DNA from: Bolinopsis microptera
Lineage: Eukaryota; Ctenophora; Tentaculata; Lobata; Bolinopsidae
DNA length: 64,000 bases
Assembly: GCF_026151205.1 (NCBI RefSeq)
Contig: NC_087082.1
Span: 2,198,001 to 2,262,000, forward strand
Direction of reading: 5' to 3'
Shown: positions 1 through 64,000 of the stretch, in pieces
Position numbering within the stretch: position 1 is the stretch's first letter
How the letters are laid out: the number at the start of each line of letters is the position of its first letter
The notes under the pieces: generated by a model
Databases searched by the model: none
What the model saw: the letters and a program-made list of their open reading frames with translations, nothing else
Told to the model about the DNA's origin: nothing
Made by a program: the position numbers and the translations under genes

Positions 1-7
1 TACTCAC

Positions 8-3000
8 GGCGCGTAAGGAAGAATGTGTTCGTCCTCCATGTAATCCTCTTCGTCTCCTCTCTCGTACACCTGCATCATCCGGTCAGTTAGTTCCTCCAGC
101 TCTTCTCTTTTCGTCAGTATTTGACAAGAGAACTTGCTGGGCGTGTTGGGCTGGTGGACATTCTTAAATCGTATACCTTTTCTTACGACTGAGAGGGTGA
201 GAAGGTTTGTTCAGAATTTCTATCTGGCTGTAATTGAAGTTGAATATGCGAAGGAGTTCTGATTAATTCCGAATATTGTTGTAGCTATTTCCAACAAGTA
301 CTGTGGTTTGTCAAACTTCTGATGTTTGAAAGCACCACTGAACCCATACTCACGATAGTTGGTGGTTTGAATCCCGCTCTCACTAATTCAGAATTAGCAG
401 AACTGCTGGAGGGGGAGGACCCGCGCTCCGTTAGGTCTCGTCCTCTGCTGCGAGTGCCCCGTTCTGACTCATCCCGTCGTCCTTTCTGCTCTATTTCTTT
501 ACTGCTCTGTCTCGATACTTCGGGTTCCTGAGTAAGATTGATAAAACTTAATTAAGTCTTAACATGATTATTTGGATAGCGCGTATAATGTGGTGACAAA
601 CGATTTCTATTTTTGTCAAAACAATAGAAATTAAAACCCCGATTTAGTTCGAGGGGCAATAAAAAAGCAAGGGTAAACCGTAAATCAGGGTTTGAGGAAA
701 ATCGGGGTTTTACTGTATTCATCTCTAAAATAAAGTTAAGTATCTTACTCTGGAAGAGTGAGCACGTCGACCTCTGTTTGAGGCAGATGATACAGCCTGC
801 TCAGCTCCTCTCTTCAGCACTCCTCTTCTTTCTAACTCCGCACTGAGGTCACCGTGTTCGTTAGATTAACATTTTGACTTTGAGTTATATTTCAGTAGTT
901 ACCCTAGCCTTGGTACAAAATACAAGATTCCAACATCCTACGAACGGGCTTAAATGATAACACCTCAATTGTATAAGATAATGCTAAGGTGAAGGAGCCT
1001 GTAGTTTTACCTGACAGGATTTTCGAGGAAGTTAGTGCTACCAGGTTCTACTGAGTACAGTTCCACTTTGTAACGATCTCCAGTTTTGTTCTTTCCTTTG
1101 AACACGGCTACAAAGTCTCCCATCCTGCAAACAAAGATCAGATTGTTATTTATTAAATACCTAGAAGCTTGGGGGAGTCTAAGGGTAAGTCGGGCTCCCA
1201 GCAGAGAATGTGCATGTTTCATACAAGTATCTGATCTAACTATGAAGTTAACTATGAAGTATGTAACATTCAAACAGGACTGTAGCAAGCTTAATAACAA
1301 AGATAAGAACCTGGAGAAGATGAAAGAGATAAGCAACTTATTTGACTTTATTTATTATTTATTATTCAACTTACGCAAGGTAATCCTCGAAAGCTCTGAG
1401 AGACCCCTCACTCCATGTTTCACCCTCAGTAGGAGATACGTTATCAAACTCACATCTAATGTAAGACTCGGGGACCACAGCACATGCCTGAGAGAAATAA
1501 CTGATTATAACGGATTTAGATTGGGAACAAAATCTGCAATGAAAAGGAATGAACCAGATACAAAATGAAATATATCGAAATCATCTAAGATCTTTAAAAA
1601 CCAACAATCTGAAATCTAATAATTTGATGTCTGTTTGCCATCATACATTTAAGAGCACATAAGGTCTAGATATATATAATAAAATATATAATAATCTCTA
1701 TATTCTATATTAATTATTCTACATATTCTATATTATTAAATACCTGAGGCAAATATTTGAGTCCAGCAAGCGGGACTAAGTTGATGTTGCCGTAGTCTAT
1801 GAAGAGCACCTCGGCATCGTTCCGGTCTATGTTAATTATCTTGGCCCGGTAGAACTGTTCCACTCCCACGTCCTCGTAAGGGGCTACACAAGCCATTCCT
1901 GAAGACAGCATTCTGGTATTTCCGAGCAAATTTCCATAATTTATAAATAGCTGCTTCAAGTAAAAAGTTAAGGGTGAAAACTGAACACTGATCGGAGCTA
2001 TAAAAAGATGCTTAAGTATAAACAAGAAGACTAACCTCTTCTGACTTTAGCAGAGGGAATAGAATAGTCCTTGCCACTGTTGTAAGCCTCCATGAGTTTA
2101 CTATTTGCACCGTCTACTTGGTCAAAGTACTTCTTAAGAAGACACACAAAGTTTCTGGGGTCTGTTGTTATTTCCACTGTTACTTCTTCCATCCTCTGAA
2201 AGTAAACAGTTCCATATAATAACCATAAATGCACTGGTTGATGTGACCTGGATCTAAATAATTCTAAAAATATAAAACCGTTTGAATTTGAGATTCTCTC
2301 CTGACAGAAGCCAGGAGACAAGTAGTTGGATATTATATGGAGGGGGAGGTCGCAGACTCAGAGTGCCTTTGACTGCGCAACGGGCTGCGCAACCTATTAA
2401 TATCTTATATATTCGCTACGTGATAATGGAGCAGCTAATTGAGCCATAACGGACACTCAACCTCCATTGTGAATACAGCTTAATATTGTTTCACCAAAAG
2501 TTAAGCTGAAAACTCACAGTAAGCTGAGGAGCGGGATATTGTCCCTCAAAAGCATCACTAGGGATCTTAGACTCTCCCCTGGAGCGAGGAGCTCTAGCAA
2601 CAGCTTGCTGGGGCTGTTGAGCGGCTACTGGGTAGTGGCCTACTGGTTGTTGTGCTGGATAGCTGCTAACACCACCTGCTGGAGAGAAGGGTGGTTAGAT
2701 TCTGGGTGTTTTGTTTGCTGGAGAGAGGGGTGGTTAGATTCTGGGTGCTTTGTTTGCTGGAGAGAGGGGTGGTTAGATTCTGGGTGTTTTGTTTGCTGGA
2801 GAGAAGGGTGGTTAGATTCTGGGTGTTTTGTTTGCTGGAGAGAAGGGTGGTTACTGGTTAGATTCTGGGTGTTTTGTTTGCTGGAGAGAAGGGTGGTTAG
2901 ATTCTGGGTGTTTTGTTTGCTGGAGAGAGGTGTGGTTAGATTCTGGGTGTTTTGTTTGCTGGAGAGAAGGGTGGTTACTGGTTAGATTCTGGGTGTTTTG

Positions 3001-6000
3001 TTTGCTGGAGAGAAGGGTGGTTAGATTCTGGGTGTTTTGTTTGCTGGAGAGAAGGCAAGGGTGGTTAGATTCTGGGTGTTTTGTTTGCTGGAGAGAGGGG
3101 TGGTTAGGTTCTGGGTGATTTGTTTGCTGGAGAGAGGGGTGGTTAGATTCTGGGTGTTTTGTTTGCTGGAGAGAGGGGTGGTTAGATTCTGGGTGTTTTG
3201 TTTGCTGGAGAGAAGGGTGGTTAGATTCTGGGTGTTTTGTTTGCTGGAGAGAGGGGTGGTTAGATTCTGGGTGTTTTGTTTGCTGGAGAGGAGTGGTTAG
3301 ATTCTGGATGTTTTGTTTGCTGGAGAGAGGGGTGGTTAGATTCTGGGTGTATTGTTTGCTGGAGAGAGGGGTGGTTAGATTCTGGGTGTTTGTTTGCTGG
3401 AGAGAGGGGTGGTTAGATTCTGGGTGTTTTGTTTGCACCTCAAGAATAAGGGGCTTTATTAATGTGGTGGTGGTGAGTATTTTTAATGGTAAGTGAGGGA
3501 GTTACCTTGTTGCGGTTGCTGTGGTTGTTGTTGAGCTTGAGCAGGGTAGCCCGGTTGTTGACCAGACTGGATAGCACTCATGTAGCTCGCAGCTGACGTC
3601 ATGAACTGAAATTTATTCTGTTAGTATTTCAGAAGTTTAATGTTGGTGTAAAGGAATATTACCTACGCTGGAGAAAAAATAGTAAATAACCAACATATAA
3701 TAAAGATTGTCCCCTGAGCCAAAAGTATATAAAGTACAAACTCATAATTGTTCTAAACTCTCCAAAAACTAACACTAGGATTCGCAGCAGCGAGACTGGC
3801 CATGCTGCTAGGATAGTTACTAGCTCCATAACCAGCAGCAGTAGCCTGTGACGTCATTCCAGTAGCATGTGACGTCATACCGGGAGCATGTGACGTCATA
3901 CCGCCACCGTGGGCTGCTGAGTGGCCGTTTAGACCTGAACTACCATTCAGTCCACCTGCAAAACATTTTAAATTTGTCGGTTTAAATTAAGAAATCGTAT
4001 CAAGACGTTTTGCTTTTTGGAATAATTGTGATAATTGTGGCTTCACTTTAAATTGACGTTAAATAAAGCCCCAACATCTGACAGGTGATAAATAATTTCC
4101 CGGTAAATTAAAATCTTTCTTCGCTGATCAATTAATTAATTACGTGATTAGTTGCACTTGATGTTATACCTGAGTTAGCTACGGAGGCGTACTGTTGGGG
4201 GTTGTTTTGGTTCAGACTACTCATCATGTCGGACCCTGAGTAGGAGAACATGGCTAAATAGATAGTAAAGTTACCAGCATAGTTACCATAGCAACATTCA
4301 ACATTTCAACATTGCAGCATTTCAACATTTTAAATTTCCAACTTTTGTTCAAAATGTTCAACTTTTAACATGTTTAATCAGCAATCAATAATATTTTTAC
4401 TTTACTTTACAATATCGATTAATAATGCTTTGAATAACAGTAAGACGATCGTGAATTTAAATAGGCTGATTTGGTTTTAATTTAGTTATTAATAATCAGT
4501 TATTTTAATTGAGTTATTGAATTGGGAGTACACGAGATAATAGTTATCGTACATTAGAGCATGAAACATAAAGAAAATCCAACCATTCTGATAGTTAACA
4601 TAAAATGGTTAATGTGATTGGGCTATAAATTAAATTAAACTATACAATACTCTCGAAATCACAAAATAAGTTGACTCAACAGGACAAAAATCTGAAAAAC
4701 AAATACAGCAAAAAAGTTCAGTATAAAACGAAATGGAAGTCAAAATTGAATCTTAAAAAGATTAAATTATTAAAAGTAAAAAACAGATTTAAAATAGCTA
4801 AATTAGTCCAAGGCTTAAAATCAAAATTGATCCCAGTCATAGAATTAATTCAATAAATCGATCCAATTAGGTGATGAGGAGGGGATGGGTTGCCCCATTG
4901 ATGCCCATTTTACCGAAAGTTAAGGAATAATTGTGCAAAATGGGTATCAAATTCATCATTTTTCGGTAAAAATCGAGAAATATATATTTCTGCGCTGAAA
5001 TGTAGCCGTACTCGTTAATTAGAGGACATGGACAGCGAACACGATGGTGACGTTTATTTTCATCACAACTTAGGTTCTACGTGCTGGAGTAAGGCTGGGG
5101 GGTCAAAAAAAGTTGAATCAATTAATTAATTAGTTAATTAATCAATTAATTAGTGACCAATGCTTTATGCAGCAGCCAGCAGATACCTACCCATCTGGTT
5201 GAGTTGAGCCTGCATGCCACCGTACGCTGGGAAGTTGTCTGTCACTCTTTTAGCACACTTGTTCGTTATCAAGAGCTCCGTGGTTGTAGGTTTTGTCTCA
5301 CCTTCAGGGGTTATTATTTGTGAGAATCATTATGTAGGCTATTAAATAGTTAATAGTTAATAGCACTATGTTTACAGTATGCACTGAAGGGGTATCCTAG
5401 GAAGTTTCTTGAACTTTTAACAGGTACCCCTCCTCATTTAACCCTCAATTAAGTTTCCTATCATTCGGCTGAGTCGACCGAGGAGATCGCATAGATCCAA
5501 TGGATCCTTAGCTACTCCCTAGACTAGGTGACACTGGGATTCGAACCCTGAACCTTCTGCGCAGAAGGCGGATGCTCTAACAACTAGGCCACCTAACCTA
5601 TTCAGTGGACGAGTTTAATGTAGATTTTAAGTAAACTTCGTGCCGTAATTTTGGGCCACCATTGCATGGTGGGGACAGGATTCTGGAATAATGGCAGTTA
5701 AATTACCTAACTAAGTTACTGCTCTCTTTAATGCTGTTAGTTTTAGAATTGAGAGAGTTTTAACATTTCACTGCCATGCTGTGTGCACTGTGCAAGTGTA
5801 GTGTATTTACAACACTGCACACTACAGGTATATTACTACAGGTATTGGTGTCTCTTTAAATCTTCTTATCAATAAAATGTGTTTTGTGTGTAGTGAGTTA
5901 ATCAAACTTCCGTTCACTTTGTAATGGAAACCATACTGAATCATACGAATATTTATTCTGAATAAACATTGATTATATCTGTTATTTATTCTTCTATCTC

Positions 6001-9000
6001 TAAGTTGATCCAGATTAACGGAAAATAAGTTACTATTTTACTTCTTCGGTGGCTATTTAAGTGAGTACTATAGGGATTTAGATTAGGGGGTACTTAAGTG
6101 GTTACAATTACAAGGTACAGGGAACAGTTGCTAAGGAACAGTTGCTAAGAAACAGTTGCTAAGGAACAGTTGCTAAGGAACAGTTGCTAAGGAACAGTTG
6201 CTAAGGAACAGTTGCTAAGGAACAGTTGCTAAGGAACAGTTGCTAAGGAACAGTTGCTAAGGAACAGTTGCTAAGGAACAGTTGCTAAGGAACAGTTGCT
6301 AACAAACCTCCGCCCTGTTCGTCCTGTAGTTCAATGTAGAACCTCTCATCAGCATGTCTGATAAAGTGTGCCATGTGGTAAGCGTTGGAGTCTGTTGCGT
6401 ACTTGTGGAACCTGTGTAATTGTGATGTGGAGGAAAGTTTGAGAATTGGAAGGTCTTGAGTATAAAAACCACTAAATTTTGTGATTAAACTTGGTTGGAA
6501 CAGATAACTGTTGGAATAACAAGAACAGCAGCTTAACACGGTGAACTGACCACTGAGTTAGTTGACGAGGGAAGTTGCCGATAGCAGTAGGAGTTGTGGG
6601 AGCAATGTTGTTTAGTCCACACCTCACAGCCCAGAAGGGAGTGGTGATCAGGGAACCTTCGAGTGGGTAGATCGCTTTAGCTGTTACCAGTTGTACGTTA
6701 CCGAAATCTTTTAGGATCACCAGAATGTAGCCTGGGGGATAAAGGTGTTGTTAAACGTGCATGGATATTTATGAGAAATTGTGTAAACTTCGTCACGTTA
6801 CAAATCCAGCATTAGAAACATTCAATAACGAAAGTTCTCTTTTTGTAGACCCAGTTACACAATGAAACCAGCAGTTTTCTATTCGGACTCACCATTGGAA
6901 AGGACTTGTTTGATTTCAGCTCTGAACCAGTCAGATCCCAGCTGTACACAGCACAACATTCCGATATTGATCATTTGAGCAGGGCTGGGCACGTTTGCGG
7001 AGTACATGCTCTTTATTGCGGTCATCATACTGGAAATAAAGGAGCTTATTAAGGAGCTTATTAGTAGGTTATTGAGGCTAATGGGTTATTTTGTGGTCGC
7101 TCTACCAAGTAAAATACATGAGATTTGCCTATTTCCGACTAAAACACAACAGATCACAAACACTAACCTGCCGATATTCTTCTCTGTAGCGCGGTACTGA
7201 ACGTAGAAATCAGTCAGATCACTGATGTGACTGACAATAACAGCGTTCCTTTCACCCAGCTTAGGTTGGATAGTTCCCGGGTCTTTGGTGTTGGGAGCGG
7301 AAGGGATGATGGTGGGTGTACCCAGCTGTGGGGTTGGGGGTTTAAAGTTTGCGGTAAACTAATATTGAACACTCTATCAGCGCATCGTGTGGATGATTTG
7401 ATAAAACGTGATTAAACACGAGTCACGAACTTCTAATTTCTAAACCCACTGAGTAAGACTAATAGAGCTCTGCAGCTCTACAGTACCTGATGTAGAAGTA
7501 TATTCTGTCGGACACTGTGTAACTCAGGCGTCACTAGATCCACCCACAAATCACTAGTAACCGGGGAGATGGAGTAAGCCTTTACTGTCACCTTCCTGTT
7601 TACCAGGATCTCTCTGAAATACTGTACGGAGTGTGGGGATCTGTTCGGCAGAGCTTTTACTCCTGCCATAGCGCACATCATGGACTGCTCCTGCAGTACT
7701 TCTATACCTGGTGAGGTGGTAGGTGTTAGTACAGACAAGGAGATATTATTTGTGAACATCAACAAATCGTGCAGATCTGACCTGAGCAGCTGATTCACAT
7801 GAACCAACTAACTGACTGACTTATAAGATTCATCAGAATAAGAAACGCAACTATCATAATTAAAGAAGTATTGTAATAATTAAAAATTTTGAGTGTACGT
7901 TATGAACAAGATGAAGCTACATACCTAGCTCGTAAGGGAGCGAGTAGAGGGCAGATTCAGGGACTTGTTCATCACTACCGTAGTCTATCAGCTGGATATA
8001 AGCCAGGGAATGGTGGATATCCTGCTTCAGACGGGCTCTCTTCCAACCTCCTGGAGATAATAGTTGATGACACTTGATTAGTAAATGATTACTAGTTATA
8101 AATTCAATCATTACTGTAGTTAAACTGTAACCAGTTAAACTACCAGATATTTCCAATTGTTGTAAAATTGTCCTGCACATTGCAATGCTTAAATGTCATG
8201 TTCAAACTTCCAGTTTGTGTTAAAATCTGTAGAACTGTACTGTGGAATATAGTCCAGTCATTTATGGACATTTATGGAAATGAACCTGCAAATTTTCAGA
8301 TACTCACAAAACTTTGCACAGACCTTCCCAAAGCTATGAATAAACAATTTTCGGTTGGAGACATTTTTTTACCGTGGGGAAAACCCAGGAGGGCCACGCC
8401 CATATTGACCCAATAACGTAACTGACCCCTTGCTTCTGAAGGTCGTAGAGACTTCAAAATAGGCTTAAACGAAGCCGCATATGCATGTTTATATAAGAGT
8501 TATTGATCAACACATGGCCTAAAATCCTTACTTTTCGAGAAATTCACCAAAAACCATTTTGCGCGTGGCGCTGAGCCCATTTTACTAACTTTTGATAGGA
8601 TTGTGATAGAGTCTTTGAATATAGTGCAAAAGAACCGTAATTGGCATATTTATATATGACTTACGAAGAAACATATGCCTTAAAGAGCTTACTTTTTCAG
8701 TTATTGGCGAAAAACTGATTTTCGGTTCCAGAAATCATGCAAAAATATGGGTATCTGGTAAATTGGGCTATAAAGGCCCAAGAGATTTTTGAATGAGTGC
8801 AAATTGTGCAGAATGGCCATGTTTATATACAACTTATGAAGCAATATGAACCCTAAAATGCTTACTTTTCGAGTTATTTGGGGGAAAAACAGAGAAGATT
8901 TGCACAAAATAGAGCAAAATTGGTTATATCAGCCATTTTTGCCTCCCGTTCTATGTTAATAACTCGAAAAGTAAGCATTTTAGGGTGCATATTGCTTCAT

Positions 9001-9976
9001 AAGTTGTATATAAACATGGCCATTCTGCACAATTTGCACTCATTCAAAAATCTCTAGGGCCTTTATAGCCCAATTTACCAGATACCCATATTTTTGCATG
9101 ATTTCTGGAACCGAAAATCAGTTTATCGCCAATAACTGAAAAAGTAAGCACTTTAAGGCATATGTTTCTTCGTAAGTCATATATAAATATGCCAATTGCG
9201 GTTCTTTTGCACTATATTCAAAGACTCTATCACAATCCTATCAAAAGTTAGTAAAATGGGCTTAGCGCCACGTCCAAAATGGTTTTTGGCGAATTTCTCG
9301 AAAAGTAAGGATTTTAGGCCATGTGTTGATCAATAACTCTTATGTAAACATGCATATGCGGCTTCGTTTAAGCCTATTTTGAAGTCTCTACGACCTTCAG
9401 AAGCAAGGGGTCAGTTACGTTATTGGGTCAATATGGGCGTGGCCCTCCTGGGTTTTCCCCACGGTAAAAAAAAAGTCTCCAACCGAAAATTGTTTATTCA
9501 TACCTTTGGGAAGGTCTGTGCAAGGTTGTGTGAGTATCTGAAGATTTGCAGGCAGCTGTCCTTAAATGACTGGACTAATAAAGGACTCACGTTCGTTTAG
9601 TTTGACGCTGACATAATCATCAGATTTAGGGGTTTTACCAGTCCCTGAGATTGGTTTAGCACTGCTTCCTAGCGCACTTTCTATAACAGCTAATTTCTTT
9701 CTATCCTCGTTGTTATATAACGGCTGTACCCAGAATCTGAGGATGGGAAAGGGTGACTATGAGATAGGAAGAGTGTTTGTTATGATCACTTGAAAATAAC
9801 AATCTCAGTGCATATCAGTGCGGCCTGGGGAACGTGAATTTATTTTCTGGTCATAATTCATATGCAATATTTCATTTGCTTTCTTACAAGGTATAACGCG
9901 GAACTCACTTGTCGATATCAATGATATGAGTAACCAGGGCTTCGAACGAGTGTGAGGGTTGCGGTTCCTCTCCCAT
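8..9976 (-). CDS. Multi-Tudor-domain protein, about 20 exons, 3' end outside the window
   Basis: Exons, high to low: 9909-9976, 9591-9736, 7925-8050, 7487-7707, 7168-7325, 6894-7029, 6551-6731, 6308-6411, 5191-5301, 4170-4253, 3774-3955, 3506-3605, 2518-2675, 2036-2195, 1744-1898, 1375-1487, 1011-1124, 749-842, 354-527, 8-162. Each has AG/GT borders and the reading phase carries through all joins except that the last acceptor (162 or 188) is uncertain. Three extended Tudor domains are readable: exons 1-4 (FWVQPL; AYIQLIDYGSDEQVP), exons 5-8 (FYVQYRA; DWFRAEIKQ; ILKDFGNVQLV; RFYIELQDE) and exons 14-17 (FVCLLKKYFDQVD; QFYRAKIINID; VLFIDYGNINLVPL). Between domains 2 and 3 lies a Gln/Gly/Ser/Asn-rich linker with repeated MTSHA(P/T)G. 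After domain 3 comes an Arg/Ser/Glu-rich tail. Such proteins bind methyl-arginine Piwi proteins in germ granules (family knowledge). ATG at 9976 is the best visible start, 565 bp downstream of the ADH5 stop; a further 5' exon is possible. Closest vertebrate relative (TDRD1/TDRD6 type) is inferred. Confidence 0.88.
2684..3435. repeat. 39-bp minisatellite in a Tudor-gene intron
   Basis: About 19 tandem copies of a 39-bp unit occupy almost the whole intron between Tudor exons 3506-3605 and 2518-2675. On the minus (sense) strand each unit carries a pyrimidine tract followed by CAG (ccctctctccag), nearly identical to the real acceptor at 2676-2681. Some copies carry +6, +5, -2 or -1 base changes, so the frame is not preserved. 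The His/Pro/Gln-rich reading frame over it is therefore not taken as coding. Confidence 0.9.
5465..5606 (-). repeat. tRNA-like sequence, probable SINE head
   Basis: On the minus strand there is a good RNA polymerase III box A (TGGCCTAGTTGTTAGAGCA) and box B (GGTTCGAATCC) at tRNA spacing. The acceptor ends GGTTAGG and CCTAGTC can pair with two G-U pairs. Against a working tRNA: the anticodon arm contains a 16-base perfect palindrome (CCTTCTGCGCAGAAGG), about five extra bases lie between T stem and acceptor, and the T stem has a mismatch. It sits in an intron of the Tudor gene, in sense orientation. A tRNA-derived SINE head or a decayed tRNA gene fits best; I cannot define the SINE tail. Confidence 0.55.
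6121..6301. repeat. 14-bp minisatellite at a splice donor
   Basis: About 13 nearly perfect copies of ggaacagttgctaa. The array ends within about six bases of the splice donor of Tudor exon 6308-6411, so on the sense strand the intron begins with the donor and goes straight into the repeats. Confidence 0.95.
8250..9577. mobile_element. 1.3-kb foldback element (long inverted repeat) in a Tudor intron
   Basis: The left arm (8250-about 8880) is matched in reverse complement by about 8958-9577, with a loop of roughly 75 bp. The ends read TAGTCCAGTCATTTA on the left and the inverse on the right. By eye only scattered substitutions separate the arms. Each arm contains three degenerate direct repeats of about 200 bp, each with a core like TTTATATA(N)nTTACTTTTCGAG. 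No transposase frame is seen. It lies wholly in the intron between Tudor exons 9591-9736 and 7925-8050, whose splice phases fit across it. A non-autonomous foldback/MITE-like element is inferred; the target duplication is ambiguous. Confidence 0.9.
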
Positions 9977-10541
9977 TCTACAGCTAGGGACATAAATATT
10001 AAGGGGTCATAATTGTATTTTACAAATAAAGTCAAAACAGCAGGTGTTGATATAAAATCCAATGTTGTTTGAATAATATACAGCATCAAGGATGAGCACA
10101 ATGCGGATTTTTGTCCTTACGGTAGTAATCAGGCCGGCTCTATGGATTGATCACATATTACTATGTATTTTCAAAGGACAAAGTGAGAGTTAAAAACACT
10201 ATGATTGTATGAAAAGGAAAATGTTGTACATCACAATAATTATATCAGCTACTAGCTCTTATAAACAAAAACGTAAAATACATAACCAAAAATCAATAAC
10301 ACGCAAAGATTGTCGCTTCGAAAAGGAAGCCAATAATATTATGAAACTGAATGCTATCATAGCAATATGCTATAAGCACATGAATTCTAAACAATTTTAG
10401 TAATCTGTGTAATTTATACAATCTATGTAAAACGGTTAATGCGATTTGTGTGTTTAAGAAATAGAGGTGTTCATTATTATAATTTCTAGTGTTATTAATT
10501 TCTAATTTGTACCCATTAACCGGCTAAAAACAATTATGAAT
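9977..10541. promoter_or_regulatory. Intergenic region between ADH5 3' end and Tudor gene
   Basis: A 565-bp AT-rich stretch after the ADH5 stop and before the first visible Tudor exon, both genes on minus. It should hold the ADH5 3' UTR and the Tudor promoter or 5' UTR. I see no specific element I would defend. Confidence 0.4.
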
Positions 10542-11164
10542 CTAAAAGTGGATGACTGGTCGGAGAGCTTTTCCCTGGTGCATAAGTTCGAAAGCTTCAT
10601 TAATTTGGTCTAGAGGTAGCCGCTGAGTTATGAACTCGTTCACCTGAAAATATTAACATAAATAATTATAATAATAATTAGGGGGGGGGGGGGGGTCCAA
10701 GGGGAACTTTGGGGAATTTTGGGAAGCCTTTTTTTGGGGAACTTCAGGAAACCTGGGGGACTTTCCCAAAATTCCCCAAAAAAATTATCATGCCAAAAAA
10801 ATTATCATGCTGCAAGTATCAACAAGTAAGTTAAGATTCAATACCTTATAATAACATACATGTTAACATTAATGGGTATTAATGTATATTAGAGAAATTT
10901 TGAATAATTTTGGGGAGTTTTAGGGAGATTTGGGGAACTTTTTTTTGGGGAACTTCAGAAATCTTGGGGGACTTTCCCAAAGTTCCCCAAAGTTCCCCTT
11001 TGGACCCCCCCCCCCCCCCCCCCTAATTAGACAGAAAATAATTATAAATGAATGTCCACAAAACCAGCTCGACTAAATAATATAAATTCTATCATTACCT
11101 TCATCTTGCCGGACAGGAAGTCCTCGACCAGTCGGGGAACATCGTCTCTGCTCTTCCAGCCCCC
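10542..11164 (-). CDS. ADH5: Class III alcohol dehydrogenase, last two coding exons
   Basis: Exon 11099-11164 encodes [21 protein letters not shown] and exon 10542-10643 encodes [20 protein letters not shown] and on to ...LRPVIHF-stop. The join is phase 0 with a proper GTAATG donor and TTTTCAG acceptor. This matches the C-terminus of the S-(hydroxymethyl)glutathione dehydrogenase family (vertebrate ADH5 has the parallel GGWKS...VPKLV...INKAFELMH region). It continues exons 1-5 at 50163-53321 on the same strand, but the segment between the ...SAHKG exon and GGWKS is not visible anywhere. Directly upstream of GGWKS lies RPS16 sequence rather than ADH5 coding sequence or an ordinary intron, although AAAG at that border could act as an acceptor. 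The intron between these two exons holds a MITE (10681-11023). Confidence 0.9.
10681..11023. mobile_element. MITE with poly-G/poly-C ends in an ADH5 intron
   Basis: A 343-bp element with terminal inverted repeats of about 90 bp: a G run then TCCAAGGGGAACTTTGGGGA at the left, and the inverse at the right. TAATTA flanks both sides; being palindromic it could be a target duplication or part of the repeat (a TAA/TTA duplication would suggest PIF/Harbinger). It has no coding capacity and lies between the last two ADH5 exons. Confidence 0.88.
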
Positions 11165-11463
11165 TTTGATCTCTTTCTTCGATGTTTCATCTACGAACTT
11201 TTGGTAGTAAGCTACGAGAGATTTAGAGATGGACTGTCGGATAGCGTACACCCGGGCAGTTGCTCCACCACCTCGAACTCTAATCCTGATGTCGACACCC
11301 TCGAATCTCTTAGGACGGGCTCCAACACTTTGTATCTGAGGGCAGAAGGTTCCAGAAGATCGATAGGTACTCCGTTTACTTTGATCATACCATTTCCTTC
11401 TTTGGTGTATGCCACTGCCGTGGCGGTCTTCTTGCAACCAAACACTTGCACTGATTTGACCAA
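11165..11463 (-). pseudogene. RPS16: RPS16 (uS9) retrocopy, array copy 1, degraded
   Basis: Intronless sequence encoding [20 protein letters not shown] onward and [20 protein letters not shown], characteristic of ribosomal protein S16 (uS9). Compared with copies 2 and 3 it has lost the start codon region and about 14 bp in the [12 protein letters not shown] stretch, which shifts the frame. It stops abruptly after KKEIK, where it joins the ADH5 GGWKS exon directly. It cannot make full S16. Confidence 0.88.
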
Positions 11464-12441
11464 TAACTGGAAATAACATTGGAACTCGTTCAAAGAAATA
11501 TCGGCCCAATGTCTCATCATCTCCAGGAGCAAGACAGGAATTCAGAGGTGGATAAAGTTTAACAGCATCGTGGTAGTGCTGCTGCAAATTCCGGATGAGT
11601 CGCATCAAACAGTTGAAAATGTCTGGTACAGACGATTGAGGGAGCCTCACCTGATTAAAGAGTCTGTTTCTTCTCAATCTTTCTCTGTACAACTCATCAT
11701 TATATTCCATAACCTCAGGGATAGGACACCCATGTGCAAAACTCTCCAAGCTGCTCCATATATTTTCCATGGATGATATCATGCTTTCGTTTTGATATCG
11801 ATCTTTGAAAGTGTTGAAAAATTGTTCATTACACTTCATTCTCTCACTATATGACCAAAAAAACGGGTGTTTTAATATCTCAGTTGTGTTAGGACGTGAA
11901 CTGATAACACCACTTATGCAGGTGTCAACAAGCATATCAGCCAATATGGAGTCTCCCAGGTAATCGTAATCTAGAGGAGAATAGAATATGTCGTCACCTG
12001 GCCGGTTTAAAGTCGAGCTTATATACGAGTATCTTTTTGCTTTCTTTATAAACCTGTTTCTGTGCTCATCAGATCCAAATGGATGGATTTGCTGCTTATT
12101 TCGTCCCTCAGACAGCACATAATGTACAATACATCCATATGCAAACACGTCAATGGCTGGAGTCAACTTCATTGACCCATTAAGGACCTCTCTGGCCATC
12201 CAACCATGAGTGCCAACAGCAGCTTGTGACACAGACAATTTCTCTTTCCCATCTTTCATCTTCCTTGTAAGCTCTAACTCACAGATAACAGCTTTGTATC
12301 CATAAGTCATAACGGTTATCACTATCATCACGTACAAGTATATTCTGAGGTTTAAGATCCCTATGTAGATAGCTTTGACTGTGAATATAACGAAGACCAC
12401 AAGCTATACCGAACAAGAGATTTTTCTTGAAGCCCCAATCG
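11464..12441 (-). pseudogene. Kinase C-lobe plus KEN domain fragment, array copy 1
   Basis: Reads [11 protein letters not shown] (catalytic loop, HRD intact) in one frame. A one-base frameshift near 12290 then moves it into a long frame: VICELELT where DFG is expected (ELE instead), GWMAREV instead of [17 protein letters not shown], then a KEN-type nuclease region with [13 protein letters not shown]1/RNase L family members have R-N-x3-H at this place, so R, N and H are kept. The N-lobe and ATP-binding loop are absent. The KEN end is cut by a deletion that joins it to RPS16, creating a 452-codon chimeric frame (11042-12400). An IRE1-like or RNase L-like pseudokinase origin is inferred. Confidence 0.8.
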
Positions 12442-12861
12442 TCACAAGCCGTCATATTTGGCACGGGCACCTGGACCTCCGAATTTCTTGGGTTCGCATC
12501 TTCTGGGATCGGCCACCAACATTTACTTATCGTAATTCAGAAGGATATCTTTGATCTCTTTCTTCGATGTTTCGTCTACGAACTTTTGGTAGTAAGCTAC
12601 GAGAGATTTAGAGATGGACTGTCGGATAGCGTACACTCGGGCAGTTGCTCCACCACCTCGAACTCTGATCCTGATGTCGACACCCTCGAATCTCTTCTTT
12701 CCGAGAAGTAGGACGGGCTCCAACACTTTGTATCTGAGGGCAGAAGGTTCCAGAAGATCGATAGGTACTCCGTTTACTTTGATCATACCATTTCCTTCTT
12801 TGGTGTATGCAACTGCCGTGGCGGTCTTCTTGCGACCAAACACTTGCACTGATTTGACCAT
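12442..12861 (-). pseudogene. RPS16: RPS16 (uS9) retrocopy, array copy 2
   Basis: ATG at 12861 opens [20 protein letters not shown] and the frame continues through the S16 core to [13 protein letters not shown], then an in-frame TAA at 12523. Without that TAA the same frame goes on with LVADPRRCEPKKFGGPGARA and stops at 12442. So this is a near full-length intronless S16 with one nonsense codon and the last few residues lost. Normal S16 ends GGPGARARYQKSYR (family knowledge). Immediately 3' it runs into the kinase fragment of copy 1. A retrotransposed mRNA origin is inferred from the lack of introns. Confidence 0.88.
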
Positions 12862-12877
12862 CGTCTCTCGGCTCAAA

Positions 12878-13922
12878 TTATTTGTTATCCAAATATATTA
12901 GTATGCCGGCGCTACTATCTTCATACAATCTGGCAAACATGTATATAACTGGAAATAACATAGGAACTCTCTCAAAGAAATATCGGCCCAATGTCTCATC
13001 ATCTCCAGAAGCAAGACATGAACTCAGAGGTGGATAAAGTTTAACAGCATCGTGGTAGTGCTGCTGCAAATTCCGGATGAGTCGCATCAAACAGTTGAAA
13101 ATGTCTGGTACAGACGATTGAGGGAGCCTCACCTGATTAAAGAGTCTGTTTCTTCTCAATCTTTCTCTGTACAACTCATCATTATATTCCATAACCTCAG
13201 GGATAGGACACCCATGTGCAAAACTCTCCAAGCTGCTCCATATATTTTCCATGGATGATATCATGCTTTCGTTTTGATATCGATCTTTGAAAGTGTTGAA
13301 AAATTGTTCATTACACTTCATTCTCTCACTATATGACCAAAAAAACGGGTGTTTTAATATCTCAGTTGTGTTAGGACGTGAACTGATAACACCACTTATG
13401 CAGGTGTCAACAAGCATATCAGCCAATATGGAGTCTCCCAGGTAATCGTAATCTAGAGGAGAATAGAATATGTCGTCACCTGGCCGGTTTAAAGTCGAGC
13501 TTATATACGAGTATCTTTTTGCTTTCTTTATAAACCTGTTTCTGTGCTCATCAGATCCAAATGGATGGATTTGCTGCTTATTTCGTCCCTCAGACAGCAC
13601 ATAATGTACAATACATCCATATGCAAACACGTCAATGGCTGGAGTCAACTTCATTGACCCATTAAGGACCTCTCTGGCCATCCAACCATGAGTGCCAACA
13701 GCAGCTTGTGACACAGACAATTTCTCTTTCCCATCTTTCATCTTCCTTGTAAGCTCTAACTCACAGATAACAGCTTTGTATCCATAAGTCATAACGGTTA
13801 TCACTATCATCACGTACAAGTATATTCTGAGGTTTAAGATCCCTATGTAGATAGCTTTGACTGTGAATATAACGAAGACCACAAGCTATACCGAACAAGA
13901 GATTTTTCTTGAAGCCCCAATC
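12878..13922 (-). pseudogene. Kinase C-lobe plus KEN domain, array copy 2, intact KEN end
   Basis: Nearly identical to copy 1 at a 1482-bp offset. It has the same HRD loop (frame 13761-13952), the same one-base shift, and then an open frame 12878-13882 ending with the natural-looking C-terminus [20 protein letters not shown] and a stop. The KEN residues R, N and H ([10 protein letters not shown]) are present; DFG is ELE and APE is ARE, indicating an inactive kinase module of the IRE1/RNase L type. There is no N-lobe and no promoter of its own is evident. The S16 ATG of copy 2 lies about 17 bases after the KEN stop. Confidence 0.82.
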
Positions 13923-13923
13923 G

Positions 13924-14343
13924 TCACAAGCTGTCATATTTGGCACGGGCACCTGGACCTCCGAATTTCTTGGGTTCGCATCTTCTGGGATCGGCCACCA
14001 ACATTTACTTATCGTAATTCAGAAGGATATCTTTGATCTCTTTCTTCGATGTTTCGTCTACGAACTTTTGGTAGTAAGCTACGAGAGATTTAGAGATGGA
14101 CTGTCGGATAGCGTACACTCGGGCAGTTGCTCCACCACCTCGAACTCTGATCCTGATGTCGACACCCTCGAATCTCTTCTTTCCGAGAAGTAGGACGGGC
14201 TCCAACACTTTGTATCTGAGGGCAGAAGGTTCCAGAAGATCGATAGGTACTCCGTTTACTTTGATCATACCATTTCCTTCTTTGGTGTATGCAACTGCCG
14301 TGGCGGTCTTCTTGCGACCAAACACTTGCACTGATTTGACCAT
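13924..14343 (-). pseudogene. RPS16: RPS16 (uS9) retrocopy, array copy 3
   Basis: Sequence essentially the same as copy 2, offset by 1482 bp: ATG at 14343, the S16 core, an in-frame TAA at 14005, and readable homology to 13924 where it runs into kinase copy 2. Sharing the same nonsense codon shows that the TAA predates the duplication, or that the repeat is an assembly duplication. Confidence 0.86.
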
Positions 14344-14359
14344 CGTCTCTCGGCTCAAA

Positions 14360-14986
14360 TTATTTGTTATCCAAATATATTAGTATGCCGGCGCTACTAT
14401 CTTCATACAATCTGGCAAACATGTATATAACTGGAAATAACATAGGAACTCTCTCAAAGAAATATCGGCCCAATGTCTCATCATCTCCAGAAGCAAGACA
14501 TGAATTCAGAGGTGGATGAAATTTTACAGCGTCGTGGTAGTGCTGCTGCAAATTGCGGATAAGTCGGATCAAACAGTTGAAAATTTCTGATGAAGCCGAA
14601 ATAGAAAATCTTTTTCTTTTTCTTTTGAGTCTTTCTCTGTACAAATCATGATATTTCAAAACCTCAGGGATAGGACACCCATGTGCAAAACTCTCCAAGC
14701 TACTCCATATATTTTCCATGGATGATATCATGCTTTCGCTTTGATATCGATCTTTGAAAGTGTTGAAAAATTGTTCATTACACTTCATTCTCTCACTATA
14801 TGACCAGAAAAACGGATGTTTCAATTTCTCAGCGGTGGGAGGACGGGCAATGATAACACCACTAATGCAGGTATTCACAAGCATGTCAGCCAATATGGAG
14901 TCTCCCAGGTGATCGTAATCTAGAGAAGAATAGAACATGCCGTCATGTGGCCGATTTAAAGTCGAGCTTATATACGAGTATTTTCT
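14360..14986 (-). pseudogene. KEN-domain fragment, array copy 3, 5'-truncated and diverged
   Basis: Open frame from [12 protein letters not shown] to the shared C-terminus. Against copies 1 and 2 it differs at many residues (for example LKHPFFWS kept, but RKRKRFSISAS replaces [17 protein letters not shown] and SLDYDHLGD replaces PLDYDYLGD). The homology stops sharply near 14986 in unrelated AT-rich DNA, so the HRD region is missing. It is the oldest or a paralogous member of the array. Confidence 0.8.
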
Positions 14987-15249
14987 CAATCAACGAAATA
15001 TAACACTGATAAAATTTGACAATTGAACAATTCATCGAATAAATAATCTGAAATAATTGAAGAAAAATAAACGAAATTTATAACGTTGAATAAATGAATT
15101 ATAAATGCCCTTCTTAAAAGGATCTACTGCTAAAATTATGTCCCACTCAAGTTTACAATTCACGATGATTGCTTTTGAGATTCATTAGAGTGGAGAGTTG
15201 CAGCTGATAGATCTTCCGTCTTACTTCAATGGTTTTCTCCGGAGAATTG

Positions 15250-15337
15250 CATTGACATAATCATCAGATTTAGGGGTTTTACCGGTCCCTGAGATTGGTT
15301 TAGCACTGCTTCCTAGCGCACTTTCTATAACAGCTAA
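15250..15337 (-). pseudogene. Duplicate of Tudor exon, cut by the assembly gap
   Basis: 88 bases match part of Tudor exon 9591-9736 (encoding LAVIESALGSSAKPISGTGK and onward to SDDYV) with about one difference. Downstream of SDDYV the sequence is unrelated and reaches a stop. The other side runs straight into the N gap. It could be a second Tudor locus, a partial duplication or an overlapping contig end. Confidence 0.8.
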
Positions 15338-15437
15338 NNNNNNNNNNNNNNNNNNNNNNNNNNNNNNNNNNNNNNNNNNNNNNNNNNNNNNNNNNNNNNN
15401 NNNNNNNNNNNNNNNNNNNNNNNNNNNNNNNNNNNNN
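15338..15437. other. Assembly gap (100 N)
   Basis: Exactly 100 N, the usual placeholder for a join of unknown size. Open frames counted across it are meaningless. Confidence 0.99.
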
Positions 15438-16243
15438 CAATGATGTGTTATTGTTTACTTGTTCTGTTCTAGATGTACATAAACAATTGCTCAACATGTA
15501 CTCATGTTATTTGTTTACATTACCACTCATCTCCACCCAAGAAGAACATGATATTTAGTGTGGTGTGTTCTATCTGAGTTTAGCACAGTTTGTCTGTGTG
15601 TGTTTGTATGTGTTTATTTGTATACATGTATGTTTAATGTGTATGTGCATAATATTATGTCTATGTGTTTACTGTTTATGTGTTTATGATTATGAATGTG
15701 TGTAAGAATGTATGTAAAATCGCGAGGCCCCATCCTTGTAATGATAATATAATGTGTATGTGTCTTCTAGTATTCTTCCTATAACGGCTAACCGCTACAG
15801 GCTACACTAGACTCATTTTGCTGCTCATTCTTCGATGCGGGCTCAAATTCTTTCATGGACGAAAATGTCGTGTCTTATTATACACAGTATGAGTTATGTA
15901 GGTATTGATCATTCAATCGCGATCAAATTATAAATAAAGAATTTACGTTAAAATGTATTTAAAATATATCCAAAGGAATTTCCATGTCCTCGAATCAAAT
16001 TTTCCTTAAATACGCCCAAATCTCAATTCCAATAAATACAATATTGTCTGTAATATCGTGCACTGTGATAATTTAACAAGCAAGCATGTGATTACAACTG
16101 GTAGTTCATCTCACGATCCTACTTAATATTAAATATTTAACAATTGAATCTGAAGAGAACGATATATTATTAATAATACGTTATGCAGATAGTTTATTAA
16201 ATTATTAAGAAATGTAGTATGCCATGAGAAGGTTCGTTCCCTT
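15438..16243. other. AT-rich non-coding DNA
   Basis: No exon is supportable. 15580-15730 is TG-rich degenerate low-complexity sequence. Confidence 0.5.
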
Positions 16244-19200
16244 TTTTTTAATCAATAAACTTTCAAATTGTTATTGAACTGTCCAGAGGTACTTAATTAA
16301 ATGGGTTTTAAACACGGATGGCCTTGAGATTTCCCTTAATTCATAAGGGAGTTTATTCCAAAGAATGTGTGCTCTGTAAAAGTAAGACTTAGATATGCCT
16401 GAACATCTGGTCTGGCTTGACGTAAGGTTTTGTGGAACTTGAGGAGAAATGTCAGATGTGATCGCCTTAACCTACTTCCCATGAAACGTCGTAAGTAAGG
16501 TGGAAATGTCACAACTGACATGTCATAAAAAATATTATGAAAATATAATATATCCTTGTAATCAAACCTTACCGAGAGTGGAAGGATATTTAGTTCCTTA
16601 CACGCTATGAAATACCTTTTTTTGTCCCTAAGGCTCAAGTAAATATCATTAAGGATCCACTTGATACCTCTTTTTTGTATCGATTCAAGTTTCTCCACCG
16701 AGGTTTCTGAATGAGGCCGCCAGACAATTGTGCAGTGTTCGAAATGACTTCTAACCTGAGATAGATAGAAGGCCCGACGTTTTTTAGTGTTCTTGGTGAA
16801 GTAACATGTTCTTTTTAGAAGGCCTAACCTCTGACTAGCCTTAGAGTATATCATATCACAGTGATGTGACCAATCTAACTTACTATTGATATGTACTCCA
16901 AGATCTTTTTCAATGTCTGTGTATTCGATAGCCGTTTCATTCATTGAGTACACAAAATTAACACTACGATTCATAGAATATGCTCGGGTAATAGAAAGAA
17001 CGTGACTTTTTGAAGGGTGAAACACCATCTTATTATGATGTGCCCAATTTTGAAGACTGTTAATATCCCGCTGGAGCAGCCAATGGTCATCCTGAGACGT
17101 GATTCTACGCCATAGTTTTGTATCATCAGCATACATGGTTATATTTGTTTCCGGTGACAAATCATCTGTAATGTCATTAAGAAATAGTATAAATAAAGTA
17201 GGCCCTAAAATTGAGCCCTGGGGGACACCTGATCTAACCTGACAGGGAGCAGACATTTTATTTCCAATGACAACCCTTTGGTATCTGTTTTCAAGGTAGC
17301 ACTTGAAGAATCTCAGTAGAGATGCATCAATGTTATATTGTTCTTTGAGCTTCAACAGAATTATGTCGTGGTTGACAGAATCAAAAGCTTTTTGGAAATC
17401 AAAGTATATTATGTCAGTGCGAACATTGTCATTGAGAGATAGGGCTAAGCTGTCACAGAAATTTACTAGCTGAGTTGTACATGATTTCCTACTCATGAAA
17501 CCATGTTGACGTTGATCAATAAGATGTTCACATCGATTGAGCAATTCATCCCGGATTACTTTTTCGTAAACTTTCATAATAATGCTTGTCAGAGAAATTG
17601 GCCTATAGTTGTTAACTTCAATTTTAGAGCCTTTTTTATGAACTGGAACAACGTTTGCCATTTTCCAATCTGCTGGAATACATCCAGTTTTATAAGAAGC
17701 TTCAAAAAGGATAGCAAGAGGCTTAGACAGGCTCACTGAACAGTACTTTAAAATTCTTCCATGGATATTGTCGGCCCCTTGCGCTTTACTTGGATCAATA
17801 TTTTCAAGTAAACCTTTGATTTTACAAGTGTCGAAATTGACCTGAAAATCACGGTCACTGGAAAAGTCGATATCTATATCATAATCACTACCCTCTGTAA
17901 ACTGTTCGTTAAAATATTTATTGAATAACTCACACTGTCCTTGCGGATCGGACCGTAGGCAACCATTGTAGCTGACTGTTTCAGGAATGCGATTAGAGTT
18001 TGATTTAGATTTCACAAAAGACCAGAACTTTTTGTTAATGAGATTTCTGTTATCATCATCTTCAAAGTTTGCGTCCAATTTTGCATCAACGAGATTTTTA
18101 AAATCCCTCCTAGCTTTGGAAAATTTTAAATATTTTTTTGGATTAGAAGACTGTTTCCATTCGTCATGTAGTCGCTCCTTTTTTCTACATAAATCAAAGA
18201 CATCTGAGTCAAACCATGGGGGTTGAAATTCATCGGAGACAGATATCTTAGGAATATGTGAATTACAATGAGAAGTGAAAATAGTATTGAAAACTGACCA
18301 GGCCTCTTCGACTGGTTTACCACTAAGTAGATGTTCCCAGTTTTCAGAATTCAGTGCATTATTTAAATTGGTCCAATTGGCCCTTTTGAAGCTATAGATT
18401 TTTCGTTTGGTAGACTTTTTCTTTCTAGCGTTAAGTCTTATGTCAAATCTTATCGCATAGTGATCCGACCCACAAATACCATGTTTACTGTCAACAATTA
18501 ATTCTGATATAATTTCTGGCTTATCCGTCAAAACTACATCTAGAACATTTCCCCTGTAATGTGTAGGGTCTGTTACCAGCTGCTGTAAAGATAAATCATT
18601 AAACGTATCAATGAATGCTTGTTCAATAGGAACAGAGGAGGAGCCCTCATCCCATCTGACCTGGGGCATATTCAAATCACCAACCAAGGTAATGCTCTGT
18701 ACTCTTCTACGCCTACGGATGTTATGTAGGTATTGCTTGACTCTATCATGGTTATCATTGCCAAGTGTGCCAACTCTGTAGAACGAGCTTAATATGGATT
18801 TTCTTCCTAACTTGTCAGAAAGCTCAATACTCAAAATCTCGGCTCTACATTTGACAGGAATGATTTTAGATTCTATGTCAAGACAATGTTTTATGGCAAT
18901 AAGGACACCACCCCCATTTACTCTGAATTTCCGACTATTCTGGGGGTCCGGGGGATGAGTAAAGCTAGAACGGTCAAGTCTAAATACTTTGTAATCAGCT
19001 GTCGAGATGATTTCACTATCATGGATATTGTCCTTTAACCATGTTTCATTATAAACTACAATATCTGGTTTATTGATATAAATAAAATGGTTTAGTTCGT
19101 GAATTTTTGTAGAGTGGAGAGTGGGATTTGCATCTCCAAGTTCACCAAAAGGGATCAAGCCCTGAACGTTACAATAAAAAACTGAGCAGTTTCCCGGGGG

Positions 19201-19800
19201 TCCTGGATTTTTCATGCTAGGGTTACAAATAAAGATAAGGAGAAAGTTTATGAGTAGTATCCAAAGGTAAAGTGATGCAGTTATATTTTGTAGATATGGG
19301 ATTAAGCCTCGTTTGGAATTGTATTTAACAAACAACGTATGTAGTGTTTTACCTCTAATAGATAAGCTACTCATTGTACGTCTAATTGCAATACCAAAGA
19401 TAACAAGGTAGAAATTGCAAAGTAAATTACCAAGACTGTTAATATTTAGTAGGAGTGGAGATTTAATAAGCTGTATCAGTTTAGCAGGGTTTGTAGGTGG
19501 GTTTTCCAAAATACAGGTGGTAAAACAGAGTAACATAACAAGGACGAAATAATAGTACATAAAAGCAAGACATATGTGATGTGGTTTGAATGAGTTTTGA
19601 ACGGGTGTGGAGTGTATTACTGAATTCTTTGTTCTCTTCTTGTTTGAGTGGCTATTATTAAAGTAGCCAATACGTTTTCTATATGTTTCTAACTCAATCA
19701 TGTGAAATCTAACAATAAAACGATAAAACGACCGACTGTGGAGCAATAATTCCCTTTACGGTGTGTAATTTGTACTTGTATTATTGTCCGTGTCCAGTTT
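16244..19800 (-). mobile_element. CR1-like non-LTR retrotransposon, apparently full-length ORF2
   Basis: One long open frame (16336-19746) encodes endonuclease plus reverse transcriptase. After the stop a short 3' UTR ends near a poly-A-like tract (seen as the T run at 16244-16252 on plus). No ORF1 was found. The 5' boundary near 19800 is approximate. It lies in the same orientation as the genes around it, in the assembled span between the two parts of ADH5. Confidence 0.88.
16336..19746 (-). CDS. LINE endonuclease/reverse transcriptase, 1136 aa, intact
   Basis: N-terminal about 180 residues hold three hydrophobic segments (about 59-79, 98-120, 159-174) and the motif NPSMKNPGPP. An NPGP at this place recalls the 2A-like peptides of some non-LTR elements, but the DxE part is missing. 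The apurinic endonuclease domain spans about 190-435, with NETWL (233-237), GDLN (356-359) and GSDHYAIRF (426-434). The reverse transcriptase spans about 695-880, with YRPISLTS, FDFQKAFDSVNH (782-793), SGVPQGSILGP and MYADD (871-875). A C-terminal region of about 250 residues follows. The domain order and motifs are those of the CR1/L2/jockey group; CR1-like is my best call. No stop or frameshift interrupts it, so the copy is young. Domain positions are counted by hand. Confidence 0.93.
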   Translation of the reverse strand: MLHSRSFYRFIVRFHMIELETYRKRIGYFNNSHSNKKRTKNSVIHSTPVQNSFKPHHICLAFMYYYFVLVMLLCFTTCILENPPTNPAKLIQLIKSPLLLNINSLGNLLCNFYLVIFGIAIRRTMSSLSIRGKTLHTLFVKYNSKRGLIPYLQNITASLYLWILLINFLLIFICNPSMKNPGPPGNCSVFYCNVQGLIPFGELGDANPTLHSTKIHELNHFIYINKPDIVVYNETWLKDNIHDSEIISTADYKVFRLDRSSFTHPPDPQNSRKFRVNGGGVLIAIKHCLDIESKIIPVKCRAEILSIELSDKLGRKSILSSFYRVGTLGNDNHDRVKQYLHNIRRRRRVQSITLVGDLNMPQVRWDEGSSSVPIEQAFIDTFNDLSLQQLVTDPTHYRGNVLDVVLTDKPEIISELIVDSKHGICGSDHYAIRFDIRLNARKKKSTKRKIYSFKRANWTNLNNALNSENWEHLLSGKPVEEAWSVFNTIFTSHCNSHIPKISVSDEFQPPWFDSDVFDLCRKKERLHDEWKQSSNPKKYLKFSKARRDFKNLVDAKLDANFEDDDNRNLINKKFWSFVKSKSNSNRIPETVSYNGCLRSDPQGQCELFNKYFNEQFTEGSDYDIDIDFSSDRDFQVNFDTCKIKGLLENIDPSKAQGADNIHGRILKYCSVSLSKPLAILFEASYKTGCIPADWKMANVVPVHKKGSKIEVNNYRPISLTSIIMKVYEKVIRDELLNRCEHLIDQRQHGFMSRKSCTTQLVNFCDSLALSLNDNVRTDIIYFDFQKAFDSVNHDIILLKLKEQYNIDASLLRFFKCYLENRYQRVVIGNKMSAPCQVRSGVPQGSILGPTLFILFLNDITDDLSPETNITMYADDTKLWRRITSQDDHWLLQRDINSLQNWAHHNKMVFHPSKSHVLSITRAYSMNRSVNFVYSMNETAIEYTDIEKDLGVHINSKLDWSHHCDMIYSKASQRLGLLKRTCYFTKNTKKRRAFYLSQVRSHFEHCTIVWRPHSETSVEKLESIQKRGIKWILNDIYLSLRDKKRYFIACKELNILPLSVRFDYKDILYFHNIFYDMSVVTFPPYLRRFMGSRLRRSHLTFLLKFHKTLRQARPDVQAYLSLTFTEHTFFGINSLMN

Positions 19801-20464
19801 GTTTGCGTGATCAACGCCCGTCCGTGATTAGTTATACTATCATAATCAGTTATGTGATATAATCACGTAACTGTAGAATTCATTTTCATCTATTTAAATT
19901 GAGAAAATAAGCAATATTCTGAGAAACGGAGATAACTCGTCTTAGATTAGATAAGATGTGATCAGCCAATCAGCTCATTCGAAGAGTGATGGACATAGAT
20001 GCTGGACTAATATTGAGGCTCATGATGAATTAAAATTATACGTGATATTATTTAGGTATAACTTAGGCTGAAATTTGTTCGAATTTAGTTTACAGGTTAT
20101 TATGGTGGATTTATAAGGTGACCATTTCCGCAGTTTGTTCTGTCAGCTACATGCTTGTTTAGTCGGTCTTGTTCTGTTCTTGAGTGAAATTGTTAAGTAG
20201 TGCAGCAATTCTATCATAAAGATTAATCACTTAACACGAAAAGAAAACTGACATAATAAATTTCTATACTGGCGCCGCAGGGGCAGATATCCTCTCTTTA
20301 GTCCTAGAGAAAGTAGAATGCAGTGAACCCAACACTCAGATAGCACGGATTGACCAGACAAATTAAAGTGTTTAATTGTTGGCAGAATACCAAATCTTTC
20401 GTCATTCCTGTCCACGTAGATAAATACTTCAAGACACAAAACTGAAATGGTCACCGACCATTTG

Positions 20465-21562
20465 CGCCTTATTTCCCACATTTACATACATAAGGTCTGA
20501 ACTCTGAAGTGATGCACGAAAGCATCGTCCCAGTACCCACGTACACGGTGCATTCCACCTACATCCTGGTCCCCAAGCTTCCTCCTCACTTCCTCCTTGC
20601 CACTGTTATCCAGCTGTCTCGGTCCCTATGGTATATATCTCCTTGTAAGTTTACCAGCGGAACAATTTACCAAGTTCTAAAGATTTGTCACCCCTGTATC
20701 TATCATATCTGATATCATATCCTTTAGCCCAATAAAAGAAGAGATCTTCCGTCCCTTTATGAGCAGCACAGAGTATGGATATCTAGAAATTACGGAATAA
20801 AGAATAACATTTTACCTGGCTTCCTTCAGTAGTGGTAGTAGTAGTAGCCACTCTTCAGGGTGGCCTTGAACTATAAATATCTAGAAATGGAGCAATGTGA
20901 CTTTCTTCAAGATGGTCCTAAAACTACAAAAGGTTGAGAGTAGAGAAACTGATTAATTTACCCTACTAAATGCACTGTAGTAACTATTTACTGTAATAAA
21001 CAGCCGAGACGTGATGAAATTTAGTTAATTCAATCCAATGCCACCCTGATAGTTGGTTAAACTTAAGAAAATAGTTCAACAAGTCATTTTACCAGACAGC
21101 ATCACATAATTTTAAATTAAACTTGCTCCACAACAAAGGCCTGGTACGTGCTTTAACCCCAGCCGATGACTCAGCTATACTTTGTGCCAATAAAACTCAT
21201 TGCTTCCCCGATTTCTAGTACAATTTTTGGTTGTTCTGGTGCAACTCCAAAAGTTTTTGAATCTTCGGATTGCTTTTCGAGTATTTTCTCAAGCTGAACT
21301 GAAGATACATTTACTTGGTTTTGTCATAACTTGGAATAAACCTTATGAGATGAGATGAAAATATATGATAAATCTAAAAGTCAGTTAATGTAATTTAATG
21401 ATAGCAACATTTGTCCGAAAGCTATGGCAACAAATCATACAGTGGATGACTGAATCGATATTTCTGAACTAAGAGAATGCCATAATTATTGTAGAGAAAG
21501 AAATCTAGGCACCTGCAGCCGCGAGTGCCATGAGCCAAATCAGAGATTTCAACATCTTCGGG
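20465..21562 (-). other. Candidate exons, unproven
   Basis: At about 21524-21562 a minus-strand ATG opens MLKSLIWLMALAAAG, a signal-peptide-like stretch followed by a possible GT donor. At about 20465-20630 a minus frame reads RQLDNSGKEEVRRKLGDQDV and on to a stop after an acceptor-like CATAG. The link between them is a guess and the plus strand is also open here. No family recognised. Confidence 0.25.
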
Positions 21563-21705
21563 CGTAACAAGCGGAGAAACAGCCAGAAATGAGGAGGCTC
21601 GTCGCCTCTTGCTAAACATCAATAAACTGTATATTTCTGTCTCAGTTTACTGTTTAGAGATTGAGAAAACACACTTGATCCACTATAATATTATCTAGTG
21701 TATGT

Positions 21706-21993
21706 CAGTGGCGTAACGTTGCCTGTTGGCGCCCCCCTGCCGAAAAGGCGCCCCCCTGTTGGCGCCCCCGCCCCTTTTGGTGCCCCTCCCTAAAATTGAA
21801 TAAATTAAGTGATTTTAGAGGATACGCCGGTAAAATCTCTAAAAAAGTGTGTATCTAGAGCAAAACGCGCAGTTTTGCTAGTACTTTAGTTAAGTTTTCG
21901 AAATTGTCCCACATTCAAAAGACGATTTGGCGCCCCCCTTAGACGGCGCCCCCCTGCACAGCGGGGTCAGCAGGGCCCTTCGTTACGCCACTG
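21706..21993. mobile_element. hAT-type MITE with 8-bp target duplication
   Basis: 288 bp bounded by inverted repeats CAGTGGCGTAACG and CGTTACGCCACTG. It is flanked by perfect 8-bp direct repeats GTGTATGT (21698-21705 and 21994-22001). The interior has GGCGCCCCCC-type repeats near both ends and no coding frame. Eight-base duplications and CAG...CTG ends are typical of hAT transposons, so a non-autonomous hAT element is well supported. Confidence 0.93.
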
Positions 21994-22001
21994 GTGTATG
22001 T

Positions 22002-22468
22002 AGCACGCCTCATTATATAATATTATGTAAAAGTATGTAAAAGTAAGTTTCCACAAAGGGTTCACTTTTACTGCGATTATTTAACAGCTGGTTAATAACT
22101 CCTCCAGCCCCTCACAAGGAACCCTCTGGTTACTACTACACGGTGTAGCAACAATCTAACCAAACACTGTGGTCCCCTGTTTAAATGTTTAACACTCATT
22201 ATAAGGATTGTTAATATTAAACAGACACGTGTAGAGATAGTATCATGAACTGTGAGTAGATAGTATCATGAACTGTGTGAATGGTTTAAATATGGACTGT
22301 CTTTATACACAGTAACATCGCATGAACTGTGTATATATGGTAACATGAACTGTGTGTTGTTGTCACAACAGCCGTGTAGGTATGAGCCGTGTCCTTCGCC
22401 AGACCCGGCTCCGTATCAGATGACACTCCTCTCTGAGCCCCGCTAGGAGCAATATCATCAATATAATA
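22002..22468. other. Non-coding; short repeats of tagtatcatgaactgtg
   Basis: No exon seen. Around 22230-22350 the phrase (a)tagtatcatgaactgtg or near variants recurs four times. Confidence 0.4.
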
Positions 22469-22718
22469 ATACGTTAACTATAATAGTTAATATATACGTT
22501 AACTATATTAGTTAATATACGTTAACTATATTAGTTAATATACGTTAACTATATTAGTTAATATATACGTTAACTATATTAGTTAATGTAAGTTGACTTT
22601 ATTAGTTAACATATACGTTAACTATAATAGTTAATATACGTTAACTATATTAGTTAATATACGTTAACTATATTGGTTAATTTACGTTAACTATATTAGT
22701 TAATATACGTTAACTAAC
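22469..22718. repeat. Tandem array of palindromic 23-25-bp units
   Basis: About ten copies of ACGTTAACTATATTAGTTAATAT or close variants. The core TTAACTATA(A/T)TAGTTAA is itself a near-perfect palindrome, so each unit can form a small hairpin or cruciform. Confidence 0.92.
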
Positions 22719-22892
22719 CTCCCCTGCACGTATACACACAGACTAACTAATCTTTATGATAGTTCAACACTGTTGTTGTACAAATAGAGGACAACACGCC
22801 AAATATGATCTGCTAATGTGGTCGCTGAGTAGAAGTGCTGGAAGTAACTGTGAAGTGGTTGGTTTCCAATGATCTACAGTGCAGACAAGTGA

Positions 22893-23480
<588 letters not shown>

Positions 23481-23499
23481 TCTTACTCACACAAAATAG

Positions 23500-25265
23500 A
23501 AAAATATCGGTTTTATTATAACAGGAAAACGGGGCCCCCCGGGTTTTTTATTATAAATAAACAACGCTTTGTGTGTAAAATGTAACTGGTTTGTTTTTAC
23601 GGGACACAAATTAGGGTAAACTAAAATCTAAAAATAACTCCCCTTATACAAAAAACACACCAGTTAACTATGTATCCTTTTTCTAGATAAAAATAATAAA
23701 ACCCCCTTGTTTACACTTGGGAACATGTTATCATCTCCGGGCCCGGGTCTCTAGAAATCCCTTGATAATGTATGTTAGCATCAAGACACCTGAATTCAAA
23801 TAACAGTATTTTCTGTACAAAGTGAGGGGCTTCTGTACCAAGCACTCGTTAAAAAAAATAAAAGGGGTGATTGTATTTTTTACCAGTCCTCTCGCTTGTT
23901 TTTCAACCCCAGATTAACCACCGTTCTTATGGGGGTTTTTAAGTGTAACAAAAAATATGGTGTTATGTAATTAATAATTTTGTCTACCCAAATTATGAAT
24001 ATTTCAAATTCTATCCATTACCCATTATCAACGTGGAGTTATGATAAAAATCTTTTCCTGAGAAATTTTGACACTAAAATGGAATCTGAAAAAAAAGGGC
24101 AAAAAATTGGCCAAATATTGTCCAGCTTGGTAATAGGATGTTTTTTCATTTACCCTTTTTTACGCAAAAAAGAATGTTCTCCTTTTAAATATATAAAATT
24201 TGGAGGCGGAACAAAAGGCCCATTTGCTTGTTACCCGACATGAGTGACAAATTGTTTAAAAAATATTCATAATTAGGGAAATGAGAAAATTTAAAATTTT
24301 AAAGTTGGTATATTTTAGTCCAACCCTGACTTGCCCTTGTATTGGGAAAGGGGTATATGAATGGGATTATTTGAATTCATTTATAAAAAGAAAAATTTAA
24401 AACCAACCTTGACATTTCCCTCCCTCTCCTTCACAGAAAAGGGTTTTTCAATATAGATAAAATCAATCCGTTGGGATATAAACCCCAAATTAGTGAAAAA
24501 GGGAAAAATTTTCCATTCCCATAGTACATGAAAATTTTCTCAATACTTGAAATTCCGTGTGTGTGCCCCCCAACAACAACCATCAGATAAACAACTTTAC
24601 CACAAACCAATAACTATACACTACCAAAAAATAATTACCAAATTTAACTCCTTAAAAACGTTTCCTACTAAAATTTCCTAAAAACAACTAACATTTTTTT
24701 TTAGGGGATTAACTCCCCCCATGCTATCTACACACATTTTCCCCCCTTCATCATATGAAAATTCACCCTTTGGGGGGTACCCCAGGGAAATTTTTTAAGT
24801 ACGGTCCGGTTCCCTTTTTTCTTTTGGGGGAAGCCCCGCTCCATGTTTCATCAGGGGCGTCTGTTAAAATTTATTTTTCATGTTCCCTAAAAACACCAGC
24901 TCACGGGAACAAAAATCTCTTTCCACGTGAGAATATCTTAAGAAAAAGTTGGGAATTTTGGGTTTTTTTCCCCGGGTTGTGGGGAGCCCACCCGGAAGAT
25001 TTAGAAAAAAGGTGAGACGGGGATACGTCAAATCACGTGATGGCTCCTTCAATGTTTCCTTCACAAACCTTCCCTTTTAAAAACTATCTGTCTGGAAAAA
25101 AAGGGGGTTTGGAATGTCTGTATTGCAAAAATAACGCAAAGTTTTAAGGTATTCGAAACCGCAAAAAAAATGCAACTAAAGAGGCGGGGCCCAAACCCGA
25201 AAAAACCTCGGACACTTGCCCGGAAAGGAATCTGACAATATGTGAGGGGTTTGGGAAAGGGGGTT

Positions 25266-25334
<69 letters not shown>

Positions 25335-28300
25335 CGGGGGGGGGGGGGTTTTAAACCATGTGATCCCCACAACTTTTCCCAAAAAACATCCCAACTCTTT
25401 TATTTATTTCAATGCGGGCCCCATAAAAGGGGTTGAGAAGTAAAAAATTTAAAACTCACTCCCATGTACAGTTTGTATACTGTCAGTGCCCTGGTCCCTA
25501 TTCAAAAACCTACTATTTCCCCCCCTACTTGTATACCGGATAAAATGTTTTGTTGTGACCCAATATAAAATGTTTTCAGAAAACCTGCCGATGAAAAACT
25601 ATCCCGAAAACCCACTTTTCCCATGGAAAATTTTTGCGACATACCCTCCTGTTCCCCCTGAAACCTTTCTCACCCGGGCCCCATTTCCCAAAAATCACAA
25701 TTTTTTCCAGCCAGAAAAGCGGGTGTTTAAAAGTGTTAACCCAATTTTTAAATTTACAGCCCAATCGGGGACAATATCGCTAGTAAGCCCCCATGGAAGG
25801 GTTTACGGGGGTTTATAAAAAATTGAAAACCTTTTCCTTCTGTACCGGGGAGCAAATTGGGGCCCTTTCCCCATGCGGCATCGGCAGTGCTAGTCTATAA
25901 AATTAAAACAGGGTTGATTTGTGGTATTTTTGAAAAAATCAATTTTTGGGCCCTGCTTCCCCAGCTACTCCACTAAAGTTTCAGAATTTCCCAACATTAA
26001 AACCCAAAGTCATCAAAAACCCTTTCCCTTTTCCAAAAATTTTTCAAATTCCGAAAAAAGATTTAGACGGGGCCCTGGGTTGACGAAAGGGGCCCAAAAA
26101 ATTTTTACGACAATACCGAGTTTTTTCTCACATTTCCTCCCGTTTAACTCGCTTTGTAGAGTGCAGACAAACCCCACTTTCCGTTCTACTGCGGGGACAT
26201 TTTTCCCAAATGAAGGGCGGATAGGTACCGCCCCGGGGGTTTGAGGCGGAAAACCACCCCCAAAATTTACCGGGCCCCCTGCCCGGCCCCCGGGTTTTTC
26301 GGGCGCTCGGGTCCTCACTTTCCCAGCGGCTTCATTTTTCCACTTTTACGTAAATTTTAAGGGTTTGGGTCAAAAATTTCCAATATCTCGTATCTCTCCA
26401 TTCCTAATTATTGGGGGCAGAAATCAGGTTTTCCAAAGGGAAAACTAATACAAACCCCTTTTTTTTGGGATAAATATTATATAATATAATTTTAAGATTA
26501 TGAACAAAACCTGTATTTTTTTTGGGGTTAACGTCATTAGTGGTTTTGTCTGATTGTAAAGGAATTTTTTTCTTTATCTTATCCCGCTTTTTTTTAAATA
26601 CTAAAATGGGGGGGTATGGGACCCCTCAGCCTGCATAGTTCGAATACAAACCCACATTTTAAGGGAAAAGTTTAAACTGTTACACTTAATTTCAAAAAAC
26701 TATGAAATATGTGACAACGCCTAATCTAAAAATTTAAAAAAATTCCAAAAATTTATCGCCCCCTTCTATTACCGAAATAAAAGGCCACATTGCAAATTTT
26801 AACCCCGAAAAATTTTTTAACCCTTTAAATTAGGATTCTTTAAAAAAAATTAATCAATGAATTTTACGAAAAATAAACAAAACCCTCAGAATTAAAAAAA
26901 TTCGATACCCAAAACGAAAGGCCCAATTTAGGGGTTAAAAAACCCTAAAAATTTGAAATTATTTTAAACGGGGTTTTCCCTGGAAACAAAGCTTCCCTGC
27001 TGCCCCCCCGTGGAGTTAGGCTTTGACTTTAACCCGGGCCCCAGTCCTACCTTTACCCATTTTTTTTTTTTTTTCTACCCTTCCAATTATAATTCTCAAC
27101 CAGGGGACAAAAAACCTTTCTCTGGGAAAGGTTAAAAATTTCCATTCACTATAATATGGGCCAGGAATTTTTTTGGAAAACATTTAGTTTTTTGGGCCCA
27201 AGTTCCCGGCTACCCCTCCACTTATATGATTTCTTTAAGAGTATGTGTACGAGCAACCCACCCCCAGTGTTTTCTAAGCAAAAAATATAAAATAAAAAGG
27301 CAAATTTTAAAACCACCCGGGGGTTCATCTTATATTATATTGAAAAACTCTCGGATCTTTTTTCTCACCACTTTGGGGCCTTTTTCCCCCCACTTTCCAC
27401 GGTTTTAAAATTTTCAGTTTTTAAACCCGGATAAAAAGGGAAAAAAAAATTCCCCCGGGAAATTCGCGCTCCTTGGTCACTAATGATTTGTGAGCGGGGG
27501 CAATCAGTGACTTGAAACACATGATAGGACACACACCCCACACCCCACATATATAATGTATGCTCACTAAAATCAAATGAAAAGGCTTTTAGTGTTAAGG
27601 CTTCCTCTCTAAAATAAAAAAAGAAAACATATTTTCCGGGGGATTTGGGTCGGGGGGGTGTGGTGGGATTTTTGTCCCCAAATTTAAACGTGTACCGGGC
27701 CCACTGTGTTATACCCACACACACCCACCCCACCACCGAGCTTAATGCCCCTTTCCCCCCTAAATCAAAATTTCCCCCAAATTTAAACCTTTCAGATCCC
27801 CCCATTAGAAAATCACAAATTTCTTTAAAAAAACAGATTTATGCCCGGGCCATTTTGAGAAGATCGGTTAGAATAGTGAAATGGGGTTAAAATAAAATAA
27901 AAAATACTCCCCAAATTACGGAAAAAGCAAATTTTTATCATCACTTAATTTTCCGAGCCGGGAAACTTTATTATTGCCTCTCTAAAACCCTTTACCATTT
28001 TTCAGGGATCGGACAGCCCCTATCGCTCTTTTTGGAAGCCTATTTTCAGCCGACAAATCGGACAATTATTGCAGTCCGCCACCCAGGAAACGTCTTACCC
28101 CAAATAACACATCGGCAATTTTGCATTAACTTTTTGGGTACAGGATGGTAAGTGATAGAAAGTATCCCGGGGAGACTAAAATTTACCCCCTGGACCCGGC
28201 CAAACCCATGTCCATTGGGCAAACACATATAATATGGGGTTTCCGGTTTAAAATCGGAAAAAATTTCTTTCATTAAAAAAACCCATTAGAGTGGGCTCAC

Positions 28301-31300
28301 CCCCCCAATTTTAAATTGTCTTTAAAAGACCTTAAATCTTTAAAAATAGAGCAAAACGATGAAATGTTGCAAATTGGGACAAACTTTTAAAAGTTCCTTT
28401 TTAAAATTTTGTGAATCCCAAACCACACACAAGTACATTTAAAGGGGTTTTTTTGTAAGTATAGAGAGAAGGAGAGACTTTCAGTGGAGGAAAACGGGGT
28501 TTGGGGTTTCCAACCCCTATTTAAACATTAAAACAAAATAAATTTTTAAAGTTCTGTGGATATTATTGTTAATTAAAAAGGGACTTCTGGGTCCCTTTAT
28601 ATTAATTTTCACGGACTTAATCTAAATTTTAAACCCCCTTTTCCCCCGTAATTTGCTCAGACAGTTGGGAATTTTTATGTTAGTTTCCATTTTATCTAAC
28701 TTGTTGCGAGACTTGCTTCCCTATACAGTAACTTCATTCGAAGAAGGAAAAAAAAACGAGAAATTTTCCGAAAAACCCTCTTTTGAACCGGAAATGTGAA
28801 AATTTTCGCTTTTTCAAGAAGAGGGAAAACCCAAATTTTTTTTGCCACGTGAACCCTAGCTTGTCATACCGCATAGTTCAAAAATCTCAAATGCCAAAAA
28901 AAAAATGTTTTTGCCTGCCCCCCATGAGTGTAAGCAACGTCGGTATTTGGGACCCCACCAAATCAACTTCCCCGCCTCCCTTTTTTGCTACAACCCTCCC
29001 CTTAAATACCTGACGTTTGTAAAATCTGGGTTTACCGGGCACGTGACAACATAAAAAAAAAAATTTCCCCGAAAACCCCCCTCCACTTTTCCCCCATGCC
29101 ATATAAAAGTGATAAAAAATAAAAGTAATTAGCGAGAGGTTACGTTTGTTTCAGTTTAAAACCAATTTGGTGCCCTAACTTTAACCGGGATAAAATGGGA
29201 TATGCCCGTTTTTGAGAGGGTAATGTTTAGGTGCTGCCCCCCCCTTTGCATCAAAAATTTGGCCCTTTAAATTTTTGGGGGGGAGAATATGGAAATATAG
29301 CGGAAGACAGGGGAGTGTTTGGCCCTGAAATTTTGGTTTTTTGTTTACAGATCCCAAACTAGGTCTTTTCTGAAGTGAAATTTTTGGGGCAAATGTCTAA
29401 AATGTAAAAACCCCCCAATTTTTCATCCGCCACTTTGTCTTTGCACTGTTCGAAAAAGGAAAAATTTACGAAAGTGTGTTGCATGAAATTTGGAAATCCA
29501 CGCTGAAGTGTGTTGCAGTGAAATTTTTAAAACCGTTTTTGTTGCCGCCCTTTCCCGAATGGTAGGGAATGTTCTGTTGTAAAGGAATGGGAGGACTGTA
29601 ATAGGTGCGTGGGTTTTTGGATTAAGGGAAAATTTTTTAATGTTAAAAGAGAATTTAAATTTTTCTTAGAATTGGGTGCCCGGTATCCGCGAAATTTCCC
29701 TTTAATAGTTGCGGTATTAACCAAAAAATTTAACCCATTGAAAAATTAGTATATTTAAAATCTTCGTCTTAAGTTTTTTGCCCGCGACCTTTTTAGTCAT
29801 TTTTTTTTAAAAAGTACATAACAGGCCCATATCGCCGGGCAAACCTTTAAAATTTTTGGGATTCCAAACGCAAATACCAAAAAACTGCGACGGTGGGGGA
29901 AAATTTCCAATTTAAACCAATTTTTTAAAAACTGTTTCCGAAGAAAAAAACAACGTGCCCCTTCCCAAAAAGCCCGGAGTTTTTCCCCGGGAACTTTCCG
30001 GGAATTTTTGAGTCCCCTATGACAGGGTTTTGCACCCTTTTGTCATGATAAAATTTTTCGCGGCATATTTTTTATATCTTGTGACAGTTTCAATACTACT
30101 TGACAACGTTTTATGAAACCGGGAAAAAATCGAAAGGAAAGGGGTTTTCCACCCAGCGCCACAAACCCCTTCCCCTCCCCCCATATCATGAAAAATCAAC
30201 AGCATGCAAATCGCTACGAAAAAGATTCCATACTCCAGAATTTTTTAGTCGGGGCGAGTGTTGACGATTGTTGGGACCCAAACTTTTAAACGGTTTTTAT
30301 ACCCTTTGCCTACAAGGGGCCCTTTTAAAAAAAACCCTGCTATAATTAACCCCATTCCATGTTTTTGGGTATTATGTTCCCGTAAAAAATGTTTTTCGCC
30401 CATTGTGCGTTGGGTTTGTTATAGCAAACCCTTATTGCTGTTCTATTTTTTGGGCTTTGCATTTAATTTTTTAGAAATTAAAAAAAGTTTTCGGTGGGGG
30501 GTGAGCTGAAATGTGTAAAAAAGTCGTATCAAGTTACGATTGAAAAGTGTTTTTGGTTTTGTGTGATGTTACTTTAACTTGAAATTTTAATACGGAAAAG
30601 GTAAAGGGGTAAATTAAAGCAACTTTCGTTCGAGATTACCAAATTTTAATTTTTTCGGGAAAAAGGGGGGGTGAATTTTTAAAAAAATTTATTTTACCTT
30701 TTAAAAAAAAGCTCGAATTCGCGGAAAAATTGTTTAAAAAAAAACCAAAATTAATTTTAATTAAATCCGGTAGGGAAAAAAAACTTTCCACTTCTCAATA
30801 CCATGTTTTACTTTTACATCATTTTAAATTTTTCTAATTCCCCCGGGAATTCTAATGTTTTTAAAAAATTTGCGCCCAATGTTTTATTTTGAACTGAAGA
30901 TGGTGAAAATTTAAAGCCCAGGTGCTACGGGAAATTAAATTTAAAAATTTTCGTTTAAACCCAAAATAAAGGGTTTTAAAATCTTTTAAAGGCCCTACTG
31001 GTTTCATTTTTTGGAAAATTTTTTCCCCAAACCCCTTTTTAATTTAAAAGGCCTAAATCAAACCTTTCACCCATCATGAATTTTTGAGGGCCCCCCCGGG
31101 GCCCGAGGAAAAACTGGCAATTTTTTAAGAAAAGCGCAAAGAACCCTAACTAGTTTTTTTTGAACACAAAAGTTAAAAAAAACCGGGGGAGAAAGACTCA
31201 CTATAACCAAAGCGCGCGTTTCGTCCCCGCGCTCATATCATCCGCCCGATAAAAAAAACCCCACTTCCCGGAGTTTTTAAAAAATTGTGATACATGTTAA

Positions 31301-34300
31301 GTTTGAAAATTTTTTCCCTAAATTTAGCGGTTGGGCATCCTTGTTTTTAAATGTAAAGGGTTCCCCTTTAAATTTTCAATAATGTGCATTTTTAAGCCAG
31401 TCTAACGTTTCCACTTTTTAAATAAAAAAAGACGAGGTTTTAAAAAACCTGTTCAAATCGAAGATTTTGTCCCCGAAAAAAACTTTTTACCCACAAAAAT
31501 TCGGGCCCGGAAAAATGTAGTTTCATCTTTAAATACTTTGTAAAAAACCCTGCCCTGGTTTTAAACAATGCATGTTTTGTTTTTTTAGTTCGGGGAAAAA
31601 CGGATCAAATTTGTCGGTAATGCTACCCTTCAAATTTTTTGTTAACCGCCGAAGAGAAAGTAAGCTTTGATGGTTAGGGGTTTTCTTTTGTTAATTTAAG
31701 AAATTACAAAAGTCAGTTCTTGAATGGATGGGCAGGGTTTTTGAAAAAAACTGGGGTTTTAAAATAAAATTTAACATAAAGCTTAAAAAAGAAATTGGGA
31801 TCAAGTTGTCTTTTTATCATTTTACGCTACCTTTTTCTTTGAAAAAAATTTTGGGAATATTTTCCCAAAACCAATCTACCATGGCCCCTTCAGTTTTTGC
31901 GGACGAAGCAATAAAAGGTGGGGATGAGTGTTCGAAAATTACTTTTTGATTTGGGAAAAAAACACGGATCCACAACTGGAACAATTCCCCCTAACCAGCC
32001 CCAGCCCTTGCTTAACATGGGAAACCGAGGTTGTTTTTTTTTTCATTCCCCCTGACCCGGTTTTGTGAACGGTTTCCCTTTCTATTTAACCGGTTCCCAT
32101 GATACGAAACCTACCCCAAACGTATTAAACGGGTTTTTTTCAAAAGTTTTTAAATTTTTTGGTAGTGTCACAAGGGTTGGGGCTTACTAAAAAAATAACC
32201 CATAAGTACAGCACAAAAAAATTTCCCTCTCGACAAGTGGGTTAAATCTCTCAATATAAATCTTGGGTTAAAAATCCATTTCAGAGGGCTTGGGAATTTC
32301 CCCCCATTTCACGAGAAATTTAATCAGTAAAGTGGGTTAATTTAAAACCCGTGCACTGCGAGAACGAAAATTTCAGTAAGGTAAAAAAATAAGTGCCAAA
32401 TTTTTTTTGGATTCCAATTTGGGGAAGGGCGTAAAATTTTTTTGGGAAAAATCACAAAATTTAAATCGGGGTTTTAAAGTTTGGATCCGGTAAGAAATAA
32501 AAAAAGTCATGCAAAATTTTTCCATTTCAGTGGAGTGGTTCCCCCAACCCTTTGGAACCTTCAAATTTTAAAAAAGGAAAAAAAAGGGCTCCACCGGGTT
32601 TTACGCCAAGACCGTTTTTTTGCCGTGCCGACCAGCCCTTTTTACCTTTTAAACTTCCGGTACTTTCATAACTCCTCGACATTTCGGGTTTTTACTTTGT
32701 AAGTAAATTTCTCCTATTTTTTAAAAATTTTTAAACCCTTTTTGATTTGTAAATTTTTGTCCCCGATTTCTAAGTGTTTACTTTTTATTTTTTAGTTTTT
32801 GGGCCAAAAAGTTGGGGAGTTTGTTTTATTTACATGTGTTTCTGGAGCTGCTCTTTATTGGGGCCCACTGGTTTTAGGTTTCCTGCTTTTCTCTGTGGCC
32901 CGGGGCCGACAATGACTAAATTCCCGATAAATTTTGGGCAACGTCAGGGGACTTTAAAAAATCAATTTGTTTTTGCTTTAACACACTGCCAAAAAATTAG
33001 CTAAATTTTGGGAAAAAAAAGCCCCTGCCAAAAATGTCAAAATAATAAATAAATTTAAGGGCATTAAATATAATCAGAATTAATAATGATCCCATAAAAT
33101 TTTAAGTAAAAATTATTAAAATTAAATTTTTCCAGGCACGGTTTTCGGCAGCTCAAGAAAAGTTCAGGTACACTTCTCCGCAGCATTACCAATTCAACAA
33201 TAACTTTGAGAGCAAAATAAGGGCTACTTACAGTCAGTTTTTCAGCTAATTATTGGGGGGGTTTTTTCCGGAAAATTATTAAAAAATAGAAATAGAGTTA
33301 CAAACTTAGAAGTACTTTATTCGGCTTTAAGAGGGTAATCAAAAAATCAAAACCGTAAGTGAAGCCGTACAAACTACATAGCGCATAGCTGTCGAAAATT
33401 TTATTTCTAACCCCCCCAAATTTTAGTGTATCACTGGGCACAGCCCGTTTCCCAAAATTCCCAAAATCTCGTTTTTAAAATCCGAAGAACCGTCGGGTCC
33501 AAACCCTCGGCCCCCCTTTCCCCCCCGAAACTATTTAAAAACACCCGCAGAACTAAACGTTGCAGCAATTTACCCCTTGCTTGACTCTGTTTTTAAAAAA
33601 GTTCAATCGGAAAATTTTATCGGTAAAATTTTTGGGTTAAAAAATTTTTTTTGAAAATTGCCAACCCTTCCCGGACAAAAGACTAAAGGGGATTTTAAAA
33701 ATGGGTTTTAAACAGTTTAAAGAAGATAGCATAATATGATACTTGACTTTTTTAAAAAACAATTTTTACTTGAAAATTTTGTTTTTTGGGCAAGAGCCAA
33801 AAAATTGGGATTTTATAATGTATTAAATTTGCAAGACGTTTTTTATATTGCTAATAATAAAAATATCAATTTTGTTTAAAACCCTTTATTTAAAAGGGGC
33901 CATTTGAAAAAAAGAAAGTTTAGTGTTGAATGCAAAAATTTTTTTTTCTTTTTTTTGACATGGGGTATATTAATTTTTGAGCACTGGAAAATTGGGTTCC
34001 CCAAAAAAGTTTTTCCTTTTCCCCTTTTTTTAAGACCCCCACCCCCTTGGGTCATTTGTTAAAGGGGTTAACGGATAAGTCAATTTGTTAAAAGGGGTCC
34101 TCGGCCCGTCCCTTCTACAGCAGACATTTTACATTCTTTTTTACATTTAAAGAAAATTTTTTGAACCTCCCTATAATTTTGAAAATAATTGGAATTTTTT
34201 TCCGGCCCTGTTTTGTGGGGAAAAAAACTACAAATACTCGAGAATAAAAAAAACCCTGTCATGTCCCGATCTTTTAAAAAATTTTTCTTTAAAATGCAAA

Positions 34301-35640
34301 AGCAAGCCCTTTTTGGGCGTGATCTTTGAAAATTTTCCCTATTTTTGTTTAAAAATTGATAATTTTGAAAATTTTTTCCCACAATTTTATATTTTTAAAA
34401 AACTCACGGAGTGTTACAAAAAAAGCAAAATAGAATTTCGTTTTGAGATCCCCAGTAATTTAATCTTTTATACGTTATTTTTAAAATTTACTTTTGGGAA
34501 AACAAAAGTGAAACTTTAAACAGGTATCAACACTGAAAAAGTGAAAATTTTAGTTGGTTAAAAAGCGAAGAATGTAGGGTTTAAAAAAACCAAAAGCCAT
34601 GACTCTTTGGGAATTAAAATTTTAAATGGCCCTGGTTTTTTATTTTTTGAGTTTTTTACGGAGACTGAATTCTTGTACTATAACATTAACTGGGAAGGGT
34701 CCCCCTTTTTAATTGGTTCTAGACTTTTAAAATTTAAAAAAATTTTTTTTTAAAATTTTTCTTTGTTTTTAAAAATCGGGAAACAGCGCCTCATTAAAAA
34801 TCCTTTTCAAAATTTAAATGCGTGACACTGAAAGAGGTTTAAAAAAAGGGAAAAAAAAGACCATATCGCTTTCCGATCTGATAAAATTTTTCAACATCAG
34901 ATTTTCTCAGGCTTTGGGCACCCACCCGACGATGAGCTGAGTTCGTAAAAAATTAATCTTAGGGCCCTTTGGGACCCGCTTTTAGGACTATTTCCTTACA
35001 CATACAAAAACATCCTTTATCCCCCTCAGAAAATTCCAGTTTGGGTTTAGACAAAAAACATAGGGGCCGGGGGAAAAATAAAGGGCCAAAGTAATACAGA
35101 AGTTCCTATTAATTCTCATAAAAATGTTGGCAAAAATGTCACATTCTGGTGAACACCTCTGCTGGAAAACTAGCATGAGAATTGAGAAGTGAGGGAAGAA
35201 AAGTAGCCCGAAGAACTTCAGTAAGAAGTCAATTTTGATCAGCTTTAGCAATTTAATTTTTGAAGTCTTATCAGAAAGAATTTTTCGAAACAACCCCAAT
35301 TTTTTGGGGGAAAGCAAAAAAAAATTTTCCATGATATAAGTAAAAAAAGTTTTGAATATCCCCAAAATTTTAAAATTAAAAAGGGCTTAATTTTTCCCCT
35401 TTTATAAATAGTTTATAATCCTTAAATTTTCGGTTTTTACTCTCCCGTCCCTTTCCCCAAACCCGGGCTTTATTGGGCCCAAAATTTGCTCGGCATTTCA
35501 CTAAAAAGGGGCCCAAAAAATTTCCAATTTTTCTTCTGAAAAAAATACATTGCCTTTTTTAAAAAAAAAGTTTCATTTGCGAACCCAAAATTTGGGATTT
35601 TTTATCCCAAAAGATCGCCCCCAAAAGGTTTTTTAAATTT
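23500..35640. other. Low-quality sequence block, no reliable gene
   Basis: The texture changes abruptly: runs of two to eight identical bases follow each other (such as aaaaccccaaaatttt), most words are homopolymer-stretched, open frames are short and no splice-consistent exon could be built. This looks like consensus from poor base calls, not biology. A poly-G run lies inside it. Any short open frame here should not be trusted. Confidence 0.8.
25268..25348. repeat. Poly-G run of about 80 bases
   Basis: Uninterrupted G for about 67 bases, then one C and more G. It sits in the low-quality block, so it is probably a base-calling artefact. The poly-Gly/poly-Pro frames over it are not real. Confidence 0.9.
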
Positions 35641-35695
35641 TTAATTGGAAAATTTAAAGCCCGGTTTTCGTCGACATGGTACATATTTATTTTAC

Positions 35696-38238
35696 CTTTG
35701 GAGCGAGGAAGCAAGGTACTGGTAGTTCGTATTTATCTATGTAGGCTTGATTAACAGCGTCTTTTGCCGCCTCCTTCATGCCTCTTATACCAACTCCTAC
35801 TCTAAACACATAGTGAAAACCCCCCTGCGCCTCATACTCTGCTATGCTGAAGTTTTTAAATTCTTTTAGGTTCTTTTTCTTGCATTTCTTCGGCTTGTTT
35901 TTTCTTGATCTTTGTTTGATGCGGCATTTCCCTCCAGCTGAAAAAATTTGGGTTTCAATATGCTTCTTAGAGTTAGATGCTGGAAATTGTGATCAGTATT
36001 GGGAAAGTGGACCGAAGTAAGTGGACCGAAGTAATACATATATTTCAACTCCTAGGGCATATCTTATTGGTTATATACATGTTGTATGTTCAGGAGATGA
36101 TAAATTACAGCCTACTTTTCTGATGAACAATCTCCAAGATGGTCTTCATGTTTCCTGGCAGGTAGAAAGTTCTGTTCTTTATTGTAGCTGGCCTCACAGA
36201 TTCCATTCCAAATGTGTCGTTATTTCGAGTTATATCTCGAAATACACCGCACCCTTCGGTATCTGGGTTTTCTGGAATGTTAAATCATTAAGTAATTTAA
36301 ATGAATGTAATTAAATGGATACGAATATTTATGAGGGTCCCGACGGTGAAACTATTTAATTCCCCGTAAGAATAATTGTGATACTATCGTATCTATGATT
36401 GATTATGCAGTTATGAATTATGATTATTGGCTTTCAAAAACAGCTATTACCGGGTCGTAAGCCTTCTTCTTCTTCATCATCCTCCATTTCATCTCTTTCG
36501 TTTTCGTCCTCAGCAATCTCATCCCATAAATCATCCTCACCGTTCTCTTCCACCGAATTTATCAAATTAAATGAGTTACTCCTTCTAGGCGGGAACAGAA
36601 TTGGATGTACCTCTTTTTTATCCGGATCGTCTAATGAGATTTAATGCAATAAGCTCGTTAGTTAAAGTAAAACTTTTCTTGTAGGTTTATACGAACTGGG
36701 TCTCGTTGAAATAAATATTTACGGGTATTGTCCGTAAAAAGGCTCCTAGAAAACCGGTACTAGTGGCAATAGCATATGTTAGGATTAGTAATCAGTTTAT
36801 CTTATTTCATTGCCATCAGACGGCTGAACAACGATTGGTCGACATTTGTCCGACAGCGACATCTGTCCGACTCAGAAAATAGGTTATTCGGACAATAGTT
36901 TATATCAGATCCTACCGTACGATTTTCTTGAAACTTTCCATAAAGTATGATGGTTATAGGACGGATAATCTGTGTAAGTTTGAGCGAGTGTCTATGTGCC
37001 AAATTTGAGATATTACATTAAACACACAAAATATCTCCTATTCGGTGGTTTGCAGTGGTTCCGAGGCATATATCTGGAGATCCAACGATACGATTTTCTT
37101 GAAACTTTCTAAATAGTAAGATAGCTTTAAGACAAATAATTTGTGCAAGTTTGGGTGAATTACTATGTGCCAAATTTAAGATATCACTTCAAACACAAGA
37201 AATTAGTGCTGTCGGACAGATATCAGATGTCGTGTTACCGGGTAACTTACCCTGAAGAACAACTCCGCAGTCATTCCTTGCCGCCATAAAAGTAGGCATT
37301 TTCCAGATGCACTTGCAGTGAAACGTTACTCCGCAAAAAAGTAAGGTTCTGATCACCGGTGCAGTCTGTTGGTCCTGCAATTGCAAATATGATCACAGTC
37401 AATATTACATTTTAAATGCAAATGCGCTGATAAATTGGAATTCTAAATTAAAGTTTTTATACTCAGTTGAACTGGATAAAAATTAATTATTTTATTAAAA
37501 AACAAGAAAACCCGTGGTCACAGGGAGGAAGCTAATAGTATTTTTTGTTAATTATAAGTTTAAATCGCGTCAAAAAATATCGTACACAACCAAAGATACA
37601 GCCGATTAAAATGTTGCTCGCACTAAACACAACGTAATATCAACAAAACCGATAAAAACGCCGTTTTAACAATCTTTGCACGTGCACGTGCGTGTAACAA
37701 CCCTCGTTAGCATGGTTACTTTGCAACCTTTTGCTTTTTTTACCTAATTTGCACGTGGGCGGTCGTACAAACGTACATTGTACAAACAAAAAGAATTCTC
37801 TGAATTATAAGTAAGACTAGAAAACCCGTTGTCACAGGGAGGAAGCTAATAGTATTTTTTGTTAGTAAGTTTAAATCGAGTCAAAAAATATCCTACACAA
37901 CTGAAGATACAGCCGATTAAAATATTGCTCGCACTAAACTGAAACACAACGTAATATCAACAAAACCGATAAAAATTGCCGTTTTAACAATCTTTGCACG
38001 TGCACGTGCGTGTAACAACCCTCGTTACCAAAATTACTTTGCAACCTTTTGCTTTTTAGCTAATTTGCACGTGGGCGGCCTCGTACAGTGTACAGTGTAC
38101 GCAAGATTTTCTTTTTGAAAACTGGATCCGAACACTAATTTGTAAAAATACCTGGCGCTTTTCTCTATCTTCGTACCAATCCATATGTGAGTGAGGAGTT
38201 GCAGGAAACCAACAAGCTGAGACAAGTGCTCCCAACAT
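35696..38238 (-). CDS. Unknown protein, five exons readable, 3' part lost in bad sequence
   Basis: Exons: 38152-38238 (ATG start, MLGALVSACWFPATPHSHMD, weak signal-peptide character), 37251-37374 (Cys-containing: LLFCGVTFHCKCIWKMPTFM), 36451-36630 (HPILFPPRRSNSF then a strongly acidic stretch DDLWDEIAEDENERDEMEDD), an exon with acceptor near 36278 and donor near 36110 (GCGVFRDITRNND; NRTFYLPGNMKTILEIVHQ), and 35696-35937 (GGKCRIKQRSRKN, Lys-rich, then GGFHYVFRVGVGIRGM and ELPVPCFLAPK). Donor and acceptor phases agree at all four joins, which strongly supports a real gene. The next exon lies below 35696 in unreliable sequence. I do not recognise the family. A secreted or membrane protein with an acidic and a basic segment is possible. 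Confidence 0.7.
36833..37225. repeat. Degenerate direct repeats in intron
   Basis: Two copies (about 36905-37025 and 37087-37205) sharing TACGATTTTCTTGAAACTTT and CTATGTGCCAAATTT, flanked by TCCGACAG/GTCGGACAG words. They lie in an intron of the unknown five-exon gene. Confidence 0.7.
37506..38103. repeat. Direct repeat, two copies of about 285 bp
   Basis: 37506-37790 and 37820-38103 share most of their length, including AACAATCTTTGCACGTGCAC and GTCACAGGGAGGAAGCTAAT. Both fall in the first intron of the unknown gene. Each contains a run of overlapping CACGTG/GCACGTGC words. Confidence 0.85.
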
Positions 38239-38559
38239 CGCACTTTTTAAATAGTTGTCACATTGTAAATGTTAATTTAATGTAATATAGGAATCATATC
38301 ATAGAATTGGAAGAAAGAAAAAAACACAGCCAAAGTGCAGAGATCAGATACGAACTGCGAACACAACATTACAATTACAGAAATATTGTTAATTACTATC
38401 AGTGGAACTGAAAAGTCAACGACCGAATCTAGTGGAAAGAAGATCATGATCATTAACTTGAAGTATAAAAAATGACGAAGAAAGACAGGAAAATATTTAA
38501 TGAGAATGTGAATTTCGTCAGAGTGGCAGGTGCCGACCCTTACATTTGTTACTGAATTA

Positions 38560-41500
38560 AATTAGAGGATTTATAAAGGGTCTAAATCTAGGACAGGGGG
38601 GGCCCTCACGGGCGCTCGTGGCCTAGGGTTTTAACTACATATTATTATGGAGGGCAGCCCAGCGCCCAACTTTTTTTCATTTTCCCCATGTGGACTTTAA
38701 GTTGTTAAGCAGGTGGTTTTCAATCAACTACGATGATGCCATTTCGGCCAATAAAAATTAGGGCTTTAAACCGCCATTTTAAAAAAGAACGCAGTAGAAA
38801 GAACTTCGGTTGTTTTTTTTTTTTTTATTGCGAATACAAAACTTTTTAAGGTTAAAAAAACAAAATGACACGGGGGTTTTGCAGTGCCCCCTAAAATAAA
38901 ACCCCCCTTTTGGGGGTTTTTTACAAATTATATTATAATAAAACTCCTTTAAAAAATTTACTCTTTTTGGGAAAACGGACCATTCGGTATTATAAAAAAT
39001 TAGGGGGTTTTTTCAGGGGTTTTGAAGCAGAAGGGTTGCTATCGTGACACATGGTCGCCAATGGTGGGGATGGTGACAATGAGCCCCAGGCCCCTACAAA
39101 ACCGAGAAAAAATTTGGGCTGAAATTTTTAACATCGAAAAAAATTCCAACGTCGACACAAACTCCCTTACAGAATAAAAAACAACGAAATGAATTACATG
39201 AAGTACAAGTTTGATTATCATTTTAAAAAAACTCAAAAAAGGGCTTAATTAGTAAAATTAAGCCTAGCCCTTCACATAAATTCTTTTGCATACAATATAA
39301 ACTTTTTTCCTCCCAACGGAAAATTTTTGTAGACAGGGTTTTTTGATTTGACGGTTTTGTCACGATCAGATAAAAGCACCGGACCTACTTCTTTTTTAAA
39401 CCCCCATCGACCGCATGAGATCTCATTAAACATACAAAAAAAAAAGATAAAGAATAAGGAAAAGGAAGGGGAATGAACCCCAATACCAAAATAAAACCCC
39501 CCACCATAAAAATAATTTTTTCCTATTAACCTGTGAAAAAAAAAGGGCAACTAAAACTGTAAAATAAGAAAAAAACGGAAGGAAAAAAAGGAAGAGGAAA
39601 TAATGTTATGTAAACATCATCACAATGCCCCTTTGGCACCCCGGGTTTTTTTCGGGGGTTTTTAAAAACCCAAAACCGGGTTTTTTAAAAATTTGCCAAA
39701 AACCCCCCTACAACCCCACTCGTCATGTTCACCGTCCACGAAAAATGTGGAGGAAAATTACTTTAAATAATTACTTTAAAAGGGAAAAACCGGGGTGGGG
39801 GCTGATAAAAAAACATTTTTTTAAAATTAAAAAAAAAAAAAAAAAAAAACCCCGAGGGGTGAGCAATAGTTTGTCCGAATTTTTAAAACCCAAACTGTTA
39901 TGATATTTCCCTCGCCCCCAACATAACTTTAAGCTAAAGGTTTTAAAAATTTTAGAGCCAAAGAAAGGATTCAACACAAACCCCTTGATAAAAAATCACA
40001 ATTTTTTTATTAAACTTATTAAAGAAAAAAATAAACAACAAAACGGGGTCAAAATCTACAAAAAACCTATCCCACAGGGAAAAAAACCCCCACCATTGGT
40101 TTTTTTTTTGCCTGTTTTGTAAAAACCATTAATTTCAAAACATTGGCAGAAAAAATGGATAAACCCCCCTGACTGCATTGTTTGTCACTGCCATACTGTC
40201 ATGCAGACGTCCATTGGGGTTTTCCGTCACCTCCCCGAACAAAAGGTTTCCCCCTTTCTTTTCAATAATGTCTAATTAAATTTTAAAAAATTATATAGAC
40301 CGCCATTTTTGATGATCAGCTATGCCCAAAGATTTATCGAAACAAAATCAATTTTACCCTTACCCGGGAAATTGTGACTGGAAAAAATTTGGTGGGTTTG
40401 GAAAAAAATTTCCGCCATATTTTTTCCCGGTCATTAATTTTTCCCATCTTAAATACGGACGGTGGGGTAAATCACTCTACAGAGATTGTTCTAAAAAGGG
40501 CCCCCCCCCACGGTTTTTAACCAACTTTTAAAACGATTTGGGGATTTGGAACGCTGATTCCGAATCACCCCCCCCCTGCCCAAAGGGTTTTAAAAAAAGC
40601 CACCGAAAGAAAAAATGGCGAAAAAAAAATGTCTCGATCCCCCGTGGGAAAAAACCGTATAAGGAAGGGGAAATCTAATTTATCGTTAGGGTTAGGTTTT
40701 TTCAGCAATGTTTTTGTTAAGGATTGGGTTAGGGTTTTGGGTTGGGGGTCAATTAGAGGGTTTTTAGGGGTTTGAAAAAGTTTTTTTAGAACCAGCTAGA
40801 GAACGGGTTTGAAAAAAATCACGTGACAGCGAGTGTAAATGGGGTTTTAATCACCCCCCCTTAAATTTTAACCCGCTATAAGTTTTCCCGATAAGGTTAA
40901 CTAATCGTATAATGGAACAGCAAACAAAGGGTAATGGGACATTTTGGCGGACCCTCTACCCGGCCAAACTTGTTAACAAACCCGCCCCAAAGGTTGGGTG
41001 AAGGGAGTTAAAAAGCGCTTAAGGGGACAAAGTCAAATTGGTAACCCAACTACATATTTTTGCCCCCCAATTTTTTGACTTTTTCCCCCCTTAACGCTTT
41101 TTAACCCTACCTTTTTCACCGAACCTTGACTGGGGGTTTTTGGGTTAACAAGGTTTGGCCGGAAAAGGGTCCCAGAAGTCCAAACCTTAGATTGCTTTTC
41201 CCCTATAAAAAAAAACCCGTAACACCGACCCCCTCCCCCATTCCAGGGGGAAAAACCCCAAAATTTTCCTTTCCAAAACAACACGACCGCTAAAACGAAG
41301 ATGAACGAAACCCCCTCATTAAGGTTAAAAGTCTAATTTTTTTAAAACATTTGAGCTTGGGGGTTTTTTGGAAAATTCCGCCATATTTTTTCCCCCGGCC
41401 CCATTTTTTTTTCCCATCAAAAATTAAAAACCCCTTAAATTCCCGAGTAAGGTATTCCCCACATTGCCAACTGCGAGGGCAATACTTCAGGATAGTTATT

Positions 41501-44500
41501 ACCTCCCTCCCACAAACATTAAAAAACCAACAAATTACTTAAACTACTATTGTCAACTTCCCCGAAAACTCGAAAAAGCACCGGGTTTTTTGTGCCCAAG
41601 AACCCCGGAAAACCAACCCGGAAATACCTAATGTATATTCCGTGCTTTTTATTCTCATTACACTGGTTAAGGGGCAGACTGGTTTAACACCTTTTGGCAT
41701 TCGGGCATTCACTAATTCCCCTTCTTCCACTTGCCGCTCCCAACCCCCCATCATCTTCACATAGATAAAGTTTCCCCCCGGCAATCCCCTCCTGGGGGGT
41801 TGCCACACCCCGGGGGTGGGCAAATCATTTTTCGAATTTCGGCTAATGCAACCCCTTTTGTGGCCGCCCTTTTAAAAAAAAGTTTACAGAAAATAAATGT
41901 TTTCGGAATTTTTTTGAACCTTTAACTATCATTCACAGGGACCCTAAAACGGAACAGTAAATAAATGATTATAAAATGCCCAAAATAAGTAGAACAAAGA
42001 AGGGGGTGTGTCGCAACGTGAAAAAAAATTGAAAAGTGAAGTTCCTTTTGATGATAATCGAGAAATTTATTGAACCGGGGCTTTTTTTTGGGCCCCCTCA
42101 AAACGAGCCTTTTTCTTCATAGTTCATCCCACGTACACCGGAAATTTTTCCCCCTTTTACGGACTACTGTCCGGGATATAAAGGTTCCAAACGTGATTTT
42201 TCCGCCCAAAAAAGAAATAGCAAACTGCGCCATTTGGGGCGGGAAACCAAAGCCGGTACTGAACATTACGATAAGAAAAAAAATTGCAGAATCGAAATGT
42301 TTTTAAAGCTTTTTTCCTTTAATGGAAAATAGTTTTTTTTTTTCAATGAAAAAATTTTTTTGGGCTTTTCGAAAATTTTCGAAGTTTGAAGCGTCTCCGG
42401 GGTAATGATAAATGAACAAACAAAATCATGAGAAAATAGGAGCCCCCAAAAACCCGCTACAGTTATTGTTTATCAAACTCTCCGCGTGCTCCATCTTTTA
42501 TTTTTTAAAGGTATGAAAAAAGGTTTGGGAAATTTAAGGGGGGGTCAAGACCAAGCGCTGCGAAAACAATTGCAAAAATAAATTTTTTTAAAACCATTAA
42601 CTATTGCTACTTGCTTTTTAAATTTTCCAACAATAAAAAATTGGTTGTTTATCAACAGAGGTTTTCGATTTTAAATTCAAAAATAACCCCATTCAAATTT
42701 TTAAAAGTAGACAAGAAATTATTGATCCGAACCCGAATGTAATAGTAACCTCTGTTAATTAATATTCCGTGTTGAAACAAGAAATATACGCATAAAAATA
42801 AAACAAAAGGGATTTCGCCCCCCTTTGAAAAAATCAACTCAATCAAATTTGGAAACATTTTTTTTAGCATTACTTTTTAAATTGTAAAAAGGGGACCATA
42901 CAAACATTATTCAACGATTAGTAATAATTACATTTCCAAACATATCCTCTTTAGGATGTCTTTTCCCCCCTTTTTCCCCATGAGCTTGCAAACTCCCCCC
43001 AAGAATCTAAAGATTATTAAAATTTGTATTGTAAATTCTTTTGAAAATCAAAAATTTTACATAAATAAAAAAATTGGGAAAATTTAAAAAAGAGATCTAA
43101 AAAAAAAAATTGACGTAATTTCTTTTTTTCCTAAGGAAACAAAAGGAATTAAAATAAAAAAACAACTCGCAACGGGGCAAAAACAAAAATGACCAATCCC
43201 AAATTGCATCGAATTCAATGTATTATAATTTTGGGGTTTTGATTTTGGGGAATTTTAAAAGTGGCAATGTTCATTTTAAACGATTATTTAATAATTTTTA
43301 ATTTTTTAAAACAAACAAACCCCCCCATTTCTGTAAATGGAGTTGGTCTCTTTTTTTTCTTCCGCTTTTTTTTTTCTCCCTCACAATTTTCTGTCCCCCC
43401 CCCTTTGGGTGCCCTTCCGTCAATAATCTCATCCTCTAAGCTTTCGTTAAGGGGCCCCGAGTTTACCTTTTGAAATTTTCAAGTTTTTCCACATCATCTA
43501 TTTCTATTTCGTTTAGTTCCAAATTTAGTGCGAGGTTTAGGGTTACTGGTCCAGCGGCTGAAAAAAAACTGAAATTTTAAAATTTTTGGATTTTTTCTGC
43601 CTCCAGGCTTTTATCGATCTTCCTTTGGATCCTTTTTTTTTACCGTGACTGTCCCCTTTTTTTGTTTTAATATTTTTTCCCCGCAAGACCTTTTCTCTTT
43701 TCTTTTCGTTTTTTTTTTTTGTCCCCTTTTACAGCTTTTTCGATGACACAATCTGCCCCCTCATTTGTAACTTTTGATTTTTTCACAGCTGCATTTGCCG
43801 CTCCTTTTCTTCTCTTACTGCCTTCAATTTTCTTTATGACTTCCTGTTTATCTTTTTTTAAAACTCCGTCTTTTTCTTTTTTTGTTGAAAATTTTTCATT
43901 TAGTTTTTTATTATTTCATTATTTCCCCTCATCCTTCAAAGAATCGGAGCGAGTTTTTAAAGCATTTGATCTTTTTAAGTTCCTTTTTATTTTCCCGTCC
44001 GTTTTTTTGTTTTTTCCTTTCCCGTTTCTTTTTCTTTCTTTTTCCCCTCCCCCGGTACGTTTTTCCCCCCCCCCCGGAATTTCTGCAATGACTGTAAGTT
44101 AGTTTTCAACTTGGTTTTTTGTTTTCCTTCCATCCTTTTTTTTTTTAATTTTTGTGGTTTTTCCCCTACTTTTTTCTCAGGTTGGATTTCGGGTTGGCCA
44201 GCTTTTAGTGTATGTCCCCTTTTCCTTTTTCCTCTTTTTTATGATTTTTTTTTTCTGTGATTTTTCAAAATTTTTTTACGAGTTTTTTTATGTTTTTCTT
44301 TTTCGGGCCTCTTTTTTGTTTAAGACGGTGGCGAGTTTTCAGCGAAAAATTTTTTCTTTTTTTTCGTTTTTTTTTCACTATCATAATTTTTCCCTTTTTT
44401 CGCTCTTTTCCCCCCCTTTCCTTTTTTTAGACTTCCCAAATTGGGTTTCCATCCCCCAATCTCCGCCTTTCTTCCTTTTTTTTTTAGGGTTTAAAAGACA

Positions 44501-45200
44501 CCTTTTTGTGCCAAAGAAAAAATGGGGGATTTTTTTACAGTATATTTTGCATTTCATTCCTTTAAACTGACAATAGGGGTTTTTTTCGTCTGTGACAGCT
44601 AATGGGGGCTGAAAAAACCAAACAACCCTCCCTCCCCAAATTTTTGCACACCTTTTTCCCCTCCTCCATTCTGTGGCCCAAAACCTGCACTAAAAACTAA
44701 TCACCTTTGGCTCGATCTTACATTTTCGCACCCTATTGACTTTCGAAACTTCTTTCTGAGATGACATTTTTCGATGGGGGCTTGGGAAAAACAAACAAGA
44801 ATCCCTTTCTCCCTTTTTTTCCGCAAGGTCCCCTTTTTTTCACTTGCTTTAAAACCTTTTTTTCCCCCAGTGCTTTGTTTCAATATATGAGTTGTTGACA
44901 CGTTAAAGGATAAAACTCCTCCCACTCTTTATAGATTTTTTTTTCTTCACACATGATTCCGGAGAAAAAAAACCTAAAAAAAAGCAAATACTTTGCAAAA
45001 CCCACGTCGTCCCGAACAATTTTTTGTCCTTACAAAACATTCGATATTTTTTTGGGTACATTTCTGGATGGATGAAGATTCCTTGTTTTGTTGGGGTGAA
45101 TTTGGGACCACTAACACCAATCGAATTTTTACCGGTTAATTTTAATTGAAGGATTGTGAAGGAGATTGCAGGGCTCGAACTTTCACCAAATTGAATGGAC
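38560..45200. other. Second low-quality sequence block
   Basis: Same homopolymer-stretched texture as the first block, beginning just after a normal region near 38.55 kb. No dependable reading frame exists apart from the K/E-rich island described separately. Poly-A and poly-C runs are frequent. Confidence 0.75.
43467..44560 (-). CDS. Lys/Glu-rich protein, exon fragments in poor sequence
   Basis: 43467-43557 reads as an exon on minus (acceptor TTTTTTTCAG, donor GTAAAC) encoding AGPVTLNLALNLELNEIEID and DVEKLENFK. Upstream, 43740-43870 reads DKQEVIKKIEGSKRRKGAAN and VKKSKVTNEGADCVIEKAV, and purine-rich sequence up to about 44560 reads as Lys-rich in shifting frames. A charged, possibly nuclear protein is inferred. 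Frameshifts from base-calling errors prevent a full model. The plus-strand Phe/Ser-rich frames here are its shadow. Confidence 0.4.
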
Positions 45201-45339
45201 GGTTTAACGTCATTGTTCTCCTGGATGGTAACAAGTTTAGGTTTTTTGCTTTATCTTTGAGCTGGAAGTTGAAGCTGTTTTTTGGCAGTAGAGTTCCGGC
45301 TGGGTTCAACTTTTCCGATTGAGAATTGAGTTGGGTTTT

Positions 45340-46110
45340 CCTTTTTCCTTTTCTTTTGCTTTGGGTTTCGTTTTGGGGTTTCGTTTTCGGGTTTGGTTTG
45401 GTTTGACTTTAAAAACGTTTGGCTTAAACTTTGAGTTTGGTATGGCCCTAAGGATTTTAACTTAGGTTTGAGTTTGGTTTTGGGTTTTGGGTTTGACTCA
45501 AATTTAGCCTAGGTTTGGCTTTGGTTCTATTAAAATTCTAAGTTTGGGCTTGAGTTTGCTTTGGTTTTGCTTTTGTTTGGTTTGGCTTTGTCTTTGGCTT
45601 TGGTCCTTTGGCTTTTGGTTTGTGCTTGCTTCGGTTTGAGTTTGGGTTGGCTTCGGCTTTGGTTTGGTTTGGTTTCTGGTTTCGGCTTTTGGCTGTGGCT
45701 TTGGCTTGGCTTTGGGTTTAGTTTAGTTTTGGCTTTGCTTCGGTTTGGTTTGGGTTTTTTGGTTTTGGTTTTGGTTTTGGGTTTTGGTTTTGGTTTGGTT
45801 TGGGGTTTGGGTTTGTTTGGGTTTTGGGTTTGGGTTTGGGTTTGGGTTTTGGTTTTGGATTTTGGGTTTGGGGTTTTGGATCTTTTGGGTTTCTGAGGGA
45901 TTTGGTTTTGGGTTTGGGTTTGGGTTTTGGGTGTTGGGTTTTGGGTTTGGTTTTGGGTTTGGGTTGGGTTTGGATTTGGCTTTGGCTTGGCTTTGGCTTT
46001 GCTTTGGCTTTTGGCTTTTGGGGCTTTTTGGCTTTGGCTTATAAACTTTATAGGTTTAGGCTTTTTTGGCTGTGGCTTTTGGCCTTTGGTTTTGGGGCTA
46101 TCACAGTTTT
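45340..46110. repeat. GT-rich low-complexity tract (TTTGGG/TTTGGC)
   Basis: About 770 bp of degenerate TTTGGN words, most regular at 45760-45980. Overlapping Gly/Phe/Leu/Trp frames are artefacts. G runs at regular spacing could form G-quadruplexes. Confidence 0.9.
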
Positions 46111-46999
46111 TTTTTTTCTTTAGTTTTGGCCTTGGTTTATCACTATTTTAAAACATTAGGTGTTTTATTCTATGCCTTCTCGAGTAAATGGTGTGTAGTT
46201 GTTATACGAGATGAGAGAAACCTACCTGACATGAAAATGTTATCGAACGCTTACAGCAACAGTGGTCTTTGATACCTGATCACTTGACATATAATCCCAG
46301 TATAAACCCCCCAGACACTGCTTTATATCAGTATAACCTTTACCAAGACAGCTCCTTATTCTTTCCGTTGCACTGAGGCAGATAATTTCTAGTGCCGGAG
46401 AGCGCAAGTGTTTGTATTACCACATTTGGTATGTTACATTTTAATGTGTCTGATGTGGCTTGCGAGGAACCCACAATGGTAGTTTTCTTTTCTGCGAGTG
46501 AGGCCTAGAACTTTTTTGGCAAGTTGCAAATGGCCTTTTTTTTTGAGCAAAGACGTAATTTCCTTAAGTCATTTGTCCTCAGCTTACAATATTGATTCAA
46601 TTGTATGCATTTTTTAGTCAGGATAACGAAAACAATTTTTTGGCAAAAATTGTACGTTCCTAAATGGTTCGCGTCAGAAGTGCCGGAAACGTTCTGGTCG
46701 AGTTTGCTTTGTTTTGCCTCATAACCAGGATTCCATAACTTGGATGAGCTTTCCTTGCAAACCATAAAATATCTCACAACTGCATACTTTCGGCTTGAAG
46801 TGATAATCGGACTTACAGAACCGAATCAGTTTGACACACTTTTGACGGTAAACCATCATCCTTCTGCAGACTTGATAAACGGACTATTTGAAATGGTGAG
46901 GTTTATTTATAAATATAGGAGTCGATGATGAGAGGATTTCTGTTTCTGGCACTGATCAACCAACGTCGGACTAGTTTTCTTTGACAGATAGCGCTCTAC

Positions 47000-49740
47000 G
47001 TATCTAGTACTACAGGTATAACCTGCTTTCCTACAAAGAAAACCAGAACTTGTAGACAGCGACTCTGATACAGCATTAGAGTGTTGCTGGACAGTTCCTT
47101 CCTCTGAATCATGTGACAGAGCCGGCTAAGATCCATGAGGACTTCTTTTTGCAGAGAACCACGAGCGAAACCTTTTTGCAGTTGGCTTCCTATAACTGCA
47201 GTCCGGAGACAACAAATCTACATTTAAGTGTTTCTCTCCATCTGTTACACTTACAGAGTGAGTCTTTGTATTTTGTCCTGGGTAAGCTTTTGAATTAGAT
47301 CTGACCTTTCTCCAGGCACCTCAAACTAACCCTCTTACAGGTTTCACTCAGATCATAATGCCTGCCAGCACTCCGTGCAACCTTCTGCAGAGTTTTTTCT
47401 GCCCTTCTAATCAACGTTTATTCGGTAATAGAATAAGTCACAGTTTGCTTGTTTTTTTACAGTGTCTGTGTTATGATTCTGCAATGACGTCTGCTTCTTC
47501 GTTCTAAATCGCAAGGCGAGTGGTAGAGTTGAAACATTTAGTTGGTAATATTCTGTCACGTAGAATTTTTTTTTTTTTAAAAGCCCGCCTAGACAAGTGG
47601 TTATAACTGTACCCCCGACCCCTGCAAAATGTGATACTTTCGCGGCACATGGTTGTAGTGTTTGACAACCGTTTTGTGGAAACGAGAACAGTGCTTCAGG
47701 ATGTTGGAGACCTTGCCTGCCAAGGAGCGACGGACTCGGCTCACTACGTGCTTGATTATGGAAACGCATCTGGTAACACCAACCTCATACATTGGAACGA
47801 TAGTATATCAACCGATTGAAAGTCCTGGATTTGGACATTTACAAGCTGACTCTCTCCTTTTCAGAGGTCACCACTCCTTTCACGAGCACGTACTTCTTGC
47901 AGCGGGGATAAACCGTGGTAACGAAGAGGTCTTTTATAACTCTCTCGAGTAAACATTCCTCTTTTCTTCCATTTAGGAGTAATCCCGACAGAAATACCTT
48001 CCTCTAGCTTCACAATGTACAACGCTGTACATTGGTGTCTGATACAATCCTGAAGGCTTGGAACACGTCTGATCGCCCCTGATCTGTCCTCGAGCGTAGA
48101 TCCTTGAGATTCTCGTTGAGAGTTGAGGTTGATTTGTTGAGTAGTCACGAACAGGAACTCCCACGACAGATACCATGTTGGCAAACCAGACAAGCCTTGC
48201 ATGGGAGGTGTAATCCTGTCACCTGATCTGGAAATGTTTTTTGTGACTAGGGTACTTTTTTTTGTCACCACTGATCTACATTCACGATTAAAATTCGGTT
48301 TACACGGCTTTTCATAGTTCTTGTTAAAATTTAGAGTTTCGAAATTGGTCGGATATAAGTTATAACATATAACTGCTGATAATATAGGTAAATAATATAA
48401 TCGTACCCATAAACCGAGGATATTAGAAATAAAAATGAGTAGACATTGTCATGCTAACCATGTTAGCCTGCATTCGTATAAGACTGTACTACATTTTAAA
48501 ACCAGCTGTCAAATTCAATACCCTTTAGAAATTCTTATATACGAGTGATACTTGAGGAAAACGCAGCTTTGACAATGAACCCCTGAGAATCAGAAACTAC
48601 TAAACAGTTTTAGGGAAATCAATCAAAGTTAACCGAAAATCACCAAATAGTTATTACAGGACTAACTCAGGGTGGTTTGGCATACAAACATTATGGTAGA
48701 TCAGCCGCTGTGTCCATGTCCTTGATAAAACTAGAAAGCATAAAAGTCCCCAAGCAGTGTACATTCATACAACGTCGTGGTGGACTTTGTCAATTAATTA
48801 GTCACTGTAGTAGGATCAAGGGTTTTAAATCTGGTTCGGATAAGCGAATGTCCGTTTTCTAGAACACCTGAGAACTCTTGAGTGATAACAGTTTTCCCCC
48901 CGTTACTCGTATTTTCTAAATTTATCAGCTAAAAACACTTTTTCTGGTTCTGCTTGTATCGGTTAACAATTCCTTACAGCTCTTGCCCTTTTGGAGCAAT
49001 ACTCCTTTCCCTTCTTGTCCTTCACCCTTCGGCACTTTTCGATCTGATCCAGGCAACTCACCGTACCGATAAGAAGTGTTTTACAGACCGCATTATTTCC
49101 ACTTTTTTCGTCCAGATCTGCTCAGTGTCTCGGTCTTCTCGGCTTGCTCTGAGCACAGTTTGTACTTACCTTGTTGGTACAGCTGACAACCGTGGTACAA
49201 GGCATCCTGATATCTTCAAAACAGAGACTCGGGCAATCACCCTCCAGTTCATTGCAAGACATCAGACTCTGGTGACAATACGACCCAGCAGAGCTGAGCA
49301 CTCCACACATACCTACATCTCCAACTACAGCAGGTTTCTGAGACTGCCACCCTCAACCTTACCTCCATGTTTGTGATAGAAACACTCCACATACTGCATA
49401 CTGAGATAGGCACATTTCAACTCACCTCCTTTTCACAGGTGGCTTTCTCTTCCTTGGTCTGGGCACGTTTGCAGTGCTGGAACATGACGTAAAAATTTGA
49501 TTTCTCCCCGTTCTACAGCTAAACAAGATGGGATATCACTGGGTTCATACTCTTACCCCGGCAGAAGTGTTTGGTGAAGTGAAGTTTCGTGATACACTCG
49601 CCGTAGATTTCCCGGAAGCATTTTCTCTGTTCAGCGGGATTTTTTAGAGAGTTGCACGTGTCTACCTCCACTCGGCACTTTGAAACACCCATCGCTGTTA
49701 CTTTGCATTGGGTGAAGGTTTCTTTGGGACTGAACATTTA
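47000..49740 (-). other. Candidate Cys-rich gene, exons not joined
   Basis: Several minus-strand islands look protein-like and end at donor-like sites. 49552-49717 (CRVEVDTCNSLKNPAEQRKC; FCRG then GTAAGA) and about 49170-49295 (SYCHQSLMSCNELEGDCPSL then GTAAGT) are Cys-rich. Others are 49441-49480 (HCKRAQTKEEKATCEKE), 47620-47790 (helical, HCSRFHKTVVKHYNHVPRK) and 46990-47220 (DLSRLCHMIQRKELSSNT). Splice phases between them could not be reconciled, so this may be one gene, several, or partly chance. No family recognised. Confidence 0.35.
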
Positions 49741-49910
49741 GCCTCGATAGCTTGTTCGGCCTGTCGACCCAGTAGGTTTGCTTGGGATTTTACCCTGCAT
49801 CTTGCATCATCATGGTGCTTGTACAGTGGACTACAACTCTACGCTGCAATCGCTTGAGTCAACACCAAACGAGCACATAGTTTATCACGACGCTTTCGCT
49901 CCCCTTTCCG

Positions 49911-50010
49911 NNNNNNNNNNNNNNNNNNNNNNNNNNNNNNNNNNNNNNNNNNNNNNNNNNNNNNNNNNNNNNNNNNNNNNNNNNNNNNNNNNNNNNNNNN
50001 NNNNNNNNNN
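49911..50010. other. Assembly gap (100 N)
   Basis: Exactly 100 N. It lies 153 bp beyond ADH5 exon 5, where the missing ADH5 exon would be expected. Confidence 0.99.
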
Positions 50011-50136
50011 CTGACTCCCCATCCTGACAGGGATTCTCAATTATTACTAACCACTCTTAGCAATCGGATATTTGTATCAATCTAGGTTAGAGTTCTGAAA
50101 CATCCGTCAAAATAGCAGCAAAGCGACGATGGTCTA

Positions 50137-54319
<4,183 letters not shown>

Positions 54320-54488
54320 TCATTCAGCTTCACCACCCATTCCACCAGACGTTGATAAAACTAACGGCGTTAAGCTTCCTTTCTCTATACTACTTCCAGG
54401 ACCCTTGTTGTAAACAGCCTCGGCCTGTGGCTGTGCCTCCCTGCGCCTCGTCCTACGCTTGCAGTGCTTACACGCCAATCCTATGATG
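54320..54488 (-). CDS. Terminal exon of a probable membrane protein
   Basis: After an acceptor (TTATTCACAG) the frame reads IIGLACKHCKRRTRRREAQP, then SSIEKGSLTPLVLSTSGGMG and a stop at 54320. Hydrophobic residues followed by Lys/Arg-rich residues look like the end of a transmembrane helix and a short cytoplasmic tail. The upstream exons were not found; they would lie above 54.5 kb, beyond or within the retrotransposon region. Family unknown. Confidence 0.5.
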
Positions 54489-55229
54489 CTGTGAATAAAG
54501 AGGAGAATTATGACTTTGCTATTATTAAAAGATTGATTGAAATAAATTTTCGTGCACATACAGAATGAATGGTTAATAATTTAATATATATGTAGACCAA
54601 GCTCTGTGCACGGGATGCTTCCTGGAAGAATCCAGTTCTTTTAGCGGGGCACCCTACCTAAAGCCAAATTGAGATATAATAATCATATTCCTAGAGAAAT
54701 AATCAGAAATCGAATACCAATCAAATAATATGATATATATGAGTAGTAACCATATTTACTATGCAAAATGCCCCAACCACATAGTGTAAATTTATATAGA
54801 ATTCAAATTCCATATCATCATTAAACCTCAATACCTAGTCAATATAATAGCCCAAGCAAAATTAAATAACTTCTTATATACCTTACTGTCATACTACAAA
54901 TTAATTAAACATTTGAAATCTGTTGACCAGAGAATAAATTTCTAAGCCTAATGCGAGTGAAATAATTTAGATGCAATAATGAATGCCTAATGTGAGTATC
55001 ATTTGTCAACGTCCTTGTAAAAAAGTCTGTACAAGAGATATGAGTAACTAATATAGAAGAAAAGAAAAAACAGGAAGTTGTCGTCTGTTGTAAAATAAAT
55101 AAAATATCTAGAATATAAATTAGAATATAAAATAACATTCAGTCAATGTGTCGTCAATAAACTGTACAATTATCAAATGTTAAAACTGGGAAGAAAAATC
55201 AACAATAAACTATTACAGGTTAGATGTTT
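54489..55229. other. AT-rich non-coding DNA
   Basis: No exon or structured repeat supported. Base composition suggests an intron or intergenic spacer. Confidence 0.4.
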
Positions 55230-55351
55230 ACCTGAGTTCTATATCTTTCGATAGCAACTCCATCTATCAATCTGATTAGCAAGTCATTCTGTATTCCACC
55301 AGTACTTGTGATCCTGGTTGCAGCTTTCAACATGTTTTATGGGCCCAACAC

Positions 55352-56128
55352 TCAGCTTTCACAGTTTATGACTTCTGGCCTCCTTGCGATGTCGTAGCAG
55401 GTAGACCATTTCTTGTTGTCGCGGGCTAACCAGATTGTATAGGAACATCGAAGAGCGACCAAAGCAGCCTCATTCAGGGCTTTATTCTTCGTCCTCTTCG
55501 CCAATCCAAAGTAGTTAAATAGAGCTGGTACAGTATGGTGCCAGAAGCCCCTACACCCAATCTCTACCGTAAAGAGCAGAGCTTTCCAACCGCACCCGTC
55601 GATGCCAGGAATCAGCTCTCTGTTGTAGCGTGCTTCTTTACGTGCTACTTGGTCACTGAAGTTACTCTCGTCACCACAAGTCAGTTCAATCAGAACTACT
55701 TCTCTCAAACTATCCGACCATACTACAATGTCGGGTCTCTCCGCTGTGTTGTAGATGTGCTGTGGGAACTGGGCAGGTAGTGTATCCTCGTCCCATATCA
55801 GCTTCCAGTCTTTCGCTCTCTCAAAGGGCCTCTCCTTCCTCAACTTTGGCTTTGGGTGTTCATACTTCCCATCCTTCGACTTGAACCGTATCCATTCTTT
55901 GTCGGAGGTCGTGGAACCTGAGGAATTGTACATCTTGAGTTGGTCAAGCAAGGCTCCGGCTATAACACGTAGGACGTTGTCATGTCTCCAGTTGTACCTT
56001 TTGGAGTTTCTTGCTACACTGCAGACGGCTAGGATATGCTTGATGTTGCACGTCTTCCATCCACAAAGTGCACAATTTCCTGTACTCGAGTAGTTCCACA
56101 ATTTCATGTTTGCAGGGGTATTAGCCAC
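55352..56128 (-). pseudogene. R2-like CCHC finger and restriction-like endonuclease
   Basis: CALCGWKTCNIKHILAVC gives the C-x2-C-x7-H-x4-C finger that precedes the endonuclease in R2-type proteins. The frame then gives RPDIVVWSDSLREVVLIELT, matching the PD...(E)LT core of the PD-(D/E)XK nuclease, followed by KEARYNREL. The C-terminus ends RRPEVINCES. In life this domain would nick target DNA to prime reverse transcription. Confidence 0.88.
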
Positions 56129-56153
56129 GTCGTGTGTCGAGTTTAGGTGGAAT

Positions 56154-57190
56154 TTAAGGAGAGCCGGGCTTATAGGCTTCTACAACTTTGGTGTCATCAC
56201 TGTTCTTCAGGGCGTGTCCCTTTGATACCTGAAGAGACTTGTATAAGTCACTCAGCTTCTTCAAGTTTAGCCCGAAGTAATCCTTGCTCCTGTACAGGAC
56301 TGTCACAGTAATTGATCTAGTAACACCCAACCACTTCTTCAAGAATCTGGTGCAGATAGCATCCAGTTCGTACACAAAACTTACAGGAAGGTTGTAAATC
56401 ATCAGATCCCAGGACATCTTGCTAGTCAGCATGTTATTGTAGATCCAACACTTCATGACACCGTTGAGACCACACTCATCCACTGTCTGAAACAGAGTTT
56501 TTAGTTTGTCTTCAATCCGTTGTTTAGTGTCATTTAACCCTAGATCGACATAGATCCAGTGGCCCAGGAACTTAATCGGGTTGTTTCCTACATAGCTGAT
56601 TATCTGGCCGTCAATCAATATCTCTGGGTCATAAGCCTGGTACGTACCATCTATCACCTTCATTCCCAGGGAGACACACTTGCTAGGCTTGGCCTTCATT
56701 TTCCTACTCCAATCCAAAAACTGCTCCATCAACTCTATCTGCTTCTTTACCTTCTCTAGTCTGGAGGACATAAGTGTTAGGTCATCTGCAAAAGCCTGAT
56801 TCGATGTAGGTTGCGAGCTAAAGGAGGGCTTATAACCCAGTTCTTTTTGATCTTGTAGAAGATCTAACAGTAAGTTGAATACAATCAGGAACAACACTAC
56901 TGAAAGAGGGTCTCCTTGAAAGAGGCCTAACATGTAGTAGAACCAATTTGACTTCCAGTCTTTGGTTACCACCCTTACAATCAGTTCATCATAGTACTTA
57001 AACATGTAATCTATGAGCCATTCAGGGAATTTGTAATGCCGGAGGGCATAGAGGATCAAGTTGTGTGGGACCCTGCCATATGCATTCATTAAATCCACCC
57101 AGACAACGAATATCTGACGTCTAGTAGATTTGGCGTCTTTTAGTTCTTCCATAAGCACTTGGGTGTGTTCAAGACAACCAGGAGTCTTCT
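56154..57190 (-). pseudogene. R2-like reverse transcriptase, N-terminus missing
   Basis: Starts within GCLEHTQVLMEELKDAKS, then VVWVDLMNAYGRVPH (the R2-group equivalent of the first catalytic Asp motif), FQGDPLSVVLFL and NQAFADDLTLMS (catalytic FADD). A thumb-like region follows, ending VVEAYKPGSP and stop. The stop is reached only because of a one-base shift; the next frame continues KFHLNSTHDVANTPANM into the finger/endonuclease part. Confidence 0.88.
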
Positions 57191-57444
57191 ACAGTCACCA
57201 AAAAAAATACTAAGTATGATAAGTTAATAAATTAAATGTGGTCTACAAAACTACCACTAAGTATAATAGGTCAATAAATTAAAAGTGGTTTATAAAACTA
57301 CCACTGTGGGAACCCCTTCTCCAGTTAAAACATGTCAGTCATGTGCAAAATCAATCAGAATGGTAAGGTGGTAAAAAAGGGAATATCTTTTCGATACATC
57401 AATTATATATGCCTCATATCAGATTTAAAAGAATTAGAAGTTAC
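57191..57444. other. Spacer with short direct repeats
   Basis: Two copies of actaagtataataggtcaataaatt-type words (57207-57240 and 57250-57284) lie between the two retrotransposon fragments. Confidence 0.5.
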
Positions 57445-58035
57445 TTAGTTATCAGCGACTATGATTGCAGTGTAAAATTTGTCATATGAATTGTCGACGG
57501 TATAATTAGGGTCTGTTGTTATAGATGATAGTAGCTGTTTCTTATACGAATCACTAAAGCTTTTAACATCGGGCAGATTTCGTAGATCTGTTGGAACATT
57601 ATTCCAACATTTTGCCCCCAAGTATTGAAAGTTTTTATGTGATGTTGATCTATTGACATAAAGGTTGCAGCTTTCGCCGCTCCTACTACCTCCTGATGTG
57701 TAACTAAATTTGTTCATAAAGTTTGTAGGACAATTGTCATGGATGATTCTAAACATATAATTTGACAGATGAAGTTGTCGTCTAAGATGGAGTGGTAACC
57801 ATTTCATGTCTCTATAAACATTAAGGCTGCTCTCTGTTTTTGGAACGTTGAGAGCTATTTTGGCTACCTTTTTGTACAGAGTGTCAAGTTCAGCAAGTTT
57901 TGTCTTGCCAGCTCTACAATAGATTGTGTCTAAATAATCGAATTGTGGCAACATGAGTGCATTGGCAAACATTTTCCTATATTTAATGGGCCCACCGCTA
58001 GAAAGTCGAGAACCCAGGAACCAGGTTCTTAGCAA
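57445..58035 (-). pseudogene. CR1-like reverse transcriptase C-terminal fragment
   Basis: Open frame of 196 residues resembling the post-RT region of CR1-type proteins: LMLPQFDYLDTIYCRAGKTK, then MKWLPLHLRRQLHLSNYMFR and KCWNNVPTDLRN. It lacks the catalytic RT core, as expected of a 5'-truncated LINE insertion. It differs from the intact element at 16-20 kb. Confidence 0.82.
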
Positions 58036-59722
58036 AATCTTGCCTAAAATAATGTTTGAATCTTCATTTTAACGTTTTTTGCTCAATTTGCCACCTTTCA
58101 CCTGCACTATTAAGATAAATGCCAGAAATCACTTCACATGTGGTAAAAAATAATTTGGAAAAAAATGTAATTTGGAATTTTTTTAGTGGAAAACGCGACA
58201 GACATATCGATATTAAGTATAAACTTTGGCGCAAAACGCGCAACAGGTTCCTGATGCGCGTCAAAGCCGCGCACAGTTACCTGTATTCTAATTGCCTTCG
58301 TTCTTCAGCAAACGGGTTCCTGTGCTGAAGAACGTCTAAAAATAGCATCCACGTGGGTTGTGTGCTCGAAGCTGCTCTTCTCGGTTAAAATGCAACGTTT
58401 TCGGTATCAATTTCTATTTTAACTGTCTTTTAACAGGAAGTGGCATTGATAGCGGATGTGTAACCTGTTAATCTGATGGATATCGATCACTGCGGTAGTG
58501 GGATGGATCAAACATGAAGAGAAATCAAAAATTGGCCGCTGAATTGATTAGCTATTATATGAATTCTCCTATTTCATGTTAGTTATATCAAATAAGCGTT
58601 TAATAATATCTTCTAATTTTGACTTTCTGACGGACGGGTAATTGAATCTCGATTGGCCGATTGTTCATCGATAATTAACCCAAAACAAATTCCAGGAACT
58701 AACGATTGATATTACGAGTGAACCCTCGCCCAGGCAAGCTTCCCCTCCAATTACACTTCCTTGCCTAGCTACCTCTCCAACCCAAAGAGATGATAAAAAC
58801 GCATATCTCGGTGGTAATCAAATTGTTAGGAGATGGTGTGTTTTGTCAGATCCATTAATAGACTGAAACATTTCGCCAGCTGTCAACACAGAAAATAACC
58901 CCCAAATAGTTTAGGGGAAATAATAAGACGCCTTTAGTTGGAGTTTGCGTTAAATCGGGGTTTTGATTGTTCTGTTAATTGTTATTAAGCAGCGAAATCT
59001 ATGTTAAAGTTTGATCTTAATTTAGTGGTTGTTTTCATTTAGAACTTTTAAATATTTCAAAACTGTAGGAGTATCATATCACATACAATGTTCTCCTTTA
59101 ACGTGACAACAAATCTGATATTACCGTATTACTAAGGATTATTAGGCAGTTAAAGAACTGTAACTTTACGAAACTTTTAGATGTTAAATTCAGCCTGTTA
59201 TTTACATTTAAACAAGAGTGATACATTTTCAGATATAATTGTCAGTATTTCTGAAACTGATCAACTTCAAAAGCATACGTGTTTTAAGACAAGTTACACG
59301 TGTTCATTATACGTCAACGACAATATCTTTGCATATTCTTCAGTTTTAATACTTTCAACACTACCAATTATAACAAATAATATGATATCATGCATATGAT
59401 GTTGTAACATTGAACCGTTGAATAGTTTCTTACCTGATATAAGCCTTTTCCTTGTCGCATCAAACGGGATCAATAGAAATTTACCTAAGAAAGAATTTCA
59501 ACCATTCTACTCGTAAATAATATTCCAATCCGGATTTTACATATAATCCATCCCTATATGGACCCTCAAACTTGAGTACTGAGTATTAGGTTTAGTAAGT
59601 TTTGTTTTCGTAATTAGTTTTATTCAGTATGATACAGAAGGAATGTATTTAATGTAGTTATTGACTATTGAGGAGTCCTTACTCTCCTCACGTCCGTAAA
59701 TGGAGTTTGCTTTCTACCATAC
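58036..59722. other. AT-rich intergenic DNA
   Basis: No exon is supportable. Separates the minus-strand retrotransposon remnants from the plus-strand gene at 59.7 kb, whose promoter should be in the right-hand part. Confidence 0.4.
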
Positions 59723-62700
59723 ATGTTTTCAACCATCAATAATATGTTGACGTTAGCTTCGTACACTGTATTTTCTAAAGGTCAATCAATGTTTAGGACA
59801 GAAAATAAAAGAATAGTGATGAAATTTACTTGTGAGTGTGGTTTTGCTGGAAGAAAGAAGGATGGAGTAAAGAAGAACGATAAGACGAGTCATGAAAAGA
59901 GTAGGCATGGGTAAGTAATAGGGGAACTAATTGGCGACACAATTGTCAATAATCATCAAACAATTAACTAACATATTACATAAACATTGGCCGAACATAT
60001 CCAATGTTAAGCACTAAAGATTCCATATAGCAATTAGACGTTGTTCAGTGTTCAGTGTTCACATATTATGTATTCCTTTTTGGTCCATATTTAACCCGCC
60101 TTCATCCCCTGTAATCAGTTGTACACATTATTATAGGTATTGCGTTCAAATTAAACAATTAGCGTAATCCCAAAGAAACGCCCTCCCTCCCCCTCAGTGA
60201 TTACGTAATATTATAATTGTACGACCCCAAAGATACAAAAGTATTTAAAAAGTACATCCTATCCAGACTTTCGAAACACCGTGTATAATATATAGTACAA
60301 ACATACTGTATAGTGTATACTGTATATCACCATCCGTTCTCTGATTGAAGAACACTCTAGAGTTTCAAAGTTACCACGGTTACAGCAGAATCGAAACATT
60401 TTACCGTTCTGACATTTGATAAAAAGTCACATCACATGATTATTTCTCATTCCAGGGGTAAATCTATGAGTTGGACACCCTTTGGAGTAGGAACGAGCCA
60501 GAGACTGACGGACCATTTTAATTTGATTGCTCGCCCCATGGTAAGTACTTTTGTTTTGCTTGACTTTTATGAACTTTAACTGAAAGGAACAAATTGTTGA
60601 TACGACAAAAAAACTTAAGAATTACAACTTATCGTTTTATCCCGTCCTTATTTAGTCGTATAATTTTGTTTAACAGACCTGTTGTTAGTGGAAATGACTA
60701 ACTTTCAACACAATCTCCGTGCTGCTTTTAAATGAGAAATTCTTCAGATTATTTCTGTGGGAAGCAGGTCAAGCTCATCTACAGCAAAAGCCCCAACGGT
60801 CCCAACACCATCTTTATCAAGTCCAGCGCTATCTGATCCAGTAGCCCCACAACCAGCTTCATCGGGACACGCACATCCAGTGGTCCTTCAACCAACTCCA
60901 GGTAGCCCCCAATCGCCTACAGCCGGTCCTTCGGGGAACCAAAGCATGGATTCGCAGTTTTCGTTGTTACAGCCAGTGAGCACTTCCCAAGTCGCTAGCT
61001 CAACAGTCTCCGACAACCCTGCTAATAACACACCAATCAGACTCGTGAACCAGATTGTAAGTATATTATTTATTTAATATTTACTTCTTACCGGAATTTA
61101 CCGTGATAAAAACTTCTAAACTTGTGAATTTAACTGCAAAGAAGACCTCTAACCTGCTAACCGTTATCAAGCACAAATAATTTTTTGTTTTAACTCAGAG
61201 ATAATATAAAAGTGACACAATGTCGAAATAGTGGTAAGAAAAAGCATCCAGCAATTCTAACGTAAAAACTGTTTTTAGCTTTAGCTTTGCAACCAGCATC
61301 CATGACCAGCATCCAGTTTATTCTTTGTGATTAGGATTTAAGCTGTTTGATACTGATGTAAACGCATTCGATATTAATCAAAATGCCATGCTGAATCGCT
61401 GATTGATGAAAATGTTACAATCATACTTCCACGATAATTAAAATAAATCTGGAAAAGGGAAAATCGTTGCAACTGTAAGTCACAAATCAAATAAGTAATT
61501 ATTCCTATGATTGAACTTTGCTGAATGATTTCACTGTCAGTTGTTGTTCAACTGGTACACTTGTACTTAACTGCACGCTGTTTAGTGTTTAACTGTCAAT
61601 CTTTTCTGTATCTGCTGTATTGTCTTGATTGAATATTCTTGTTTGCTTTTGAAATGTAAATCGCTCATAGAAACAAAAATGTATATGATTTTATAACAGG
61701 TTTTTACAGTACGGATTTTAATTTTTAAATATTTATACTGTACATAATTTACGTTATTTCTGTTTTCATGGTTTTGATAGCTTTAAATTGAACTTACCCG
61801 CAAGCTACATCTTTACCCTGACGAGGCGAGAGATAATATAATGTTAGCGAATAAGCTTTTAGCTTATAAAAGTTTATGATAATGCTAGCGTTGGCTCATC
61901 TGTATTCATCCATGCTCTAGTTCACTGAAATGCCGACAAATTATAAAATTAAAGCACTTCTTGTGGTGATAAATAGAAATCAGCTAAATTGATCGTTTCT
62001 GAGAATGATGGTGTTTTATTAATGTAAATTCCTGCAAAGCAACTTTACAATATCTTTCAGCGCCAGAAGAGTGGGAAAAGGAAAATGCTGAGACCTCCAA
62101 AGTCAGTAGACGACCTTGTGGTAGCTATGATCACACTTGCTGAGGGAATTGCGGAGGGCCAGTCCTCCTCGGCTCAAAGGATTGAACTAAAATCACTATC
62201 CCACAAGCTACAGTCGCAGATAAAAGTAAGTCACAGGTTTAAAGATTAGGAGGACGGGATTGATGACAACTGCGCGCGGACCATTCCTGTCATGTCAACG
62301 TAGATGATTAATTTTCTTTTTTACCATAATATTAAGTTTGCGCCTTCCATAAGTTGTTGAACTGGGGGTTCTAGGGGGTCTTTAATTATTGTCTAGGGGT
62401 CGTTCTCACATTACGTAATCAATTTTTGGACAAATCCCTCCCTATGTAATCAGTTTTACACATAGCTTAAGCTATTGTGTCAAAATTACACTAGCGTAAT
62501 CATTTGGAAACTCCCCTCGGCTGATTTCGTAATATGTGAACGACCCCTAGAGGCTTAGACAATAATCATAGGGAAATGCCGTCCAAGTTTACATGAAAAT
62601 AGTGTTAAAGCCGGCTTCTTTCTTTTTACTCGGAACATCTCTTCTGGATCAAACATCATGTACTGTGTAGCGTGTTCTTGGTTAAGTTGATTTTTCACTA

Positions 62701-64000
62701 GGCAAACAATTTCAATCATACAAATTACAACTGTTATGACATTTCTGTGTTGAAAATGACAAAATTTAAAATCAGGACGAGAGATCTGCAATGGATGGTA
62801 TCCTAAAAGAAGCAATCCTACTAAATTCGGGGCCAGCACGACCTCAAGTAGGTTCCCAACCTCCTCCTATGAACCTCCAACCTCCTTCACTCGGTATCCA
62901 GCCTTCTGGTTCCCGACCTACTCCTTTTGTTGTCCAACAACCTCCTGTTGTTGTCCAACAACCTGCTGTTGTTGCCCAACAACCTCCTGTTGTTGTCCAA
63001 CAACCTCCTGTTGTTGTCCAACAACCTCCTGTTGGTGCACAACAACCTGCTGTTGTTGTCCAACAACCTCCTGTTGTTGCACAACAACCTGCTGTTGGTG
63101 CAAAACAACCTCCTGTTGGTGCACAACAACCTGCTGTTGGTGCACAACAACCTGCTGTTGGTGCACAACAACCTGCTGTTGGTGCACAACAACCTGCTGT
63201 TGGTGCACATCAACCTGCTGTTGGTGCACAATTACCTCAAGCCAATCAAAGCAGAGATAGGCAGCTGTTTCTGCTACAGACAGCACCAGCACTCGTAACT
63301 CCTGCTCATGCAGCACCACTTCCGCCACTCCTAACGTTAACACATGTTCAAAGCTGTTTGATGAATGCTACTTCTCTGCAACAAATATGCAATGTTCAAC
63401 CTCCTGCCTACTTTAGGGTAAGAACAATAAGATATACACGGAAAATAGGTTTGTCATATTTCTTATGACAAATTAGAGGAATTTAAATGACTCTTTTTTT
63501 GTTGGGGACCGGCCGAAGTACCAGCCAATGTGGACTCAAAAAACTATAATATAATTATTATCTATTAAAAGTCGAAAACTCACAAAAGATTAAATATTGT
63601 TGAAAACTATTCAAAATTGACATTAACATTTTGAATTTAGGTTGAGGGTTCAAAAGTGGTATGTCGGATATGTAAAGAGAAACAACCAGTGGGGTACCAC
63701 AAAGGTTGGGGGGTACAAGTGTACCATGATCTACCTCCCAATCAAGCCAACAAGTAAGTCATCACCATGTCACAAAACACGCGTCATTCCTTTAACATGG
63801 GCAACTGTTACCAAGTTAAAGACTATTAGGTGACAAATATTTTATGCTGTTGTATCTAAAATTAATAATAAGTTGATACTGAAAAATTCTTGCAACATTA
63901 ATACGTTCCATTCATTCTTTAGATCAAGGAAGTGGATCAGAATGAATAAGAGTCTGAGAGACCATATTGAGGACTCGAGCCATGTAACGTTTGTGGAGGA
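59723..64000 (+). CDS. Unknown protein with two split CxC/CxxC modules and Pro/Gln linker, 3' end outside window
   Basis: Exons 59723-59910, 60456-60540, 60748-61056, 62061-62225, 62776-63417, 63641-63753, 63923-64000+; all borders are AG/GT and phases join. Exons 1-2 encode KFTCECGFAGRKKDG, a His-containing loop, then SMSWTPFGVGTSQRLTDHFN. Exons 6-7 encode VVCRICKEKQPVGYHKGWGV, then SRKWIRMNKSLRDHIEDSSH. Both have paired Cys, then S-x2-W and S-x-x-L-x-D-H, and in both a phase-2 intron falls just before S-x2-W, so I infer a duplicated, probably zinc-binding module. Exon 3 is Ser/Pro/Thr-rich, exon 4 is basic then helical (SVDDLVVAMITLAEGIAEG), exon 5 is mostly a Pro/Gln/Val heptad repeat. The ATG at 59723 is the longest visible; an upstream exon is possible. 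No family recognised; a nuclear or DNA-binding role is only a guess. Confidence 0.75.
62396..62547. mobile_element. 152-bp MITE with GGGGTCGTTC ends
   Basis: Ends GGGGTCGTTCTCACATTACG and CGTAATATGTGAACGACCCC are inverted repeats with one or two mismatches, flanked by TA on both sides. It lies in the intron before exon 62776-63417 of the unknown gene. A partial relative (ACGTAATATTATAATTGTAC then GACCCC) occurs near 60205-60235. A TA duplication fits Tc1/mariner-type MITEs, but two bases are weak evidence. Confidence 0.8.
62931..63233. repeat. 21-bp coding minisatellite (heptad QQP[A/P]V[V/G][V/A])
   Basis: About 14-15 in-frame copies of caacaacctgctgttggtgca or variants inside exon 62776-63417. 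The unit is exactly seven codons and no copy breaks the frame, unlike the intronic 39-bp array. Late copies are more uniform (QQPAVGA), suggesting recent expansion at that end. Confidence 0.93.

Follow-up and report, generated by a model that had tools for sequence, protein, structure and literature searches.

A spliced-leader-tagged RPS16 retrocopy in a tandem array with kinase-KEN gene fragments in Bolinopsis microptera

Layout of the array

How did pieces of two genes, ribosomal protein S16 (RPS16) and an IRE1-like kinase-KEN gene, come to alternate on one strand of the ctenophore B. microptera? In the window analyzed here, i.e. a whole stretch of 64,000 nucleotides, three kinase/KEN fragments (KEN A, B, and C) are interleaved with three RPS16 pieces on the minus strand at ~11,164-14,989. 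The direct repeats are spaced 1,482 bp apart, which confirms the threefold alternation described in an earlier note on this DNA. We consider it most probable (about 0.78) that an RPS16 retrocopy was inserted near the end of a KEN gene copy and that tandem duplication at the DNA level then produced the array. The features are as follows, with L010 and L012 denoting loci of kinase-KEN paralogs.

10542-10643, minus: last ADH5 exon (protein comparison)
11099-11163, minus: ADH5 exon remainder (22 residues), fused to the S16 piece (protein comparison; one genome place)
11164-11462, minus: third RPS16 piece, without leader and start codon, with a 13-bp internal deletion and its 3' side cut (aligned with the spliced parent over 312 columns, it shows 6 mismatches and a single 13-nt gap)
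11463-12454, minus: KEN fragment C, with the 7-nt insertion of KEN B near 12301-12307 (95.8% to L010)
12455-12871, minus: second RPS16 processed copy (no difference from the 14-kb copy in the 398 aligned bp)
12872-12888, minus: spliced-leader remnant of the second S16 copy (leader match)
12889-12903, minus: filler before the second leader remnant (alignment)
12904-13936, minus: KEN fragment B, frameshifted by a 7-nt insertion near 13783-13789 (95.8% to L010)
13937-14353, minus: RPS16 processed copy, 3'-truncated, with an in-frame TAA replacing a parental serine codon (411/417 bases as in the spliced parent)
14354-14370, minus: 17-nt spliced-leader remnant at the head of this S16 copy (leader match)
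14371-14385, minus: filler of 15 nt between KEN A and the leader remnant (alignment)
14386-14984, minus: KEN fragment A, end of the C-lobe and most of KEN (91.3% to L012, 87.9% to L010; PF06479 above cut-off)
14985-15252, minus: 3' end and 3' flank of a neighboring KEN gene, with internal deletions (L010 5398-5580 and 5709-5794, and L012, 93-96%)
15253-15337, minus: 85-nt fragment, recurring at 9609-9693 (99%), that abuts the assembly gap (repeat comparison)
15338-15437, no strand: assembly gap, 100 N (sequence)

Among five ORFs of the array scanned with Pfam, the kinase C-lobe (PF00069) is matched in KEN B and KEN C, and PF06479 (Ribonuc_2-5A) lies above the cut-off in KEN A and B and under it in KEN C. 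Ribosomal_S9 is matched by the S16 ORF at 12.5 kb and by the last, fused ORF. The 15-nt filler between KEN and the leader remnant is left unaccounted for by the origin proposed below and weighs against it.

The RPS16 pieces and their leader

All three RPS16 pieces go back to a single processed mRNA. The earlier note had read them as retrocopies and proposed a genome search for an intron-bearing RPS16; this gene is found on another contig (C7:7866441-7867034), and its 172-bp intron (GT...AG) is missing from all three array copies, as expected of retrocopies. No base differs between the 12.5-kb and 14.0-kb copies in 398 bp, flank included, and each has 411 of 417 bases in common with the spliced parent, while the third piece has lost its leader and start codon through a deletion of ~84 bp. 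Two substitutions relative to the parent are common to all three pieces, which fits one insertion followed by duplication. The 3' end and 3' insertion flank are missing from all of them, and thus neither a poly-A tail nor a target-site duplication is visible at these copies.

The likeness of the copies to the parent stops at the parent's apparent acceptor, TTTAG (blastn carries the match ~6 nt further, via a TTT-AG resemblance). Upstream of that point, two of the three copies have ATAACAAATAATTTGAG, the last 17 nt of a 41-nt spliced leader (SL); the third piece has none. The same 17-mer ends the leader of a repeated SL RNA gene, where it is followed by the donor GTAAG in the two units read. 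Could the 28 nt ahead of S16 be a plain 5' UTR exon? We rejected this, as the last 17 of them are leader; allowing three mismatches, the whole 28-mer has three places in the genome, two in the array and one elsewhere. Because two S16 copies carry the leader end where the parent has its apparent acceptor, it appears that a trans-spliced mRNA was copied. Trans-splicing of the RPS16 mRNA at the TTTAG acceptor is predicted from sequence; the mature message would carry the complete leader directly ahead of CCAAGAGACG.

The KEN fragments and their paralogs

Intronless IRE1-like kinase-KEN genes lie on the same contig, and the KEN pieces are broken-off parts of such genes. A genome search for a KEN parent, also proposed earlier, recovered intronless relatives there, five of which were read as complete single-frame ORFs. 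The absence of introns, noted at first in both parts, is a sign of retrocopying in RPS16, where a parental intron has been lost; it proves nothing for KEN, since the paralogs read are single open frames. All five intact ORFs have a strong PF00069 match and PF06479 under the cut-off, and ~20-98 aa precede the kinase match, which is too short for a luminal domain within the ORFs alone. We rejected the idea that the KEN family consists of SL-headed retrogenes, as no leader 17-mer (≤3 mismatches) occurs in loci L009-L014.

Over ~0.99 kb, 7 sites distinguish KEN B from KEN C, and KEN A and C are 87.5% identical. KEN A resembles L012 (91.3%) and KEN B and C resemble L010 (95.8%), and because they resemble different paralogs, more than simple tandem duplication must have been at work. 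The R, N, and H said to be retained are present in the stretch RNLQQHYH, at what we take to be the nuclease positions. The C-terminus had been called natural; L010 continues 27 codons further, and the 12-residue end of the array KEN is a translation of filler and SL remnant. DFG and APE are altered as reported, but intact paralogs also have changed forms (e.g. DLE and GWMARE). A KEN protein made by read-through had been thought possible. The N-lobe is missing from the fragments, KEN A begins within the C-lobe, and KEN B and C share the frameshifting insertion; given these frameshifts, the stop codon, and the missing N-lobes, a useful product is unlikely. We regard the array as a compound pseudogene that probably yields no product and is presumably not expressed.

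Origin of the array

The loss of the intron, the SL remnants of two copies, the existence of relatives for either part, the joints, and the frame damage can all be seen in the DNA; the order of events and the involvement of LINEs are what we infer. In our reading, LINE enzymes presumably made DNA from a mature RPS16 mRNA that had lost its cis-intron and gained a leader in trans, and a single insertion placed this DNA close to the end of one IRE1-like kinase-KEN gene copy. Tandem duplication of the DNA would have given the 1,482-bp KEN-S16 unit, one breakpoint lying where the S16 copy stops on its 3' side and the other where the kinase C-lobe begins, and the outer copies would have been altered afterwards by deletions and by exchange with KEN paralogs.

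There is a substantial chance, though short of even, that a genuine retrocopy is displayed in the wrong number of units and with false ADH5 and left-flank junctions, owing to collapsed or chimeric assembly; this is compatible with insertion followed by duplication. The last S16 piece continues into a truncated ADH5 exon at 11,163-11,099, which the earlier note did not include. This exon is broken in the middle (human residues ~286-319 are missing), and a query with these human residues matched no other genome place. The gap at the other end adjoins the 85-nt repeat of 9609-9693, the S16 copies are identical over 398 bp, and the assembly was built with wtdbg, HiRise, and TGS-Gapcloser (PMC10232365). 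Because an S16 piece is fused to a truncated exon and a gap lies at the opposite end, part of the layout may be erroneous; misassembly may have produced the ADH5 joint as well as the left end. Against an artifact, distinct substitutions and deletions mark both the KEN copies and the third piece of S16, and no slip in assembly can turn the parent into an intronless, SL-headed S16.

The earlier note had suggested a captured chimeric S16-KEN retrocopy. That a chimeric transcript was retrocopied whole, or that the unit is an expressed fusion gene, now seems very improbable. KEN and S16 do have the same orientation in a repeated unit, and a 452-aa open frame spans KEN, S16, and ADH5 in the last copy; in that frame, however, the start of S16 is read out of frame as far as the 13-bp deletion, and KEN copies share a frameshift. 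Moreover, the joint coincides with no intron of either parent: exon 2 of the S16 parent continues through the position of the S16-to-KEN joint, as does the open frame of the KEN paralogs read. The SL remnant also sits between KEN and S16, which argues that S16 began its own mRNA. Equally hard to credit is an array carried as cargo by a DNA transposon through Helitron-like capture, which would suit the several adjoining gene fragments and the 85-nt repeat on either side, since a leader heading S16 must have come by way of RNA and a genome search with the unit found no S16-KEN unit outside the array among the 17 best matches listed.

The leader across the genome

The 41-nt leader occurs 1,473 times in the genome (≤3 mismatches; reversed control, 0), and the 17-mer 2,187 times (≤1 mismatch) versus 28 for its reversed pattern. 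An SL RNA gene cluster at C3:13511056-13533390 holds 35 exact matches, mostly 591 bp apart, and in two units read the leader is followed by GTAAG and then by an Sm-like site. The leader thus appears to stem from SL RNA genes with a splice donor, trans-splicing itself being predicted.

We sampled 60 leader loci, the first 30 of each of two match lists, all on contigs C1 and C2, with the second 30 selected for GT after the leader. These gave 69 leader 17-mers, or 54 once repeats were removed (29 from the first list, 25 from the GT-selected list). The 24 nt upstream also match the leader (≤4 mismatches) in 45 of the 54; the other nine reflect truncation, insertion, or chance. The SL RNA body is present at only 2 of these 54 sites outside the cluster and absent at 52, so the sampled leaders were rejected as SL RNA genes. 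Other sampled leaders stand at the front of LINE-like elements, of short repeats, or of a second processed gene copy (L025), whose parent lies at C3:14105339-14106681. Open frames of at least 200 aa follow the leader within ~1.5 kb at 5 of 29 sites from the first list and 20 of 25 from the GT-selected list. Insertion of LINEs into SL RNA genes was likewise rejected, as the upstream flanks of 31 exact 41-mer sites have little in common (G at -1 in 19, A or T at -2 in 27). A search of 17 loci against Rfam gave 25 matches, 24 under the family cut-off, chiefly miRNA models placed on simple repeats, and a single hammerhead above it.

We see about even odds that retroposition in this genome routinely copies trans-spliced RNAs, including LINE RNAs, and that most of the ~1,400-2,200 dispersed leaders are insertion scars rather than leader genes. 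A less likely reading is that the leaders of LINE-like elements belong to a 5' promoter module which the elements share and have inherited or captured, rather than being trans-spliced anew, like Pr77, the 77-nt 5' promoter common to trypanosomatid retroelements (PMC8190864). Many SL-headed elements begin with GTATG, as though sequence past the leader were shared, but the sample rich in GTATG had been picked for GT after the leader. In addition, the gene-like S16 and L025 copies are also leader-headed, which needs trans-splicing. If routine copying holds, an inserted leader could itself act as acceptor for a new leader, since it ends in a T-rich AG preceded by a branch-point-like TACTATATAAC; that retroelements would renew their 5' end each round in this way is a speculative and rather improbable extension.

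The array by itself is ordinary genomic debris. Its leader tag points to a trans-spliced mRNA written back into the genome, and other insertions are headed by the same tag. If this is general, a simple tag search would list retrocopies and full-length retroelement insertions, even for intronless parents, and the leader counts of other ctenophore genomes, which run into the hundreds, would have to be read differently.

Comparison with known systems

One close parallel is the dinoflagellate retrogenes with DinoSL relicts, in which, as here, a retroposed mRNA has brought its leader into the genome as its 5' end, and for which leader doublets are reported (PMC6050394). The present case differs in that it involves an animal and another leader, which also heads LINE-like elements and short repeats. 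The open-licence literature, as far as its texts were accessible, gave SL-tagged retrogenes for dinoflagellates and Perkinsus and related ideas for Paulinella, with none found for an animal, and no paper in it was found to hold part of the leader sequence as text. Among ctenophores, 718 leaders were counted in Hormiphora and 491 in Mnemiopsis; CAACACTACT and AATTTGAG are common to the Hormiphora leader and ours, both present in many copies, while the accessible part of that account speaks of leader sequences and spliced-leader loci and mentions no retroposition (PMC8527503).

The intact paralog at L012 7032-8555 resembles IRE1 and RNase L in that it matches IRE1 across kinase and KEN (best PDB chain 4pl3, E 8.2e-35, residues 37-470). 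Unlike those proteins, the five intact ORFs have no Pfam match to a sensor domain, including the ankyrin repeats of RNase L (2-5A sensing), and are single frames in tandem clusters, with fragmentary copies in the window. For invertebrate RNase L/KEN kinases, no paper was found in the open-licence literature.

A further parallel is with processed pseudogenes of the kind made by LINE-mediated retrocopying of ribosomal protein mRNAs. Like these, the array S16 has precisely lost its intron, lies on a contig other than its parent's, and shows a stop codon and truncation. Unlike them, it bears a 5' SL remnant, has lost its 3' end, and was tandemly duplicated together with a fragment of a neighboring gene.

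Array layout and kinase-KEN part

The threefold alternation of kinase/KEN and RPS16 (S16) pieces described in the earlier note is borne out; it occupies the minus strand between 14,989 and 11,164. Comparison of the S16 copy at 14.0 kb with that at 12.5 kb shows no difference (398/398 bp, flank included). The third S16 piece carries a 13-bp deletion and has lost its leader remnant and start codon through a deletion of ~84 bp. KEN pieces B and C differ at seven sites across ~0.99 kb, six of them clustered toward the S16 side, and both contain a 7-nt insertion, which puts the sequence after HRD out of frame; identity between KEN A and C is 87.5%.

Genome searches covered 264.65 Mb in 232 contigs, in which the window occupies C11:2198001-2262000. 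A search with the unit found KEN relatives on the same contig, C11, at 1.44 Mb and 1.77–1.80 Mb (10 kinase/KEN-type places beyond the array among the matches listed). Two paralogue loci there, L010 and L012, hold five complete kinase-KEN ORFs, each a single open frame, and by their sequence these regions appear to carry IRE1-like kinase-KEN genes that lack introns and lie in tandem clusters. In Pfam, all five intact ORFs have a strong kinase match and Ribonuc_2-5A below the cut-off, with no match to ankyrin repeats; IRE1 was closest when a single ORF was compared with solved structures. PF06479 is above its cut-off at a minimum of six genome places, two within the array. In L010, the N-lobe of the ORF at 7918–9663 is partly repeated.

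KEN A is nearer to L012 (91.3%) than to L010 (87.9%), and B and C are nearer to L010 (95.8%) than to L012 (90.8–90.9%). To the left of KEN A comes a deletion-bearing 3' end from a neighbouring KEN gene, an order also seen in L010 and L012; the array region thus resembles a degraded copy of part of the KEN gene cluster. The "natural C-terminus" earlier attributed to the KEN part does not hold: KEN A and B end at GGCA, 27 codons before the end of the L010 paralogue, and the ILIYLDNK plus stop that follows in the KEN frame is translated from filler and leader remnant.

RPS16 copies and their parent

Among the best candidates listed in a genome search with the unit, S16 lies outside the array only at C7:7866441-7867034. 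An intron of 172 bp, bounded by GT and AG, interrupts this gene and is missing from all three array copies, which bears out the earlier claim of RPS16 retrocopies and supplies the intron-bearing parent. Aligned with the spliced parent, the two better copies agree at 411/417 bases; the third shows six mismatches plus a single 13-nt gap over 312 columns. Differences from the parent include an in-frame TAA replacing a serine codon, and two substitutions are common to 3/3 copies. The better copies end at GCCAAATA, short of the last codons, and then continue into the kinase C-lobe.

The parent has an apparent acceptor, TTTAG, 10 nt upstream of its ATG, and recognisable homology between copy and parent stops there, barring ~6 nt of TTT-AG likeness. 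In two copies, the bases just before this end are ATAACAAATAATTTGAG. At the parental locus, RPS16 lies closely behind a gene resembling, by eye, mitochondrial ribosomal protein S10, with an apparent acceptor directly upstream of each ATG, an arrangement that looks operon-like.

We propose that a single RPS16 retrocopy tagged with a spliced leader (SL) inserted into a copy of a kinase-KEN gene, and that duplication at the DNA level would then have produced the array, which is very likely dead.

Spliced leader and SL RNA genes

The 17-mer ATAACAAATAATTTGAG has 1,069 + 1,118 genome matches at ≤1 mismatch (reversed control, 10 + 18). Extracted 17-mer loci have the 41-nt TTTTAATACTTTCAACACTACTATATAACAAATAATTTGAG in common, beyond which the DNA differs; this 41-mer has 694 + 779 matches at ≤3 mismatches, and its reversed control none. 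Among the matches listed, at least 35 exact ones fall at C3:13511056-13533390, mostly at 591 bp spacing. Two of these units were read: GTAAG comes after the leader, and inspection by eye shows an Sm-like ATCTTTTGG and a 3' stem-loop as well. Similarity to SmY RNA is sub-threshold (26 bits, cut-off 39; E 0.0022). We read these units as putative SL RNA genes.

The SL RNA body was present at 2 of 54 distinct leader sites sampled outside the C3 cluster (L055 and L076). Upstream flanks of 31 exact 41-mer sites have little in common, as expected if the RNA 5' end is the insertion end; G stands at -1 in 19/31 and A/T at -2 in 27/31. Head-to-head leader pairs a few bases apart occur at C1:7307505-7307590, C1:16284611-16284695, and C2:10955123-10955206, and short tandem series, with many 181-bp steps, at C2:1844690-1845296 and C2:5123581-5124265.

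What the leaders head elsewhere

Leader-headed repeats at other sites resemble each other over just ~74–113 nt in six of the compared pairs, and over 1.15 kb in the pair L029/L032. The window holds one decayed example:

59,370, plus strand: decayed spliced leader and repeat related to leader locus L020 (77% over 156 nt)

Two gene-like SL-headed copies were searched for relatives, and both have split ones, given the intron of the S16 parent and the blocks matched by L025. The 484-bp body of L025 (minus strand) aligns to C3:9948910-9949308 without intron-sized gaps and to C3:14105339-14106681 in three separated blocks, so this latter place, its parent, probably contains introns. On these alignments, L025 appears to be a leader-headed gene copy.

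Of three open stretches scanned behind leaders, two match LINE endonuclease families (PF14529, 38.2 bits, and 26.4 bits, slightly under the cut-off of 27.4) and the third an AlkB-like oxygenase. For the LINE-like elements, a rival to a purely trans-splicing view is that the leader may be a common promoter module, as is reported for trypanosomatid elements (PMC8190864). In its favor, GTATG starts many SL-headed LINE-like elements, in a sample selected for GT.

A 1,136-aa ORF at 16336-19746 (minus strand) resembles, by eye, a LINE endonuclease/reverse transcriptase, and the leader 17-mer was not found near it at ≤2 mismatches. Locus L031 contains a type I hammerhead ribozyme at 2060-2106 (minus strand; 35.9 bits, Rfam gathering score 34).

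ADH5 junction and assembly

The third S16 piece joins mid-exon of ADH5 at 11,164.

Features around the ADH5 junction (window positions)
53,312-50,161, minus strand: five ADH5 matches
11,163-11,099, minus strand: ADH5 exon remnant, fused to the S16 piece
10,649-10,551, minus strand: one ADH5 match
15,338-15,437 and 49,911-50,010: assembly gaps

The ADH5 gene (10542-53312, minus strand) lacks the part for human residues ~286–319; a genome search using the human letters of that part gave only the exon remnant, which has one genome place. Either the array disrupted the gene, or the assembly is misjoined, or the missing half lies inside a gap. The B. microptera assembly was built with wtdbg, HiRise scaffolding, and gap closing (PMC10232365), and join errors are possible in such an assembly. 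Inside the last ADH5 intron, 10681-11024 is an element marked by long G/C runs and by inverted repeats of 45 nt.

Comparison with known systems

What is uncommon here is the leader tag and its frequency. The 41-nt leader resembles that published for the ctenophore Hormiphora (PMC8527503); the section of that paper on leaders counts ctenophore leaders without reading them as retroposition scars. SL-tagged retrogenes are reported from dinoflagellates and Perkinsus (PMC6050394), and related ideas appear, in the literature sampled, for Paulinella.
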